Below, piece by piece: positions 1 through 64,000 of a stretch of DNA of 64,000 nt; position 1 is the first letter of the stretch, and each line of letters begins with the position of its first letter. Position numbers and translations under genes: made by a program. The DNA lies in the NCBI RefSeq assembly GCF_005886345.1, contig NZ_PNEC01000013.1, positions 62,001 to 126,000 on the forward strand. Direction: 5' to 3'. The notes below the pieces were generated by a model. It was not told the DNA's origin. It saw only the letters and a list, made by a program, of their open reading frames with translations, and searched no databases. The stretch is from Pseudoalteromonas phenolica. Its GTDB lineage: Bacteria; Pseudomonadota; Gammaproteobacteria; Enterobacterales; Alteromonadaceae.

Positions 1-783
1 TAGCCATTGAAGTGACGACTTGTGCTGAGCTTGTTGCGCTCTTAATTCATCTAGCTGCTGCTTGTGTGTGTGTGCATCAAGGGTTAATTGCTCAAGTTGC
101 TCATCAGTCAATAACACATAGGCACTTAAGCTATCTTTTAACCGCTCTAGCTCTGCTTTCTTTTCTTTATGCTTTTCAAAGATAAGCTGGCCAATACGAC
201 TGAATTTATCAGTCGCAGTCAAACACTCTAAAAGTTGTGCGCGTTCATCACTACTGGCTTTTAAAAATGCGGCAAACTCATGCTGAGCGAGTAATACGGT
301 ACGCGTAAATTGCTCAAAGCTAAGACCTATTAATTGCTCAACCGTTTTAACCGCAGCGCTTTTATGGGCCAACAAGGTTTCGTCACTGAGGCGAATAATC
401 TCGTGCTCTGGTGTCTTGAGTTTGCCTGAGACTTTTTTTCGCGCTCGGGCAACAGACCATTTTGCTAAATAAAACTCACCATCTTGGCCTAAAAAAGTCA
501 CCTCTGCAGAGCCCTCAGCACAACCTCGGCGAAGCAGGTTTCTTGGGTCGTTTAATTTTATGTCGTCCCCATTAAACGACACCGTGTTCTTTAAATCATT
601 TTTTAAACGTGCTGTTTTTGCATATAGAGCTAAACAGATCGCATCTAACAGGGTACTTTTACCTGCGCCTGTGTCACCAGTAATTGCGAATAATCCGGCT
701 TGCTCTAAGGGCGCTTTTTCAAAGTCAATCTCAGCGTGAGTAATAGAAGCCAAATTTGTGATTGCTATTTTGAGTAATTTCAC
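1..783 (-). CDS. sbcC: SbcC exonuclease subunit, N-terminal part (runs off window)
   Basis: Large ATPase subunit of the SbcCD nuclease, which cuts hairpins and double-strand ends. Translating the reverse strand from a GTG start at 783 gives MKLLKIAITNLASI, then a Walker A motif GDTGAGKST at about residues 36-44, followed by the charged start of the coiled coil (many K, E and Q). These are the N-terminal ATPase lobe and proximal coiled coil of the Rad50/SMC-like family. The GTG start overlaps the sbcD stop codon (GTGA), the usual translationally coupled sbcDC order. About 261 codons are visible; the rest lies left of the window. Identity is clear from motif and partner gene. Confidence 0.93.
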   Translation of the reverse strand, partial: MKLLKIAITNLASITHAEIDFEKAPLEQAGLFAITGDTGAGKSTLLDAICLALYAKTARLKNDLKNTVSFNGDDIKLNDPRNLLRRGCAEGSAEVTFLGQDGEFYLAKWSVARARKKVSGKLKTPEHEIIRLSDETLLAHKSAAVKTVEQLIGLSFEQFTRTVLLAQHEFAAFLKASSDERAQLLECLTATDKFSRIGQLIFEKHKEKKAELERLKDSLSAYVLLTDEQLEQLTLDAHTHKQQLDELRAQQAQHKSSLQWL

Positions 784-1994
784 ACGTTTTGCTCCTCTTC
801 CATGGTATTTAAAACTTCAGCTAAGCAGTCAGCTAAGTTTGTAGGTAAGTCCTGCTCTGAATCGACCTGCTGCTTAAAAACCATATCTAGCAAATCGAGG
901 GGGTTTAATTTTTCGACTTGACCTAAATCTTGGAAAATCATTTCATCGTCATGCTTTTGCACATCTTGAACGCGCTCAATACCACAAAACAAGATGTCTT
1001 TGTCTTTTAGGCTTGATGATATCTTTTCCCTAAACTGGCTATCGGTCTCGCTGGCATTAAGTCGTAAGCGAAGATAAGGGCTTGCTTCGTACGACTTTAA
1101 ATCTAGCTGTTCGATTTCATTACAAAGTGCATCAATATCCGCCCCTCCTTGTTTAGGAAGCACTATCAGCTCTCTAAGCCTTGGTGTGTAAAGGGGGTTT
1201 ACGCTCACGCATGCTTTTCCATTAAATTCACACACGAGTACTTGGTGTTGATAGTTTTTTTCTGAAAATGACATAGGCATAGGCGTACCGCAATATCGCT
1301 TTGCGTCGCATTTTGCTACCACTTGAGCTTTGTGAAGATGACCGAGCGCAACGTAATCGGCCTTATCAGTAAACACCTCAGCTGTTACCGCATCAAAACC
1401 GCCGATGCTGATATTCCGTTCTGAATCTTCACTAATGGTGCCGCCTTTGGCGTGCAGGTGGCCCATAACAATAATAGGGGCGGTGTTCTCTTCGCACAGT
1501 TCAACCACCGATTGGTAAGCTTGCGCCACACCTTGTTGGTAAGCTTTATCATTTTGTGTATCGAGTGTGACATCTGCAGGGCGTAAAAAAGGCATTGCAA
1601 CCACTTGTGCCTTACCATTTTCAGTTTCAATATTCACTAAACAAGTTGACGGTTCTGTTTTGTCATATCGGCCAATAACATGGGTATCAAATTGTTTTAA
1701 AAGAGGTTTAGCGGTCTCAATGCGATTCGCAGAGTCGTGGTTACCGGCGATAATGACAATATGCAATTCAGGACATGCCTGTTTGGCTTGCTTTATAAAT
1801 TGGTAAAGTTGTTGCTCAGAAGAAGAGGGAGGGGTTGCTGTATGATAGATATCACCGGCAACAAGCAATAAGTCAATCGCCTGTTGTTGTAATGTTATCA
1901 CCAGCCAATCAAGAAAATGCTGATGCTCTTGAACTCGGTGATGTTCGTAAAACTGTTGACCTAAGTGCCAATCAGAGGTGTGTAATACTTTCAT
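780..1994 (-). CDS. sbcD: SbcD exonuclease subunit
   Basis: Nuclease subunit of SbcCD (Mre11-like calcineurin-type metallophosphoesterase), 404 residues, the usual family length. The metal-binding motifs appear in order: DWHLG at residues 8-12, AGDIYHT, GNHDS, and two GHLH motifs (MGHLHAKGG and ALGHLHKAQ). The C-terminal part is the capping region that contacts SbcC. It lies directly upstream of sbcC and overlaps it by four bases, so the two are co-transcribed and probably made in a fixed ratio. No frameshift or missing metal ligand was seen. Confidence 0.96.
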   Translation of the reverse strand: MKVLHTSDWHLGQQFYEHHRVQEHQHFLDWLVITLQQQAIDLLLVAGDIYHTATPPSSSEQQLYQFIKQAKQACPELHIVIIAGNHDSANRIETAKPLLKQFDTHVIGRYDKTEPSTCLVNIETENGKAQVVAMPFLRPADVTLDTQNDKAYQQGVAQAYQSVVELCEENTAPIIVMGHLHAKGGTISEDSERNISIGGFDAVTAEVFTDKADYVALGHLHKAQVVAKCDAKRYCGTPMPMSFSEKNYQHQVLVCEFNGKACVSVNPLYTPRLRELIVLPKQGGADIDALCNEIEQLDLKSYEASPYLRLRLNASETDSQFREKISSSLKDKDILFCGIERVQDVQKHDDEMIFQDLGQVEKLNPLDLLDMVFKQQVDSEQDLPTNLADCLAEVLNTMEEEQNV

Positions 1995-2048
1995 GTAGCG
2001 CTCCCTTTCGCATTGAAACGCTACTATAACATCGCTTTAAGTATTTGT

Positions 2049-2288
2049 TTAACGGGTAATTTGCCACCAAATAAAGGCAACGACAGGCAAAGCCAGTAAA
2101 AACAACAAAACTGGAGTTTTAAACACTTTCGTTTGCTTATTCTGCAACACTTTAAGTGCGGACTTTTCATTACAAGCGGCAACTTTATCAACATAAAAGT
2201 AGCCATCTTCTAAATACTGTTTGCAATTTTGTTCATCAGCCGGAATAGCCACCAGCTTGTCTTGCTTTTTCAGGATGTAGAAATCCAT
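2049..2288 (-). CDS. Small single-pass membrane protein, unknown function
   Basis: A 79-residue protein starting MDFYILKKQDKLVAIPAD. A soluble N-terminal part of about 55 residues is followed by a C-terminal hydrophobic helix (PVLLFLLALPVVAFIWW) ending in a short polar tail, so it is probably tail-anchored in the inner membrane. An in-frame upstream GTG at 2300 exists, but the ATG at 2288 gives a more natural N-terminus. It lies 54 bases upstream of sbcD on the same strand and may share its promoter. I do not recognise a family. The coherent hydrophobic profile and operon-like position support a real gene. Confidence 0.6.
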   Translation of the reverse strand: MDFYILKKQDKLVAIPADEQNCKQYLEDGYFYVDKVAACNEKSALKVLQNKQTKVFKTPVLLFLLALPVVAFIWWQITR

Positions 2289-2749
2289 ATTGCTCACCAC
2301 ATTTTACTGTAAACGGGTACACTATACAGAGCAAAACTAACGCCAACTTTTTAACGTAACTATTTGCTCAAAAATCAAAGAGCGCGAATTTAAAAATAAT
2401 TCGCAGTAAATATCAACAGTCAAACTAAGGTTTTTTGATCAAATTTGTTAATACCCAGCATAAACCACCAAAATAAACGTAAGATGAATTAGCTGCTGTT
2501 GTTTTCTGCTCATATTTTCGTTGATATCGATGAATTTCGAACTTGTACTTTAGTGGAACAAAACGTCCAAAAAGTCACTAAAAAACATTAAAATGTTACT
2601 TTATCTCAATTTAATTGCATTTTCTTGATACTTTTGCGACGCTCAAAGCTGTTATGCCAATATTAAAGAGCAAAACATTCTCTCGTTCACAAACTTACAG
2701 AGAATAGATAAGTGCTGAACAACCACATCTTGGGTAGCTAGGAAAATAT
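2289..2749. other. Intergenic region upstream of the M1-like peptidase
   Basis: About 460 bases of AT-rich sequence between two divergent transcription units. It must hold the promoters of both, but I see no convincing -35/-10 pair, repeat or RNA structure. A purine-rich AGGA about ten bases before the ATG at 2750 is a plausible ribosome binding site. Confidence 0.4.
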
Positions 2750-5182
2750 ATGAAAAAAATAACCAGTGCCTTATCACTGTGTATACCGCTTATGGCATCG
2801 AGCTTAGCGGTTGCTAGTGCTGTTGAGCAAACAAAAGGCAACTTTGTAGATAAGTTTCGTCAATTAGACGAAGTACTGCCAACACCAAACGTTTACCGTA
2901 ACGCAGCTGGTGAGCCAGGTGAACGTTACTGGCAACAAAAAGTCGATTACGACATCGACGTTGTATTAGACGAAAAACAGCGCCGTTTAACCGCTGAGCA
3001 AGGTATCGAGTACAAAAACAATTCACCTTACACGCTAAAATATCTTTGGATGCAACTAGACCAAAATATTTTTAAGCAAGACTCACTTGCTGAGCGAAGT
3101 GCTACATTTAAAAATAGCCTGCAAAGCAATCCTGCAGCAAAACCAGCAAAGATCAGCTTAAACCAGCTTCGTCGCCAACAATTTATGGATGACACTGAGC
3201 TGGGTTTTGTGATCAGTGATGTCAAAGACGAAGACGGCAAGCCACTAAAAGTTACGATTGTCGATACTATGATGCGTATCGATTTAAACGAGCCATTAAA
3301 GCCTGGCAAGTCGACAGAGTTCAGCCTTGATTTTGCCTTTAACATTGTTGAAGAAGATGCCATTGGCGCGCGCTCGGGCTATGAACACTTCGAAGAAGAT
3401 GGCAACGATATTTTCTTACTGGCGCAGTGGTTCCCGCGTCTTACCGCTTTTACTGACTATGAAGCTTGGACAAACAAAGCGTTTTTAGGTCGTGGTGAGT
3501 TTACACTGGAATTTGGTGATTATGATGTAGAGATCACAGTACCTTCAGACCATATTGTTTCATCAACAGGTGAACTGAAAAACGCCAAAAAAGTTCTGAC
3601 AAAAACACAACTAAAGCGTTTAAAAGAAGCTGAAACAGCAAAACGTCCTGTGTTTGTCGTAACTGAAGAAGAAGCAATTGAAAACGAAAAGGCAGGCACA
3701 GACAAAACCAAAACTTGGCGCTTCGAAGCTGAAAATGTGCGAGATTTTGCTTGGGCGTCTTCTCGTAAGTTTATGTGGGATGCCAAAGGCTATCAACAAG
3801 GTGGTAAAGAGCAACCTCTTGTTATGGCGATGTCTTTCTTCCCGAAAGAGGGCGGTGATCTTTGGAAAAAATACTCAACTGAGTCAGTGATCCACACCAT
3901 GGAAGTGTACTCGCGCTTCTCATTTGATTACCCATATCCAGTTGCACAGTCAGTGAACGGCCCTGTAGGCGGTATGGAATACCCAATGATCACCTTCAAT
4001 GGTCCGCGTACAGAGCTGAGAGATGATGGCTCACGCACATACTCACAAGCCGAGAAGCGTTTCTTGATTGGCGTTGTGATCCACGAAATTGGTCATATTT
4101 ACTTCCCAATGATCGTTAACTCAGATGAGCGCCAATGGACTTGGATGGATGAAGGCCTTAACAGCTTCTTAGATGGCGTCGCTGGCCGTGAATGGGATCC
4201 AAACATTCCTTGGGGCGTAGAGCCGCGCGATATCGTGCCTTACATGAAGTCTCAAAACCAAGTGCCGATTATGACGCAGTCTGACAGCGTATTGAATCTT
4301 GGTCCGAATGCCTATACCAAACCAGCAGCTGCACTGAATATTCTTCGTGAGGTGATTTTAGGCCGTGAACTATTCGACTTTGCATTTAAAGAATACTCGC
4401 AGCGCTGGAAATACAAACGTCCAACCCCAGCTGACTTCTTTAGAACCATGGAAGAAGCATCAGGTGTCGATTTAGACTGGTTCTGGCGTGGCTGGTTCTA
4501 TACCACAGATCATGTTGATATCTCGCTAGACAAAGTTTATCAATTACGTATTGATACTAAGAACCCAGATATCGACTATGCACGTTTGCGTGAGTTTGAA
4601 CAAAGCAAACCTATGTCACTGTTCAACAAACGTAACCAAGAAGAAGGCAAAGCGCTTTGGATTGATAGAAACAAAGACGTGTCAGACTTCTACGATGACA
4701 ATGATCGCTTTACTGTGACCAACAAAGAGCGAAATGCGTATCAGAGCTTCTTGAAAAAGCTTAAACCTTGGGAGCGTAAAGCCCTAGATAGAGCGGTTGA
4801 AGAAGACAAAAACTATTATGTCATGGAGTTTAGCAACCTAGGTGGCTTGGTAATGCCAATCATTCTAGAGTTGACGTATCAAGACGGTTCGACGGAAGAG
4901 CGTATGCTACCGGCTGAGATTTGGCGTCGTAGCCCGAATAAAGTGAGTAAGTTAATCATCACAGACAAAGACAAGCCGTTAAAATCTGTTGTAGTTGACC
5001 CTCGCTGGGAAACTGCTGATGTCGACATTGAGAACAACCATTACCCTCGTCAAATCATTCCTTCTCGTTTAGAAGTATACAAACGTAAGAAGAGCTCAGC
5101 AAAAGTTCGTCGTGATATCATGCATGACATCAAAACTGAGTTGAAAAAAGATGACAAAGACGAAAAAGAGAAGAAGGATTAA
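2750..5182 (+). CDS. Secreted M1-family (gluzincin) metallopeptidase
   Basis: An 810-residue zinc peptidase with an N-terminal signal peptide (MKKITSALSLCIPLMASSLAVASA). The zinc site is complete: HEIGH at residues 445-449 followed 18 residues later by the third ligand Glu468 (WMDEG). The exopeptidase loop reads GGMEYP (residues 407-412) in place of the classical GAMEN, so the free-amino-terminus pocket may differ and strict aminopeptidase activity should not be assumed. The C-terminus is very lysine- and aspartate-rich. The next gene starts four bases after the stop, so the two form an operon. Predicted location is periplasmic or outside the cell. Confidence 0.9.
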   Translation: MKKITSALSLCIPLMASSLAVASAVEQTKGNFVDKFRQLDEVLPTPNVYRNAAGEPGERYWQQKVDYDIDVVLDEKQRRLTAEQGIEYKNNSPYTLKYLWMQLDQNIFKQDSLAERSATFKNSLQSNPAAKPAKISLNQLRRQQFMDDTELGFVISDVKDEDGKPLKVTIVDTMMRIDLNEPLKPGKSTEFSLDFAFNIVEEDAIGARSGYEHFEEDGNDIFLLAQWFPRLTAFTDYEAWTNKAFLGRGEFTLEFGDYDVEITVPSDHIVSSTGELKNAKKVLTKTQLKRLKEAETAKRPVFVVTEEEAIENEKAGTDKTKTWRFEAENVRDFAWASSRKFMWDAKGYQQGGKEQPLVMAMSFFPKEGGDLWKKYSTESVIHTMEVYSRFSFDYPYPVAQSVNGPVGGMEYPMITFNGPRTELRDDGSRTYSQAEKRFLIGVVIHEIGHIYFPMIVNSDERQWTWMDEGLNSFLDGVAGREWDPNIPWGVEPRDIVPYMKSQNQVPIMTQSDSVLNLGPNAYTKPAAALNILREVILGRELFDFAFKEYSQRWKYKRPTPADFFRTMEEASGVDLDWFWRGWFYTTDHVDISLDKVYQLRIDTKNPDIDYARLREFEQSKPMSLFNKRNQEEGKALWIDRNKDVSDFYDDNDRFTVTNKERNAYQSFLKKLKPWERKALDRAVEEDKNYYVMEFSNLGGLVMPIILELTYQDGSTEERMLPAEIWRRSPNKVSKLIITDKDKPLKSVVVDPRWETADVDIENNHYPRQIIPSRLEVYKRKKSSAKVRRDIMHDIKTELKKDDKDEKEKKD

Positions 5183-5185
5183 TCC

Positions 5186-5680
5186 ATGAGAGCTTGGCTT
5201 GCTGCCAGCTTACTTTTACTGTTGAGCTGTCAAGTGGCCGCTCACCAGTTAAAAGCTGCAATGACAACCGTATTGATCAATGAGCGTACGGGTAACCTAG
5301 AGCTCATGCATCGCTTTTATTTGCACGATACAGAGCACGCTGTAGAGACCTTGATTGGCGGTCATGCCGATCTGTTTAAGCACGCTAAAGATAGAGCCGA
5401 ATTTGCACAATATGTAAATCGTAAAGTGGCTTTACAGTTAGCAGATAAAACACCTCTCAAGCTTTCTTTAGTCGGTCAGGAAGTTGATGGAAAGTTTTTT
5501 TGGGTATACCAAGAAACGCAAATTCCTGCTGATTTTAGCGCGTTGCGAATGCAACACGGTGCACTAAGAGACGTTTGGACAGATCAAGTCAACATGGTCA
5601 ACTTCGAAGGTAAAGGCAAAGTAAAAACCTTACATTTTGATGGTGAAGACAACTGGCTCACCGTGCATTTTGATAAGTAA
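5186..5680 (+). CDS. DUF6702-like exported protein
   Basis: A 164-residue protein with a signal peptide ending near QVAAHQ, then a compact beta-rich domain. Its pattern (HQLKAAMTTVLINERTGNLELMHRFYLHDTEHA at the mature N-terminus, WTDQVNMVNFEGKGKVKTLHF near the end) resembles the DUF6702 family, found next to M1-like peptidases in marine gammaproteobacteria. It starts four bases after the peptidase stop codon and is followed by a strong terminator, so the two genes form a closed operon. Function is unknown; a periplasmic partner or chaperone of the peptidase is an inference from context only. Confidence 0.75.
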   Translation: MRAWLAASLLLLLSCQVAAHQLKAAMTTVLINERTGNLELMHRFYLHDTEHAVETLIGGHADLFKHAKDRAEFAQYVNRKVALQLADKTPLKLSLVGQEVDGKFFWVYQETQIPADFSALRMQHGALRDVWTDQVNMVNFEGKGKVKTLHFDGEDNWLTVHFDK

Positions 5681-5702
5681 CCGTCTTTTTGCTTTTATCA
5701 GA

Positions 5703-5728
5703 AGCAGAGCTCAGGCTCTGCTTTTTTA
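5703..5728 (+). terminator. Rho-independent terminator after the M1/DUF6702 operon
   Basis: Stem AGCAGAGC/GCTCTGCT with a TCAG loop, followed by a run of T, about 20 bases after the DUF6702 stop codon. Confidence 0.85.
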
Positions 5729-5812
5729 TTAGCCCTTATCTTTGAGCCCTAATCCAACCTTTTAATCTTTTCGTACATACTGAAATTACGCTCAATAAGA
5801 CCACTCTATTTT

Positions 5813-6409
5813 ATGACTCAAACTGCAGTAAATGCTAACTACCAAGGTGTTATCTTTGATTTAGACAACACGTTAGTCAGCTCCTCTTTAAACTTTAAAC
5901 ATATTCGCGCTGAAATCGGATGTACTGAACACACAGATTTATTGACCTATATTGAACAGCTGCCAGAGATTGAAGCTCAAGCTGCCATGGATATTGTTTT
6001 AAGCCATGAATACCAGGATGCTGAATCAGCAGTGCTAATGCCGGGTGTTGTAGAGTGTCTGGCAGCGCTTGCAGAGCAACACATCAAAATGGCGGTTGTA
6101 ACGCGTAACTGCCAACACGCGGCACAACTGAAGCTGGCAAAAACCGGTCTAGAGTTTGATATTGTACTCACTCGGGACGATGCCCCCGCAAAACCTGATC
6201 CAACCGCATTACTGCAAGTTGCAGATAATTGGCAATTAAACCCTTCGCAGTGTATTTATGTTGGCGATTTTTTGTTTGATATTCAGGCTGCAGACAATGC
6301 GCAAATGGACAGCTGTTTGTATATTCTTGATGCGCCCCCTGACTACGCGGGCACAGCGACGCATACAATCGAGCACTTTTCGCAATTGACTAAATTAGTC
6401 CTTCCATAA
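5813..6409 (+). CDS. HAD-superfamily hydrolase (phosphoglycolate phosphatase-like)
   Basis: A 198-residue haloacid dehalogenase-type phosphatase. Motif I is FDLDNT with nucleophile Asp16 and acid/base Asp18. Motif II is VVTRN, the Lys of motif III lies in APAKPDP, and motif IV is YVGDFLFDIQAADNA. The small alpha-helical cap between motifs I and II puts it in subclass I with phosphoglycolate and beta-phosphoglucomutase-like enzymes. The substrate cannot be told from sequence. No clear Shine-Dalgarno precedes the ATG. It stands alone between two terminated units. Confidence 0.87.
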   Translation: MTQTAVNANYQGVIFDLDNTLVSSSLNFKHIRAEIGCTEHTDLLTYIEQLPEIEAQAAMDIVLSHEYQDAESAVLMPGVVECLAALAEQHIKMAVVTRNCQHAAQLKLAKTGLEFDIVLTRDDAPAKPDPTALLQVADNWQLNPSQCIYVGDFLFDIQAADNAQMDSCLYILDAPPDYAGTATHTIEHFSQLTKLVLP

Positions 6410-6516
6410 CGTTTGGTTTTCAAAAAAATGCCGCTATTCTCGCTGCCCTCTAGCTCAAAGCCTTGAGTCTTGCTAGAATCTTTGCAATTTTTTAAATTCA
6501 TAACACGAGAATTAAG

Positions 6517-7242
6517 ATGGGCAGAGCATTTGAAGTCCGCAAAAACGCCATGGCAAAAACGGCGGCGGCAAAAACCAAAGTTAACTCTAAATACGGTAAG
6601 GAAATCTACGTTGTAGCTAAAAACGGCGGTGCAGATCCTGAAACAAACCTATCTTTACGTCGTCTAATCGAAAAAGCGAAAAAAGACCAAGTACCAGCGC
6701 ACGTTATCGATAAAGCCGTTGAGAAAGCAGCGGGTGGTGCAGGTGAAGACTATTCTCCAGCACGTTACGAAGGTTACGGCCCAGGTAACTGCATGGTTAT
6801 CGTTGACTGTTTAACAGATAACCCAAATCGTACTATCAAAGATGTACGTCTGCCATTCACAAAAACAGATTCGAAAATCGGCAGCCCGGGTTGCGTAGCA
6901 CACATGTTCGACCATCAAGCTATTTTAGGCTTTGATGGCGACGATGATGAAGTAGTGCTTGAAGCATTAATGATGGCTGATGTTGATGTAACTGACGTTG
7001 AAGTTGAAGACGGCAAAGTATCTGTATTCGCGCCACACACTGAATACTTCAAAGCGAAAACAGCATTAACAGAAGCATTCGAAGGCATCAACTTTGAAGT
7101 AGATGAAATCACCTTTGTGCCACAAACACATGTTGAGATCACAGACGAAGACGACCTAGCTAACTTTGAAAAGTTTATGACTATGCTAGAAGATTGTGAT
7201 GATGTACAAAACATCTACCACAACGCGATTGTGAACAAATAA
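6517..7242 (+). CDS. YebC/PmpR-family protein (YeeN type)
   Basis: A 241-residue member of the YebC family, in the branch that begins [12 protein letters not shown], as in YeeN-like paralogues, rather than the MAGHSKW start of YebC itself. Family landmarks are the [20 protein letters not shown] segment (residues about 48-68), the YEGYGP motif and NRTIKDVR. The family was long annotated as transcriptional regulators; YebC proteins have more recently been linked to translation of difficult sequences, so the regulator label should be treated with care. It is monocistronic, with a terminator right after. Confidence 0.9.
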
Positions 7243-7261
7243 TCACTGCACAATGTGTTTA

Positions 7262-7287
7262 AAAAGGAGCCGAATGGCTCCTTTTTT
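7262..7287 (+). terminator. Rho-independent terminator after the YebC-family gene
   Basis: Stem AAGGAGCC/GGCTCCTT with a four-base loop and a T tract, about 20 bases after the stop codon. Confidence 0.87.
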
Positions 7288-7395
7288 GATTTAAGCCATA
7301 CAAGACGCTGAAAACTTACTCATTTAATTTCTAAAAACCAAACATCCGCTATAATTTATTAACTGCGTTTATATAAATTATCTGTGAGATGCTAG

Positions 7396-8631
7396 ATGTT
7401 GCGATTACTGTGCGCTTTATTATATCTATCAAGCTTTTTTGGTATTTGTGCTGAGCGTGCAACAATCAGTGGTTTTGGCAATATTGGGGCCGTTCATTCA
7501 AACTCAGATATTTATCGTTTTAGAACCGATATCTCCCGTGAAAATGATAACTTCGAAGACAGCATAGATTTCAATGCCATAAGCTCTTTGGGTTTACAAA
7601 CCGACATCGTTTTACACCCTGACTTTGACTTTGTTGGCCAAGTTATTTACCGAGGCCAAAAACATATCACGCTAGATGACACCCTTAGCCTTGCTTTCTT
7701 ACGCTATAAACCCACACCTAGCTGGGAGGTGAGAGTAGGGCGAACCTTACTCGATCTCTATTTACTCACAGAATACAGAGACATTGGTTTTGCCTATCCA
7801 TGGTCCAAAGTGCCGACAGAAATATATGGCTTACTTCCTTACCGCTCTTTGGATGGGGCTGATTTCATCTACTTCATCAGTAAGGGAGCCCTAGATTATC
7901 GTGTAAAACTATTTACAGGGGAATCTACCAGTAATATTGCGCTTGATAATGAAAATGTCGAGCTCACTATTGACGATGTAATTGGTTTATCTGTTGAGTT
8001 GAGCCAATTCGACTGGACTTTATCACTCAAACATACCCAGGCAAAAACCAAAAATAATATCTCTACAATGACTTCAATCATTGCGGGTTTGCAGCAAATT
8101 CCCAAACAAATTTGGCCCGATAAAACGCAGTTTATAAATGACTTTTCTCTGGTTAACAAAACAGCATACTTTAGTTCAGCCGGCCTAAAATACGATATTG
8201 GCGCTTTTACTTTTTTAACAGAGCTGGCTCATTTAAGAAGTGATTCGTCGGTCGTCTCTGCAGTTAAAAGCGGGTATATCAGTAGCACTTATAATTTTGA
8301 TAAAGGCCAAGTCTTTTATACTTATGCCATCGCAAAATCAAAAACCAGTGAATTTAACGACGCTGTAAATATTCAACGTTTTTTACCTAATCAAGTTGAG
8401 GAGATAATTTTAGCCGTAAATGAGTCGTTTAGGGTCTTTAGTCCAAATCAACAAACGCACTCTATTGGTATGAGGTATGACTTAAAAGACAATATAGCGA
8501 TTAAAGTGCAGCTCGATCATAGCAATATTAATGCACAGGGTGGGACTTTATGGTCTTATCAAGGAATGAACACGCTCGCTCCAAAAGAGTCTTTTTCAAC
8601 CTTCTTTATCAGCGTGAGTTTTACCTTTTGA
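7396..8631 (+). CDS. Outer-membrane beta-barrel (porin-like) protein
   Basis: A 411-residue exported protein with an N-terminal signal peptide (cleavage near ICAERAT). The mature part has alternating aromatic and polar strands typical of porins (for example DFDFVGQVIYRGQ, WEVRVGRTLLDLYLL, YDLKDNIAIKVQLDHS). It ends in SFSTFFISVSFTF, with the terminal Phe used by the BAM machinery. It matches no named porin that I can assign. It is the first gene of a tight four-gene unit; the next ORF starts three bases after its stop. A surface or substrate-uptake role coupled to the downstream c-di-GMP enzymes is inferred from the operon only. Confidence 0.8.
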   Translation: MLRLLCALLYLSSFFGICAERATISGFGNIGAVHSNSDIYRFRTDISRENDNFEDSIDFNAISSLGLQTDIVLHPDFDFVGQVIYRGQKHITLDDTLSLAFLRYKPTPSWEVRVGRTLLDLYLLTEYRDIGFAYPWSKVPTEIYGLLPYRSLDGADFIYFISKGALDYRVKLFTGESTSNIALDNENVELTIDDVIGLSVELSQFDWTLSLKHTQAKTKNNISTMTSIIAGLQQIPKQIWPDKTQFINDFSLVNKTAYFSSAGLKYDIGAFTFLTELAHLRSDSSVVSAVKSGYISSTYNFDKGQVFYTYAIAKSKTSEFNDAVNIQRFLPNQVEEIILAVNESFRVFSPNQQTHSIGMRYDLKDNIAIKVQLDHSNINAQGGTLWSYQGMNTLAPKESFSTFFISVSFTF

Positions 8632-8633
8632 CT

Positions 8634-9077
8634 ATGAATAAGTTAATCCTCACTTTCATAATAATGCTTTTCAGCGGTGCAGCCCTAGCTGAAAAGACCA
8701 AGTCTATCTCTGTCATAGTGCATGCAGATAACACTACGGATACTTTGACAAAAAAACAATTGATTGATTTGTACATGGGTCGTTACGTTGCCTTTCCTGA
8801 TAATCAGTCTGCACAACCTGTCGATACCTTAACTCCTGAAGGGCTAAAAAGCCAATTCTACAAACGCTTGGTAAACATGCCGTTATCTCGTGTTAACGCT
8901 TACTGGTCACGTGTAAAGTTTACAGGAAGGGCGACGCCACCAAGCACTCAAGATAGTGAACAAGTGCTGTTAAATTTTATAGCCAATAATCCAAATGCTA
9001 TTGGCTATGTATTTAGTGATTCTCTTTCACTAAAAGACAAACAAGATGTTAAAGTCATCATGGAGCTGTATGAATAA
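8634..9077 (+). CDS. PstS-like periplasmic phosphate-binding domain protein
   Basis: A 147-residue protein with a signal peptide (MNKLILTFIIMLFSGAALA). The mature part shows the short PstS-like pattern: LTKKQLIDLYMGRYVAFPDN, a RVNAYWSRVKFTGRATPP segment and NPNAIGYVFSD near the end. This is the reduced single-lobe form seen in many signalling operons, about half of a transport PstS. The ATG at 8634 follows the barrel stop by two bases, whereas the longer in-frame ORF would overlap the barrel gene by 80 bases. It probably acts as a periplasmic sensor subunit for the membrane cyclase encoded next. Confidence 0.82.
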   Translation: MNKLILTFIIMLFSGAALAEKTKSISVIVHADNTTDTLTKKQLIDLYMGRYVAFPDNQSAQPVDTLTPEGLKSQFYKRLVNMPLSRVNAYWSRVKFTGRATPPSTQDSEQVLLNFIANNPNAIGYVFSDSLSLKDKQDVKVIMELYE

Positions 9078-10665
9078 AAGTGGCTTGTTATTGCGCTTAG
9101 CAATTTCGATCAGTTTTGCAGCCGTTTTCGTTGGCTTTATTTCATCACAGGTTTTTTTTAAACTGGCGTACCAAAAAAACCTAGATGAAACACAAGCCAG
9201 CATTGAGCAGCTCTATGAGGTTGTCTCGCCTACAGCAAATATAGCTGCCTATTTAGGAGATCAAGAGCTCGCTAAAGAAGTGATTAACGGGCTTGATAAC
9301 CACCAAGCTATTTTAGCTGCCGCATTTATTTCTGAGCAATTTTCAATTCGAAGTGATACTTATCAAAGCACGCAAAATAAACAAACTGAATTTGTTGTGT
9401 CATCACCCTTTATGCCATCAGAACAATTAGGCACCGTGATAGTTCAACATAATCTTGCCTATATTGAAAAAGACTCTCAGATTGCCGCTCGCTTTTTATC
9501 AAACTCACTCTTAGTTCAAGCATTTGTAGTGACAGCAATCGCAATATTCATTGCTTTTTACTTTATCACTAAGCCCATTCTCATTATTGCCAAGAGTCTT
9601 CACTCTCTCAACCCCGGTACAGCAAGGCGGCTAAAAAAGCCAACTTTTCATGATAAAAGCGAATTAGGTAATCTTGTTGAAGACATTAATTTACTACTCG
9701 ATAAAGCCGAGGATCAAATTTCCCAAGAGCGTTTGCTGCGCTCAGAGATTGAAGTGCTAGAAAAGCGCTTTAGGTTATTATTTGAGAACTCTGTAGCCCC
9801 AATTATTTTAATGGAGCCAAGAGGCAACATATTACTCACAAACGATGCTTTTAAAACATTGCTTGAGCGTATTGAGCAACCAATAAAGAAAAACTATGGG
9901 GCTATTTTAAGCGAATTATTCGAAACACCTGAGCTGCTGACTCGTTCCGTTAACAGTGCTTTTTTGAATGATGAAATCGCCATAGGTGAACACCGCCTTA
10001 AATTTAAAGAAGAAAATAAAACCATTTGGCTGCAAGTCGTTGTATCTAGCATCGTCACTGACGATTTAAAGTCTTACTATCAAATAACGCTAAATGATGT
10101 ATCTAAAAAACGAGATGAACTCGATAAACTCAGCAGGCGTGCTGATTATGACGCACTAACTAACATGACCAACCGCCACGCAGCCGAAAAGCAAATAGAC
10201 CAATTAGTAAAATCAAAATCACCATTTATTTTTGTACTCATGGATCTGAATGGTTTCAAACAAGTCAACGATATTTATGGCCATGACGCAGGTGATGAAG
10301 TATTAATTTTCGTGGCCAACCAACTAAAACAACTCACCCCAAAAAATGGTCTGGCATGCCGTTGGGGGGGGGATGAGTTTGTTCTTATTTTACCTGGGGT
10401 AGACCATCATCAATTTGAAACTTTGGCCGAACAGATAACCACTCGTATTGTAAAGCCTTATACACTCGTGTCTCGCCAAGCCAATGTGCAGGTTAGTTTA
10501 TGTATGGGGGCTGCTTTGTACCCTTACGATTCAAATCATAAATCAGAGCTAATTCATTTAGCAGATAAGGCCATGTATGCCATTAAGCCCGAATCAAAAA
10601 CACCAGGAGGAAGAAGCCTCGCATTTGCCGCTCCAATTGATAGCTTAGAGCGAAAATATGAATAA
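9070..10665 (+). CDS. Membrane diguanylate cyclase with HAMP, PAS and GGDEF domains
   Basis: A 531-residue inner-membrane protein. A first transmembrane helix (about residues 7-28) is followed by a periplasmic sensor of about 120 residues and a second helix (VVTAIAIFIAFYFI). Then come a HAMP-like linker starting ITKPILIIAKSL, a PAS domain (FRLLFENSVAPIILMEPRG) and a C-terminal GGDEF domain with an intact RWGGDEF motif (GGDEF at residues 433-437), so cyclic-di-GMP synthesis is expected. The ATG at 9070 overlaps the previous stop by eight bases (ATGAATAA), implying translational coupling. An unusual run of nine G residues encodes the W-G-G of the active-site loop. Confidence 0.92.
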   Translation: MNKSGLLLRLAISISFAAVFVGFISSQVFFKLAYQKNLDETQASIEQLYEVVSPTANIAAYLGDQELAKEVINGLDNHQAILAAAFISEQFSIRSDTYQSTQNKQTEFVVSSPFMPSEQLGTVIVQHNLAYIEKDSQIAARFLSNSLLVQAFVVTAIAIFIAFYFITKPILIIAKSLHSLNPGTARRLKKPTFHDKSELGNLVEDINLLLDKAEDQISQERLLRSEIEVLEKRFRLLFENSVAPIILMEPRGNILLTNDAFKTLLERIEQPIKKNYGAILSELFETPELLTRSVNSAFLNDEIAIGEHRLKFKEENKTIWLQVVVSSIVTDDLKSYYQITLNDVSKKRDELDKLSRRADYDALTNMTNRHAAEKQIDQLVKSKSPFIFVLMDLNGFKQVNDIYGHDAGDEVLIFVANQLKQLTPKNGLACRWGGDEFVLILPGVDHHQFETLAEQITTRIVKPYTLVSRQANVQVSLCMGAALYPYDSNHKSELIHLADKAMYAIKPESKTPGGRSLAFAAPIDSLERKYE

Positions 10666-12574
10666 GCGCCAACAAATCGAATACTCTAGTATTCTCGCAC
10701 AAATAGCCGCCGATAAAGTTAAGAGGCTGAAATCTTTTATTCTTTTGATAAGTGGCTCGCTTGCCTTGTTCTTCCTGCTTAATATTGTAATTTATCAACA
10801 AGCGCATGCTTATACTCTTGCCATCGCTTTAGGCATCATGCTGTTCTTATATTGGTTCGCATGTGAAGATACTCTCCCTATTGTCTCTAGTATTTTTATT
10901 TGGACCTTAACCCTACTGGCCTTCTTTTTTGCTTGGAATACAGAAGGCTTATATGACACTAGCTTGCTTGCATACCCTTGTATTTTAGTTTTTTGTGCCA
11001 TGTTAAATAACAGGGTACTAATCGCCTCCTCTGCGCTATTTATGATTATCAGCATTTATTGCCTTGCCTATGCTGAGTATACCGGTCTTCTGGCCTCACC
11101 ACTGGCTGAATTTGCAGACTGGAGAAAAGCGCATAATACAGCCCTTGTATTGTTAGTATTTGCCTCTGTCGTTTATATCTTGACCCAAGACTTAAATAGA
11201 CTGCTCGACAAACTAGTGAAAATGCATATCAACATGCTACGAACCAAACAGCGTACTCAACGAAAGGCACTGACCAATAGACTCACTTTACTTCCCAATG
11301 AAATTGCCTGCTCCCAATATGTTCAAGCCAGAATTTACCGCCATCATTCAGCAGAGCAATTAAGTGCTTTAATGGTACTGACGCTCAATAACTTAAACTC
11401 TATCAATGCTTCTTTAGGCTTTGATATCGGCGATAAACTCATAAATATGATTGCTTCTAGACTTAATCTGCTTAACCAATCAAATGCCAAAGTTTTCCAC
11501 AGCTCAAACAATCAATTTTTAATTTTCATTGATGAAACCGATTATCACGATATTGAAGCCTTCGCTCACCAAGCGCTTCAAACAACTTTTTTTAGTAACT
11601 ATGTAGAGCAATATGAAGTCGAAGTTTCAGCGTGTATTGGTATTGCAATTGCCCCTCATGATGGCAATAACTATGACGCTCTGTTAAGAAGGGCACATAC
11701 AGCATTAACATCTGCAGTTCAGTTAGGCCACAACCAATTTGCTTTTTTCGATTTAGAGATGGAGGATCAAAGTAAGGCAAGACTCGCTATGCTTGCAGGG
11801 TTGAAACGTGCCATTGAGCATCATGAATTTGAGCTTTTTTATCAACCTAAAATCGAATTAGCCACAAATACCATCGCGGGTGTCGAGGCCTTAATTCGCT
11901 GGCGAAAAGCAAATAACTCCTTAGTTTCTTCCTCTGACTTCATTCCTATAGCCGAAGCTTCTGGGTTAATTAATGAGATAGGATTATGGGTAGTTAAGCA
12001 AGCTGCAATAGACTGCTTATCGTGGCATAAACTCGGATTTAATCAATTAGGTGTTTCTGTTAACGCATCACCAGAACAATTCAAAAAAGGGAATTTTGGT
12101 AGTCTGGTTCTTAAAACTTTAAAGCAACAAAAGCTCGATCCATCTTATCTTGATATCGAAATTACTGAGTCCTTGTTTATTGAGGACGAAAAGAACATCC
12201 AATCACAAATTCATCAAATGGTCTCACAAGGGGTTTCAATTTCAATTGATGACTTCGGAACCGGTTATTCAAATTTAAATTATTTGACCAAGTTTAATGC
12301 TTCAACCTTAAAAATAGACCAATCCTTCATTAAGAATATGATGCATGAACGTAATCAATATCACTTAGTGGATGCCATACTGAAGATGAGCCATGCGATT
12401 GGTATCGAGAATATTGCCGAAGGCATCGAAGATAAAAGCACAGCCAATATTTTAATTCAGTTAGGCTGTAGATATGGCCAAGGCTACTTTTGGTCAGAAC
12501 CCGTTCCTCAAAATGAATTTTGTACTTTGTTATTAAGTTGGCCAAAAGGCAGGAGTGGCCCATTAACTGCTTGA
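10658..12574 (+). CDS. Membrane GGDEF-EAL protein, probable c-di-GMP phosphodiesterase
   Basis: A 638-residue protein. The N-terminal ~170 residues contain several hydrophobic helices; a GGDEF domain whose signature is degraded (SSNNQF instead of GGDEF) and an EAL domain follow. The EAL catalytic set looks complete: EALIRW with Glu410, SVNASPEQF, EITESLF, DDFGTGYS, LKIDQSF, IAEGIED and the GQGYFWSEPV end motif. It should therefore degrade c-di-GMP, with the degenerate GGDEF as a regulatory module. Its ATG overlaps the stop of the cyclase gene by eight bases, in the same ATGAATAA arrangement as the upstream junction. It closes the four-gene operon. Confidence 0.92.
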   Translation: MNKRQQIEYSSILAQIAADKVKRLKSFILLISGSLALFFLLNIVIYQQAHAYTLAIALGIMLFLYWFACEDTLPIVSSIFIWTLTLLAFFFAWNTEGLYDTSLLAYPCILVFCAMLNNRVLIASSALFMIISIYCLAYAEYTGLLASPLAEFADWRKAHNTALVLLVFASVVYILTQDLNRLLDKLVKMHINMLRTKQRTQRKALTNRLTLLPNEIACSQYVQARIYRHHSAEQLSALMVLTLNNLNSINASLGFDIGDKLINMIASRLNLLNQSNAKVFHSSNNQFLIFIDETDYHDIEAFAHQALQTTFFSNYVEQYEVEVSACIGIAIAPHDGNNYDALLRRAHTALTSAVQLGHNQFAFFDLEMEDQSKARLAMLAGLKRAIEHHEFELFYQPKIELATNTIAGVEALIRWRKANNSLVSSSDFIPIAEASGLINEIGLWVVKQAAIDCLSWHKLGFNQLGVSVNASPEQFKKGNFGSLVLKTLKQQKLDPSYLDIEITESLFIEDEKNIQSQIHQMVSQGVSISIDDFGTGYSNLNYLTKFNASTLKIDQSFIKNMMHERNQYHLVDAILKMSHAIGIENIAEGIEDKSTANILIQLGCRYGQGYFWSEPVPQNEFCTLLLSWPKGRSGPLTA

Positions 12575-12846
12575 AATATTTGACCTCTAGATGCCATTGA
12601 ACGATAGCTTTTTTAGAATATGCGAATCTAATTAATCAATTTATAAAAAGTTAAATCACCTTCTATACTCAATTCTGATGTAAACAAGCCGGACACTTGA
12701 GTGCAAAGTTTTGATACATGAAAGAACAAAACGTGATTTAAAAACTGACCTATTAAGTTAGATATTAAAGTGGTTTTACGTTTCATTCATGTTGTCACTT
12801 AACGCCAATCAAGTTGAACGTAATTTAACGCACAGGATGAAACATA

Positions 12847-15135
12847 ATGAAGATCCACACTCAGTTTCGTAAGTCGGTAATCGCCACCTTTGTTGGCCTC
12901 GGTATTTTAAGTTTAGGCGCATGCGCCAGCTCGCCACAAATCAGTAAACCAAAAGGTGCGACGGGGACTGGTAATGTTGCAGTAGGTACGCCTAAATCGA
13001 ATCAATTTTGGTGGCCTGAACAATTAGATTTGTCGCCACTTAGAGATCATGACAGCCGCTCAAATCCACTTGGTACTGACTTCAATTATGCAGACGCATT
13101 CAATAAGCTCGACATGGCCGCACTCAAAAAAGACATGAATAAGTTGCTCACCACATCTCAAGATTGGTGGCCTGCAGACTGGGGTAACTACGGCCCATTG
13201 TTCATTCGTTTAGCGTGGCATAGCGCAGGGACATATCGCACATTAGACGGCCGTGGCGGTGGTGATGGCGGTCAAATGCGTTTTGATCCACTGAATAGCT
13301 GGCCTGACAACGGTAATTTAGATAAAGCCAAAAGATTACTCTGGCCATTAAAGCAAAAGTACGGCGAAAGCATCTCTTGGGGTGACTTAATAATACTTGC
13401 TGGTACGGTTGGTCTTGAAAACATGGGCTTTAAGACCTTTGGATTCGCGGGCGGCCGTACTGATGACTGGGAGCCAGATCTTGTTTATTGGGGCCCTGAA
13501 GTGGAAATGCTTGCCAGTGACCGTGAGGAGCGTGACGGTAAGCTACAACGTCCTCTTGGGGCGACGCACATGGGTCTAATTTATGTTAATCCTGAAGGTC
13601 CAAAAGGAAAGCCAGATCCACTTGGTTCAGCTAAAAATATTCGCGTTGCTTTCGGTCGTATGGCAATGAGCGATGAAGAAACCGTTGCACTTATCGCAGG
13701 CGGTCACACCTTTGGTAAAATGCACGGTGCGCACAAAGCAGGCCAATGTGTGGGTAAAGAACCCGGCGGTGCGGCGATTGAAGAGCAAGGCTTAGGCTGG
13801 AAAAATAAATGTGGTAAAGGTCACTCAGAAGACACTGTGACCAGTGGCCTTGAAGGCGCGTGGACGCAAGCACCGACTCGTTGGACGACACTTTACTTAC
13901 AAAACTTACTTAACTTTGAGTGGCAACAGACACGTAGCCCTGCAGGTGCAATTCAGTGGATCCCAACCGATGAATCGCTACATACTTCAGTCCCTGATGC
14001 ACATGTGAAAGGTAAATTTAATTCACCGGTTATGACTACCGCTGATTTAGCCCTTAAGTACGATCCTGAATATCGCAAAATAGCAGAGCGTTTCTTAGCA
14101 AATCCAGAAGAATATCGCCTCGCATTTGCAAAATCTTGGTATAAGTTAACACATAGAGATATGGGTCCAAAAGCTCGCTACCTTGGTGATAATGTGCCGA
14201 GTGAAGCGTTAATTTGGCAGGACCCTGTACCAGCTGTCGACCATACGCTTGTCAATGCAAACGATATTGCGAACTTAAAGCGCGATATTCTGCGTACAAG
14301 TTTAACCATCCCTCAGCTTATAAGAACGGCATGGGGCTCAGCTGCAAGCTTTAGAGCGTCAGATATGCGAGGTGGGGCAAATGGTGCGCGCATTATGTTA
14401 GCACCACAAAAAGATTGGGCAGTAAATAACCCAGATGAACTGAGCATGGTGTTAAGTAAACTTAAAACTGTGCAAAGCAATTTCAACAGAAAAGCATCTG
14501 GCAATAAAAAAGTGTCTATGGCAGACATCATCGTATTAGGTGGTGCAGCTGCTGTTGAAAAGGCAGCTGACAATGCTGGCGTAACAGTGTCAATCCCCTT
14601 TACACCGGGTAGAACTGACGCAACACAAGCACAAACAGATGTAACCTCATTCTCGCTACTTGAGCCAAAAGCTGATGCCTTTAGAAACTATTTCAATACT
14701 AAAGAAAGCTATCGCTCTCCAGCCGAAATGTTAGTCGACAAAGCAGAACAGCTTAATCTCACCGTGCCAGAGATGACGGCGCTTGTAGGAGGCCTACGTG
14801 TCTTAGGTGCAAACAGTAATGGAAGTAGCCATGGCGTATTCACTGATAATGTAGGCGCTTTGAGCAACGACTTCTTCGTTAATCTATTGGACATGTCGAC
14901 TGTTTGGAAAAAGTCAGCTCAAGAAGGCTTATATGAAGGCTTTAGCCGCAAGAGTGGACAGCAGCAATATACTGCGACTACGGTAGATCTTGTGTTCGGT
15001 TCCAACTCTGAACTCAGAGCCATTGCGGAAGTTTATGCCTATGATAATGCAAAACAAAAGTTTGCAGATGACTTTGCCAAAGCTTGGCACAAAGTCATGC
15101 AGCTTGATCGCTTTGATTTAAGACACAACCTTTAA
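12847..15135 (+). CDS. katG: Catalase-peroxidase with lipoprotein signal
   Basis: A 762-residue haem catalase-peroxidase. Distal site residues Arg121, Trp124 and His125 ([11 protein letters not shown]), proximal His287 ([10 protein letters not shown]) and the members of the Met-Tyr-Trp crosslink (Trp124, Tyr246, Met272) are all present, so both hydrogen-peroxide dismutation and peroxidase activity are expected. The second, haem-less domain is also complete. Unlike cytoplasmic KatG, it begins with a signal segment and a lipobox-like LGAC ([26 protein letters not shown] in the first 26 residues), suggesting a periplasmic, lipid-anchored enzyme. The upstream 270 bases hold no recognised operator. 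Confidence 0.95.
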
Positions 15136-15144
15136 GATTCTCAT

Positions 15145-15173
15145 AGAGCAAGAGATTCACTCTTGCTCTTTCT
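15145..15173 (+). terminator. Rho-independent terminator after katG
   Basis: Perfect ten-base stem AGAGCAAGAG/CTCTTGCTCT with an ATTCA loop and a short T run, ten bases after the katG stop. Confidence 0.85.
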
Positions 15174-15257
15174 TCATCAAAAAGCCGCTACCTTGTAGAG
15201 TTAATACACAAAATTAACTATAGTCTGTATAAAATAACCACACAAAACACCTTGTTG

Positions 15258-16025
15258 ATGATTGCAACTGGCTTCTCCAGAATAAACTTAAAGCATGTCT
15301 TGTATTTATGTGCAGTAGTTTGCTTATATTTTACTTCATCATACAGTTATGCACGTACAACGCTTAAAATTTGTCATGAAGCAAACAATTACCCGCCATA
15401 CATTTATCAACAAGACAACCAAGCTAAAGGGCTATTAACCGATATCATAAAAACTGCCACTGAAAATGCCAAAGTGGACGTGCAATTCGATGCCAAACCT
15501 TGGAATCGCTGTCAAAAAGATGTCAAAGCAGGTAACAGTCACGCTTTATTTGCCATGATAAAAACTCCGCAAAGAGACCAAGAGTATGCCTTTCCAAATT
15601 ACAAAAATGGTCATCTCTGGACGGCAACTTATCCTGTTTTTATAAAACAAACGTCAACATTTTCGCTGACTGACTACTTACCAAATAAAGGAATTGGTGC
15701 GCCATTAGGATATGTTGTTTGGCAAGAATTAAATCAAAGAAACTGGTTAAGTCCATTTCAATATGACCCTGAGTTAGGTCTCAAAATGGTGGCAAAAGGC
15801 AAATTAGATGGGTATATGGTAGAGCGCTTAATTGGCCTTCATCTACTTTATGAAAATCAGCTCACAGATGTTATTAAACCTTCCAAAGAACAATTATTAG
15901 ATACTGTTTGGTATTTACCATTTAACACACATTTTTATAAACAAAACACTCATCTTGTTCAGCAAATTTGGCAAGAAATAGACAAAGCAAGAGAGCAGCT
16001 AAAAAACAAATACAATAAACCTTAG
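15258..16025 (+). CDS. Periplasmic solute-binding protein (SBP family 3-like)
   Basis: A 255-residue exported protein with a hydrophobic leader (LYLCAVVCLYFTSSYSYA). The mature N-terminus TTLKICHEANNYPPYIY is typical of amino-acid-type solute-binding proteins, followed by GLLTDIIKTA. No transporter permease lies nearby, so it is an orphan; many such orphans in Alteromonadales serve as sensors or scavengers. The ORF can be extended to TTG codons at 15252, but the ATG at 15258 is the better start. Ligand unknown. Confidence 0.8.
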   Translation: MIATGFSRINLKHVLYLCAVVCLYFTSSYSYARTTLKICHEANNYPPYIYQQDNQAKGLLTDIIKTATENAKVDVQFDAKPWNRCQKDVKAGNSHALFAMIKTPQRDQEYAFPNYKNGHLWTATYPVFIKQTSTFSLTDYLPNKGIGAPLGYVVWQELNQRNWLSPFQYDPELGLKMVAKGKLDGYMVERLIGLHLLYENQLTDVIKPSKEQLLDTVWYLPFNTHFYKQNTHLVQQIWQEIDKAREQLKNKYNKP

Positions 16026-16295
16026 CCCTGTCTTAATTACAGCCACACTTCAGTTTCTTGAATCAGCTACCTATTTTTAGGGCTCGGCTATCTCCTCAAT
16101 ATTGTTTTCAAACTCATTCACAAAAGGCATGAACTTGTGCTCAAAATACAAACTCGCTAACCGGCTGCGAAATAACACAAACCCTTAATAACTTTATGGT
16201 TGAATAAGCATCAAAAACCCCTTAATATTCCTTTAAGTAATTAGATATAACAAAATGCAATATAGGCGCATTTTTATATAAATAAAGGCTATGTC

Positions 16296-18572
16296 ATGAC
16301 TGAGCAGCAGCAATTGAGTCAAATCTATCTTGATGCCAATGCAACTACACCTGTACTTCCAGCCGCTGCACAAGCAGCATTAGAAACGATGCAAACCCAA
16401 TTCGGTAATCCGAGTAGTAGTCACATTACGGGTCTTCAAGCTAAGCAAATTATGGAACAAACCCGCGGTAAAGCACGCAAAGTCATTGGTGCAAGCAGTG
16501 GACAAGTCATTTTTACCAGTGGTGCAACCGAAGGCATTCAAACTGCGATATTGTCTGCACTTTATCAAGCTAAACATAACTACAGCTCTGAGAAAAAGCC
16601 TTGTATTTTGTATGGTGCGACTGAACATAAAGCCGTGCCAGAATCTCTAAAGCACTGGAATCATATTCTCGATATTCATGCTGAAATTAAAGCCATCCCG
16701 GTTGATAAAGATGGCATGTTAGATATGGACTATATCGCCAAAGAAGTGCCTAATGCTTTGATGATCTGCACCATGGCCGTCAATAACGAAACTGGTGCTG
16801 AACAAGACTTAAGCAAACTTGAGCAGGTGATTAGAAGCAACAACCCCGAGACTTTCTGGATGGTTGATTGCGTTCAAGCACTCGGTAAAGTTGAACTTGA
16901 TATTACCAATACCAGTATCGATTACGCACCATTTAGTGGCCATAAACTCTATGCCATGAAAGGCATCGGCTTTGTTTACATTCGCGAGCAAGCGCCTTTT
17001 ACCCCATTTATCGCAGGTGGGGGTCAAGAAAGTGGTCTACGCTCAGGAACAGAGAACTTACCAGGTTTAGCCTCTTTGAATATGATTTTCGATGAGTTAC
17101 TCGGGCAAGGCACAGGCGCATTTGCAGATAAAGCAACGCTCACACATTACAGAGCGCAACTGGCCGAAGCTTTAACAACTGCATTCCCTACCATTGTATT
17201 TAACAATAACTTTGCTTGTAGTGTTCCTACTACATTGAACTTCGCCATCCCAGGATTCAGTGCTAAAGAGATTTTAGACTTATTTGATGCCGCAAATATT
17301 CGTGTCAGTTCAGGTTCTGCCTGTAGCTCAAAAGTAACAGGGAGTTTTGTACTTGATGCAATGGGACTTCCTCGTGCGCAAAGTGAGGCGGCAATACGTT
17401 TATCTTTTGGCCCAGCGGCAACACAGCATGAAATTAACGACGCTTGTGAGCGTATAGCCTATTGTGCAAAAGCACTGGGGCATAGTTGCTTAGTGAATAT
17501 GAATGAACTAGACAACAAATCAACATTAGATGGACTAGTACAGTTTAAAGTCGGCGGAAGCTGCTGTTGGTTATTCGTTGATGGCGATAGCCGAGAAGCG
17601 GTGATCATTGAGCCACTAGCAGAATTAACTCAACGCTTATTAACCGTTATAGAGTGTCAAGGCTTGAAGCTAAAAGCGGTTATTGATACGCACGGGCATG
17701 CAGATCACGCTTCATCTCGTACGCAGCTCCTCAATGATGAATTAACAGCTCAAAAAACCGATCATTTAGGTTGGCCTAAGCACTGCGAAACCACAGTGAT
17801 TGCAGGGCATCAGTTAGCCTTTATTGAAGTCGGTCAATTTGCATTAGTAAAAGTAGCCACACCGGGCCACACTGAAGACAGCATCTCTATGAGCTTATGT
17901 CACAAAGATGAGCTCGCAGCAGGTAAAATCAATAGTCTTTACACCTTCTGCGGTGATTTAGTGTTAATGGGAACACTTGGTAGAACAAACTTTGAAAGTA
18001 GTGATACTCAGAAGATGTACCATTCACTTACATTGCTTCACAGCTTATTAGGGAACGACAGTTTATTATGCCCTAGCCATGATTATAACAATGAGTTTGT
18101 GACAACTTTAGACGCCGAAATGAAGCGTAACAAGCTACTTGCTGACGTGCTAACACAGAGCTTATCCTTAAAGACGTTTATCGAACAAAAAGTACAACTC
18201 GATAATCAAATCCATGATGAGAAAAACCAAGAGATCATGTGCGGTGCACTCACCGGTTGCACACAAAAACACCACTTTATTGAGTTAAACAAAGACACTT
18301 TACAAACTCATTTAGAGACACATCAAAATGTACAACTTATTGATATTCGTGAACCTCATGAATATGCTTTGAATCATGCACAACAGTTTGATAAAAATGT
18401 GCCGCTCACAAGGTTAGCTGATTTCATTGCTGCACAAAAGCCGCATAAGTCGCAACCACTGGTACTAGTTTGTCGCAGTGGAAGCCGCTCTTCAGTCGCC
18501 GCGCAAGCACTCGCAAGACTTGGCTTCGACCAAGTAGCGCATTTAAAAGGCGGTTACGCGCTAGCACACTAG
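16296..18572 (+). CDS. Three-domain fusion: cysteine desulfurase, persulfide dioxygenase-like MBL, rhodanese
   Basis: A 758-residue fusion. Residues ~1-400 are an IscS/NifS-like class V aminotransferase fold with the pyridoxal-phosphate lysine Lys217 (SGHKLYAMKG) and catalytic Cys343 (SSGSACSSK). Residues ~415-620 form a metallo-beta-lactamase domain of ETHE1 type: HGHADH at 466-471, ATPGHTEDS, CGDLVLMGTLGRTNFE and CPSHDY. Residues ~650-758 form a rhodanese with active Cys726 (CRSGSRSS). All three sites are intact. The likely route is sulfur taken from cysteine as persulfide, oxidised to sulfite by the central domain, and moved to or from thiosulfate by rhodanese. Dioxygenase-rhodanese fusions are known (CstB type); adding a desulfurase is unusual. 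No sulfur genes flank it. Confidence 0.9.
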   Translation: MTEQQQLSQIYLDANATTPVLPAAAQAALETMQTQFGNPSSSHITGLQAKQIMEQTRGKARKVIGASSGQVIFTSGATEGIQTAILSALYQAKHNYSSEKKPCILYGATEHKAVPESLKHWNHILDIHAEIKAIPVDKDGMLDMDYIAKEVPNALMICTMAVNNETGAEQDLSKLEQVIRSNNPETFWMVDCVQALGKVELDITNTSIDYAPFSGHKLYAMKGIGFVYIREQAPFTPFIAGGGQESGLRSGTENLPGLASLNMIFDELLGQGTGAFADKATLTHYRAQLAEALTTAFPTIVFNNNFACSVPTTLNFAIPGFSAKEILDLFDAANIRVSSGSACSSKVTGSFVLDAMGLPRAQSEAAIRLSFGPAATQHEINDACERIAYCAKALGHSCLVNMNELDNKSTLDGLVQFKVGGSCCWLFVDGDSREAVIIEPLAELTQRLLTVIECQGLKLKAVIDTHGHADHASSRTQLLNDELTAQKTDHLGWPKHCETTVIAGHQLAFIEVGQFALVKVATPGHTEDSISMSLCHKDELAAGKINSLYTFCGDLVLMGTLGRTNFESSDTQKMYHSLTLLHSLLGNDSLLCPSHDYNNEFVTTLDAEMKRNKLLADVLTQSLSLKTFIEQKVQLDNQIHDEKNQEIMCGALTGCTQKHHFIELNKDTLQTHLETHQNVQLIDIREPHEYALNHAQQFDKNVPLTRLADFIAAQKPHKSQPLVLVCRSGSRSSVAAQALARLGFDQVAHLKGGYALAH

Positions 18573-18623
18573 CGTTCCATATTATATTCCCCTAAGGTAA
18601 TGTGCTAAATGAGGTTCATTGCC

Positions 18624-18642
18624 TTGTTAACCCCCTTTACAA
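18624..18642. repeat. Divergent copy of the 19-bp palindrome (candidate parS)
   Basis: Reads TTGTTAACCCCCTTTACAA, two mismatches from the 22357 copy. It lies in the gap between the sulfur fusion gene and the prolyl oligopeptidase gene. Its left arm is imperfect, so this is the weakest of the four copies. Confidence 0.5.
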
Positions 18643-18778
18643 CCCTGCTTTCGTAAAACAATGCCAATAAAATCATTAACCAATTGATTTTATTGACATT
18701 GTTTTATCTCAACTCATTTCTTCCATCACCACCTTAGTGCTAGACTCGTGTTATAAAACAATAAACAAGGGATACACT

Positions 18779-20926
18779 ATGCTAAAGCAAGCATTTGCAC
18801 TGTCTGTGGCAATCGCACTGACAGGCTGTAATAGCTCAAACGAACAAGTTGATTCAAACGTGGCAGTTCAAAATAAAACACAAGTTTCTTACCCTGATAC
18901 ACGTAAAGATAACGTGGTAGATACTTACTTCGGTCAACAAGTTGCTGATCCATACCGTTGGTTAGAAGATGATATGAGTGCAGAAACGGCTGAATGGGTA
19001 AAAGCGCAAAATAACACAACGTTTGATTACTTAGCTAATATCCCTTACCGCGATCAAATCAAAGAAACTTTAACCGAGTTAATGGATTTCGAAAAAATCG
19101 GCACGCCATTTAAAAAAGGCAAATACACTTATTTCTACAAAAATGATGGCTTACAAAATCAATATGTACTTTATCGCCAACTTGAAGATGGTGAGCCAGA
19201 AGTATTCTTAGATCCAAATACGTTCAGTGAAGATGGTACAACTTCTTTAGCGGGCATTAGCTTTACCGAAGATGGGTCACTGGTTGCTTACCAAATTTCT
19301 GAAGGCGGTAGTGACTGGCGTAAAGTCATTGTATTAGACACTGAAACCAAAAAACAAATTGGCGAAACGCTAGTTGATGTGAAGTTCAGTGGCATTTCTT
19401 GGTACGGCAATGAGGGTTTTTATTACTCAAGCTATGACAAACCAAAAGGCAGCGAGTTATCAGCAAAAACTGATCAGCATAAAGTATATTACCACCAACT
19501 AAACACGCCTCAGTCAGCAGATAAAGTCATTTATGGCGCAACAGCAAGCGAAAAACATCGTTATGTTGGCGCGAGCGTTACCAAAGATAAACATTATCTC
19601 ATTATTTCTGCCAGTGTTTCGACTTCTGGCAACAAGCTATTCATCAAAGATTTAACTAAGCCTAATAGCAAACTCGTTACTATTCTTGATCACACCAATT
19701 CAGACACATATGTGATGGATAGCGAAGGCAGTAAACTAACTCTAGTGACTAACCTTAACGCCCCAAATAAACGTATTGTTACCGTTGATGCGAACAATCC
19801 TGCACCAGCTAACTGGCAAGACCTTATCCCAGAAACTGAAAATGTACTAAGCCCAAGTATAGGTGGTGGTTATATCTTTGCAAGATACATGGTTGATGCC
19901 GTATCTAAAGTAAAGCAGTTTGATAAAAAAGGTAATTTAGTTCGTACGATTGAACTACCTGGTGTAGGCACAGCTTACGGTTTTCGTGGTGAGAAAGATG
20001 ACGAAGTTTTATATTATGCTTTTAGTAACTACAAAACACCAACTACGTCTTATAAGTTAGATATCAAATCAGGTAAGTCTGAAGTTTATCAAAAGCCTGA
20101 AATTAACTTTAACCCTGACAACTACGAATCAAAGCAAGTATTCTACACCTCAAAAGACGGCACCAAAGTGCCTATGATCATCACCTACAAGAAGGGCTTA
20201 GAACTTGATGGTTCAAACCCTACTATTTTGTATGGTTACGGTGGTTTTAACGTCAGTCTTACGCCTTCATTTAGTTCATCTCGAGCTGCATGGTTGAAAA
20301 TGGGTGGTGTTTACGCGGTAGCAAATATTCGTGGCGGTGGTGAATATGGTAAAAACTGGCACAAAGCGGGTACACAACTTCAGAAACAAAATGTTTTTGA
20401 TGACTTTATTGCCGCTGCTGAATACCTAATTGACAAAGACTACACGTCGAGCAAAAAGCTTGCTTTGAATGGTGGTTCAAATGGTGGCCTATTAGTCGGT
20501 GCTGTAATGACGCAGCGTCCAGAGCTGTTTAAAGTTGCACTGCCAGCTGTTGGTGTACTTGATATGTTGAGATATCACACGTTCACAGCAGGTGCAGGTT
20601 GGGCGTATGACTACGGCACAGCAGAACAAAGCAAAGAAATGTTCAAGTATCTTAAAAACTACTCACCTGTTCATAATGTAAAAGCGGGTGTGCAGTATCC
20701 AGCGACACTAGTAACAACAGGCGATCATGATGACCGCGTAGTACCTGCTCACTCTTACAAATTTGTAGCTGAACTACAAGACAAGCAAACAGGTTTAAAT
20801 CCAACGCTTATTCGTATTGAAACGAATGCAGGTCATGGCGCGGGTACACCGACCAGCAAGATCATCGACCAATACGCCGATATCTTTGGGTTCACATTAC
20901 ATAATATGGGTGTGACAAAGCTATAA
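18779..20926 (+). CDS. Prolyl oligopeptidase family (S9A) lipoprotein
   Basis: A 715-residue serine peptidase cutting after proline in short peptides. The first 50 residues hold a lipoprotein signal with lipobox LTGC, so it is probably anchored in the periplasm or outer membrane. A seven-bladed propeller follows, then an alpha/beta-hydrolase domain with nucleophile Ser567 (GGSNGG), the acid in DHDDRVVP and the His in AGHGAG. The N-terminal [28 protein letters not shown] pattern is diagnostic of the family. The ATG at 18779 follows an AAGGG ribosome binding site; an upstream in-frame codon has none. Monocistronic, with a terminator after it. Confidence 0.95.
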
Positions 20927-20952
20927 TACTTGCTTAAACACAAAAAGATTTA

Positions 20953-20976
20953 GAGCACCATCTGGTGCTCTTTTCT
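20953..20976. terminator. Terminator between convergent prolyl oligopeptidase and CheY-like genes
   Basis: Stem AGAGCACCA/TGGTGCTCT-like with a two-base loop and a T-rich tail on the + strand. It lies between convergent genes and may serve both. Confidence 0.75.
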
Positions 20977-20994
20977 ATTGACTGAAATGAAAGG

Positions 20995-21363
20995 TTAAAC
21001 TGCTTCTCTTAGCCTTGAGAGCTGCTTTTCAAGTGTCTGTAAGTTGAAAGGCTTCAAAATAAAACCGCTTACTTTTTCTAATAAGGCTTGCTGTACTTTT
21101 TGCTTGTCGTTTTCACAAGTTACCATGATCACAGGAGTGTCTTTTAGCGCTTGATCATTTCGGATCGATTTAAGTAGTTGCTGACCATCCATTTTGGGCA
21201 TATTAAGATCTGTAATGACCAAATCATATTGATTATTTTTTAGCATCCCCAAAGCTTGAAAACCATCAACCGCTTCATCTAATTGCTTAAATCCAACGTG
21301 CCTCAACATATTCATCATAACATGACGCATAGCCACCATATCATCAACAACGAGTACCTTCAT
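20995..21363 (-). CDS. Single-domain response regulator (CheY-like)
   Basis: A 122-residue stand-alone receiver domain: acidic pair Asp7/Asp8 (VVDDMVAMR), phospho-acceptor Asp in VITDLNMPKMDG, and the Lys of FILKPFN. The EAVDGFQAL helix is close to CheY. There is no output domain, so it works by protein contact, at the flagellar motor or inside a phosphorelay. A GGGAG ribosome binding site precedes the ATG. No chemotaxis or kinase gene is adjacent, so its partner is unknown. Confidence 0.92.
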   Translation of the reverse strand: MKVLVVDDMVAMRHVMMNMLRHVGFKQLDEAVDGFQALGMLKNNQYDLVITDLNMPKMDGQQLLKSIRNDQALKDTPVIMVTCENDKQKVQQALLEKVSGFILKPFNLQTLEKQLSRLREAV

Positions 21364-21483
21364 TAGAAAAGTCTCCCTACTAAACAGCTTTAATCTATCA
21401 ATAATAAATATAGAACATGATAGAGAAATTACTGCAGAAATCTTGATAACGCCATTACAGCGCCTTACATATACTATTTTAAA

Positions 21484-21948
21484 TTATGCTTTATTGAGAG
21501 GTAATTCCATAAATACACTAAGGGGGTTGTCTCGATATAAACCAAAGCGTTCACATCGTTTAAATCCTAAGCTTTCATATAAGCTTATCGCCTCAGATTG
21601 CCCTGAGCCTGTTTCTAAGCGCATCATCGGGATCTGTGCTTCACCAGCATAATGTAAGAGTGTCTGCATGACTCTTTTTGACAAGCCTTTGCCACGATAG
21701 GCAGGTTTAACGTATAAACGTTTAAGTTCACCATATAAGGTTTGATCAAACTGTTTAACTATCGCACCACATGCAACAATGCCATCTTCATTTTGCAATC
21801 CGATAGCACGCACATTTGGCTGCCGTAACTCGCTTAACGCCAATGACTGATCACTGGCAATAGGGTACAAAGTATTCATTAGTCGGTCAATTTCAGAGAA
21901 AACATCGATCACATTGGGATCTTCTGGGTTTAAGTCGACTAATTGCAT
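21484..21948 (-). CDS. GNAT-family N-acetyltransferase
   Basis: A 154-residue acetyltransferase. The acetyl-CoA binding loop is seen in LKRLYVKPAYRGKGLSKRVM (R-G-K-G-L), and the family C-terminal beta-strand in MMRLETGSGQSEAISLYESLGFKRCERFGLY. This matches small GNATs acting on small molecules or protein termini; the substrate cannot be inferred. It lies 120 bases upstream of the cheY-like gene on the same strand, with no terminator seen between them, so read-through is possible. Confidence 0.88.
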   Translation of the reverse strand: MQLVDLNPEDPNVIDVFSEIDRLMNTLYPIASDQSLALSELRQPNVRAIGLQNEDGIVACGAIVKQFDQTLYGELKRLYVKPAYRGKGLSKRVMQTLLHYAGEAQIPMMRLETGSGQSEAISLYESLGFKRCERFGLYRDNPLSVFMELPLNKA

Positions 21949-22397
21949 GTTGTGTCAAATCCTATTTGATATCTAAAAGCAGCCACAAACTATACCTGCT
22001 AGAAATAAATGAACAAGTTAATTTAACTGATATAAACAACTATTTAACTTAAAAGTTAGTGTAGATCAGTAATATCAATCTCTATACTGATTGAATTTAA
22101 AACACCTTCTCTGAAATCAAGTAAGAAGGGTTAAATTAGCGTCTCTATTTTTAGTTAGTAAAAATATGTTCTAGTTATCATATTTGACTATCAAACAGGC
22201 CGATTAATTCAATCTAAAAGCCAATAATTTATAAAAATATATAGCAAAATCTAGCATTATCCACATCAAACCTAGCTGTTCGGACCTAAATACAATACAA
22301 ACTAAAACAGGTTGTTTCGGTTAGACAAATACTGATCCAGTAAATAATGCTCAGCCTTGTAAAGCCCCTTTACAAAATGACAGGGTAATAAAACAGG
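21949..22397. other. Intergenic region with one 19-bp palindrome
   Basis: About 450 bases of AT-rich sequence between two reverse-strand genes. Apart from the palindrome at 22357-22375 I see no repeat, RNA structure or small ORF with a convincing ribosome binding site. It must contain the promoter of the acetyltransferase gene. Confidence 0.4.
22357..22375. repeat. 19-bp palindrome copy (candidate parS)
   Basis: TTGTAAAGCCCCTTTACAA. The eight-base arms TTGTAAAG/CTTTACAA are perfect around a three-base centre. It is the exact reverse complement of the copy at 31664 and sits 22 bases past the 3' end of the methyltransferase gene. There is no loop or T tract, so it is not a terminator. Confidence 0.7.
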
Positions 22398-23330
22398 TCA
22401 AGAAGTGCTAAACAAAAGGCTTTTTAAGCTCGCTTCAGGATCTGCATCAACAAATTCAGGAGGATTATCTAAACGCTTTTCAAAAGTCATTTGCGGCGCA
22501 TATTCAGCCATTTCATCAATCAAAAACTGAGTAGTTAAATCAGGATCATTGACACAAGCAAGCACTTGACCATTTTCAGCCAAGAACTCATGCAAACGCC
22601 TTAAAATCTTTTTATAGTCTTTGGTTAACGCAAAACTCCCTTTTTGAAAACTAGGAGGATCAATAATAATCAGATCATATGGGCCATATTTTTTTACTTT
22701 GCCCCAGGACTTGAAAAGATCGTGCCCAAGAAAGCTAACTGCCGCTAAATCATGCTCATTTAACTGATGATTTTGCCGTCCTTTAGATAATGCAGCCTTA
22801 GCCATATCTAGATTCACAACACTTGTTGCCTCTCCAGCTATTGCGGCGACAGAAAAACCACAAGTATAGGCAAATAGATTTAACACCCGCTTATTACGAC
22901 TATTCTCTAGCACCCACTTTCGGCCATAACGCATATCCAAAAACAACCCATTATTCTGCTTTTGTCCTAGATCTAGACGGAAAGTTAACCCATTTTCAGT
23001 CACATTTTGCTGAGCTTGTAGCTCACCAAATAATACTTCGATTGGTGCGCCTGATTGATATCTGTGCTGTAGTAACACACTTTGCACTTGAGAGTGCCAA
23101 GCACTCCATGCCAACCAAGTATCAACATGTCGTTTTAGCGCAGCAATAAAATGAGCATCAACTTCTTTAAATAAAGAAATCAATACTTGCCCGTTTAGCC
23201 AATCAATTGTTAACTGCTCAAGCCCATCATAAGCACGACCTCGGCCATGAAATAAGCGACGAATTTCGGTTGGAAGTGGTGTGATATTAGCTAAATGCGT
23301 ATCAAGGTAGGAAAGGGCGGATAACTGCAT
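22398..23330 (-). CDS. Class I SAM-dependent methyltransferase (rRNA methylase RlmI/K-like)
   Basis: A 310-residue methyltransferase. The SAM-binding motif I region is LNLFAYTCGFSVAAIAGEA, followed by VVNLDMAKAALSKGRQNHQLN and the catalytic motif IV DLIIIDPPSFQKGSF. This set is typical of the RlmI/RlmK-type 23S rRNA cytosine/guanine methylase group, but the protein lacks the ~80-residue N-terminal PUA domain of RlmI and so is a shorter relative. Target base unknown. It is the only gene on its transcript as far as can be seen. Confidence 0.85.
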   Translation of the reverse strand: MQLSALSYLDTHLANITPLPTEIRRLFHGRGRAYDGLEQLTIDWLNGQVLISLFKEVDAHFIAALKRHVDTWLAWSAWHSQVQSVLLQHRYQSGAPIEVLFGELQAQQNVTENGLTFRLDLGQKQNNGLFLDMRYGRKWVLENSRNKRVLNLFAYTCGFSVAAIAGEATSVVNLDMAKAALSKGRQNHQLNEHDLAAVSFLGHDLFKSWGKVKKYGPYDLIIIDPPSFQKGSFALTKDYKKILRRLHEFLAENGQVLACVNDPDLTTQFLIDEMAEYAPQMTFEKRLDNPPEFVDADPEASLKSLLFSTS

Positions 23331-23413
23331 AATCGGCTCAAAAAAATTAATGTGGGGCTATTGTACTGGTAAACAACAAAAGCCCCAATGAATGATTTTA
23401 TATGTTGAGTCAA

Positions 23414-24307
23414 CTAGCAACTTTGCGCGTTTTTAACAAACTCAGAATAGATTGAGTCTTTAATTAACCTATCTGGCGTAAATGCATAATAATGCTGATA
23501 CACATTTTCTATACTACCCAGGTAAGTGACATCATGTGCTTTTTGTATTTCTTGCTTAATAGATAAAGGCGCTGGAAAAATACCAAACCCTTGTTCACCT
23601 AATGCCTTCATTAATGCACTATCGTCCACATGACCCGCAACAGAAACCTCAAGCTCAAGATCTTCTAACCAAAACTTAATTGCATTGGTTACTGGACTTG
23701 TCTTGGCCGGTAATATCACAGGAAGTTCACTTAATGAATTTGGGAATTGACCTTGGGCACTGTTTTGTAAATTGGCTTTGCCAAAAAAACCCAATTGGCT
23801 TTTACCTATTTCATGACAAAATGCTTTGAATGGCAAACTGCTATCTAGTGGCTTATCAGCCAAAACTAAATCCAACTTATGGGTAGCCATTTGAGCTAAT
23901 AATTCAGCTTGCTGGCCATCGATACAATGCAAGTTTGAAATTCGCTCATTCTCAATCAATGGAGCCAACCACTTTGACACTAAAGACTTAGGCAGAGAAT
24001 CAGAGATCCCCACTCGTAATGTTTTTGAGACATTACTCATATCACCCTGAGTTGTTTCGAGCCACTCCTCAGCAATCGCAAACATATCATCGGCGTACTG
24101 TTTAGTTACTTGCCCAAACTCAGTTAATCTGAGTCCACGCCCTTCTCTTAAAAACAAAGGTTTACCCAATCTATGCTCTAAACTGGTAATTTGCGCACTC
24201 ACAGTTTGTGGTGTGAGATGCAAAACTTTACTGGCTGCTGCAATACTGCCATGACGACTCACCTGCCAAAAATAATAGAGGTGATTATAATTAATGTTGG
24301 TAATCAT
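23414..24307 (-). CDS. nhaR: LysR-family regulator, NhaR-like
   Basis: A 297-residue LysR-type regulator. The N-terminus NINYNHLYYFWQVSRHGSIAAASKVLHLTPQTVSAQI is very close to that of NhaR, the sodium-responsive activator of the Na+/H+ antiporter gene nhaA; the helix-turn-helix spans about residues 18-40. The C-terminal part is the ligand-binding domain. It is divergent from the small gene at 24431, with about 120 bases between them, which is where LysR regulators usually bind. No nhaA lies nearby, so the regulated target is not shown by context. Confidence 0.85.
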   Translation of the reverse strand: MITNINYNHLYYFWQVSRHGSIAAASKVLHLTPQTVSAQITSLEHRLGKPLFLREGRGLRLTEFGQVTKQYADDMFAIAEEWLETTQGDMSNVSKTLRVGISDSLPKSLVSKWLAPLIENERISNLHCIDGQQAELLAQMATHKLDLVLADKPLDSSLPFKAFCHEIGKSQLGFFGKANLQNSAQGQFPNSLSELPVILPAKTSPVTNAIKFWLEDLELEVSVAGHVDDSALMKALGEQGFGIFPAPLSIKQEIQKAHDVTYLGSIENVYQHYYAFTPDRLIKDSIYSEFVKNAQSC

Positions 24308-24430
24308 TCGATTTCACCGAACCCTAAATAAGATTTAATCAGCTTTTTTCTTTTCTATTACATTAGTAGATTAATTCCATCGCTGCAATATATCGCGATA
24401 AAACTTTATAAACTGCATGGAATTTGAACA

Positions 24431-24733
24431 ATGAAACTTATTTTGACGCTACAAGACAAATTACAGAATGCTGCGACAAAAATGCAGATTTCTAGACTGG
24501 TGAATAACAAATTAGCTAAATACAGTGACAACATTCGTAAAATCACCATTAGCGTCAAAGACATTCCACAAGATAAACAATCAACAATGAAACAATGCAG
24601 CATTGAATTATTATTACCTGGCCTGCCAAGTATGCAGATAAAAGCCAGAGGTAAAGATTTAATCCAAGCAACCAAGCGCGCTTTACAGTATTCACAACAG
24701 CAGCTGGCGCATAAATACCAGCTGGGTCATTGA
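24431..24733 (+). CDS. HPF/RaiA-like small protein (ribosome hibernation fold, tentative)
   Basis: A 100-residue basic protein. The layout, an N-terminal helix-strand segment (ISRLVNNKLAKYSDNIRKITISVKD) and a later IELLLPGLPSMQIKARGKDLIQATKRALQYSQQQL helix, follows the beta-alpha-beta-beta-beta-alpha pattern of HPF/RaiA, which bind the 30S decoding centre in stationary phase. Similarity is moderate, and other small double-stranded-RNA-binding-like folds are possible. It is transcribed divergently from the nhaR-like gene and may be controlled by it. Confidence 0.6.
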   Translation: MKLILTLQDKLQNAATKMQISRLVNNKLAKYSDNIRKITISVKDIPQDKQSTMKQCSIELLLPGLPSMQIKARGKDLIQATKRALQYSQQQLAHKYQLGH

Positions 24734-24919
24734 TTCCCAAGCACTTGCCGTGGCAAGGACGCCATGATTTTTATACAGACTGAGAGCAGTAAACCTACTG
24801 ATTAATAACTCAGTGTTTAAGTTATTTTTTACTGTTATTCTAAATGCCATCACCGTTTATTTAGCCTATTTACAGCGACATGTTAAACTGCCTCTGACAA
24901 ACAAGTAGAGACAGTTATT

Positions 24920-25333
24920 ATGTTAGTTTTATCAAACAATGTTGAAATTCCAGCTTGGCAATTAGAGTTTTCAGCAATACGCGCGCAAGGTGCTGGAGGG
25001 CAAAATGTAAATAAAGTCTCTACAGCAATCCATTTAAAGTTTGATATTAAACGCTCTTCACTTCCCTCCTTTTATAAAGAGAGGTTACTGGCCCTCAAAG
25101 ACTCTAGGATCACTAAAGAAGGCGTGATTGTGATCAAGGCACAATCACACCGTAGCCAAGAAATGAATAAAGAAGAATCTTTAGAGCGATTGAAAGCCCT
25201 TATTTTGGATGCCATCAAAGTTCAAAAGGCACGTAGAGATACAAAACCTACCCGTAGCTCTCAGCGAAAACGCGTTGATAGCAAAGTTAAAAAAGGTAAA
25301 ACCAAGCAGTTACGTAAACGAGTTGATTACTAA
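24920..25333 (+). CDS. arfB: Ribosome rescue peptidyl-tRNA hydrolase ArfB
   Basis: A 137-residue protein of the ArfB/YaeJ family, which frees ribosomes stalled at the end of broken mRNAs by hydrolysing peptidyl-tRNA. The catalytic GGQ is at residues 26-28 within AQGAGGQNVNKVSTA. The C-terminal tail is highly basic (TRSSQRKRVDSKVKKGKTKQLRKR), as needed to enter the empty mRNA channel. Length and order match the family exactly. Monocistronic. Confidence 0.95.
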   Translation: MLVLSNNVEIPAWQLEFSAIRAQGAGGQNVNKVSTAIHLKFDIKRSSLPSFYKERLLALKDSRITKEGVIVIKAQSHRSQEMNKEESLERLKALILDAIKVQKARRDTKPTRSSQRKRVDSKVKKGKTKQLRKRVDY

Positions 25334-25463
25334 TTAATCCTTCTTGCCCCTATTTTGGTGATTAAATTATTGCAGTTAGTTATAAAATTGTTTAATAATA
25401 ATGAAGTTAAAAAGTATTAGACTTTTTAAGATTAAGGTAAGCCAAAAACGACTAGGACGAAAT

Positions 25464-26003
25464 ATGAAATCTCAACTCGCGTTATTATTCACTGCTATTA
25501 CAGCACTATCAGGCTGTTCAACAACAACTGTCGAGCGAACTGTAAAAGACGGTGTTAATGGTGCAATAAACGGTATCCTTGGTTCTACAAGCCCATCAGC
25601 TCCTGTAACAAATACACCTAATCAATCTGGTAATTATTCGGTAAAGCGTGAAAAGATTTACATACTCGATGCCAAGAAAACATCTAGAGATTATGGGCAA
25701 TCAACAATTAGTAAATCCGAACGTAACCCAAATGATAAGACTAGACTCACAATAGAGCGTTCTTTTCACCCTCGCATTGGCAATGTCGCCTTCGAGGGCT
25801 ATCTATATGAGTATTCACCAGAAGGCTGGTTAGTCAATACAAGTACAAAATTTGACTCTAATTATAATAAGAATATCACACTACCAGCTGGTCAGTACTA
25901 CATTAAAGCTCAAACTAGAGGTGTTGATAGAAAGTCCTATGCTACAGGTACAATTACCATTGATCCATTTGTCACCAATTACATTACTTTAGAGTTTGAG
26001 TAG
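25464..26003 (+). CDS. Predicted lipoprotein, unknown function
   Basis: A 179-residue protein with a type II signal (MKSQLALLFTAITALSGC); the lipobox LSGC makes Cys18 the first mature residue. A low-complexity Ser/Thr/Pro linker follows, then a beta-rich domain (LTIERSFHPRIGNVAFEGYLYEYSPEGW, NITLPAGQYYIKAQTRG) that could be a carbohydrate-binding or immunoglobulin-like fold. The ATG at 25464 has an AGGACGAA ribosome binding site; the longer in-frame ORF from 25401 lacks one and would hide the signal. I do not recognise the family. Confidence 0.75.
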   Translation: MKSQLALLFTAITALSGCSTTTVERTVKDGVNGAINGILGSTSPSAPVTNTPNQSGNYSVKREKIYILDAKKTSRDYGQSTISKSERNPNDKTRLTIERSFHPRIGNVAFEGYLYEYSPEGWLVNTSTKFDSNYNKNITLPAGQYYIKAQTRGVDRKSYATGTITIDPFVTNYITLEFE

Positions 26004-26014
26004 TTTCAGAACTT

Positions 26015-26046
26015 AAAAGCCCCAACTCAGACGAGAAGGGGCTTTT
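26015..26046. terminator. Bidirectional terminator between convergent lipoprotein and kinase genes
   Basis: Stem AAAAGCCCC/GGGGCTTTT around a 14-base loop, so each strand ends in a T run. It sits between convergent genes. Confidence 0.85.
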
Positions 26047-26077
26047 CAAATTTGCCAAGTTTAATTAAGCACTCTGT

Positions 26078-27298
26078 TTAATCAGGAAATACAACTTTAA
26101 ACTTTGCGCCTCCCAAATGACTGTCTTCAATAACACACTTACTTTTATGCCAATGTAGTATTTTTTGCACTATGGCAAGACCTAAGCCATATCCGCCAAG
26201 TTGCTTGTTGCGACTTTTATCTACTCTCACAAAAGGCGTAAATACAGCTTCTCGCTTATCTTCTGATATACCCTCGCCATCATCAGATACACTGAATTCT
26301 ATAGCCTCTGAATGCTTGTGAAGCGACACTGCAATTTTACTCTTGCCATACTTATCAGCATTTTGCAGTAAGTTTTGCAACACTCTAGCGATATAATGTG
26401 CATTCGCATTGATGGTAATATCTTCATCAACTTCTACACTAAAGACTTTTTGACTGACAGCCTGAAGCTTTGAAATTTGCTCATTAACTAATTCTGTTAA
26501 GTTAAATGGGCTCTGCTCTAGGTTCTCACCAGCAATCTCAAGGCGAGCATAACCCAGCATTTCTTCTATTAAGCCTTCCATTTCTTGCACATCATCTTGC
26601 ATACCTGCAATTTGCTCATGGTGTGTTTGATGAAGCATCGCCAAAGCAAATTTTAGCCGCGCCAGAGGTGTTCTCAACTCATGAGAGACCGCGCTCACTA
26701 ATTCTTTTTGATCCGCCATCAAACTTGCAACTTTCAAGGCCATAACATGAAATTGCTCGGTTAAATCCGAAATTGCAGAAAAGCGAGATGTTTTTTGCTC
26801 AACGTTTAAATCACCTTCAGCTAATTGCTCTGTAACTCGCTTAAATTGCATTAGATCTAGCCATAAAGGCCTTAGCCAAAGCACCAACAACATACATAGA
26901 ATCAAAAATGAAAAGAACTTATAAAGATAAATCTTCTTGGAAGTAGGGGCAGCAGGTAAAAAAGGTCCTAACTGCACCAAAGTGACTTTATCCTTTAGCA
27001 AAAAAGACAACAACGCATGACCTTTTTCGTCATACGTTGTGATTATCTCAGCATTTAAAAGTTCAGCTCTTTGTTCTGGCAACCAAGCTATGCTATCAAT
27101 GTCTAACCCTCTTAATTGAGGCTGAAGTTGTAATTCATCGGCAAGGTGAGCTTGCAGTGTTTTTGCAACTTGCTTAGCATGGCTAAATTCATCGGGTGTA
27201 TGTTCTACCCAGTTCTTCCAGATATATTCACTGGCCTGATTAATTGCGACAATCGATACAAAAACAAACAAATAAAGGCTAAAAAGCAGTTTTATCAT
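26078..27298 (-). CDS. Sensor histidine kinase, RstB-like
   Basis: A 406-residue inner-membrane kinase. An N-terminal helix, a periplasmic domain of about 110 residues and a second helix (FFSFLILCMLLVLWLRPLW) are followed by a HAMP linker, an H-box SAVSHELRTPLARL, the N-box LLQNADKYG and the G-boxes DDGEGIS and GGYGLGLAIV. The order and the RPLWLDLMQF stretch after helix two resemble RstB. It starts 15 bases after the response regulator gene and is the last gene of a four-gene operon whose first product is a MipA-type outer-membrane protein. It probably senses an envelope signal. Confidence 0.92.
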   Translation of the reverse strand: MIKLLFSLYLFVFVSIVAINQASEYIWKNWVEHTPDEFSHAKQVAKTLQAHLADELQLQPQLRGLDIDSIAWLPEQRAELLNAEIITTYDEKGHALLSFLLKDKVTLVQLGPFLPAAPTSKKIYLYKFFSFLILCMLLVLWLRPLWLDLMQFKRVTEQLAEGDLNVEQKTSRFSAISDLTEQFHVMALKVASLMADQKELVSAVSHELRTPLARLKFALAMLHQTHHEQIAGMQDDVQEMEGLIEEMLGYARLEIAGENLEQSPFNLTELVNEQISKLQAVSQKVFSVEVDEDITINANAHYIARVLQNLLQNADKYGKSKIAVSLHKHSEAIEFSVSDDGEGISEDKREAVFTPFVRVDKSRNKQLGGYGLGLAIVQKILHWHKSKCVIEDSHLGGAKFKVVFPD

Positions 27299-27313
27299 TA
27301 CTTTTTATTTCTT

Positions 27314-28003
27314 TTATTGCCAAGCTGACTTAGAACATAAATAACCTTTACCCCATACTGTGATGAGTCTGAAAGGCTGTTCAAGGTTATCACCTAGCTT
27401 TTTACGCAAACGTGAAATACGTACATCCACGCTTCTATCTAAGCCATCATATTCTCTACCAACCACATGCTTATAGATATATTCTCGACTTTGAGTTTCA
27501 CCCGCATTACTGGCAAGAGTCCATAATAAGTCAAATTCATAACTTGTCAGCTCAACTTCTTCACCTTCTAGGTAAACTCGTCTGTCGGCTTTGTCTATCT
27601 GCAATTTACCTAGTACAAGTGTATCTAGCTCTTTTTTCTCGGTAGTGCATCGTCTGAGTAAGGCATTTAATCGAGCAAGCAATACAAAAGGCTCTACAGG
27701 TTTAATAACATAATCATCGGCACCTATTTCGAGGCCTTTAACCTGATCAAAGTCATTGTCTTTAGCACTTAAGAAAAGCACTGGACCAAAGTATTCATTG
27801 CGAATAGCTCGACAAATGCTAAAACCATCTTGGTTTGGCAGCATAATATCTAAGATCACAATATCTGGCTGGCTTTCAATAATGGTTTCAGCAGCATGTG
27901 CACCATCATGTACCACATCAACTTCAAATCCGTTTCCCTGTAAAAATTGCGCTGTTAATGAAGCTAATCTTTCATCATCTTCAACTAAGATTACTTTTGA
28001 CAT
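27314..28003 (-). CDS. OmpR-family response regulator, RstA-like
   Basis: A 229-residue regulator: receiver domain with phospho-acceptor Asp in DIVILDIMLPNQDG and switch Lys in DYVIKPVEP, then a winged-helix DNA-binding domain (LTSYEFDLLWTLASNAGETQSREYIYKHVVGREYDGLDRSVDVRISRLRKKLGD). The ATG at 28003 overlaps the stop codon of the DUF3019 gene (TAATG), so translation is coupled. A TTG five codons upstream is a poorer start. It is the cognate partner of the kinase that follows. Confidence 0.94.
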   Translation of the reverse strand: MSKVILVEDDERLASLTAQFLQGNGFEVDVVHDGAHAAETIIESQPDIVILDIMLPNQDGFSICRAIRNEYFGPVLFLSAKDNDFDQVKGLEIGADDYVIKPVEPFVLLARLNALLRRCTTEKKELDTLVLGKLQIDKADRRVYLEGEEVELTSYEFDLLWTLASNAGETQSREYIYKHVVGREYDGLDRSVDVRISRLRKKLGDNLEQPFRLITVWGKGYLCSKSAWQ

Positions 28004-28413
28004 TAAAATAGGCTCCAATTGGATTTTAATTTGCGACGATATTTTTGACTATTCATCGCATGCACTTTAACGGTTTGCTCTAACACTGTCTCTTGGTGAC
28101 TGTTTTTGAGGCTGAATACCATGGTTTTACTAAGTTTAACTGTTATAAACTCGTCGACTTTACTACGTTTTTTCCAACATGTAAGAGACTTGTGATCTTG
28201 AAATAAACAGATATCTAATGATTCTGGTACTTGCCAGGTTACACGCGCTTTCATCTCACATTGCTCTCCCAGGCTTTTCACAACACAAGTGACAGGTTTA
28301 ATGGAAAAAGAGAGTTGAGGTTGCGTGTTTGCGTCGGTTGATTCTTGAGCATAACTGACGTTTGATGATAGCAAGACGCCTATTAAAACAGAAGAGAGGC
28401 ACTTAAAAGTCAT
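28003..28413 (-). CDS. DUF3019 exported protein
   Basis: A 136-residue protein with a signal peptide ending around SNVSYA. The DUF3019 signature is clear: FSIKPVTCVVKSLGEQCEMKARVTW and CLFQDHKSLTCWK, with four cysteines likely to form two disulfides in the periplasm. It overlaps the end of the upstream MipA gene by 11 bases and the start of the regulator gene by one base. DUF3019 proteins are known mainly beside MipA/OmpV and RstAB-like pairs; a role as an auxiliary periplasmic sensor is an inference from this. Confidence 0.88.
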   Translation of the reverse strand: MTFKCLSSVLIGVLLSSNVSYAQESTDANTQPQLSFSIKPVTCVVKSLGEQCEMKARVTWQVPESLDICLFQDHKSLTCWKKRSKVDEFITVKLSKTMVFSLKNSHQETVLEQTVKVHAMNSQKYRRKLKSNWSLF

Positions 28414-29329
28414 ATTGCCCCCCAATGAATAAATAATCCTGGTATTTTTCGGTAATTAATGGACTATTTTGAATTTCATTGGCTAAGAATGTTCTCTTAG
28501 TACTAAACTTAAGTTGCCAATCAGGATTGAGTCTATAGTTTAGTGCCAGCCCGATAAAAGTAGAAATACCTTGCTGTCCACGATAGTAATACGCCCTAGA
28601 GACATCATCTTCTTTATCGATACCGTAATAGTAATCTATCAGTTCATCACTTTGCCAGTGCGCTCCCATCGACAACATAACTTTAGCAGGCCATTGCTCC
28701 GATGGTTGAAAACGATACTTATAACTGACTTTAATATGCTGCCCCTTATAGACGCCACTCACATCGTAAAGCCATTGCGCCGAGATATTATGAGCGTTAC
28801 CTATATACCAGTTACCTAGCAACCCGCCGTCTATAGCCCAATCTCTCTCACTGATATCATCGGTAGAAGGGAGTTTTTTAGGCGCATTGGGGTTTCTAAT
28901 ATCAGGAAGAATATCTTTAAAATCTTGAGAGTCACTTGAGGTCGGGTCTAATACCTCACTGTCATTAAACGAAGCGCTTTCTACACCGATAATGTTTCCT
29001 GCATGTAAGCTATTGAAGTATTTTTGCTCACCATTGAGCTCAAGTATTGCACTTAAATCAAATGAAGGGGCATCAGAAAAAGTATAGCCTATGGTGGTAT
29101 TTTCTAAAAAAAAGCGTTCGTTGTAATAGCTAACGTAAGGTACAACCAATAACGGAATATTATCTCCGCCTACCACAGGGTTGGTTAATACCCCTCCGCC
29201 GACAGCAAGCGATATCTGCCACTGACCTACTGCAACGCACTCATCATTTGTGTCGGTACATAATGATTGCTCTGCTGAAACGCCAATAGAGGGGACAGCT
29301 AATGCAGCCAAAAGAAAAAAATGCTTCAA
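28403..29329 (-). CDS. MipA/OmpV-family outer-membrane protein
   Basis: An outer-membrane beta-barrel of about 308 residues, first gene of the operon. The leader is MKHFFLLAALAVPSIGVSA. The MipA/OmpV pattern is seen in WQISLAVGGGVLTNPVVGGDNIPLLVVPYVSYYNERFFLEN and in the terminal YLFIGGQYDF with final Phe. The start is uncertain: only TTG codons are available, and the one at 29329 lies seven bases after an AGGG, better spaced than the TTG at 29335. OmpV/MipA proteins take part in envelope structure and small-molecule entry. Confidence 0.88.
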   Translation of the reverse strand: MKHFFLLAALAVPSIGVSAEQSLCTDTNDECVAVGQWQISLAVGGGVLTNPVVGGDNIPLLVVPYVSYYNERFFLENTTIGYTFSDAPSFDLSAILELNGEQKYFNSLHAGNIIGVESASFNDSEVLDPTSSDSQDFKDILPDIRNPNAPKKLPSTDDISERDWAIDGGLLGNWYIGNAHNISAQWLYDVSGVYKGQHIKVSYKYRFQPSEQWPAKVMLSMGAHWQSDELIDYYYGIDKEDDVSRAYYYRGQQGISTFIGLALNYRLNPDWQLKFSTKRTFLANEIQNSPLITEKYQDYLFIGGQYDF

Positions 29330-29505
29330 AGTCAAACCCTTTTGTATTCCATTACGCTAATTTACCATTCCCAGTCATTTTTTTCATGCTCAGTTACATT
29401 AAATAACATTTCACTCGAACAAAGTAACAGACATATTGACAAAGCCCGTTAGCATTAGAACTCTATTAGTATTTTTTTTAGTCAAATAACATTCTGGAGC
29501 CTACT

Positions 29506-31575
29506 GTGAAAAACAAACATATTCTCAGTGTATTAACCCTTACAATATTGACAGGGTGTGGAGGGAGTTCACATGATGACGAAAAACCACCTGTTGAAGT
29601 AGAAAAAGTACCAGAGCTAAATGCTATCTCTGTATCTTCTTCCCCTTTAATCAAAGCATCTGAATCTCAGTTTTCGCAAAACTTAAAAAACGGTATATTC
29701 AAGCGCTACCAAGAGCAGCTTCCTAATTCTGGGCAAACAGAACAAGATGCTGTCGCGTCACCTTCCTTGCCAAAAGACTTTTCACAAACGAATCAACAAG
29801 AACAAACGGTCGATGAGGCCGACCGCATAAAATATAACGGTGAACTTTTATTTATTGCCGCACATTCAGCAAATGATATCGATAATGACTCGAGTCAAGG
29901 GGAGCACTATATCCGTGTCATGCAAAGGGATGTGGAAGGTGAATTGAACCAAATTCAAACTCTACCATATTCCGATAGCCAGTGGTCAGATCAACAACTG
30001 TATTTACATGACAACACTCTAGCAATAGTAGACTACTCGCCTAGCTACTTCACTTCAGGAACGTCAGAGCCTGCTGTAATAGCAACCTCAGATGTAGTAA
30101 ATACGTCAGAGCCTTACTTTTATTACGGGGGCGCTGAGTTTGAGTTAAGCTTTGTTGATATAAGCCAGCCCGGTCAAGCAGCAATAAAACATCAATTTAA
30201 AATTGAAGGCGGGCTAATAGACAGCAGAGTCATAGACAATAAGCTTTACCTTATTAGCAATTATCACCCTCACTTCAATGACTTCGATACATCTAATACT
30301 GACAAAGACACAGTACTAGAAAATTATAAAAAGCTTACCGCTGAGCAAGTTGCAGCTTTAACTCCAAACATTACTGATACAGAAAACAATACCAGCGCTG
30401 AGTTAGTAACCCCTGATAATTGTTATATCTCTTCGGATACGACGGATTTAGATGGTTTTGATAGCCTTATTACCATTACTAAAATAGATTTAACTAATCC
30501 TGAACAGAGAGAGTCTTTATGCATAAACACCAGTGTGCATGGCATTTATGCATCAGAAAACTCTCTGTATACCCATGGGACTTTTTATCGCGACGGTGTT
30601 AATAAAACCATTATTCATAAATTCAACCTCTCAGATGAGACCATGAACTACGCAGCAACCGGAGAAATAGAAGGGCACTTAGGTTGGGGGCAGAGAAATT
30701 TACGGTTTAGCGAGTTCGAAGGGGACTTAAGAGCTGTCACTACAACCAATTTGCCATTTAATCAGCAAGCAGGATTCTCACCTTTAAAACACCAACTTTT
30801 TGTGCTGGAACAGCAGGACAACAAGCTGGTCAGTATTGCATCTTTACCTAACGACACACAACCACAACCCATTGGTAAAACCAATGCTCAAGGATTAGTT
30901 GATGAAGATATTTATGCCGTAAGATTTGCCCAAGATAGAGCGTTTATAGTGACATTTCGACAAGTGGATCCTTTATATGTCATAGATTTATCTGATAAAA
31001 CAAAGCCAATAATCGCTGGTGAATTAGAAATACCTGGTTACTCTGCTTACCTGCACCCTGTTAATGAACATTTATTACTGGGTATTGGGCAAAACATTCA
31101 AAACTGGCAGGATCCAAGTGCTCAAGAAGTTGAAAATGGCGCTAAGGTCACTTTATTTGATATTTCAGACATTTCTTCGCCACAAGTGATAAATGAAAAA
31201 GTTTTTGCTAATGCATACACTCCAGCAGAGTGGGACTATAAATCGCTTAGCTTTTTAAATTTTGATGAGAATTTACTTCGCTTCACGATGCCTGTCGAGA
31301 AATGGCAAAGTGAAACTAATGACGACTCTTTATATCAATGGCGTAGGGTCAGTGAATTAGCCGCCTTTGAAATTAACACTTCCGATTCATCAGCACTAAA
31401 CTATTTAGGCAGCAGTAAAGTAAATTACGAAAATATTAGCGCTGATACACAACCTTATGTTTGGGGTGGGTTAGATAGAGCGGTCATACACAGTGATGAT
31501 CTGTATTACATTCATGGCAATTATATTTGGCATAGCTTATGGCAAACACCAAGTGACAATCAAGGACCACTTTAA
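29506..31575 (+). CDS. Secreted beta-propeller lipoprotein (PF09826-like)
   Basis: A 689-residue lipoprotein (lipobox LTGC) with a C-terminal beta-propeller of the 'Beta_propel' type. The family signature reads TVDEADRIKYNGELLFIAAHS (residues ~104-124), and repeated strands such as VTLFDISDISSPQVINEKVF and LYVIDLSDKTKPIIAGELEIPGYSAYLHPV mark the blades. It starts with GTG, with a GGAG ribosome binding site seven bases upstream. The function of this family is not established; it is exported and may bind a surface polymer or metal. It is transcribed divergently from the MipA operon. Confidence 0.82.
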   Translation: MKNKHILSVLTLTILTGCGGSSHDDEKPPVEVEKVPELNAISVSSSPLIKASESQFSQNLKNGIFKRYQEQLPNSGQTEQDAVASPSLPKDFSQTNQQEQTVDEADRIKYNGELLFIAAHSANDIDNDSSQGEHYIRVMQRDVEGELNQIQTLPYSDSQWSDQQLYLHDNTLAIVDYSPSYFTSGTSEPAVIATSDVVNTSEPYFYYGGAEFELSFVDISQPGQAAIKHQFKIEGGLIDSRVIDNKLYLISNYHPHFNDFDTSNTDKDTVLENYKKLTAEQVAALTPNITDTENNTSAELVTPDNCYISSDTTDLDGFDSLITITKIDLTNPEQRESLCINTSVHGIYASENSLYTHGTFYRDGVNKTIIHKFNLSDETMNYAATGEIEGHLGWGQRNLRFSEFEGDLRAVTTTNLPFNQQAGFSPLKHQLFVLEQQDNKLVSIASLPNDTQPQPIGKTNAQGLVDEDIYAVRFAQDRAFIVTFRQVDPLYVIDLSDKTKPIIAGELEIPGYSAYLHPVNEHLLLGIGQNIQNWQDPSAQEVENGAKVTLFDISDISSPQVINEKVFANAYTPAEWDYKSLSFLNFDENLLRFTMPVEKWQSETNDDSLYQWRRVSELAAFEINTSDSSALNYLGSSKVNYENISADTQPYVWGGLDRAVIHSDDLYYIHGNYIWHSLWQTPSDNQGPL

Positions 31576-31615
31576 GATACGAGGTTTACGCATGATGCCC
31601 TAAGGGGAGTTTTCA

Positions 31616-31642
31616 AAGCTGGCAATTGCCAGCTTTTTTTTT
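31616..31642 (+). terminator. Rho-independent terminator after the beta-propeller gene
   Basis: Perfect palindrome AAGCTGGCAATTGCCAGCTT followed by a run of T. Confidence 0.88.
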
Positions 31643-31663
31643 GCAAATGGATATAAGAAAATT

Positions 31664-31682
31664 TTGTAAAGGGGCTTTACAA
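31664..31682. repeat. 19-bp palindrome copy (candidate parS)
   Basis: TTGTAAAGGGGCTTTACAA, identical to the copy at 22357 when read on the other strand. It lies between two terminators in the gap between convergent genes, so it is not a promoter element of either. Confidence 0.72.
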
Positions 31683-31967
31683 ATAGGAAATAAAAAAGGC
31701 GGAGGGAAACTGAGAAAACCCTCCACCTCTAGCGTACTCTTTAACTGAAACTTTACTGATAACTAATACGGGATATTAGTCACCAGCTTACTTTTCAAGG
31801 GAAAAGAAAGTACATCACTTAAAACAGTTGTTACAATATAACAAAAACAGAAGTGTTACAACATCACATTTTGTTTTTTTATGAATTATATTTTTATGGG
31901 TAATAAACGAAAAATGCCAACTTCACGTTGGCATTAAACTAGGAAAGAAATTGGTTAAGCTAGCGCT
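31683..31967. other. Intergenic remainder, with the glcB terminator
   Basis: AT-rich sequence between the palindrome and glcB. The recognisable element is a reverse-strand terminator at 31909-31935 (stem AATGCCAAC/GTTGGCATT, loop TTCAC, T run on the reverse strand) ending the glcB transcript. Confidence 0.7.
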
Positions 31968-34145
31968 TTAGTTATTTGCCGCTTTGTATTTAAGGCGGTA
32001 ACTATGTAACAGTGGCTCAGTATAGCCATTAGGTTGCTGTTCACCTTCGAATACCAAGGCTAACGCCGCTTGATAAGCAAGATTACTTGTTAGGCTCTCA
32101 TTACTTGATGCCATTGGCGTATAGTGTGTGTCGTGCTGATTTTGCGTATCGACCACTTCAGCCATCTTGGCAAACGTTGCCTGAACTTGCTCTGGCGTAC
32201 AAATGCCATGTTTCAACCAGTTTGCGATATGCTGGCTTGAAATACGTAAAGTCGCTCGGTCTTCCATCAAACCAATATGATTAATATCTGGTACTTTTGA
32301 GCAACCAACGCCTTGATCTATCCAACGTACTACATAACCCAAAATACCTTGTGCGTTATTCTCAATTTCAGATTGAATATCTTCTTTGCTTAGCTCTACA
32401 TCAAGCAACAAAGGAGGCGTTAATAAGTCGTCTAGTGACGCTTGTTGACGCGCTTTCAGTTCAGCCTGAATAGCAAAAACATCCACTTGATGGTAATGCA
32501 TCGCATGTAGAGTTGCTGCTGTTGGAGAGGGCACCCAAGCAGTATTTGCGCCCGATTTAGGATGAGCCAACTTTTGCTCCATCATCAATGCCATTTTATC
32601 TGGCATCGGCCACATGCCTTTACCGATCTGCGCCTTGCCACTGAAACCACATTTTAGACCAATATCGACATTTTGATCTTCATACGCCGCTATCCAAGGT
32701 TGTGCCTTGATCTGAGCTTTAGGCAATACCGGACCCGCCACCATAGAGGTGTGGATTTCATCACCGGTTCTGTCTAAGAACCCGGTATTAATAAATACCA
32801 CTCGAGATTTGGCTTGGTTAATAGACGCCATTAAATTCACGGAAGTGCGACGCTCTTCGTCCATAATGCCCATTTTTAATGTGTTTTCTGGCAAACCTAA
32901 TAAACTTTCAACACGAGAGAAAAGGGTATTGGTAAAGGCGACTTCTTCTGGACCATGCATTTTAGGTTTAACAATATTAACACTCGCAGCCGTCGAGTTT
33001 TTAAATGGGCTATTACCTTGAAGATCATGCATTGCACACAGCGACGTGAACACCGCATCCATGATCCCTTCAAAGATCTCGTCACCTTTTTGATCTAAGA
33101 TCGCAGGATTCGTCATTAAGTGCCCTACATTACGCACAAACATCATGCTACGACCTTTCAAGCTCAAACGCTCACCACTTTTACTGGTATATTCGCGATC
33201 GGTTGCTAAACTGCGCGTCAGTTCTTGACCATCTTTTATAAATGTATCCGTCAGGGTACCTTTCATCAAACCCAGCCAATTGCTGTAAACACCGACTTTA
33301 TCTTCAGCGTCAACAGCGGCCACAGAGTCTTCACAGTCCATGATGGTCGTTAACGCGGCTTCAAGTAATACGTCTTTGATCCCCGCTTTGTCAGCTTGCC
33401 CGATGGGGTTATGTGGGTCAATTTGAATTTCGATGTGTAAATCATGATGCTTGAACAGTAAAGCAGTTGGATTCTGTGCCTGGCCTTGATAACCCACAAA
33501 TTGTGCAGGTGTCGAAAGCGAGACTTGTGAGCTGTCATTCAAAGTGACAACTAGTTGCTCATCTAGCACTGAGTAATTAGTACTCTCAATATGAGAGCCT
33601 GATTGCAGTGGCAGGGCAATATCTAAAAACTGTCTAGCGTAAGCCATTACTTTAAAGCCACGCACCGGGTTATACGCTTTTTGCTTTTCAGCGCCGTCTT
33701 TTTCTGGCAATAAATCCGTACCGTACAAAGCATCATAGAGCGAGCCCCACCTTGCATTCGCCGCATTCAATGCAAAACGCGCATTGCTTACAGGCACAAC
33801 CAGCTGCGGGGCTGCAGTGAGCGCAATCTCAGGTTCAACGTGTTCAGTTGTAATTTTTGCTTCTTCAGGCTCAGGTACTAGATAACCAATTTCGGTCAAA
33901 AATGATTTGTAAGCCTCTGCATCCCATTGCCCTTGCTGCTTATGAAAGGCATCAATCTGCAACTGCAGTGTATCGCGCTTTGTCAGTAATGATTTATTGA
34001 TTGGTGTAAGTTCATTGACCAGATCTGCAAAACCTTGCCAAAAAGCCTCTGCTTGCAAACCGGTGCCGGGCAAAGCCTGTTGATTAACGAAGTCATAAAG
34101 TTGCTGATCTATGGTTAAGCCAGCTTGTTGAACTGTTGCACTCAT
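31968..34145 (-). CDS. glcB: Malate synthase G
   Basis: A 725-residue monomeric malate synthase, condensing glyoxylate with acetyl-CoA in the glyoxylate bypass. Family segments include [60 protein letters not shown] (with the magnesium-binding Glu region) and the C-terminal [19 protein letters not shown]-like block. The ATG at 34145 has an AGGAAG ribosome binding site; six further codons upstream lack one. It is divergent from aceA, which makes its substrate, with a shared 249-base promoter region. Confidence 0.96.
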
Positions 34146-34394
34146 GAATATCTTCCTAAGCATAAAATTTGAACGGGTTTAGACAAACCATATCTTAAAA
34201 ACAGCGAAAACCTAACCCCTAAATCATTCACTAAAAGAATACCCAAGATAACAACTATAAATTTAAAAAATCATAAAAATCGGCCTAGTGTTGAATTAAG
34301 CGCCAAGCAGAGCAAATAACCAACAGCTTTATGGTGTCACTCTCATAAACATGAATAAAAAGTTATACAGCAACCCGTTCGAAGGATTTTTATT
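34146..34394. promoter_or_regulatory. Divergent promoter region between glcB and aceA
   Basis: 249 bases separating the two divergent glyoxylate-bypass genes. The arrangement implies joint control, but I could not identify a specific operator. A GAAGGA ribosome binding site lies just before aceA. Confidence 0.55.
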
Positions 34395-35999
34395 ATGACT
34401 AGCTATCAATCAAAACTTGACCACTTCAGCACTCTTTGCCAAACACAGGGTAATACGTGGCAATCAATCAGCCCAGAGTTTGCAAGCCGTATGAATTTGC
34501 AAAACCGCTTTAAAACAGGTTTAGACATCGCTAAGTATACTGCAAAGGTGATGCGTGAAGACATGGCGACTTATGACGCAGATAGTAGTCAATACACTCA
34601 GTCTCTCGGTTGTTGGCACGGCTTCACTGCACAGCAGATGATGATGGCAGTTAAGCGCCATCAAAAAACGACTAAACGTTCTTACGTTTACCTAAGTGGC
34701 TGGATGGTTGCGGCACTTCGCTCTGAGTTTGGTCCACTACCAGACCAAAGTATGCATGAGAAAACCTCAGTGCCTGCACTTATCGAAGAAATCTATACTT
34801 TCTTAAAACAAGCAGACGCGCGCGAACTAGATCACTTATATAAAGAGTTAGATGAAGCAAAAGCAAATGGTGGTGATGTTGAAGCAATAATGAGCAAAAT
34901 CGATAATTTCGAAACGCATGTGGTACCAATTATCGCTGATATTGATGCGGGTTTTGGTAACGAGGAAGCAACATACCTACTTGCTAAGAAAATGATTGAA
35001 GCTGGCGCATGTGCAATTCAAATTGAAAACCAGGTATCTGATGCAAAACAGTGTGGTCACCAAGCTGGTAAAGTAACTGTACCTCATGAAGACTTTCTAG
35101 CAAAAATCAACGCAGTTCGTTATGCATTCTTAGAGCTAGGTGTTGAAGATGGTATAATTGTGGCACGTACTGACTCACTCGGTGCCAGCTTAACACAAAA
35201 AGTACCGGTATCTAAAACACCAGGCGATTTAGCGAGCCAATACACCGCATTCTTAGACACAACACCAGTTTCAAGCGGTGCAGATCTTGAAGAAGGTGAA
35301 ATGGCGATGAAATTGAATGGTGAGCTTTGTAAGCCAGTGCGCTTAGACAATGGTTTATATCAGTTCAAAAAGGGCACAGAAAAAGACCGCGTAGTGCTTG
35401 ATTGTGTAACTAGCCTACAGTCAGGTGCTGACTTACTGTGGATTGAAACTGAAAAGCCAAACGTAAAACAAATCGCTGAGCTTGTTAATCGTGTTCGCGA
35501 GCAAGTACCAAATGCGAAGCTAGTATACAACAACTCACCATCATTCAACTGGACACTTAAGTTCCGTGAGCAAGTATACTCAGAGTGGCAAGCACAAGGT
35601 AAAGATCTATCTGCTTACCCAGATCCGTCTCAAGACATCAAAGCATTGATGGCACCTGAACTAGATAGCTCAGAGCTTGCAGCGGCGGCAGATGTACTAG
35701 TACAAAACTTCCAAAAGGATGGCGCTCGTGAAGCGGGTATTTTCCACCACTTAATCACGCTACCAACATATCACACGGCCGCACTAAGCACAGATATTCT
35801 TGCTGAAGGCTACTTCGGTGACCTAGGCATGCTGGCTTACGTACGTGATGTTCAACGTCAAGAAATCCGCCGTGAACAAGCGTCAGTGAAACACCAAGAC
35901 CTAGCAGGTTCAAACATCGGTGATACGCACAAAGAGTACTTCTCTGGTGACAATGCACTAAAAGCAGGTGGTGAAGCCAACACCATGAACCAGTTCTAA
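34395..35999 (+). CDS. aceA: Isocitrate lyase
   Basis: A 534-residue isocitrate lyase of the long type found in Pseudomonas and marine gammaproteobacteria (E. coli AceA is about 100 residues shorter). The catalytic motif KQCGHQAGK carries Cys220 as the general acid. Metal and substrate segments are VVPIIADIDAGFGNEEATY and IVARTDSLGA, and NNSPSFNW lies in the C-terminal part. It splits isocitrate to succinate and glyoxylate, feeding the neighbouring malate synthase. A terminator follows directly. Confidence 0.96.
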   Translation: MTSYQSKLDHFSTLCQTQGNTWQSISPEFASRMNLQNRFKTGLDIAKYTAKVMREDMATYDADSSQYTQSLGCWHGFTAQQMMMAVKRHQKTTKRSYVYLSGWMVAALRSEFGPLPDQSMHEKTSVPALIEEIYTFLKQADARELDHLYKELDEAKANGGDVEAIMSKIDNFETHVVPIIADIDAGFGNEEATYLLAKKMIEAGACAIQIENQVSDAKQCGHQAGKVTVPHEDFLAKINAVRYAFLELGVEDGIIVARTDSLGASLTQKVPVSKTPGDLASQYTAFLDTTPVSSGADLEEGEMAMKLNGELCKPVRLDNGLYQFKKGTEKDRVVLDCVTSLQSGADLLWIETEKPNVKQIAELVNRVREQVPNAKLVYNNSPSFNWTLKFREQVYSEWQAQGKDLSAYPDPSQDIKALMAPELDSSELAAAADVLVQNFQKDGAREAGIFHHLITLPTYHTAALSTDILAEGYFGDLGMLAYVRDVQRQEIRREQASVKHQDLAGSNIGDTHKEYFSGDNALKAGGEANTMNQF

Positions 36000-36027
36000 T
36001 TTTTGAGTCATATAGTTCCTTATCAGC

Positions 36028-36052
36028 AAAGGGCCCAATCGGGCCCTTTTTT
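36028..36052 (+). terminator. Rho-independent terminator after aceA
   Basis: Stem AAAGGGCCC/GGGCCCTTT with an AATC loop and T run. Confidence 0.88.
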
Positions 36053-36075
36053 ATTAGCATAAGTTAGCAATTATT

Positions 36076-36094
36076 TTGTAAAGGGCCTTTACAG
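36076..36094. repeat. 19-bp palindrome copy (candidate parS)
   Basis: TTGTAAAGGGCCTTTACAG. The arms match the other copies except for the last base; only the centre differs (GGC). It lies 24 bases past the aceA terminator. Confidence 0.68.
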
Positions 36095-36719
36095 TTCACT
36101 CACAACTCCCTTCTACTATTTAGGCTCAACATAGCTAAAAATAGTCTACATGACAGGCTTCACCATATTATTGCCTGTCTCATCATTCACTTATGACTGT
36201 CATCCTGAAACCAAGAAGTACATAAAAATAAAATGAGCACCAGAGAGTTATAAAGCAAAAGACAACTTACTTTGCAATCTAATTCGACTTTCAAAATACA
36301 AAATAAAGCATTTAGACTTTGACTAGCCCACAGGTCTTTTTAGTCAGGGCTTTCACTATTTATGTTTTTATATAAAGCAGAAGAATATTGAATATAAGGC
36401 GCAAATGTACTCAATTATCAAAAGTTTATTTTCAGCAGCTATGCCATAAATTTATGTCCGATATTAAGACTATGACTGAAATAGTTACTGAAACTTTATC
36501 TGAGGTATTGAAGCCAACTCAACCACATTCATCAAATTTACTGAACTAAATTAGAGCCAGTCATTTTAAACCTAGCTAATAACGCCTGCCTTTAAAATTA
36601 ACATAGACCGATTCTAGGGTTCATAGGCAGCTTTGAAGTCTACAAATTTCGTCCACATTCACTCCATTTTTCTTCCACATTGGTTTGTTTAAATACTTCC
36701 AATAACACGGGAGAAGAAC
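36095..36719. other. Long intergenic region, no gene recognised
   Basis: About 625 AT-rich bases. A seven-base inverted repeat GACAGGC/GCCTGTC at 36152-36179 has a 14-base loop but no T tract. A 31-codon ORF at 36453 lacks a ribosome binding site and is not called. The end must hold the promoter of the next gene, whose ribosome binding site GGGAGAAG is clear. Confidence 0.4.
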
Positions 36720-37211
36720 ATGTCTCAACCAACTTTAAAGCATGGCGACTGGGCGAAAATTATCGAGTCTCGCCAAAAGCAAAACAACTCAAAAGCTGCA
36801 AAATCTGCGAGCTTAAAATACATATCTTTTGGAGCTATTTTGCTAACCCTTATGGCCATTTTTTACTGGACTAATTTATCAGCTTCTCAATCACAACCTC
36901 CATTATCAGAAGAGTCGCAAACACGCGTTGTTCGCTATTTTTCAAAACAATTTATGATGGGTACATGGCAACTAGATGAAGTCAAATTCAGTGAGTATCG
37001 TGTCGTTACCAACATTAGAGTACCAAAAAAGCTGAATATGGAAGGCGAAGTATTAAGTAACTATGTAAAACACTCACTATGCCCACCAGCGAGTAGTTTA
37101 ATCTGGAAAGATATAAAAACGCATACTCTAACCATGAATTTATTCGTCAGCTTGCAACGAAAAGGTCAAAAAGCGCAATGCGCAAACCCGAATACTCAAA
37201 GAAACAGCTAA
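36720..37211 (+). CDS. Single-pass membrane protein, unknown function
   Basis: A 163-residue protein: about 35 polar, basic N-terminal residues, one transmembrane helix (YISFGAILLTLMAIFYWTNL, residues ~36-55), then a periplasmic domain of about 105 residues with two cysteines. The topology (cytoplasmic N-terminus, periplasmic C-terminal domain) follows the positive-inside rule. A GGGAGAAG ribosome binding site and a terminator just after the stop support a real gene. No family is recognised, and the neighbours give no hint of function. Confidence 0.72.
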   Translation: MSQPTLKHGDWAKIIESRQKQNNSKAAKSASLKYISFGAILLTLMAIFYWTNLSASQSQPPLSEESQTRVVRYFSKQFMMGTWQLDEVKFSEYRVVTNIRVPKKLNMEGEVLSNYVKHSLCPPASSLIWKDIKTHTLTMNLFVSLQRKGQKAQCANPNTQRNS

Positions 37212-37231
37212 CCACTTAGTGACTGAGAGTA

Positions 37232-37260
37232 AAAAGGAGCCAACTGACTCCTTTTCTTTT
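37232..37260. terminator. Terminator between convergent membrane-protein and rmuC genes
   Basis: Stem AAAAGGAG/CTCCTTTT with an eight-base loop and T-rich flanks on both strands. Confidence 0.8.
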
Positions 37261-37262
37261 TA

Positions 37263-38726
37263 TTAATCTAATTCTAATCGAGCTTTATCTTGCAATTGCT
37301 TTGGTAACTCTTTGCTCACTGACACCCCCAGTTCTTTGAACTCTGATGCTTGTTTGATTAAATTGCCTTTTCCAGCATAGAGTTGAGAAAATGCTTTCTC
37401 GTAGCTTTCTTTGGCTTTATCTAACTGAACGCCAACGCCCTCCATGCTAGTCAAAAAACCATTCAATTTGTTATAAAAACGCTCAGCGCGTAAAGCAAGT
37501 TCACGACTATGCTTTGATTGCTCTTCAAAACGCCAAAGCTGTTTCACAATGTTAAGACTCGTTAAAAGCGTAGTGGGTGTCGCCACCAAAACATTATGCT
37601 CTAAAGCATGTTGATAAATGGCCGGGTTATGTTTAACCGCCGCAACAAATGCAGACTCTACGGGAATAAACATGATCACCACTTCAGGTGAATTGATCCC
37701 TGGTAGTTTTTCATAACGCTTCTCGTCCAATTCCTTAATACGATCTGCCACAGCATGATAGTGCTGGACTAAGGCGCTTTGCGCTTCAGCGTCACACTCG
37801 GCATTCACATAGCGAGTATATGCATTTAATGATGTTTTAGCATCGATGATTAAATGCCTTTGTTGGGGAAGGTAGACCAATACATCCGGTCTAAACTTGC
37901 CAACTTCTGTAGTAAAAGACGCTTCTCTTTTATAATCATCACCAGGTCTTAAACCCGCACTGTCTAGCACGTTTTCAAGCATTAACTCACCCCAATTACC
38001 TTGCGTTTTCTTTTGTCCTTGCAGTGCAGTCGTTAATTTATCGGCTTGCTCGGTGATTGATTTATTATTCGCTTGTAGGTGTAACAGCTCAGTTTTTAAT
38101 GCTGCGCGCTGCTTGAGCTCTTCACTATGAATGGCTTCCATTTTGTCACGGAAACCTTTTAATTCACCTTGAACTGGCTGAAGCAACTGACCAATTCGTT
38201 CTTGGCTTTGTTGCCCAAAGCGCTGTGATTTTTCTTCAAAGATCTGATTTGCCAGATTTTCAAACTCTTGTTTCAATTGAGTCTTTGTTTGCTCTAAATG
38301 ATTAAGTTGTGCTTCTAATGCCGCTTGTTTCTGCTCTGATGACGCCTTTAATTCAGCTAACTCAAGCGCAATGAGGTTTTTCTCTTGCTGAAGCGCTTGT
38401 AAATTTTGTTCACCCTGCAGCCAAAGCTTATGGAATTGCTGTGACTGAAGTTGTTTCTCACTTAAGCGAGCTTGAGTTTGTTGAACTTGACCATGTAACT
38501 GCAACTTATCGTTTTGTAGCTGCTGAGCTAATTCCTGTTCCGCTTGATAAGCGTGTTGTAATTGAGCTTGTTGAGCAAGGTGTTGCTCGAGTTGCAATTC
38601 AAGTTGATGGATTAACGATTGTTTTCTTACAAGGCGTTGCCAAAAAAAGGGCAAGGGAGCAGCAACGCCTAGGATACCTATGACGCCATGCACCCAAGTT
38701 AACTGCGAGAGAAATGACTCAATCAT
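37263..38726 (-). CDS. rmuC: DNA recombination protein RmuC
   Basis: A 487-residue RmuC. An N-terminal membrane helix (VHGVIGILGVAAPLPFFW) is followed by a glutamine-rich coiled coil of about 170 residues, then the endonuclease-like RmuC domain with its signature QGNWGELMLENVLDSAGLRPGDDY, RPDVLVYLPQQRHLIIDAKTSL and FIPVESAF. RmuC limits inversions at short inverted repeats; the Asp and Lys of IDAK form the restriction-enzyme-like site. The coiled coil is unusually rich in glutamine. Monocistronic, on the same strand as the downstream replication-region genes. Confidence 0.94.
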   Translation of the reverse strand: MIESFLSQLTWVHGVIGILGVAAPLPFFWQRLVRKQSLIHQLELQLEQHLAQQAQLQHAYQAEQELAQQLQNDKLQLHGQVQQTQARLSEKQLQSQQFHKLWLQGEQNLQALQQEKNLIALELAELKASSEQKQAALEAQLNHLEQTKTQLKQEFENLANQIFEEKSQRFGQQSQERIGQLLQPVQGELKGFRDKMEAIHSEELKQRAALKTELLHLQANNKSITEQADKLTTALQGQKKTQGNWGELMLENVLDSAGLRPGDDYKREASFTTEVGKFRPDVLVYLPQQRHLIIDAKTSLNAYTRYVNAECDAEAQSALVQHYHAVADRIKELDEKRYEKLPGINSPEVVIMFIPVESAFVAAVKHNPAIYQHALEHNVLVATPTTLLTSLNIVKQLWRFEEQSKHSRELALRAERFYNKLNGFLTSMEGVGVQLDKAKESYEKAFSQLYAGKGNLIKQASEFKELGVSVSKELPKQLQDKARLELD

Positions 38727-38790
38727 ATCAGCCTCTTAATATTGTTATTAAGCTGATAATACCTTAGACAAGGCTTGGGTTACCAATGCT

Positions 38791-39474
38791 TTAAGTAGCG
38801 GCGTCTATTTGCTGTTCATCAAAGCGATATCCGGCGCCATATACAGAGCCAACCAGTTTTGCAGACACACCAATTTGTTTGATCTTCTTACGAATATTTT
38901 TGATATGACTGTCTATCACACGATCTGAAATATCGAAGTTATCTGGTTGAATAAAGTCTAAAATTTGCTGGCGAGAGAAAACACGGCTAGGGGCTTTATA
39001 AAGTAGCGCAAAAATATCAAACTCAACTTTAGTCAAAGGCAAAGTTTGGCCTTTTAGTTGAATAAGTAACTGCTCTTCATCAACCTTTATTTTTTCTTCT
39101 TTTGCTTCGAGAGGCGCACAACGTCTCAAAATAGCGCGAATACGCATCACTAATTCAGCCGCACTGAAAGGTTTACATACATAATCATCAGCACCGAACT
39201 CTAACCCCCTAAGCCTATCTGCTTCGGAAACTTTGGCCGTCATCATCACGATAGGCACCATTGAGAACTGTCTGATTTGCTTCATGCATTCCACGCCATC
39301 TTGATTAGGTAGCATAATATCCATCAAAATTGCGTCAGGTTGATGTTCTGCAACCCAGCCTACAACGTCTGCTCCATCTGCAATATGAGTGACCTCAAAT
39401 TGTGCAGCCTTGAAAAACAGCATGACCTGCTCTGCAATATCATATTCGTCTTCAACAATCAGAATGTGCGCCAT
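38791..39474 (-). CDS. Orphan OmpR-family response regulator
   Basis: A 227-residue regulator: receiver with phospho-acceptor in DAILMDIMLPNQDG and switch Lys in DYVCKPFSAAE, then a winged helix (LPLTKVEFDIFALLYKAPSRVFSRQQILDFIQPDNFDISDRVIDSHIKNIRKKI). No kinase gene adjoins it, so the partner is elsewhere. The 66-residue protein encoded 14 bases upstream is in the same operon and may be a regulatory partner. Confidence 0.92.
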   Translation of the reverse strand: MAHILIVEDEYDIAEQVMLFFKAAQFEVTHIADGADVVGWVAEHQPDAILMDIMLPNQDGVECMKQIRQFSMVPIVMMTAKVSEADRLRGLEFGADDYVCKPFSAAELVMRIRAILRRCAPLEAKEEKIKVDEEQLLIQLKGQTLPLTKVEFDIFALLYKAPSRVFSRQQILDFIQPDNFDISDRVIDSHIKNIRKKIKQIGVSAKLVGSVYGAGYRFDEQQIDAAT

Positions 39475-39488
39475 AGTTTTACGTTTAC

Positions 39489-39689
39489 TTATTGAGTTTT
39501 AATACATTTTAGCTGTTTAAGTTGAGCTTTTACACTTTGCTTTAGCTCATACGATAAAGTTTCATCAAATAAAAGCATAGTTAAAATGCTTGAAAGATCT
39601 TCACTACTAGCAACTTCTGAAAGCAAATCCTGATCACAAGGTGAAAGTGGCTCAATAAAACTTAATTCAGGTTGTTGGTGGCAAAGCAT
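39489..39689 (-). CDS. Small protein co-transcribed with the orphan response regulator
   Basis: A 66-residue acidic, Leu/Ser-rich protein (MLCHQQPELSFIEPLSPCDQ at the N-terminus) with no membrane segment. The ATG at 39689 is preceded by GGAG at seven-base spacing, and its stop lies 14 bases before the regulator start, strong signs of a true operon gene. The helical pattern (SSILTMLLFDETLSYELKQSVKAQLKQLK) suggests a protein-binding or anti-regulator role, but I recognise no family. Confidence 0.68.
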   Translation of the reverse strand: MLCHQQPELSFIEPLSPCDQDLLSEVASSEDLSSILTMLLFDETLSYELKQSVKAQLKQLKCIKTQ

Positions 39690-39788
39690 AATCGACTCCA
39701 AATCGGCTGCAATTAACTAAAGTAAGTAAGCGATAGTGTAATTAAAGCAACACAATGTGGATCAAATATGGAATAGAGTAAAAAGCAT

Positions 39789-39818
39789 AAAAAAATGGCC
39801 AACTATAAGTTGGCCATT
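39789..39818 (-). terminator. Terminator for the SNF2 helicase gene
   Basis: Eleven-base perfect stem AATGGCCAACT/AGTTGGCCATT with a three-base loop; an A run on the + strand gives the T tract for reverse transcription. Confidence 0.85.
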
Positions 39819-39919
39819 AAAAACAAGTTAGTTAAGGGGGGGAATAAAACAGAAAATCTGCATCACTAATTACATAGACCCTGCCTAAATTGAAAAGTTC
39901 AAAATTAATTTAAATATTT

Positions 39920-42900
39920 TTAATTTTGTAAAAGTGCTAACATTTGCTCTTCATTAAAACTATTAAAAGTCATATGTTTATCATTAAATAAAGCATCAAC
40001 CAAAGCCTGCTTTTGCTGCTGCATGGTAAATACTTTTTGCTCTATAGAGTCGGCCATAATTAGTTTATAAACAAAAACAGGCTTATCTTGACCTATTCGA
40101 TACGCTCTATCAGTAGCTTGATTTTCTACTGCCGGATTCCACCAAGGGTCAAAATGGATCACAGTGTCAGCTTGCGTCAAGTTCAGTCCTGTTCCACCCG
40201 CTTTTAAACTAATCAAAAACACGTTGCTTTCACCTTCAGTGAACGTCGAGATCACTTTGTCTCTGTGACGTGTTTGACCCGTAAGCATGCTGTAAGTGAT
40301 ACCAAGTTCATTACAATGCGCTGCGATTAAATCAAGTACTGACGTAAACTGACTGAAAATAATCACTTTACGACCCTGTGCAAGCATTTCTGGCAAATGT
40401 TCACCCAGCCAAGCCAACTTAGCACCCACTTCTGAGGTTTCACTATCTACCAATTTAGGGTGACAACAAATTTGTCTAAGTTTCAAGAGAGCATCTAAGA
40501 ATGCCAATTTACTACGCTCAACCCCTTGCTCTTTAAAGAGCTCTAATAGCTTATTTTCAAGTTGTTTTTGTATATCTGTATACAACTGAGCTTGAACAGG
40601 CGCAAATTGTAACTCTTTTACTAATTCAGTTTTGCTCGGTAACTCGGTCGCAACCTGTTGCTTGGTACGACGCAAAATAAACGGTGAAATAAGGTCTTTA
40701 AGCTCTGAGACACGACTTTGATCTTGCTCTTTTTCAATAGGTTGCTGGAAATAACCTTTAAATTGCTGCTTAGTGCCTAATATTTCAGGCATAACGAAAT
40801 CGAGCAATGATTTAAGCTCAAGCAAATTATTTTCAACGGGTGTGCCACTGAGACAAAGCTTAAACTGTGCTGATAGTTGCTTAACACATTTAGAGACTTG
40901 CGCAGCTTCATTTTTGATGTACTGCGCTTCATCTAGCACAATCGAATCGAAGTCAAGCCCTTTATAATGCTCAAGGTCTCGTTTTAGCAAGGGGTAAGTG
41001 GTTAAAATAAACCGTGCGCCATGAAGGTTATTTAACACCTTATCACGTTGACTGCCGTGGACCGTCGTCAACTGTAAATTAGGTGCAAAGCGCGCAAATT
41101 CATTTTGCCAATTTCCTACCAAACTCGTTGGACACACAATTAAGCTCGGTTTAGTCACTAACGTATTATGCTGATTAATAAAGTAAGCAATAACTTGTAG
41201 TGTTTTACCTAATCCCATGTCATCGGCAAGGATCCCCCCAAGCTGATGTCGATGTAAGAACTTTAACCAATTTACGCCCAGCTCTTGATAATCCCTTAAT
41301 GTAAATAAATCACTGTTATGATTATTTGGTTTCAATTGAACTTGATCAGGGCTATTAAGCTCATTTAAATAATCGAGCAGCTTCTTATCTTTACATTCAA
41401 TGTTAAGTTCATCGATAGCAAACAGTTGCTTGATCACCGACAGGGGAAATTTAAATTGCGCACTTGATGCGTAATAACTAAACCGCGCTTTTAAAGACAT
41501 CAACTTGTCATAAGCCCGTCTTTCTAACGCATAAGTCTGTTTAGCAATTTCGACATAATAAAAGTGATTAGCAAGTGTATTTACTTCGAGCTCAGCGTGT
41601 TTGTCCCAGTCAAGTAAAACAGGATTAGAATCAAGTAAAACCTTGCCAGTAATATGGTGATGCTTGTCTCTTTTCAACAATAAAGACACTTTAGTTGATA
41701 TTACTGAACTCGATTCTGTGATCTCATCTACTTGCCAACCTTTACTTTGCAAGTTGCCTCTTACTTCATGGTTAAACCAATGGATAAATGCACCATCTTG
41801 GTGAGGCAAAACAAAAAGGTCATCTTCCAAACGCAAGCCTAGACCTAGTAAATATTGTTCAGAGCGTTTTAACGTTTTGCTGATTTCGGTATTTTTTGCA
41901 TCTGTCTTTAGCGATGAGATCAGCTTAAAACCAAAATATGCGTCTGAGGCAACTAATTTTAGCTTCAAAGGTACACCTGATGACTCTAGCTCCGTTTGCG
42001 TACCATTTGGCATGCTGACGATATTATCAGCAAATACCTCTTGGAATCGCTTCACTACTTGCATCAGTTGGTCATTCGGTACTGCAGGCATGGTGTTTAT
42101 ATGTGCTAGCTCTTGGGCACTGAGCGCACTATTGATCCGACCAATGGTATGTGTATCTGTATCCAAATAGAGCGGTGGATCTGTTTTAATAAGGTGCCAA
42201 TTTTCGACGCCCTCAATCGAGGCAACTAATTGTGACTTATCATTCTTTTGCTGCCAGTTCAGAGCAAGGTTGGCCTGGTGGCCGAGCTTTAAGAATGTTC
42301 TGCTGTTTTGTAAGAAAAGTCGCTTTGTTTGCAAAAGCTGATTCACAGCTTCAAAGCCCCACTTACCTGAAAGCTCATAATGACCTGGTGAGTTTTGAGA
42401 ACGGACCCAACTAAATAGTCTAAAATCAGACTCAAGCAAGCCAGGAGGCGCTACAGGGCTATTTAACTGGGGTTCAGTTAATAGACGACCTAGAGGGTAC
42501 TGACCATCAGGACGATAAGGTGACATCTTGGGGTAAAGCAATACTTCCTGACCCATTGGTTCGAGCGTGAACAGCAGGACATTATCAGTATCAATAGACT
42601 CACCATGCTGCAAACTTGCTAATTCATTAAACCAGTCATTTACTAAAAACGCTTCACCGAAACCACCAGAATGTTCGACTTTAAGTTTAAGTAGAACAGC
42701 AGCAATGTGTCGACATTTAGTATTGTTAGAACAAGTACATTGCGCATCAACACTCGGGTTATTATTTACTTTAGTAATTTTGATATATTGAGAAAAGGTA
42801 TTACCAAAATTGCCAATGACTTGACTATCGATGGTTGAAAAGTCTTCGCTATGCTCTAAAAAACTAATTTGGGAATTATGAAGATACTCTTTTGCTTTAG

Positions 42901-43024
42901 ATAAAAGACTACTATTGAAGTACTGCTTTAGAAAACGCTCAGAAAGGGGAAATTGAGTCGCTTGTTCTTGTTTTATTTCCTCAAAGAGAGCAAGTAATTG
43001 TTCTTTAGATAACTGCGTTGACAT
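39920..43024 (-). CDS. SWIM zinc-finger SNF2-family helicase
   Basis: A 1034-residue protein. A SWIM zinc finger (Cys96, Cys98, Cys104, His106 in CTCSNNTKCRH) lies near the N-terminus. About 450 residues follow before a complete SNF2 ATPase: Walker A DDMGLGKTLQ, DEAQYIKN, the SGTPVENNLLEL block, and in the second lobe KVIIFSQFTSVLDLI, FLISLKAGGTGLNLTQADTVI and DRAYRIGQ. Bacterial members of this type act as DNA translocases on nucleoid or transcription complexes. It sits next to parAB and the origin, but a link is not shown. Monocistronic with a strong terminator. Confidence 0.93.
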   Translation of the reverse strand: MSTQLSKEQLLALFEEIKQEQATQFPLSERFLKQYFNSSLLSKAKEYLHNSQISFLEHSEDFSTIDSQVIGNFGNTFSQYIKITKVNNNPSVDAQCTCSNNTKCRHIAAVLLKLKVEHSGGFGEAFLVNDWFNELASLQHGESIDTDNVLLFTLEPMGQEVLLYPKMSPYRPDGQYPLGRLLTEPQLNSPVAPPGLLESDFRLFSWVRSQNSPGHYELSGKWGFEAVNQLLQTKRLFLQNSRTFLKLGHQANLALNWQQKNDKSQLVASIEGVENWHLIKTDPPLYLDTDTHTIGRINSALSAQELAHINTMPAVPNDQLMQVVKRFQEVFADNIVSMPNGTQTELESSGVPLKLKLVASDAYFGFKLISSLKTDAKNTEISKTLKRSEQYLLGLGLRLEDDLFVLPHQDGAFIHWFNHEVRGNLQSKGWQVDEITESSSVISTKVSLLLKRDKHHHITGKVLLDSNPVLLDWDKHAELEVNTLANHFYYVEIAKQTYALERRAYDKLMSLKARFSYYASSAQFKFPLSVIKQLFAIDELNIECKDKKLLDYLNELNSPDQVQLKPNNHNSDLFTLRDYQELGVNWLKFLHRHQLGGILADDMGLGKTLQVIAYFINQHNTLVTKPSLIVCPTSLVGNWQNEFARFAPNLQLTTVHGSQRDKVLNNLHGARFILTTYPLLKRDLEHYKGLDFDSIVLDEAQYIKNEAAQVSKCVKQLSAQFKLCLSGTPVENNLLELKSLLDFVMPEILGTKQQFKGYFQQPIEKEQDQSRVSELKDLISPFILRRTKQQVATELPSKTELVKELQFAPVQAQLYTDIQKQLENKLLELFKEQGVERSKLAFLDALLKLRQICCHPKLVDSETSEVGAKLAWLGEHLPEMLAQGRKVIIFSQFTSVLDLIAAHCNELGITYSMLTGQTRHRDKVISTFTEGESNVFLISLKAGGTGLNLTQADTVIHFDPWWNPAVENQATDRAYRIGQDKPVFVYKLIMADSIEQKVFTMQQQKQALVDALFNDKHMTFNSFNEEQMLALLQN

Positions 43025-43156
43025 TTAATTCGCGTAAAAATCAAATCATCCGCCCAGTATATGGAAATATCACCAGCGAATAAACCCAATAACCTGGATA
43101 TGGCAAAAAACTTCACTGGTAAGACAAGATATCAATTTAACAATGAAAAGTAGATT

Positions 43157-43176
43157 TAAAAAAGGGCCGAAGCCCA
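43157..43176 (-). terminator. UUCG-tetraloop terminator of the parAB operon
   Basis: Read on the reverse strand: GGGC-TTCG-GCCC followed by six T. The UUCG tetraloop is an especially stable hairpin cap. It lies a few bases past the parB stop codon. Confidence 0.82.
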
Positions 43177-43179
43177 TAA

Positions 43180-44142
43180 TTAATTGTAAGTCGCTAGCAG
43201 CTTTTGTAATTGCTCTAAGCGTTTGTCGGTAATGACCTGATTATTAATTTTAATTGTTATGTCGCCACTTTTATTACTTCTTTGCAAATCAATAAATTCA
43301 TTGCTAAACAGAGACTCGTTTCGGCGGACAGGCTGCTCAAAGTTAATCAGGAACTGAGTAATTTTAATTGCACGTTTCTCATCACTCATTTCTTCAGACA
43401 TAAAAGATTGGTTTCGTAAATCTTCTAACAGCAAGAAAAACATATCCTGATCTTTTTTAATTGCGTCAATTAATTTCTTTGCAGCCTCACGACCTAAGTG
43501 ATTTGGTGTAGGGTAGTGTTGTAAAACTTTTAAAGGAATTTGTTCAAAAGCTTTTAATGAATCTGCTATTGCTGTGTGAGATACCCCTTCAAGCTCCGCG
43601 ATCTCTCTGTAAGAGCCTTTCTTGCCTTGAGCAATAAGTTCTTGCTTAGTATCAGCATAAGCTTGTCCAAGCTCCCACAGGCTAGGCGCAATATATTGAT
43701 CGGAAGAAACCGCTAACAGTTTTGCATCTTCATCAGTAAAATCAGGGGAAGAAAGTACAACATAATCAGCATCAGCAAGTAAACAGGCCTTACGGCGTCT
43801 AGAACCAGATAAAACCCATTGAATATCGCCTTTTGACCAGCACAATGCAGGATGGAGATTACGTTGGTCGTTTTTAATTGCAGGCAGAATGTCAGCAACT
43901 GACTTTTGTGAAAGCAAACTTTGTTCACGGCGATTTTGTCCTAATACTCGCGTTTGAGATTCAATATCGCTATGTTTGATCACCTGACACGTCAAAGTGA
44001 TCATTCTATTTGGATCACTTGGTGCCGGCATCGTTAATACTTCACCAACTGAAGCTTGTTCTAGTAACTCATCTAAACTACTGGTACTTACAGGCGAAGC
44101 AAATGGGTCTAAGCGAGTGTCGTTTTTACGTTTTTTAGCCAT
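43180..44142 (-). CDS. parB: Chromid partition protein ParB
   Basis: A 320-residue ParB/Spo0J-type centromere-binding protein. The N-terminal conserved block reads ENRREQSLLSQKSVADILPAIKND-like with NLHPALCWSKGDIQWVLSGSRRRKACLLADADY (the CTP-binding/Arg-rich region), then a helix-turn-helix around KGSYREIAELEGVSHTAIADSLKAFEQIP. It is plasmid-like rather than a main-chromosome ParB. It lies ten bases downstream of parA in an operon read away from the origin. Its DNA target is probably a repeated palindrome; the 19-bp repeats at 18.6-36.1 kb are candidates (inference). Confidence 0.93.
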   Translation of the reverse strand: MAKKRKNDTRLDPFASPVSTSSLDELLEQASVGEVLTMPAPSDPNRMITLTCQVIKHSDIESQTRVLGQNRREQSLLSQKSVADILPAIKNDQRNLHPALCWSKGDIQWVLSGSRRRKACLLADADYVVLSSPDFTDEDAKLLAVSSDQYIAPSLWELGQAYADTKQELIAQGKKGSYREIAELEGVSHTAIADSLKAFEQIPLKVLQHYPTPNHLGREAAKKLIDAIKKDQDMFFLLLEDLRNQSFMSEEMSDEKRAIKITQFLINFEQPVRRNESLFSNEFIDLQRSNKSGDITIKINNQVITDKRLEQLQKLLATYN

Positions 44143-44152
44143 GTAAAACCTA

Positions 44153-45391
44153 TTAAACTTGTTGTTCTAGAGAGGATTGGGTTGAAACCCAGTTTGAACG
44201 GATCAGCATTTCAAGTTCATCAACAACATCTTTGATATTTTCTTGGGATTTGATCAAAGATTCACGACTAGCAAGGCTATCAGATGTTTTTTGATCAAAG
44301 ATCGTGTTAAAAGATGAGGAGCTTGCTGTAATAGCAGAGCTATGATTAATCGGATAACTCATAACCTGACGGCCAAAAGCACTTCGAACATCTTTGACGA
44401 TATCACGTTGAGAATGATTGCCTTTGACATAGTTGGTAACTAAAAACTGCATGAAATCCCAACCTTCATGGCCTAAAGCCGCAACTGTATGATAAATCTC
44501 ACCTAAACGTTTTAAATATTTATTATTAGCATCGAAGTCAACGGCTTCTGGATGAACAGGAATAAGCATCGCTGTTGAAGCCATTAATGCGTTATAAAAC
44601 ATAAAGTTTAGAGAAGGAGCTGTATCAATGAGGATTATATCGAACTGATCTTCTACGGGCTTTATCACTTTTTCTAGCAGTTTGTGATAGTGACGTGTTT
44701 GCTCATAACTAGAGGATTCTTTTAATTCAGTTGCTGTTTCATGTTCAAAATAAAAATCATCCATCCCTGATGGTAAAAGTCGAATATTGGGTATATGTGT
44801 CGATTGAAAAGCTTCACTAACAACGTCCGACCAAACTTCACCTTCATCTAATTCAATACAATCACGCATGAGATCACCAACAGTGATCGGTTCTGGATCT
44901 TGAGAAGGAAAGAAACTAGAAGAGGAACCTTGAGGATCGAGGTCAATGATACCGATGCGATAACGCTTTATATTTGTTGTTGCCAATGCAGCTGCAATAT
45001 TTACTAAAGATGTTGTCTTGCCACATCCACCTTTTAAAGAGTTGATGACAATGACTTGAAGTTTATCGCTGTCTTTTCGCTGATCATGAGGAATTCCCAT
45101 AATTCCAGCCATTGCAAAAATATTAGATAATGTATAAGCATAATGTCCGTTAGCTCCTTTTTGAATGTTTAATTTATCAAAGTCACCTTGGTCATGTCTG
45201 CGTTTTAATGTTCTATTATTGCAACCAAGTAAATCAGCTGCAGCTTTCTGTGTGTATGTGCGGAGCTCTTTTTCATCGCTTTTTAAATGAGCACGATAAT
45301 GTTGGATCCGGCCTTCTAAAGACTGTTCAGCAACTTCGGCTGTAGCTTTTAAAAGTTTATAAGTTGTTAGTGCGCGAGTATTAATTGACAT
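44153..45391 (-). CDS. parA: Chromid partition ATPase ParA
   Basis: A 412-residue ParA of the large type with an N-terminal helix-turn-helix domain (AAADLLGCNNRTLKRRHDQGDF, residues ~50-71), as in P1/F and vibrio chromosome 2 ParA, so it should also repress its own operon. The deviant Walker A KGGCGKTT is at residues 120-127, with Walker A' in IIDLDPQGSSSS and Walker B in ILIDTAPSL. The ATG at 45391 has an AAGGAT ribosome binding site; in-frame starts upstream to 45454 lack one. It faces away from the origin, as is usual for chromid parAB. Confidence 0.96.
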   Translation of the reverse strand: MSINTRALTTYKLLKATAEVAEQSLEGRIQHYRAHLKSDEKELRTYTQKAAADLLGCNNRTLKRRHDQGDFDKLNIQKGANGHYAYTLSNIFAMAGIMGIPHDQRKDSDKLQVIVINSLKGGCGKTTSLVNIAAALATTNIKRYRIGIIDLDPQGSSSSFFPSQDPEPITVGDLMRDCIELDEGEVWSDVVSEAFQSTHIPNIRLLPSGMDDFYFEHETATELKESSSYEQTRHYHKLLEKVIKPVEDQFDIILIDTAPSLNFMFYNALMASTAMLIPVHPEAVDFDANNKYLKRLGEIYHTVAALGHEGWDFMQFLVTNYVKGNHSQRDIVKDVRSAFGRQVMSYPINHSSAITASSSSFNTIFDQKTSDSLASRESLIKSQENIKDVVDELEMLIRSNWVSTQSSLEQQV

Positions 45392-45640
45392 ACATAATAT
45401 CCTTAACATTATGCTAAATATTATAATGTCTATAACTTTAATAGTAAACAGCAAAAAAAGAAGACATTTGTAAACTTACTACTTCTTAAGAATAAATAAG
45501 AGGATTAAGTATGGTTAAAGTATAAGGTAATTAAGGTTAGTGAAGTGAAATAATTTAATAAACTATTGATTTTTAATAATAATGGTAAAAAAGTCAGATC
45601 ACATTCTAACGAAGTAAAGATCTGATCTTTATTAACTTAC

Positions 45641-45660
45641 AGATCTAAATTTTACTAACT
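45641..45660 (-). repeat. RepA iteron copy 1
   Basis: On the reverse strand AGTTAGTAAAATTTAGATCT: the consensus is AGTTAGTAAAAnnnTGATCT. Confidence 0.65.
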
Positions 45661-45678
45661 AATATATCAAAATTTAAC

Positions 45679-45687
45679 TTATGCACA
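45679..45687 (+). other. DnaA box-like site TTATGCACA
   Basis: TTATGCACA, one base from the TTATCCACA consensus, in the origin region. Confidence 0.65.
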
Positions 45688-45722
45688 ACTTGTGAACAAA
45701 GTTACGAACAGAAATGCATTAG

Positions 45723-45739
45723 AGATCAGATTTTTACTA
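45723..45739 (-). repeat. RepA iteron copy 2 (degenerate)
   Basis: On the + strand AGATCAGATTTTTACTAA, which is the reverse of TTAGTAAAAnnnTGATCT. Confidence 0.5.
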
Positions 45740-45754
45740 AGATATTTCAGTAAG

Positions 45755-45763
45755 TTATACACG
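45755..45763 (+). other. DnaA box-like site TTATACACG
   Basis: TTATACACG, two bases from the consensus, followed at once by a GATC. Confidence 0.5.
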
Positions 45764-45790
45764 GATCTTTTATATCTATATTGTAATAAG

Positions 45791-45837
45791 TTAATAAAGA
45801 TCTGATCTGTTCTTAGTACAGATCAGATCTTTATTAA
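45791..45837. repeat. 19-bp perfect inverted repeat inside the origin
   Basis: Arms TTAATAAAGATCTGATCTG and its exact complement, separated by nine bases. Each arm has two GATC sites. Part of the arm (AAGATCTGATCTTTATTAA) recurs at 45617-45635. This is a candidate RepA-dimer operator or copy-control element. Confidence 0.88.
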
Positions 45838-45849
45838 TTAAGAAAAGAG

Positions 45850-45858
45850 TTATACACA
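45850..45858 (+). other. DnaA box-like site TTATACACA
   Basis: TTATACACA, one base from consensus; the best of the three in this region. Confidence 0.7.
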
Positions 45859-45915
45859 GCAAATAACAACAAGGTTTGACTTAAAACCATTAAAATATAT
45901 GACAAACCGGGAATG

Positions 45916-46000
45916 AGTTAGTAAAATTTTGATTTATAGAATTAGTTAGTAAAAATATGATCTCAATAAAAATCATCTTCAGATCACTTTTTTACTAACT
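45916..46000. repeat. RepA iteron copies 3-5
   Basis: Two direct copies (45916-45933 AGTTAGTAAAATTTTGAT; 45944-45963 AGTTAGTAAAAATATGATCT) and one inverted copy (45981-46000 AGATCACTTTTTTACTAACT). They sit immediately upstream of repA and are likely both initiator-binding and autoregulatory sites. Confidence 0.78.
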
Positions 46001-46066
46001 TTAATTATTAACTTTTGCTGTGGAATATGTTGTTATAGCATGTCGTCGAAATTTGGAAGTAAAACA

Positions 46067-47281
46067 ATGAGCCGAAAGGTGAACATCTCAGTTGATAATC
46101 TACCTGATTCATTACGTGGGCAAATTCATGGAGTAGAAAGTGCAACCGATAATGAAAATTTAGCACTATTTACTGATAATAAAGATGTTCGTATCACACT
46201 TGACAGTGCTGCACATGAACTTCGAGCATATTCTAATACATTTAACCATTATGATCTTTGGGGTCGCTTTGTCCGCTCTGGTCATAAAAAATTACCATTA
46301 GAAGAAGCCCCGAAAAAAACAATAATAACGCGACGTATATCTGAAAAAGTTGATGGTATTCTTTATGAAGGTGAAATAAAAATTACACCTGCAGTAGTGA
46401 GCACTAAGTTAGAAGGTGAAGAAGTTGAATGTTTAGTTTGGCCATCTGATCGTGAAGAAAAAGTTGAAAGAGCATTAATTCGACTGGCGTCAAAAGGGAA
46501 AATTGTAAAAATTAATTTTAAGTCCGGTATTCAATATGCTGTAATATTTTCTATGAACGAATTGGCGCAGGAGTTAAAAGCTGTTGGTCAATCTATGCCT
46601 TACCCTCAAATAAAAGAATCTTTAGAAGCACTTCAAGGTTCTAAACTATCGTTTAAATATTCAGCGACGGATACTAAAAATACAGATATTGATGATTCTT
46701 TCTACGAATCAAATATGAATTTTCTTTCTTCATTACATTTTAGTGGCAAAAAAGGCCAGGGTGGTAATGTCAAATGTGTCGCTTGTTTGAACGCATTTGT
46801 TCATAACATGATCGATAATCTAGAATATAAAGGTTATTACTTCAACAGAGCACAAGAATTAAAACGGGGTTTATCTCGTTGGATGATGCTTCGTTTGTAT
46901 CATCTATGGCGATATGCTGCACCAGGTAAAACTTACCACTTCAGATTACTCTCAATCATGGAAAAATATGGTTCTATTTACTCAACTGATGAGATAACAG
47001 AGAATAAACTGAAAGCTTTACGTCGAGATATGACTACGACAATGAAGGATTTGATAGAAAAAGGTGCTATTTCTGAATACGATATAACCAATGTGAAAGA
47101 TGATAAAACTGGAAAAATCATCGATTACGTCTATGAGATGCATCCTTCTGAAGAATTTTGTGATGAAATTCTTACTTTAAATAAGCAAAACAAGAGAATC
47201 GAAATTCAGGGTGGAAAACGATTAGTCGAAGCTGTTGAAGTTATTGATGAAGATGTACTTGAAGAGATTGTAAAAGAGTAA
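46067..47281 (+). CDS. repA: Plasmid-like replication initiator RepA of the chromid
   Basis: A replication initiator of about 404 residues, rich in charged residues, in the position expected of RepA: directly after the iterons and divergent from parA. Blocks such as TFNHYDLWGRFVRSGHKKLP, KGYYFNRAQELKRGLSRWMMLRLYHLWRYA and SIMEKYGSIYSTDEITENKLKALRRDMTTTMKDLIEKGAI look like the winged-helix pair of plasmid Rep proteins. It is not RctB, the vibrio chromosome 2 initiator. The ATG at 46067 has a GGAAG ribosome binding site; an ATG at 46040 would add nine residues but lacks one. Its stop codon is inside a hairpin shared with the convergent tus gene. Confidence 0.88.
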   Translation: MSRKVNISVDNLPDSLRGQIHGVESATDNENLALFTDNKDVRITLDSAAHELRAYSNTFNHYDLWGRFVRSGHKKLPLEEAPKKTIITRRISEKVDGILYEGEIKITPAVVSTKLEGEEVECLVWPSDREEKVERALIRLASKGKIVKINFKSGIQYAVIFSMNELAQELKAVGQSMPYPQIKESLEALQGSKLSFKYSATDTKNTDIDDSFYESNMNFLSSLHFSGKKGQGGNVKCVACLNAFVHNMIDNLEYKGYYFNRAQELKRGLSRWMMLRLYHLWRYAAPGKTYHFRLLSIMEKYGSIYSTDEITENKLKALRRDMTTTMKDLIEKGAISEYDITNVKDDKTGKIIDYVYEMHPSEEFCDEILTLNKQNKRIEIQGGKRLVEAVEVIDEDVLEEIVKE

Positions 47282-47304
47282 ATTTTGAATTTACTCTTTT
47301 TTTT
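47272..47304. terminator. Bidirectional terminator formed by the ends of repA and tus
   Basis: Perfect 13-base stem AAAAGAGTAAATT/AATTTACTCTTTT with a three-base loop, followed by T. Both stop codons lie inside the hairpin, so the last codons of both genes double as terminator. Confidence 0.88.
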
Positions 47305-48160
47305 CTAGATAAATTCTATCGACTAGAAAGTTATACTCCCGCTTTCTTGGGTCACTCACACTTGCATCATAGTCAGGAAGACTACCGACCTTTAATTTCT
47401 TGCTAGGATTTAACATAATAAAAGGTAGTGCACCACTTACATGGTACCTATTGGTCGCAGTAAAACGAATATTTACTTCTGGGGTTACTCTAGTTGGTCT
47501 TCTTATTCTTAATTTTGAATCTGACTGTAAACTTTGGACTCGAAGTTTTTCAGTTTCGACAGCCTTTAACCATGAATCTTGATCTATTGCTCGTGGGTTA
47601 GAATACTTAGAAGAACGATCGAGCATTTCTAAAGCTGCATCTTTAGTCAAAGTTTTCGTTGCATGCTTTTTCATCCAAGAGAATCGGACTGAAAAAGGTG
47701 AGTCTGATTCGCAGTGAATTTTCCGGTATGCAGCTAAAGTAATTAAGTTTGGAACAGCAGAGTGAACTGCTTCAAAACGAGCATCATTATTCGGAATACT
47801 AAGAATTAACTCTTTAAACTTTGACTTTTCGATGTTGATTGAATTTATTCTATTTTGCAAATGTTTAAATTTATCTTCTACTAACACAATGCCTGGGTGC
47901 CTAGCTAAAACTTTGCCACTTTTACCTGACTCTAAAAATAAATCATTAAATGAAAATATAATCTTTTTTAAAGCCTCATCACCCGTTATTTCATTTACAA
48001 TAATCTTATCTGGAGCAGTATGTTCTTGCTCTTTATCATAAGCTGGAAGAGAATAATAATTAGCTGAAATAATAGTGGCTGATTCAAGTTCTTTAGAGAA
48101 GAGCTCTAAATGATTTAGCAGCAAATCAAATTGTGCTTTGATAAGAAAATTGATATTCAT
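47291..48160 (-). CDS. tus: Replication terminator protein Tus
   Basis: A 289-residue homologue of E. coli Tus, which binds Ter sites and blocks the replicative helicase from one side only. It aligns along nearly its whole length: YSLPAYDKEQEH matches E. coli FSLPEVKKEDEH, with Glu46-His47 corresponding to Glu49-His50. Also matching are RHPGIVLVEDKFKHLQNRI, DARFEAVHSAVPNLITLAAYR with Phe129/His133 (E. coli Phe140/His144, the pocket that locks the flipped cytosine), VRFSWMKKHATKTL, and KLRIRRPTRVTPEV, matching KLKIKRPVKVQP. It is convergent with repA. A Ter-like site covers its own promoter, as in E. coli. Confidence 0.95.
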   Translation of the reverse strand: MNINFLIKAQFDLLLNHLELFSKELESATIISANYYSLPAYDKEQEHTAPDKIIVNEITGDEALKKIIFSFNDLFLESGKSGKVLARHPGIVLVEDKFKHLQNRINSINIEKSKFKELILSIPNNDARFEAVHSAVPNLITLAAYRKIHCESDSPFSVRFSWMKKHATKTLTKDAALEMLDRSSKYSNPRAIDQDSWLKAVETEKLRVQSLQSDSKLRIRRPTRVTPEVNIRFTATNRYHVSGALPFIMLNPSKKLKVGSLPDYDASVSDPRKREYNFLVDRIYLEKKE

Positions 48161-48184
48161 TGTAATTTTAGTATATGAGATAAT

Positions 48185-48199
48185 GTATGATGTGTTCTT
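48185..48199 (+). other. Ter-like site 1, overlapping the tus promoter
   Basis: GTATGATGTGTTCTT, the reference copy. It matches E. coli Ter GTATGTTGTAACTAA in GTATG and TGT, including the conserved first G. It lies 25 bases upstream of the tus start, directly after a -10 TATAAT read on the reverse strand at 48207-48202, so bound Tus should block tus transcription. Confidence 0.82.
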
Positions 48200-48201
48200 T
48201 T

Positions 48202-48207
48202 ATTATA
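48202..48207 (-). promoter_or_regulatory. Putative -10 element of tus
   Basis: Perfect TATAAT on the reverse strand, with the expected transcription start inside Ter-like site 1. No good -35 is seen, and the assignment rests on the -10 and context. Confidence 0.55.
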
Positions 48208-48745
48208 ACATAAAATAATTCCTTATAAAATTTATTCTTGTTTTACATTTTCGTGTGGGACGGATAATTTATGGTTATAGGTAAGTCCAAATATTAACAG
48301 TATAAGATTTGTGACGGGATTAAAGTATTTTTCAATAATAAAGCGCCGAAATAGAACTTTAAAAAATCTCTAGCTAAGAAGAAGCTTAGTAATGCAAATA
48401 TTTATATTCCAATAAAATTAGACATACAGATCTGTATTTTTAAATGAGAAATTTGAGGATTTCATAGTTATAGGGCTTAGCTGCATATTGAAAATATAAG
48501 ACACATTAATACAAACCTACATAAGTTTATGCTGTTCATAATTTTCTAAATACATTCGCAAAATTTAACTAAATACAGGACTATATTAATAGTTTACATA
48601 TCTTGAAAAACATAAACTACTTAAGACAAAAGTTTATTTTTAAAGAAATCTAGAGTGCATGTAAGGTTTTGTCGTTAGGATTAAAGTAAATCTATCTTCT
48701 TGTTAAACTATTAATTCAAATTTAATGTTAATTTTTAGCGTTAAA

Positions 48746-48760
48746 GTATGATGAGTTCTT
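48746..48760 (+). other. Ter-like site 2
   Basis: GTATGATGAGTTCTT, one difference from site 1, same orientation. Confidence 0.75.
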
Positions 48761-49049
48761 ATTCATATCACATAAGACTCTTAATTGTCTAATAGTGTTT
48801 AAATTAAGGCCTAAAGTAGTTTTTGTATTATGTTAAATTAAACTGAAAATTATTAGTAGAACATAGTTACTTATTTTAGTGAAAAAGTATTAAATCTGTT
48901 CAAAAAGAAAATAAGAAATCATGCTGCTCGTAATATAATAGGAGGAAGGACAAACCATGAGAACAACGGCCTCGATACTTTTATAATAATGAAAAAAGAT
49001 ATGGATAATTACTATCGCTTAATTACTAAACTTAAAATTACCACAAGTT

Positions 49050-50048
49050 TGTAACTCCCCCCAAAATGAAACAGTTCATAAGTAGAATTTTCCATTGAAA
49101 AAAATGTATGAATGATGAAAGAAGTCGTGTCCGGTATTCAGTACCTGGTCAAAGGGCATTATATAAATGGCCATCAAATATGGTGGCTTAGAAGCGTTTG
49201 ATGTTAAACGATACAAAGATATTGAAGAAGAAATTGAAGGCTCAAAAATATGATGTTTGAAAGTTTAATTTATTGAACACTTTAGATCCCAATTTCATTT
49301 TAGCTTAGCATATTATTGTGAAGTTGTAGGCTTTAGCAGGTCAGTTTTTTAATACAAACATAAGAACTTAATATGATGGGATTATTGATGCATTGTTAGA
49401 ATTGTTCGAACGTGATCAAGGTTAGTAGCAGCCCAAACTTCTTATAATACTTCGCAATATTTTGAAATATAACAATTAAAAGCGTGCTGAAAGAGTTTTT
49501 AACTGGCTAAAACACAATTTAAAATATAAAAACGATTAAGACCATCACTGCAAAATAATGACACATCGTTTTTGGCTTCATGAGTAATGTATTATAGAAA
49601 ACGCATAATTTTAAAACATTAAAATACTCATTGACTTCAGTTGAGAAGCATTAGCGAATGAAGTTGTTACAAAATTACCGGCTGAGAGAGTGGTTGGGTA
49701 AATAAAACAGTTTATTGCTTGGGTATAAACCATAAAATCTGAATCGCTCATGGTCCTGAATTTACTTAAGCTATGCTTAAATTATGGCGATAGGAAATGA
49801 CATCAGGTTTGAGTTTAAAAAAATGATAAAACTAAACAAAATAGTTTTTTTAAAGTAACAGAAGTTACTGAGAAACAGTGCAAGATCTTTACTTGTTCAA
49901 GTAGATACATGAAATATGTGAATTTACAGATAAGTACTTAGTCACTTATAGTTATGATCGACCTTATTATCAACTTAGAGGTATTACACCTATTTGTTAT
50001 CTTGAAACTCTACAAAATTCTTCGAATGAGCGGGCTAAATTGTTGTAG
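49050..50048 (+). pseudogene. Decayed IS3-family insertion sequence (orfA and orfB remnants)
   Basis: The left end, TGTAACTCCCCCCAAAATG, resembles IS3-group terminal repeats. Broken-frame translation gives orfA-like YKW followed by YGGLEAFDVKRYKDIEEE, then orfB pieces in the right order: DGIIDALLELFERDQG, RVFNWLKHNLK, a stretch like the DFMSNVL/NREAL core, LPAERVVG, HGPEFT (part of the DDE catalytic core), LYLFK, and YSYDRPYYQLRGITPICYLE at the C-terminus. Many stops and frameshifts show it is dead. No matching right end was found. It lies inside the fork-trap region. Confidence 0.85.
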
Positions 50049-50414
50049 CTACAAATTGATTTTCTAATAGTGAGTATTCGAGTTTTAGTTTTACTGAAAT
50101 CCAATCATAATTTATCAACTTTTGAATGAATTAAATTAGTGCTTTGGATTAAGAAAGTGCCAGGGACTGAAAGAGCGGAGAATATTTTCTTATAGAAAAA
50201 TAAAAACCGGATTTATGAGGTAAGACAACACTCAATGATTTAACCACTCTAATAATGACGGTTTGACACTAAGGCGTCCTATTCTTTTTATCATAATTTT
50301 ATATACAAACTTATGAAAAATACATCGTAAAGCAATATCTCATATAGTTTCAGCACGCAAAATCTTTTCTTTGATTATTTTTACAGTTCAGTATATACAT
50401 CTTTCACATTATTA

Positions 50415-50429
50415 GTATGATGTGTTCTT
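50415..50429 (+). other. Ter-like site 3
   Basis: GTATGATGTGTTCTT, identical to site 1. A weaker match (TGATGTGTTTT) follows at about 50440. Confidence 0.82.
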
Positions 50430-50460
50430 GATGTCTTCTTGATGTGTTTTGCATTTACTC

Positions 50461-50475
50461 TTATGATGTGTACTT
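50461..50475 (+). other. Ter-like site 4
   Basis: TTATGATGTGTACTT, two differences from site 1, including loss of the conserved first G; probably a weaker block. Confidence 0.65.
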
Positions 50476-50537
50476 ATAGTGGGCGTATATCTTGCCAACC
50501 AGTTGTAATTCAATGTTTACGCATACTTCTCGTTTAA

Positions 50538-50552
50538 GTATGTTGTGTTCTT
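50538..50552 (+). other. Ter-like site 5
   Basis: GTATGTTGTGTTCTT. Its first nine bases, GTATGTTGT, are identical to the E. coli Ter core, which links the local repeat to the known family. Confidence 0.82.
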
Positions 50553-50630
50553 AGGAGCTTTATTTTCTATTGAGTTCATAAATGCAATGTTGTAAGTTGT
50601 TAATGTTCAAAATAGATATAGGAATGAGGA

Positions 50631-51980
50631 ATGAACAACTGGAACCCAAATAGCTGGAGAGATTTTCCAATCGTCCAGCAGCCTGAATATCCAGATCAGG
50701 CACAGTTAAAACAGATAGAGAAACAACTTAACTCTGCTCCACCATTAGTATTCGCTGAAGAAACAAGAAGTCTGTACAAAAATTTAGCTGACGTTTGTGA
50801 AGGGAAGGCTTTCTTACTTCAAGGTGGTGATTGTGCTGAATCATTCTCTGATTTTAGTGCCGCAAATATTCGAGATACGTTTAAAACATTACTTCAAATG
50901 GCAGTAGTATTAACTTATGGTGGAAAATGCCCTGTAGTTAAAATTGCAAGAATGGCTGGACAGTATGCTAAGCCAAGATCTTCAGATTATGAAACCATTG
51001 ATGGTTTGTCATTACCATCATACCGCGGTGATATTGTAAATAGCTTCGAATTTACTGAATCAGCTCGTATACCTGATCCAAACAGATTAATGACTGCTTA
51101 TCACCACAGTGCAGCAACATTAAATTTATTAAGAGCATTCGCACAAGGTGGTTTAGCAGATTTACATCAAGTTAATCGTTGGAACATGAGTTTCGTTGCA
51201 GCGAACCCGCTAAAAGAAAAGTTTCAGCAGTTAGCTGATAGAATTCAAGACGCACTTCAGTTTATGGAAGTATGTGGAATTGACTCATCTGTAGCTCCTA
51301 GTTTAAAAGAAACGTCGCTTTATACATCGCACGAAGCATTACTTTTAGGTTATGAAGAAGCGCTAACACGTAGAGATCATCTAACGGGTGATTGGTATGA
51401 CTGCTCATCGCACTTTGTATGGATAGGTGAACGAACTCGACAACTAGACCATGCACATATTGAGTTCTTCAGAGGTATTAAAAACCCAATTGGCGTTAAA
51501 GTTGGTCCAGGTATGAAGCCAGATGAACTCATTGAATTAATAGATGCCTTAAACCCAGAAAATATCCCTGGTAGATTAACACTTATAACAAGAATGGGAG
51601 CCGATATTCTGCCTGAAAAACTTCCGGCACTTGTTAGAAAAGTTCAAGAAGAAGGTCGTAAAGTAATTTGGTCTTCAGACCCAATGCACGGCAATACAGA
51701 AAAAGCAACTACTGGTTATAAAACTCGAAGCTTTAACAATATCTTACGTGAAATTAGCCAATTCTTTGCCGTTCACAAATCAGAAGGGTCTTACGCAGGT
51801 GGTGTCCATTTAGAAATGACCGGCCAACACGTGACAGAATGTACTGGTGGTGCTTATGGTTTATCTGATGAAGATTTAGCCCAAAGATACAGAACACAGT
51901 GTGACCCGAGACTTAATGCAGATCAAGTATTAGAACTTGGTTTCTTAGTTGCTGATTTACTAAAAGATGCAAGAAAATAA
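50631..51980 (+). CDS. Class II (plant-type) DAHP synthase
   Basis: A 449-residue 3-deoxy-D-arabino-heptulosonate-7-phosphate synthase, the first enzyme of aromatic amino acid synthesis, joining phosphoenolpyruvate to erythrose 4-phosphate. It is of type II, not the AroFGH type of E. coli. Diagnostic blocks are [103 protein letters not shown] and [13 protein letters not shown]. Metal ligands (the Cys of GGDC, the His of DPMHGN) are present. It lies just past the Ter-like cluster. Confidence 0.94.
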
Positions 51981-52017
51981 ATTGATTATTGATTGAGCAA
52001 ACGTTCACTAATTTATA

Positions 52018-52052
52018 AACCCCACATAAAGTTGTGGGGTTTGTTTTTTTTT
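52018..52052 (+). terminator. Rho-independent terminator after the DAHP synthase gene
   Basis: Stem AACCCCACA/TGTGGGGTT-like with an AT-rich loop, followed by nine T. Confidence 0.85.
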
Positions 52053-52086
52053 AAGTTTATAAATTTCTTTAGTACAGCTATAAAGC

Positions 52087-52896
52087 CTAATACTTGCGCC
52101 TTACTAAGCCCGCTTCAGAAATAATTTTTGCAGAAATCTCTTCTACTGAGTGTTTCGTAGAATTTAAGTAAGGAGTTTTATGCTTCTTAAATAACATTTC
52201 AACTTCTCTCACCTCAATACGGCATTGACGTATTGACGCATATTTAGAGTTGGCCATACGTTCTTGTCTAATTAATGACAGCCTTTCAGGATCTATCGTT
52301 AACCCAAAAAGTTTGTCTTTATAGGGTAATAAACATTTTGGGTAATTGCCTTTTTCGAGATCGTCTTCAGTCATCGGGTAATTCGCCGCTTTAATGCCAT
52401 ACTGCAACGCAAGATATAGACTAGTCGGTGTTTTACCACTACGACTCACACCAACCAAAATAATATCAGCTTCTTCGTAGTTCTTTATATTTGCGCCATC
52501 ATCATTGGCTAATGCATAGTTAACAGCGTCAATCCTAAAATCATAACTTGACTCATGAATAGAGTGAGTTCTATGAATTCTAGGGACAGGTTCTGTTTTT
52601 AGCTCTTTTTTAAGAACATGGCTGGCTAATGTTAAAAAGTCATAACAAACAGCATTACTCGAAGAAATAATATCGGACAATTCTGGATTCACAAAAGTGA
52701 AAAATACTAATGGCTTATCTCCATCTGCACTAACAGTGTTATTTATAAGCTCTTTAATTTCATGCGCTCTATCGACTGTTTCAACAAAAGGTATTGTTTT
52801 GTGTTGAAATTCAACAGGAAAAAGTGAAAGGGTCGCATGACCAAAAACTTCAGATGTGATAGCTGTACCATCAGAAATATAAAAAGCAGTTCTCAT
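52087..52896 (-). CDS. ppsR: PEP synthase regulatory protein (bifunctional kinase/pyrophosphorylase)
   Basis: A 269-residue PpsR (DUF299). It inactivates phosphoenolpyruvate synthase by ADP-dependent threonine phosphorylation and reverses this with phosphate. The P-loop GVSRSGKTPTSLYLA at about residues 149-163 and the N-terminal RTAFYISDGTAITSEVFGHATLSLFP are characteristic. It is divergent from ppsA, its target, across a 139-base gap that must hold both promoters. This is the standard arrangement in gammaproteobacteria. Confidence 0.95.
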   Translation of the reverse strand: MRTAFYISDGTAITSEVFGHATLSLFPVEFQHKTIPFVETVDRAHEIKELINNTVSADGDKPLVFFTFVNPELSDIISSSNAVCYDFLTLASHVLKKELKTEPVPRIHRTHSIHESSYDFRIDAVNYALANDDGANIKNYEEADIILVGVSRSGKTPTSLYLALQYGIKAANYPMTEDDLEKGNYPKCLLPYKDKLFGLTIDPERLSLIRQERMANSKYASIRQCRIEVREVEMLFKKHKTPYLNSTKHSVEEISAKIISEAGLVRRKY

Positions 52897-53035
52897 AAAA
52901 TAAGCCTAATGAAATTTGTTTATTTTCCTTATCGCGGTTTACGCGACTAGCTTTGCCAGTGTAGAATGCACTCGACTATACTTATGGTCAAACAATCTCT
53001 CACATTTATTACAATTTGTTTATGGAGACAGTTCC

Positions 53036-55414
53036 GTGCAAGACTACGTTCTCTGGTATCAAGAGTTAGGTATGCAAGATGTACCTCGAGTGGGTGGCAA
53101 AAATGCGTCACTTGGGGAAATGATTTCAAACCTAGCAAACGCTGGTGTACAAGTACCAGGCGGATTCGCTACAACCGCCGAAGCCTTCAATGAATTTTTA
53201 GAGCAATCAGGCTTAAACGAAAAAATTCACAAAATCCTAGACACATTAGACGTTGATGACGTTAACACCCTAGCTAAAGTGGGTGCTGATATTCGTCAAT
53301 GGATCATCGATACACCTTTCCAACCAGAACTAGATAAAGCTATTCGCGACGCATATAACACGCTCCATGGTGATGCATCAGCAGATGTTTCTTTCGCAGT
53401 TCGTTCATCTGCAACTGCAGAAGATATGCCTGACGCTTCGTTTGCTGGTCAACAAGAAACATTCTTAAATGTTCGTGGTATTGACGCTGTCATGGTTGCA
53501 ATCAAACACGTATTTGCATCGTTATTCAATGATCGTGCAATTTCTTATCGTGTGCACCAAGGTTATGACCACCGTGGCGTTGCGCTATCGGCAGGTATAC
53601 AACGCATGGTTCGTTCAGACAAAGCATCTTCAGGTGTAATGTTCAGTATCGATACTGAATCAGGTTTTGAAGATGTAGTATTTGTAACATCAAGCTATGG
53701 TCTTGGTGAAATGGTTGTGCAGGGTGCTGTAAACCCTGATGAATTTTATGTTCATAAACCAACTTTGGCCAAAGGTAAACCTTCTGTAGTTAGAAGAAAC
53801 TTAGGTTCTAAAGCAATTCAAATGGTTTATTCAAGTGATGAATCACATGGTAAGCAAGTTGAAATTGTTGATATGGAGCCTGAATTATCAAATCGTTTTT
53901 CAATTACAGATGAAGAAGTACAAGAACTAGCAAAGCAAGCTGTAATTATTGAAAAACATTATGGCCGTCCGATGGATATCGAATGGGCTAAAGATGGTAA
54001 TGACGGTAAACTTTATATCGTTCAAGCACGTCCAGAAACAGTGCGCTCGAATGAAGACGCAAATGTGATGGAGCGTTTCCAACTTAAAGCACAATCTAAT
54101 GTTATTGCAGAAGGTCGTGCTATTGGTCACAAAATTGGTTCTGGCGTTGTAAGAGTTCTTAACTCAATCGACGAGATGGACAAAGTTCAAGTTGGTGATG
54201 TATTAGTTACTGATATGACAGATCCAGATTGGGAACCAATCATGAAACGTGCAGCTGCGATCGTTACAAACCGTGGTGGTCGTACATGTCACGCAGCAAT
54301 CATTGCTCGTGAACTTGGCATTCCAGCTGTAGTTGGTTGTGGTAACGCAACAGACTTAATCACTAATAACCAAGAAGTAACAGTTTCTTGTGCTGAAGGT
54401 GATACAGGCTATATCTACGAAGGCAAGCTTGATTATGAAGTAATTACTTCTGAAATTGACTCTATGCCTGATTTACCAATGAAAATTATGATGAATGTTG
54501 GTAATCCAGACCGTGCGTTCGACTTTGCTAAATTACCACATGCTGGTATTGGTCTTGCACGCTTAGAGTTTATTATCAACCGAATGATTGGTATTCACCC
54601 TAAAGCTTTAATCAACTTTGATACTCAACCAGCTGATTTACAAGCTGAAATCAAAGAAATGATCGCAGGTTATGCTTCTCCAGTTGAATTCTATATCGAG
54701 AAACTAGTTGAAGGTATTGCAACTTTAGGTTCAGCATTTGCGCCAGAGCGCGTCATTGTTCGTATGTCAGACTTCAAGTCAAATGAATATGCGAACTTGG
54801 TCGGCGGTCAGCAATATGAGCCGGAAGAAGAAAACCCAATGATTGGTTTCCGCGGCGCGTCTCGTTATATTTCTGAAGATTTCCGTGAATGTTTTGCTCT
54901 AGAATGTGAAGCTATTAAACGTGTAAGAAATGGCATGGACTTAACGAATGTTGAGATCATGATACCATTTGTTCGTACATTAGAAGAAGCAGCTCAAGTA
55001 ATACAATTACTTGAAGAGCATGGCTTAAAACGTGGTGAAAATGGCTTAAAAGTAATCATGATGTGTGAATTACCATCAAATGCATTACTTGCAGAAGAGT
55101 TCCTAGAATACTTCGACGGTTTCTCTATTGGTTCTAACGATTTAACTCAGTTAACATTAGGTCTTGACCGTGATTCTGGTTTAATCGCACACCTATTCGA
55201 TGAAAGAAATCCTGCAATTAAGAAGCTTTTATCTATGGCTATTCAAACTGCTAAAGCCAAAGGTAAATATGTTGGTATCTGCGGCCAAGGTCCTTCAGAT
55301 CATGAAGATTTTGCTGCCTGGCTTGTTGAACAAGGTATTGATTCTGTATCTTTGAATCCTGATACAGTGTTAGAAACTTGGTTGTATTTAGCAGATAAAC
55401 TTAAAGCAAACTAA
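53036..55414 (+). CDS. ppsA: Phosphoenolpyruvate synthase
   Basis: A 792-residue PpsA, making PEP from pyruvate and ATP for gluconeogenesis. Domain order: ATP-grasp ([27 protein letters not shown]), phosphohistidine domain with His419 ([22 protein letters not shown]), and the PEP-binding barrel with the [33 protein letters not shown] block and the GICGQGPSD Cys. The GTG at 53036 is the best start: it has a GGAG ribosome binding site, gives [11 protein letters not shown], and matches the E. coli length exactly. The ORF could be extended upstream, but without a ribosome binding site. Confidence 0.96.
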
Positions 55415-55417
55415 TTG

Positions 55418-55445
55418 AAAAGCCGGCAATTGCCGGCTTTTTTCA
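55418..55445. terminator. Terminator between ppsA and the small membrane-protein gene
   Basis: Palindrome AAAGCCGGCAATTGCCGGCT and a T run, just after the ppsA stop and at the 3' edge of the convergent gene. Confidence 0.87.
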
Positions 55446-55646
55446 TTTTACTTTGTCTAATCTGTAACAAACATTTCTAAAAATTCGCTGTAATTTCTTC
55501 AAATAGATTCTAGCTTTAGGGTAATAAAAAGAAAAACACATTAGAGCAGCCAAACCAAATATGATTGAAGGACCAGGCACAACAAAAAAGATTATTGCTA
55601 ATATTACAAATAGACAACCTAAACTCAAAGTAAGAAATTTCTTCAT
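55443..55646 (-). CDS. Small PGPGW-like membrane protein
   Basis: A 67-residue protein starting MKKFLTLSLGCLFVILAII. Two hydrophobic segments flank a VVPGPSIIFGLAALM turn, matching the PGPGW-type putative transmembrane family, followed by a basic tail. The ATG at 55646 is preceded by a perfect AGGAGG, which settles the start; the ORF is open for another 53 codons but those lack a ribosome binding site. Function unknown. It is divergent from the YdiJ-like gene. Confidence 0.78.
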   Translation of the reverse strand: MKKFLTLSLGCLFVILAIIFFVVPGPSIIFGLAALMCFSFYYPKARIYLKKLQRIFRNVCYRLDKVK

Positions 55647-55781
55647 AACAGCCTCCTGTATTAAATAATAACAAGTTAAATATAATTTTCTGTTTCTAAC
55701 TGTAACAAAGAATATAAAACTCAATTTTCTTAACATTCTACCGTGATACAATAGAGTCATAAGTAATAAGTGAAAACCGTC

Positions 55782-58700
55782 ATGATTGCTCAAATTTCTC
55801 AACAAGATAACGCAAATGAATTAATCAATAGCTATATAGATAAGCTTAAAAGTTCAGGTTTTACTGGTGATCTTGATACCAGTTATGCAACACGTATTGT
55901 TAATTCAACTGATAACAGTATTTATCAAGAAGTCCCTCAAGCTGTCGTTTTTCCTAAATCAAATAAAGATATACAAATAGCACTTCAAACAGCCAACCAA
56001 GATCCATTTTTGTCTTTAACATTTGGACCAAGAGGTGGAGGCACAGGCACTAATGGGCAATCACTTACACCCGGCATTATTCTAGATTTATCACGACATA
56101 TGCGTGAAATTATAGAAATAAATGAGGAAGAAAAATGGGTCAAAGTTCAAGCAGGTGTGATTAAAGATCAGTTAAATGATTTTTTAAGACCCTATGGATA
56201 TTTCTTCGCTCCAGATTTATCAACGAGTAATAGAGCGACAATAGGCGGCATGATAAATACCGATGCTTCTGGCCAAGGTTCGTTAGTATATGGTAAAACC
56301 AGTGATCATGTTTTAGGCTTAAAATCATACTTGGTAGATGGCACCGAATTAAACACAAGTAAAATTACTAAAGAACAAGCTGAGTTATTAGCAGAACAAC
56401 AAGCAAGTACGTCATCTGTATATAAGCAAGTACTAACTTCTTGCGAAAATAACAGAGAATTAATTCTACAGAAATTCCCAAGACTCAATCGTTTTTTAAC
56501 TGGTTACGATTTAGAAAATGTTTTCAATAACGATTTATCTACATTTGATTTATCAAGAGTAATAACTGGAAGTGAGGGCTCACTTGCGGTAGTTACAGAA
56601 GCAAAACTTAATATTACACCTATTGCACCATTTAAAACTTTAATAAATATAAAATATGATAGTTTTGATTCTGCACTTCGTAATTCACCATTTTTAGTTG
56701 ATGCAGAAGCAACATCAGTAGAAACCGTAGATAGTAAAGTTCTTAATCTAGCAAAAGAAGATATTATCTGGCATTCAGTTTCAGACCTTATTCAAGATGT
56801 ACCTAACAAAGAAATGTTGGGTTTAAACATGGTTGAATTCAATGGAGAAACCGAAAATGAAATGGATGACAAAATTAAAAATCTTTGTGACAAACTTGAC
56901 GCACTTATCGAAAATAAACAAGCGGGTGTTATCGGTTATCAACTAACAAATGACAAATCTGAAATTCTTAAAATTTATGCTATGCGTAAAAAAGCTGTTG
57001 GTTTACTTGGTAATACAAAAGGAAAACAAAAGCCTCTCGCTTTCGCTGAAGATACAGCCGTTCCACCTGAAAATTTAGCAGACTTCATCTCGGAATTTAG
57101 ATCATTGCTTGATAGCCATAATCTTCATTATGGAATGTTCGGTCATGTTGATGCAGGTGTATTACATGTTAGGCCAGCACTCGATATGTGTGATCCTGAG
57201 CAAGAAAAGCTACTTAGAAAAATCTCTGATCAAGTCGTATCACTTACAGCTAAATATAATGGTTTGATGTGGGGCGAGCATGGTAAGGGCTATCGCAGTG
57301 AATATGGTCCTGAATTTTTTGGTGAAAAACTTTTTAACGAACTTAGAAAAATAAAAGCAGTTTTCGATAAAAATAATAGACTAAACCCTGGAAAAATTTG
57401 CACGCCAATAGAAAGTAAAAACTCACTTGTTTCAGTTGATGGACAAAAAAGAAGTTGGTTTGATCGCAAAATAGATGTCACTGTTAAAGACAGTTTTGAA
57501 AATGCGATGAATTGTAATGGTAATGGACTGTGTTTTAATTATGATGATGACACACCAATGTGTCCATCTTATAAAGTTACCAAAGATAGACGACATTCAC
57601 CAAAAGGGCGAGCATCATTATTTAGAGAGTGGTTAAGAATTCAAGAAGAGCAGGGCGTTAATCTACTCGAAGTTGAAAAACAGTTAATTAATAAAGAAAA
57701 TGATACTACCTGGTGGGAAAGGTACCGAAACTCTGGTTCGAATAATTATGACTTTAACCATGAAGTCAAAGAAGCGATGGATGAATGCTTGGCTTGTAAA
57801 GCATGTTCTTCAGCATGCCCAATTAAAGTAGATGTTCCTACATTTAGATCACGATTCTTAAATTTCTATCACAGTATTTATTTACGACCAGCTAAAGATT
57901 TGCTCGTAGGAAATGTTGAAGCAACTGCGCCACTTATGGCTAAATTTCCTAGGCTAAATAATTTTATTGTAAACAATTTCCCTGGAAAACAATTCATTAA
58001 TAATATAATTGGCTACGTAGATACACCTAACTTGAGTGTACCTACAATATCTGAACGCATAAAAACGAAAAACAAATTTGATTTCGAAAAAGTTAATTTA
58101 CTTTCTGAATCTGAAAAAAATAATTCAGTTTTAATCGTACAAGATCCGTTTACTAGTTTCTATGAAGCAGAACTTGTTGCAGCAACGATTAAACTTATCG
58201 AAGCATTAGGAAAAAACGTTTTTGTTCTGCCGTTTGTTCCAAATGGCAAACCTCAACACGTTAAAGGTTTTCTTAAAGAATTTAAAACGACTGCAAAAAA
58301 TTCAAGCCAGTTTCTGAATCAAGTTGCAGAATTAAACATTCCTATGATTGGTTTAGATGCGTCTTTAGTAATGGTATATAGAGACGAATATAAAACAATT
58401 TTAAACTCTGAAGATAGAGGTCGTTTTGAAGTTAAACTTGCACATGAGTTGTTCGAATCATTTGATTTTAGCGGGCTAAAAATAAACAGTAAAAATAGCT
58501 TTACTTTATTGTCACACTGTACAGAAACAACAGCAATGCCGTCAGCATCAAAAATTTGGAAAAATATTTTTTCTCAGATAGGTTTGGAATTAAACACACC
58601 TACAACTGGTTGTTGTGGTATGGCGGGCACATATGGACATGAAAAGCAAAATTATGAAAAGTCTAAGTTATTGTATGAATCTTCTTGGAAAAAGAAGATA

Positions 58701-58817
58701 GAAAATGAACAAATAGAGACTATTTTGTCGACCGGTTTTTCATGCCGCTCACAAGTTAAACGATTTGAAGGTAAAAAGCCACTTCATCCAATTGAATTTA
58801 TTGCTTCTAAACTTTAA
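55782..58817 (+). CDS. ydiJ: FAD/Fe-S D-2-hydroxyacid dehydrogenase, YdiJ-like
   Basis: A 1011-residue protein aligning with E. coli YdiJ from its first residues (MIAQISQQ... versus MIPQISQ...; TDNSIYQEVPQAVVFP). An N-terminal FAD-binding PCMH domain (FGPRGGGTGTNGQSLTPG, then GGMINTDASGQGSL) and a FAD-oxidase C-terminal domain are followed by a ferredoxin-like Fe-S module (CLACKACSSACPIKVD) and a cysteine-rich domain ending TTGCCGMAGTYGHE. YdiJ has been reported as a D-2-hydroxyglutarate dehydrogenase feeding electrons to the membrane. The ATG at 55782 is chosen over the GTG at 55770 by this alignment. Confidence 0.92.
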   Translation: MIAQISQQDNANELINSYIDKLKSSGFTGDLDTSYATRIVNSTDNSIYQEVPQAVVFPKSNKDIQIALQTANQDPFLSLTFGPRGGGTGTNGQSLTPGIILDLSRHMREIIEINEEEKWVKVQAGVIKDQLNDFLRPYGYFFAPDLSTSNRATIGGMINTDASGQGSLVYGKTSDHVLGLKSYLVDGTELNTSKITKEQAELLAEQQASTSSVYKQVLTSCENNRELILQKFPRLNRFLTGYDLENVFNNDLSTFDLSRVITGSEGSLAVVTEAKLNITPIAPFKTLINIKYDSFDSALRNSPFLVDAEATSVETVDSKVLNLAKEDIIWHSVSDLIQDVPNKEMLGLNMVEFNGETENEMDDKIKNLCDKLDALIENKQAGVIGYQLTNDKSEILKIYAMRKKAVGLLGNTKGKQKPLAFAEDTAVPPENLADFISEFRSLLDSHNLHYGMFGHVDAGVLHVRPALDMCDPEQEKLLRKISDQVVSLTAKYNGLMWGEHGKGYRSEYGPEFFGEKLFNELRKIKAVFDKNNRLNPGKICTPIESKNSLVSVDGQKRSWFDRKIDVTVKDSFENAMNCNGNGLCFNYDDDTPMCPSYKVTKDRRHSPKGRASLFREWLRIQEEQGVNLLEVEKQLINKENDTTWWERYRNSGSNNYDFNHEVKEAMDECLACKACSSACPIKVDVPTFRSRFLNFYHSIYLRPAKDLLVGNVEATAPLMAKFPRLNNFIVNNFPGKQFINNIIGYVDTPNLSVPTISERIKTKNKFDFEKVNLLSESEKNNSVLIVQDPFTSFYEAELVAATIKLIEALGKNVFVLPFVPNGKPQHVKGFLKEFKTTAKNSSQFLNQVAELNIPMIGLDASLVMVYRDEYKTILNSEDRGRFEVKLAHELFESFDFSGLKINSKNSFTLLSHCTETTAMPSASKIWKNIFSQIGLELNTPTTGCCGMAGTYGHEKQNYEKSKLLYESSWKKKIENEQIETILSTGFSCRSQVKRFEGKKPLHPIEFIASKL

Positions 58818-58830
58818 GTATATGAACAAT

Positions 58831-58852
58831 GTGGTTGATTTATTTCAACCAC
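58831..58852 (+). terminator. Weak terminator-like hairpin after ydiJ
   Basis: Stem GTGGTTGA/TCAACCAC with a six-base loop; the T tract is poor. Confidence 0.5.
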
Positions 58853-58882
58853 TTTAAATTTAACATAATTAAATATTAGCTA

Positions 58883-60094
58883 TTACAAAGTTCGCTTAGA
58901 ACCTGACTTGGCACGATCTGACACATTTGTTTGAATATAAATTTGGTCAGTAGTGGCAATTTTTGAATGCCCAAGATCTTCAGATAAATGTTTCAGTGGT
59001 CGATGTTTTGCATCATGCGTTGCACCAGTATGGCGAAGCCAATGAGATGTAGCTGCTTTAAGTTGCTCTGATTCATCATCGAATCCATCTTTGTCCAATT
59101 TTTCGATTGCAAGATCAAAACTTTCTTGAACAATTCTCCTGATCTGCCTGACATTCATACCACCTTGGCCGCGTAATTTATGAAGGATAGGGGATGGATC
59201 ATCTGCACGAGGTAAAGCTTCGAATCCTCTATGAATACGGTATCTTTTTAAATACTCTAAAAATTCTTCGCTCAGAGTGACATCTCTTAGTTTGTTACCT
59301 TTACCCATTACACGCAAAAACCAATAATTATCTGAATCTTGCCAAAAATGACTCATAACTGGTGACCATTGAGGCCTGTCTGATAATTCTGAAATTCTAA
59401 GATATAAACCTTTCAAACAAGCTAAGGTGAATAAATTCCTTTCAAATTTCGGCTCTTTTTCACATTTATCTTTTGTAACACCGAAGACATATTCCCATTG
59501 AAGATCACTTAAAGTATCAGGTATATTGATTTGAGATTGCACAACTAAATATGGAGAATTTTTTTTCACTACAGGCACATAGTTAAAAGCTGATTTTTCT
59601 TCTAATTGTGCAAATTTATAAAATACATTTAGCGCAGTAAACATGGCTGCAAGCGTTTGTTGACTGACACCATTTTCTTTTTCTATAAAAGGACGCCATT
59701 TTTCATTAATGTATTTTACGCCGTCTTTGTCTTTAAACCGCCATTGTACAGAATTTGTTGACCAAGCTTTTTCAGGTTTTACCATGAAATCAACGTAGGC
59801 CTCTATGTCTTCGCGCTTTAAATTGAAAACTGATGATTTTGTAAAATACCAAGACCATAGATAGAGTCGTTCAATTTCATTTCGAAAACGATTAAATGTG
59901 GCTTCAGATTTTCTTCCGTAAACATATAAAAACTTTAATAAAAATTCATAATCTGAAATTATAAAATCATGTTTAGAGTTTAACGCTGTAATTTTAGATT
60001 CTAACTGTGGATATTCAGTTTTAAGAGTAGCATCTTCAACATGCGCAATCATATATCTTAATTGCTTAACAGTATCAACTAACGGGAAAATCAT
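58883..60094 (-). CDS. Tyrosine recombinase (integrase)
   Basis: A 403-residue site-specific recombinase. The C-terminal catalytic set can be read: first Arg in LYLRISELSDR, Lys in VMGKGNKLRDV, HxxR in SHWLRHTGATH, His in LGHSKIATTDQ and the Tyr nucleophile in QIYIQTN. The N-terminal ~170 residues form the SAM-like core-binding domain with an extra ~60-residue extension. It is not XerC/XerD by length. With the DUF4240 gene it separates ydiJ from asd, and together they may be a small insertion. I saw no att repeats, though the search was by eye. Confidence 0.88.
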   Translation of the reverse strand: MIFPLVDTVKQLRYMIAHVEDATLKTEYPQLESKITALNSKHDFIISDYEFLLKFLYVYGRKSEATFNRFRNEIERLYLWSWYFTKSSVFNLKREDIEAYVDFMVKPEKAWSTNSVQWRFKDKDGVKYINEKWRPFIEKENGVSQQTLAAMFTALNVFYKFAQLEEKSAFNYVPVVKKNSPYLVVQSQINIPDTLSDLQWEYVFGVTKDKCEKEPKFERNLFTLACLKGLYLRISELSDRPQWSPVMSHFWQDSDNYWFLRVMGKGNKLRDVTLSEEFLEYLKRYRIHRGFEALPRADDPSPILHKLRGQGGMNVRQIRRIVQESFDLAIEKLDKDGFDDESEQLKAATSHWLRHTGATHDAKHRPLKHLSEDLGHSKIATTDQIYIQTNVSDRAKSGSKRTL

Positions 60095-60285
60095 TTTAAG
60101 TCCGATATTGGTTAGTATTGGACATAGTTTAGAGATTTAGAGAGGCTATGTAAACTAAAGTTTTTAACCCAAAGTGCTCTTAAATATATAAACATTATAA
60201 TTTAACATAACGTAAATTATAAGAAATTAACTATAGTTGAGTTAAATGGTAAAATTTGTCTTCACTTACTAGTTGGCCTATAAAA

Positions 60286-60792
60286 ATGAATGAACAAACC
60301 TTTTGGGAAATTTTAGAAAAAGTAAATCAATCTCCAGAGGAACCAAATGAATCACTGAAATCCACTTTAGCTAAATTAACAAGCAATGATATCGAAGTTT
60401 TTGATGCAATTTATACAGAAAAGCTTAAGAAACTTTGGCATTGGGATTATTGGGCAGTCGCATTTATTATATGTGGTTGTAATACAGAATATGATTTTTT
60501 GGATTTTTGTAATTGGTGTTTAGTACAAGGAAAAGAATTTAATATAAAACTTACTAGTAAACCTGATGACCTGTTCGATTATAATTACCCAATAAAAGAC
60601 AGTTTACCTTACCCATATATTGATGAATTTGATTTGGTACCTGGTTTATTATTTGAAGATTTAACTGGTAAAGAACTCCCATATCATCAAGTAGTTAACT
60701 TTCAACCTAAGGGAAAAAGGTTTAAAAACAAACCTAAATCCCTTAAAGAGTGCTATCCGAATTTATTTAATAAATTTTGGAAAAAGAATTAA
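60286..60792 (+). CDS. DUF4240 protein
   Basis: A 168-residue acidic/aromatic protein. The N-terminal pattern [16 protein letters not shown] and [33 protein letters not shown] match the DUF4240 fold, often found in toxin-immunity and accessory regions. The ATG at 60286 is favoured over a start ten codons earlier because it gives this family N-terminus. Its last codon overlaps the end of convergent asd by four bases. Low G+C and an adjacent integrase suggest horizontal gain. Confidence 0.75.
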
Positions 60793-61898
60793 TCTATAAT
60801 AATTCTTAACATTCTTCTTAATGGTTCAGCTGCTCCCCAAAGTAGCTGATCACCCACAGTAAATGCACTAATATATTTCGGACCCATCGTTAGTTTTCTA
60901 ATACGTCCGACTGGTATATCTAATGTGCCAGTTACTTTTACTGGTGTTAATTCTTCTGCTGTAATATCTCTATCATTTGGAATAACACGAACCCATTCAT
61001 TATGAGTTGCAAGAATGCTTTCGATCTCTTCGACGCTTAAGTCTTCTCTTAATTTAATGGTCATTGCTTGTGAATGACAACGCATTGCACCTATTCTTAC
61101 ACATAATCCATCAATTGGAATTGGTGAGCGACTTGAACCTAAAATTTTATTTGCTTCAACTTGCGCTTTCCACTCTTCTTTTGATTGACCAGAATCCATT
61201 GGCACATCAATCCACGGAATTAAGCTTCCAGCTAAAGGTACACCAAATTGATCTTTAGGAAGAGAGTCAGATTTTATTTTCTCAGCAACCAGCTTATCTA
61301 TTTCAAGAATTGCTGAACTTGGATCATCTAACAGTGCTTTAACTTCTGAATTAATTTCACCCATTTGCGTGATTAATTCACGCATATTACGCGCACCAGC
61401 ACCAGAAGCTGCTTGGTAAGTCATTGGAGAAACCCATTCAATTAAGTCACGTTCGAATAGACCACCAAGTGCTAACAACATCAAAGAAACAGTACAATTA
61501 CCACCAACAAAAGTCTTAACGCCCTGCTCTAAACCTTGCTTAATCACATCATTATTGACTGGATCTAAAACAATTATACTGTCGCTTTCCATTCTTAGTG
61601 CAGAAGCAGCATCGATCCAAAAACCAGCCCAGCCTGATTCTCTTAAATGAGGATAAACTGATTTTGTATAATCACCACCTTGGCAAGAAATAATGATGTC
61701 CATTTCAGACAAAGCAGAGACATCATTTGCATTGAGTAATGGTTTTGGAGTACCAGCAAAATCGGGCCCTAATTGACCAGTTTGAGAAGTTGTAAAAAAA
61801 TGCGCTTCAATCTTATCAAAATCACTTTCTTGCTGCATACGCTCCATTAATACGGAGCCAACCATACCACGCCAACCAACGAGTCCTACTTTATTCAT
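60789..61898 (-). CDS. asd: Aspartate-semialdehyde dehydrogenase
   Basis: A 369-residue enzyme of the E. coli-like branch, reducing aspartyl phosphate on the way to lysine, threonine, methionine and diaminopimelate. NADP-binding [11 protein letters not shown] (residues 5-15), catalytic Cys135 in [10 protein letters not shown] (same number as in E. coli) and the substrate-binding and base region [16 protein letters not shown] are all present. An essential biosynthetic gene on this replicon supports its status as a chromid rather than a plasmid. A MetJ-box-like octamer lies upstream. Confidence 0.95.
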
Positions 61899-61944
61899 AG
61901 TCTTTTACCTTGTATCAAATTATTTAGATTCATTGCGTGAGTCT

Positions 61945-61952
61945 AGACGTCT
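61945..61952. promoter_or_regulatory. Possible MetJ operator half-site upstream of asd
   Basis: Exact MetJ consensus octamer AGACGTCT, 47 bases upstream of asd. Adjacent octamers match only 3-4 of 8, so the usual tandem array is not clear. Confidence 0.3.
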
Positions 61953-62036
61953 AAAACTAACAAAAATCAACAAATAGCACTAGCTTTATCTTGTTAAATT
62001 TAAAAACTTTCATCTGTCTTACTTTTAATGTAATCA

Positions 62037-62051
62037 GTAAGATGTGTTCTC
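62037..62051 (+). other. Distant Ter-like site 6
   Basis: GTAAGATGTGTTCTC, two differences from site 1, same orientation, 11.5 kb to the right of the main cluster, between asd and the TonB receptor. It may be a backup trap. Confidence 0.65.
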
Positions 62052-62060
62052 GATGAATTT

Positions 62061-62090
62061 AAAAAAAAGCCCACTCACTTTGGTGGGCTT
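62061..62090 (-). terminator. Terminator of the TonB receptor gene
   Basis: Stem AAGCCCAC/GTGGGCTT with an eight-base loop; the A run on the + strand supplies T on the reverse strand. Confidence 0.82.
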
Positions 62091-62111
62091 ACTGATACTT
62101 TTTAGTTCAGA

Positions 62112-64000
62112 TTAGAATTCCATTGAAACATCTAAGCTGATCTGTTGAGCCATTTCTTTCTCACGGATCACAACGTTATTTTGCTGTACTTCAAAGTTCT
62201 GACCTAATAGATTCTTCACTTTAAAAGTAACTGTTGTATTAAAGTTCGGATAATAACTATAAACTAGGTCTAATGAATTGATCGGCTGCTCGTAAGCATC
62301 ATCAAAATCATTAACACCTGCCGCTAAAATACGATCGCCAAATACATTATAAATTACTGATGCCTGATGATTACCATTATGTGAATCATAGTTAAGTTGG
62401 AAGTTAGCTACATACTTAGAATGACCTGTCATTCTACGCTTGAGATTTGTCAGGTCTCCCTTGTCTGCTTCTAATATTTCAACTTCAGAATCACTTAAAG
62501 TTACGTTACCTGATGTAAATATAGCACCACCTAGTGCATCAGCAGATAATTCAAGCAACCACTCAGCTTCAATACCATAAACAAAAGCTGTATCAGCATT
62601 GTCGAACTCTAGAGTGAAACGACCATCCGCTTCTGTTAACAATGCTTCAATTGGTTTATCTATGTCTTTATAGAAGGCGCCGATTGAATAATTGTCACCA
62701 TTTTCCATATAAAACTCAGCTCTGAAATCAAAGTTATCTAAGTAACTTGATTCAAGCGTTGGATTACCGAGTGTACGATAATCTGTTAATGGGTCTTGGT
62801 ACTGAACTGGTGTTAATTCACGCAAGTCTGGACGAACAATAGTTTGACCATAACCAAATCGCAATTGATAAGACTTTTCGCTATATGTGACAGAGAATGA
62901 ACCAAAATAATCGTCTTCCATCACACTCGCTTGTTGAATAGCTTCTTCGCTAAGTTTGTCTGCAAGCAATGCTGGATCAAAAATTGAGCGAGAATATGCC
63001 AGAGCTACCTGACGGAAATCTTCATAACGAACACCACCAGAGAAGCGCCACTTTTCGCCCATTAGATAATCAAAGCTACCAAAATAAGCATCTATTTTCT
63101 GAGCAGCTAAATAGTCATCAGCAGCTGGCTCTTGGAAAAGAAGCTCAACATCAGTCATATCGACAGTTGAATCAACTCTGAAATAAGAACCTATGCCTAA
63201 AGCTTGAGAAGGCGTGTCTGCAAGTGAAAGGCTTTCATTTTGACCAAAGCGATATTTTAAGAAATCAGTTCGGTAATCACGCGTTTTATCGACAAAGAAA
63301 GCACCACCTTTAAGCTCTAACTCAGAGCTATCAAAGTAAAAAGCTTTACTTGCGTTCCAACCAAAGTTCTCTACTTCATCTTCCATCGCTACGTAACGGT
63401 ATAAATAAGGATTACCGCCTGAACTTCCCGTATAAACTGTTTCTGAGTATTGACCATTTACGTATAAATCACGTACAGATACTTCTAATTCACTTGGAAT
63501 ATCAGTCGTTGCGGTTGAATCTGTGTAGTGCCAATCTACACCGACACCATCAAGTAATGACCAAGTTAAATTATGAGTACCTCTTAGCTGAAGAATTTCA
63601 AGCTCACGTTGTTCAAAAGAAGTCAGGTTTTTACGTGTAACTTGTCCACTTTCTATACTTAATGACTTTGATGGTTCTTGATACATTGCATATGACGCTT
63701 CATTCTCAGTGTCACGCAGCATCATGTAACCTGCATTAATATCGTGTCCATCAAGTTTGTAACCAACATTTAATGAGGCATTTAGTTTAATGTTGTTCTT
63801 GGTAGTCTGCTTTTCTTCTTTTGCAGAATAACAAGTGAAAGTATCTTTACTACACTCTAGTTCCTCAGTGTCTTTTGTTGCCAAAACCGAGTTGAACTCT
63901 GTGCTATTAGACCACTCATTATCATAGGCAACAGAAGTTAAGAAACCTAGTTGTCCACCAAAACCAAATAGATCATCGAAACGATCACCAAACACAACTT
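62112..64000 (-). CDS. TonB-dependent receptor, C-terminal part (runs off window)
   Basis: At least 629 residues of the 22-stranded barrel of a TonB-dependent outer-membrane receptor; the plug domain and TonB box lie right of the window. Signs are the repeated amphipathic strands, the RFGYGQTIVRPDLRELTPVQYQDPLTDYRTLGNPTLESSYLDNFDFRAEFYMENGDNYSIGAFYKDIDKPIE block typical of the family, and a final ISLDVSMEF with terminal Phe. This subfamily (FGDRFDDLFGFGGQLGF region) is common in Alteromonadales for uptake of plant- or algae-derived sugars or peptides; the substrate is unknown. Confidence 0.9.
   Translation of the reverse strand, partial: VVFGDRFDDLFGFGGQLGFLTSVAYDNEWSNSTEFNSVLATKDTEELECSKDTFTCYSAKEEKQTTKNNIKLNASLNVGYKLDGHDINAGYMMLRDTENEASYAMYQEPSKSLSIESGQVTRKNLTSFEQRELEILQLRGTHNLTWSLLDGVGVDWHYTDSTATTDIPSELEVSVRDLYVNGQYSETVYTGSSGGNPYLYRYVAMEDEVENFGWNASKAFYFDSSELELKGGAFFVDKTRDYRTDFLKYRFGQNESLSLADTPSQALGIGSYFRVDSTVDMTDVELLFQEPAADDYLAAQKIDAYFGSFDYLMGEKWRFSGGVRYEDFRQVALAYSRSIFDPALLADKLSEEAIQQASVMEDDYFGSFSVTYSEKSYQLRFGYGQTIVRPDLRELTPVQYQDPLTDYRTLGNPTLESSYLDNFDFRAEFYMENGDNYSIGAFYKDIDKPIEALLTEADGRFTLEFDNADTAFVYGIEAEWLLELSADALGGAIFTSGNVTLSDSEVEILEADKGDLTNLKRRMTGHSKYVANFQLNYDSHNGNHQASVIYNVFGDRILAAGVNDFDDAYEQPINSLDLVYSYYPNFNTTVTFKVKNLLGQNFEVQQNNVVIREKEMAQQISLDVSMEF

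Follow-up and report, generated by a model that had tools for sequence, protein, structure and literature searches.

The stretch of DNA analysed here (the window, 64,000 nucleotides in length) is part of contig C35 in a Pseudoalteromonas assembly of 4.57 Mb, and its positions 45597-46000 correspond to ori2, the origin of the Pseudoalteromonas chromid. The parAB genes are found on one side of this stretch and repA on the other, with tus located beyond repA. ParB (43180-44142, minus strand) is a ParB/SopB-like protein (NF010252, E 1.7e-24, below the curated cut-off), while parA (44153-45391, minus strand) encodes a ParA ATPase involved in partition (PF13614, E 6e-28). The chromid initiator gene, repA (46040-47281, plus strand; 413 aa), was assigned from its open reading frame, its genus-wide homologues and the predicted fold of its product; an alternative start at 46067 is possible, since the match of many relatives begins there. 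The tus gene (47291-48160, minus strand) encodes a replication terminus site-binding protein (PF05472, E 2e-74).

The region between parA and repA carries nine RepA iterons, identified with a matrix at a score of at least 14. Iteron 1 (45595-45617, plus; GATC at 45597) is weak, scoring 17.6, and is overlapped by iteron 2 (45607-45629, minus, 22.8; GATC at 45619 and 45624). These are followed by iteron 3 (45640-45662, plus, 25.0; GATC at 45642), iteron 4 (45722-45744, plus, 27.2; GATC at 45724), iteron 5 (45787-45809, minus, 26.5; GATC at 45799 and 45804), iteron 6 (45819-45841, plus, 22.5; GATC at 45821 and 45826), iteron 7 (45914-45936, minus, 19.8), iteron 8 (45942-45964, minus, 26.8; GATC at 45959) and iteron 9 (45980-46002, plus, 27.7; GATC at 45982), the last of which is shortly upstream of repA and could possibly act as an autorepression site. 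Iterons 5 and 6 form the left and right arms of a 19-bp perfect inverted repeat (45791-45809 and 45819-45837, with a 9-bp spacer), which therefore consists of two iterons face to face; a repeat search also reports it (45791-45837) as a 23-nt pair with 96% identity. Three DnaA boxes, all on the plus strand, are interspersed with the iterons: TTATGCACA (45679-45687), TTATACACG (45755-45763), which has one mismatch, and TTATACACA (45850-45858), the consensus being TTATNCACA. At least one TTWTNCACA is present in 86 of 88 non-redundant ori2 regions. The iterons, the DnaA boxes and the perfect inverted repeat had all been described in a reading made from the sequence alone (the sequence-only reading), and all are present.

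Sites from across the genus served to train the matrix, with eight of those in the window among its seeds. When the whole window was scanned, the nine ori2 iterons were accompanied by a single further site, at 22151, and Markov shuffles of the window yielded 0.15 matches per 64 kb. The lone site (22151-22173, minus strand, score 19.5) has GAAC in the place of GATC. Classification of the replicon as R1-type (RepFIIA) was considered and rejected, in view of the nine iterons; R1-type origins are not known to have such repeats.

The same sequence-only reading had pointed to twelve GATC sites within about 400 bases, most of them inside repeats, and this count is exact: 12 GATC occur in 404 bp, where 2000 first-order Markov shuffles give a mean of 1.24 and a maximum of 6, and a 404-bp window moved across the 64 kb reaches its highest value, 12, at ori2. 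Eleven of the twelve lie within iterons, the exception being that at 45764, and not every iteron carries the tetramer, because iteron 7 reads AATC.

The embedding of GATC in initiator sites is conserved throughout the genus. The iteron consensus is NAGATCANNTTTTTACTAASTNA, from a matrix of 786 sites in 88 non-redundant ori2 regions out of the 105 used (loci L003 and L068 were left out), and its GATC columns are occupied by the respective bases in 96, 99, 98 and 100% of sites. The full matrix recovers 1154 sites in 106 ori2 regions, 1102 of them with GATC. As a control for circularity, sites were also scored by the non-GATC columns only; GATC was then found in 856/943, 670/744 and 463/528 ori2 sites at three thresholds (88-91%), which bears out the conservation of GATC positions on which the sequence-only reading had made its proposal depend. 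The 460 bp that precede repA hold 8-15 GATC at 105 of 107 chromid loci, the exceptions being L003 (6 in 310 bp, at a contig end) and L068 (4). GATC is enriched outside the iterons as well, 3.2-fold in ori2 (93 observed versus 28.9 expected) and 4.2-fold at the chromosomal site described below (207 versus 49.0), while 15 other palindromic tetramers outside the ori2 iterons range from 0.31 to 1.46-fold. Part of this enrichment may stem from degenerate iterons that fall below the threshold.

Both proteins of a methylation-based control are encoded by the host. Dam (TIGR00571) and SeqA (PF03925) were each detected in all 108 Pseudoalteromonas genomes, the genes of the genome studied here being at G000:C1:117223-118017 and C89:69938-70261, respectively; the earlier proposal had also hinged on the presence of a dam methylase. 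In one genome (G067), two genes with strong matches to the Dam family are separated by 23 kb (C1:361857-362654 and 385391-386194). The over-representation of GATC at ori2, together with Dam and SeqA, is what is expected of an origin controlled by these two proteins, and in V. cholerae all RctB 11/12-mers have been reported to contain GATC and to require full methylation for binding (PMC2865523). GATC could, however, be kept solely because RepA contacts these four bases, Dam and SeqA playing no special role at ori2. As protein contact predicts, the GATC half is the one shared with sister plasmids whose iterons otherwise differ, and certain iterons do without GATC altogether. The enrichment of GATC, and of none of the 15 other tetramers (0.3-1.5), outside the iterons is not foreseen by such a reading, nor are the universality of Dam and SeqA across the genus and the lack of GATC in the sites of remote relatives, and we thus regard a contact-only role as doubtful.

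RepA itself was found in 107 of the 108 genomes, and the protein encoded in the window is identical to RepA of P. phenolica S3663 (L140). Experiments in P. spongiae and P. tunicata have established RepA as the initiator, and repA together with ori2 constitutes a minimal replicon (PMC7858055). Xie et al. (2021) did not find relatives of RepA outside Pseudoalteromonas (PMC7858055); among 1266 plasmid records, it matches the RepA of IncC plasmids (27% identity over 91% of RepA, E 1e-26) and the Rep of Pseudomonas IncP-2-like megaplasmids (26%, E 5e-21). On these sequence grounds RepA is a member of an IncC-related RepA family, while the Pfam and NCBIfam collections returned no family match at E 1. 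RctB chains are absent among its sequence matches in the PDB. A PDB sequence match to plectin (E 6e-4) was dismissed as spurious, given that the fold predicted for RepA is that of replication initiators.

This fold was predicted with AlphaFold2 from 19 sequences, and its pLDDT of 72.7 and pTM of 0.72 indicate moderate confidence in the model. Its best structural match in the PDB is to domains 2-3 of RctB (5tbf; E 1.1e-7, TM 0.38/0.52), with an alignment of 252 residues (Z score 14.1, 5.3 A) and a sequence identity of approximately 10%; further matches include pi (Z 9.7) and RepE (Z 9.0). The model would thus place RepA in the same initiator class as RctB, despite the approximately 10% identity. 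The description of RepA as an unrelated plasmid-type initiator is not supported in that form, since it has a remote relative in IncC RepA and RctB provides the closest match to its predicted fold among solved structures.

The origin of the GATC half-site can be traced through plasmids of the same genus, nine of which were read and whose RepA proteins are about 45-52% identical to that of the chromid. A scan with the chromid matrix recovered next to no iterons in these plasmids, because the left half, which alone is common to both, does not suffice; iterons were therefore read by eye and counted by their right halves. They open with the cAGATCR half of the chromid iteron, followed by a right half that is specific to each group: CCTCTATG in L108 (GATC in 9/11 sites), CCTATATG in L109 and L112 (8/9 and 11/12), ACACGTTATT in L110 and L208 (12/13 and 11/12), ACCCGA in L114 (6/12) and ACACCATTT in L127-L129. 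For the latter three the counts by right half (7/19, 6/24 and 7/22) are uninformative, since the pattern is too loose for 15-17 kb, and the list of clustered iterons is the better evidence. In L115-L117 the region upstream of rep is without GATC iterons; the iterons of these loci are located upstream of parA. One of the contigs mentioned, L208 (DIAJ01000008.1), is labelled as Flavobacteriales, carries a Pseudoalteromonas-type plasmid rep with GATC iterons 43 bp apart, and is probably misbinned. A further sequence, L219 (IMGVR_UViG_2885280279), from a viral collection, is a plasmid or phage-plasmid whose Rep is 29-31% identical to RepA and whose repeats resemble those of L118.

In a tree, chromid and plasmid RepAs are sister groups; the placement of the IncC outgroup involves long branches, which were flagged by the program. 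The remote relatives have iterons without GATC (0/7 in IncC, 0/10 in IncP-2-like plasmids and 0/13 in L138, from another family of the order), and in the IncC and IncP-2-like Pseudomonas megaplasmid cases these are positioned after rep. Some chromids harbour a second, more remote rep, with GATC in part of the repeats (L120-L122); it is 28% identical to RepA, shares a contig with ori2 in G060 (L120) and G014 (L121), at a distance of approximately 70-140 kb, and is also present in G070 (L122). The repeats of L119 have no GATC. Since the GATC half-site is common to the sister plasmids, it must either predate chromid formation or be independent of it, and the simplest reading of these sequences is that it arose in the plasmid lineage ancestral to the chromid, the other half of the iteron having perhaps diverged for incompatibility. 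The suggestion that GATC iterons were an independent solution of the chromid therefore needs to be divided: the sister plasmids share the half-site, so it does not belong to the chromid in particular, but it remains plausible that the sites arose independently of those in Vibrio, because the iterons of IncC, IncP-2-like and the G372 relative are without GATC. The fact that these half-sites were already in place suggests that they could ready a plasmid origin for life as a chromosome.

The iteron motif also occurs away from the chromid. Thirty complete or near-complete Pseudoalteromonas genomes were searched with a strict motif, RGATCNNNWYTWTACTAA, which gave 12-19 matches per genome in 29 of them and a single match in G003, compared with 0-1 per genome for a reversed-pattern control; in 21 genomes of other genera it gave two matches in total. 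Among the matches listed (11 genomes, one of them partly), 16 are on the main chromosome, 15 of these at a single place, and blastn shows synteny across all 11 loci. This place is located after fba (PF01116, E 3e-94) and before a response regulator gene that, being followed by PhoR (PF11808), is identified as phoB. A query spanning the site matches all 108 genomes, and the array was read in 70 of these. Every one of the 70 has 3-8 iterons after fba, adding up to 388 sites, 387 of which contain GATC (259/282 when scored without the GATC columns), and every one displays the same inverted layout, with plus-strand sites followed by minus-strand sites. In 52 genomes the iterons are flanked by fba and phoB, the stretch having ended before phoB in the other 18. 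Spacing between sites on the same strand peaks at 30-32 bp, with further values of 21, 41, 52, 61-62 and 83 bp that correspond approximately to steps of the helical turn. Shuffled 900-bp sequences contain 0.003 matches each, with three matches in none of 700 shuffles, and 3 of the 70 genomes have one match within the final 450 bp of fba. The genome of the window carries five iterons at this site (L237). As expected of a crtS-like element, this is a conserved site on the main chromosome that bears the motif of the initiator. The exceptional G003, a single-contig 3.6-Mb genome without RepA, keeps five iterons after fba; its chromid is absent from the assembly or was recently lost.

An IHF-like element, WATCAANNNNTTR, is found between the two iteron groups of the array, for example in L220 and L223. 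Of 54 array cores compared with an IHF consensus, 21 of 54 contain it exactly (null, 0.9%) and 44 of 54 with at most one mismatch (null, 20%), and its distances to the iteron groups differ by approximately one helical turn. It was kept outside the main claim because it is absent from the species of the window and from its two close relatives.

Pseudoalteromonas is a main example, after Vibrio, of a two-replicon genus whose replicons finish together: chromosome and chromid terminate in synchrony, and most chromids replicate one-way (PMC7858055). A crtS-like site was sought by Xie et al. (2021) and not found (PMC7858055), and, in the open-licence PubMed Central papers searched, neither GATC iterons nor the fba site were seen described for Pseudoalteromonas. 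In the 30 complete genomes the array is 435-925 kb from dnaA. With replication mode assigned from the published size range (two-way at 1.60-1.67 Mb; chromids of at least 1.6 Mb were taken as two-way), the path left to the chromosomal fork exceeds that needed by the chromid, giving a slack for a synchronous finish of 65-449 kb in 29 of the 30 genomes, with a mean of 244 kb over all 30, and acceptable slack could be reached from about 24% of a replichore; in Vibrio, a delay between crtS and the timing of chromosome 2 is known (PMC5854411). The one negative value, -206 kb, belongs to G060, whose second RepA, in conjunction with its aberrant timing, indicates that this chromid may be a fusion. Chromid travel is tracked by chromosome half-length (r 0.89) but not by the distance of the array from dnaA (r 0.15), and the position of the array follows that predicted only weakly (r 0.30, p 0.11; 0.53 without G060), values that are not corrected for shared ancestry. 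The correlation between site-to-terminus distance and chromid travel (r 0.84) was discarded as proof of a trigger, because chromosome half-length alone gives 0.89. The position of the array fits a trigger, and position by itself does not discriminate between trigger and titration. A search for dif with a typed consensus in 31 genomes gave one weak match.

Arrays also exist on the chromids themselves. The chromid of the window has 20 iterons (score of at least 14) within 11 kb at C35:48799-60025, that is, 48-59 kb from ori2 and 13.2 to 2.0 kb to the left of the first base of the window, and comparable arrays are found on other chromids; these arrays are likely titration sites. GC skew has negative values to the left of ori2, turns positive between 46 and 58 kb and is negative again further on, a pattern that suggests a long fork moving leftward through parAB and the array and a terminus near 58-60 kb. 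With such a fork, duplication of the chromid array would follow initiation closely, which is the behaviour to be expected of a titration site. The minus strand has a dif-like sequence (three mismatches; 0.04 expected) at 60200-60225, and the terminus is possibly approximately 14 kb from ori2, at 58000-60300 of the window, in agreement with the published 4-27 kb.

The main rival to a triggering role for the fba array is that the fba array and the satellite arrays of the chromid could all be datA-like sites that titrate RepA, damping initiation instead of provoking it. The array iterons are plain copies of the ori2 iteron and should compete for RepA, arrays such as the 20-iteron cluster are at hand on several chromids, and V. 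cholerae is reported to have a locus that titrates RctB (PMC6090056). Simple titration, however, would not call for the strict order of plus-strand before minus-strand sites that all 70 genomes keep at a single chromosomal location, and the arrays on the chromids would already suffice for it, which leads us to view titration by the fba array as unlikely. RepA-type initiators often repress at inverted sites, and since the array is upstream of phoB, RepA could instead use it to regulate transcription of phoB (or fba), in a manner unrelated to replication timing. This we hold to be improbable: in the median layout the array is near the 3' end of fba and not at the phoB promoter, several genomes have extra sequence before phoB, and the end of fba and the start of phoB are up to 3.5 kb apart. 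Lastly, the motif is identical to that of ori2, as it would be if the array were the remnant of a plasmid origin that had integrated, but the absence of a rep gene beside the array at the locus read (L229), a layout with one inversion point where ori2 has mixed orientations, and retention in 70 of 70 genomes make this origin of the array very improbable.

The reading that we favour joins a GATC-iteron ori2, control by Dam and SeqA, and firing triggered by the array, and we give the explanation as a whole a probability of roughly 0.55. It builds on the iterons, the conserved GATC, the dam and seqA genes, the predicted RepA fold and the conserved chromosomal array; from these we infer the binding of RepA to the motifs, its dependence on methylation, sequestration by SeqA and triggering by the array. 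RepA, with its predicted RctB/RepE/pi fold, would bind about nine iterons whose left half is a Dam site, loading when these are fully methylated, and DnaA would assist in the opening of an AT-rich region. After firing, SeqA would hold the hemimethylated sites, and ori2 would rest until Dam restored methylation, while the chromid arrays would buffer RepA. Passage of the chromosomal fork would duplicate and hemimethylate the fba array, so that bound RepA would be changed or released and ori2 would fire, a timing that could allow both replicons to finish together. That the genus possesses an interchromosomal clock of its own, in which the fba array, hemimethylated by the passing fork, licenses RepA at the chromid origin, is a more tentative proposal, to which we grant slightly less than even odds. 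If it is true, the array would be an analogue of crtS with a different sequence, layout and chemistry, serving one-way and two-way chromids alike, and the building block of the clock would be a methylation-tagged half-site that a plasmid family had passed on. The identification of further 'timers' is named as a goal in a 2026 survey (PMC13342612), and the fba array, a defined and deletable locus, may be the cue by which chromid replication is timed, a part played in Vibrio by crtS.

Of the systems that have been characterized, Vibrio chromosome 2, with RctB, ori2 and crtS, offers the most extensive parallels: GATC within the initiator sites, Dam and SeqA in the host, a DnaA box, parAB beside the origin, synchrony of termination, an initiator whose fold appears from the model to be the same, and, some hundreds of kb from ori1, a main-chromosome site linked to the initiator, crtS being reported at about 800 kbp from ori1 in V. 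cholerae (PMC5854411). By contrast, the Pseudoalteromonas RepA returns no family match in Pfam or NCBIfam and is related in sequence to IncC RepA; its iterons are of approximately 20 bp and in mixed orientation, in contrast to the six tandem 12-mers of Vibrio ori2; on the main chromosome, ordinary GATC iterons form its inverted array after fba; and most of the chromids are unidirectional (PMC7858055). In addition, RctB has been described as binding crtS independently of methylation (PMC11711613), and the Vibrio analogy is therefore imperfect. The RctB chromid of Plesiomonas shigelloides also has GATC in iteron-like repeats, for which its authors consider control by Dam to be probable (PMC8826520); it differs in its RctB-like initiator, and the portion of that report consulted makes no mention of an array on the main chromosome (PMC8826520). 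IncC (IncA/C) and IncP-2-like Rep proteins share homology over about 90% of RepA and have iteron origins, but their iterons are without GATC and placed after rep. The Pseudoalteromonas plasmids, with 45-52% identity in RepA, form the sister clade and share the cAGATCR half of the iteron, whereas the right half varies by group and they have no known role for the main chromosome. The Pseudoalteromonas system most likely works in the manner of Vibrio ori2 and crtS, and by the sequence of its initiator it belongs to the IncC-related RepA family.
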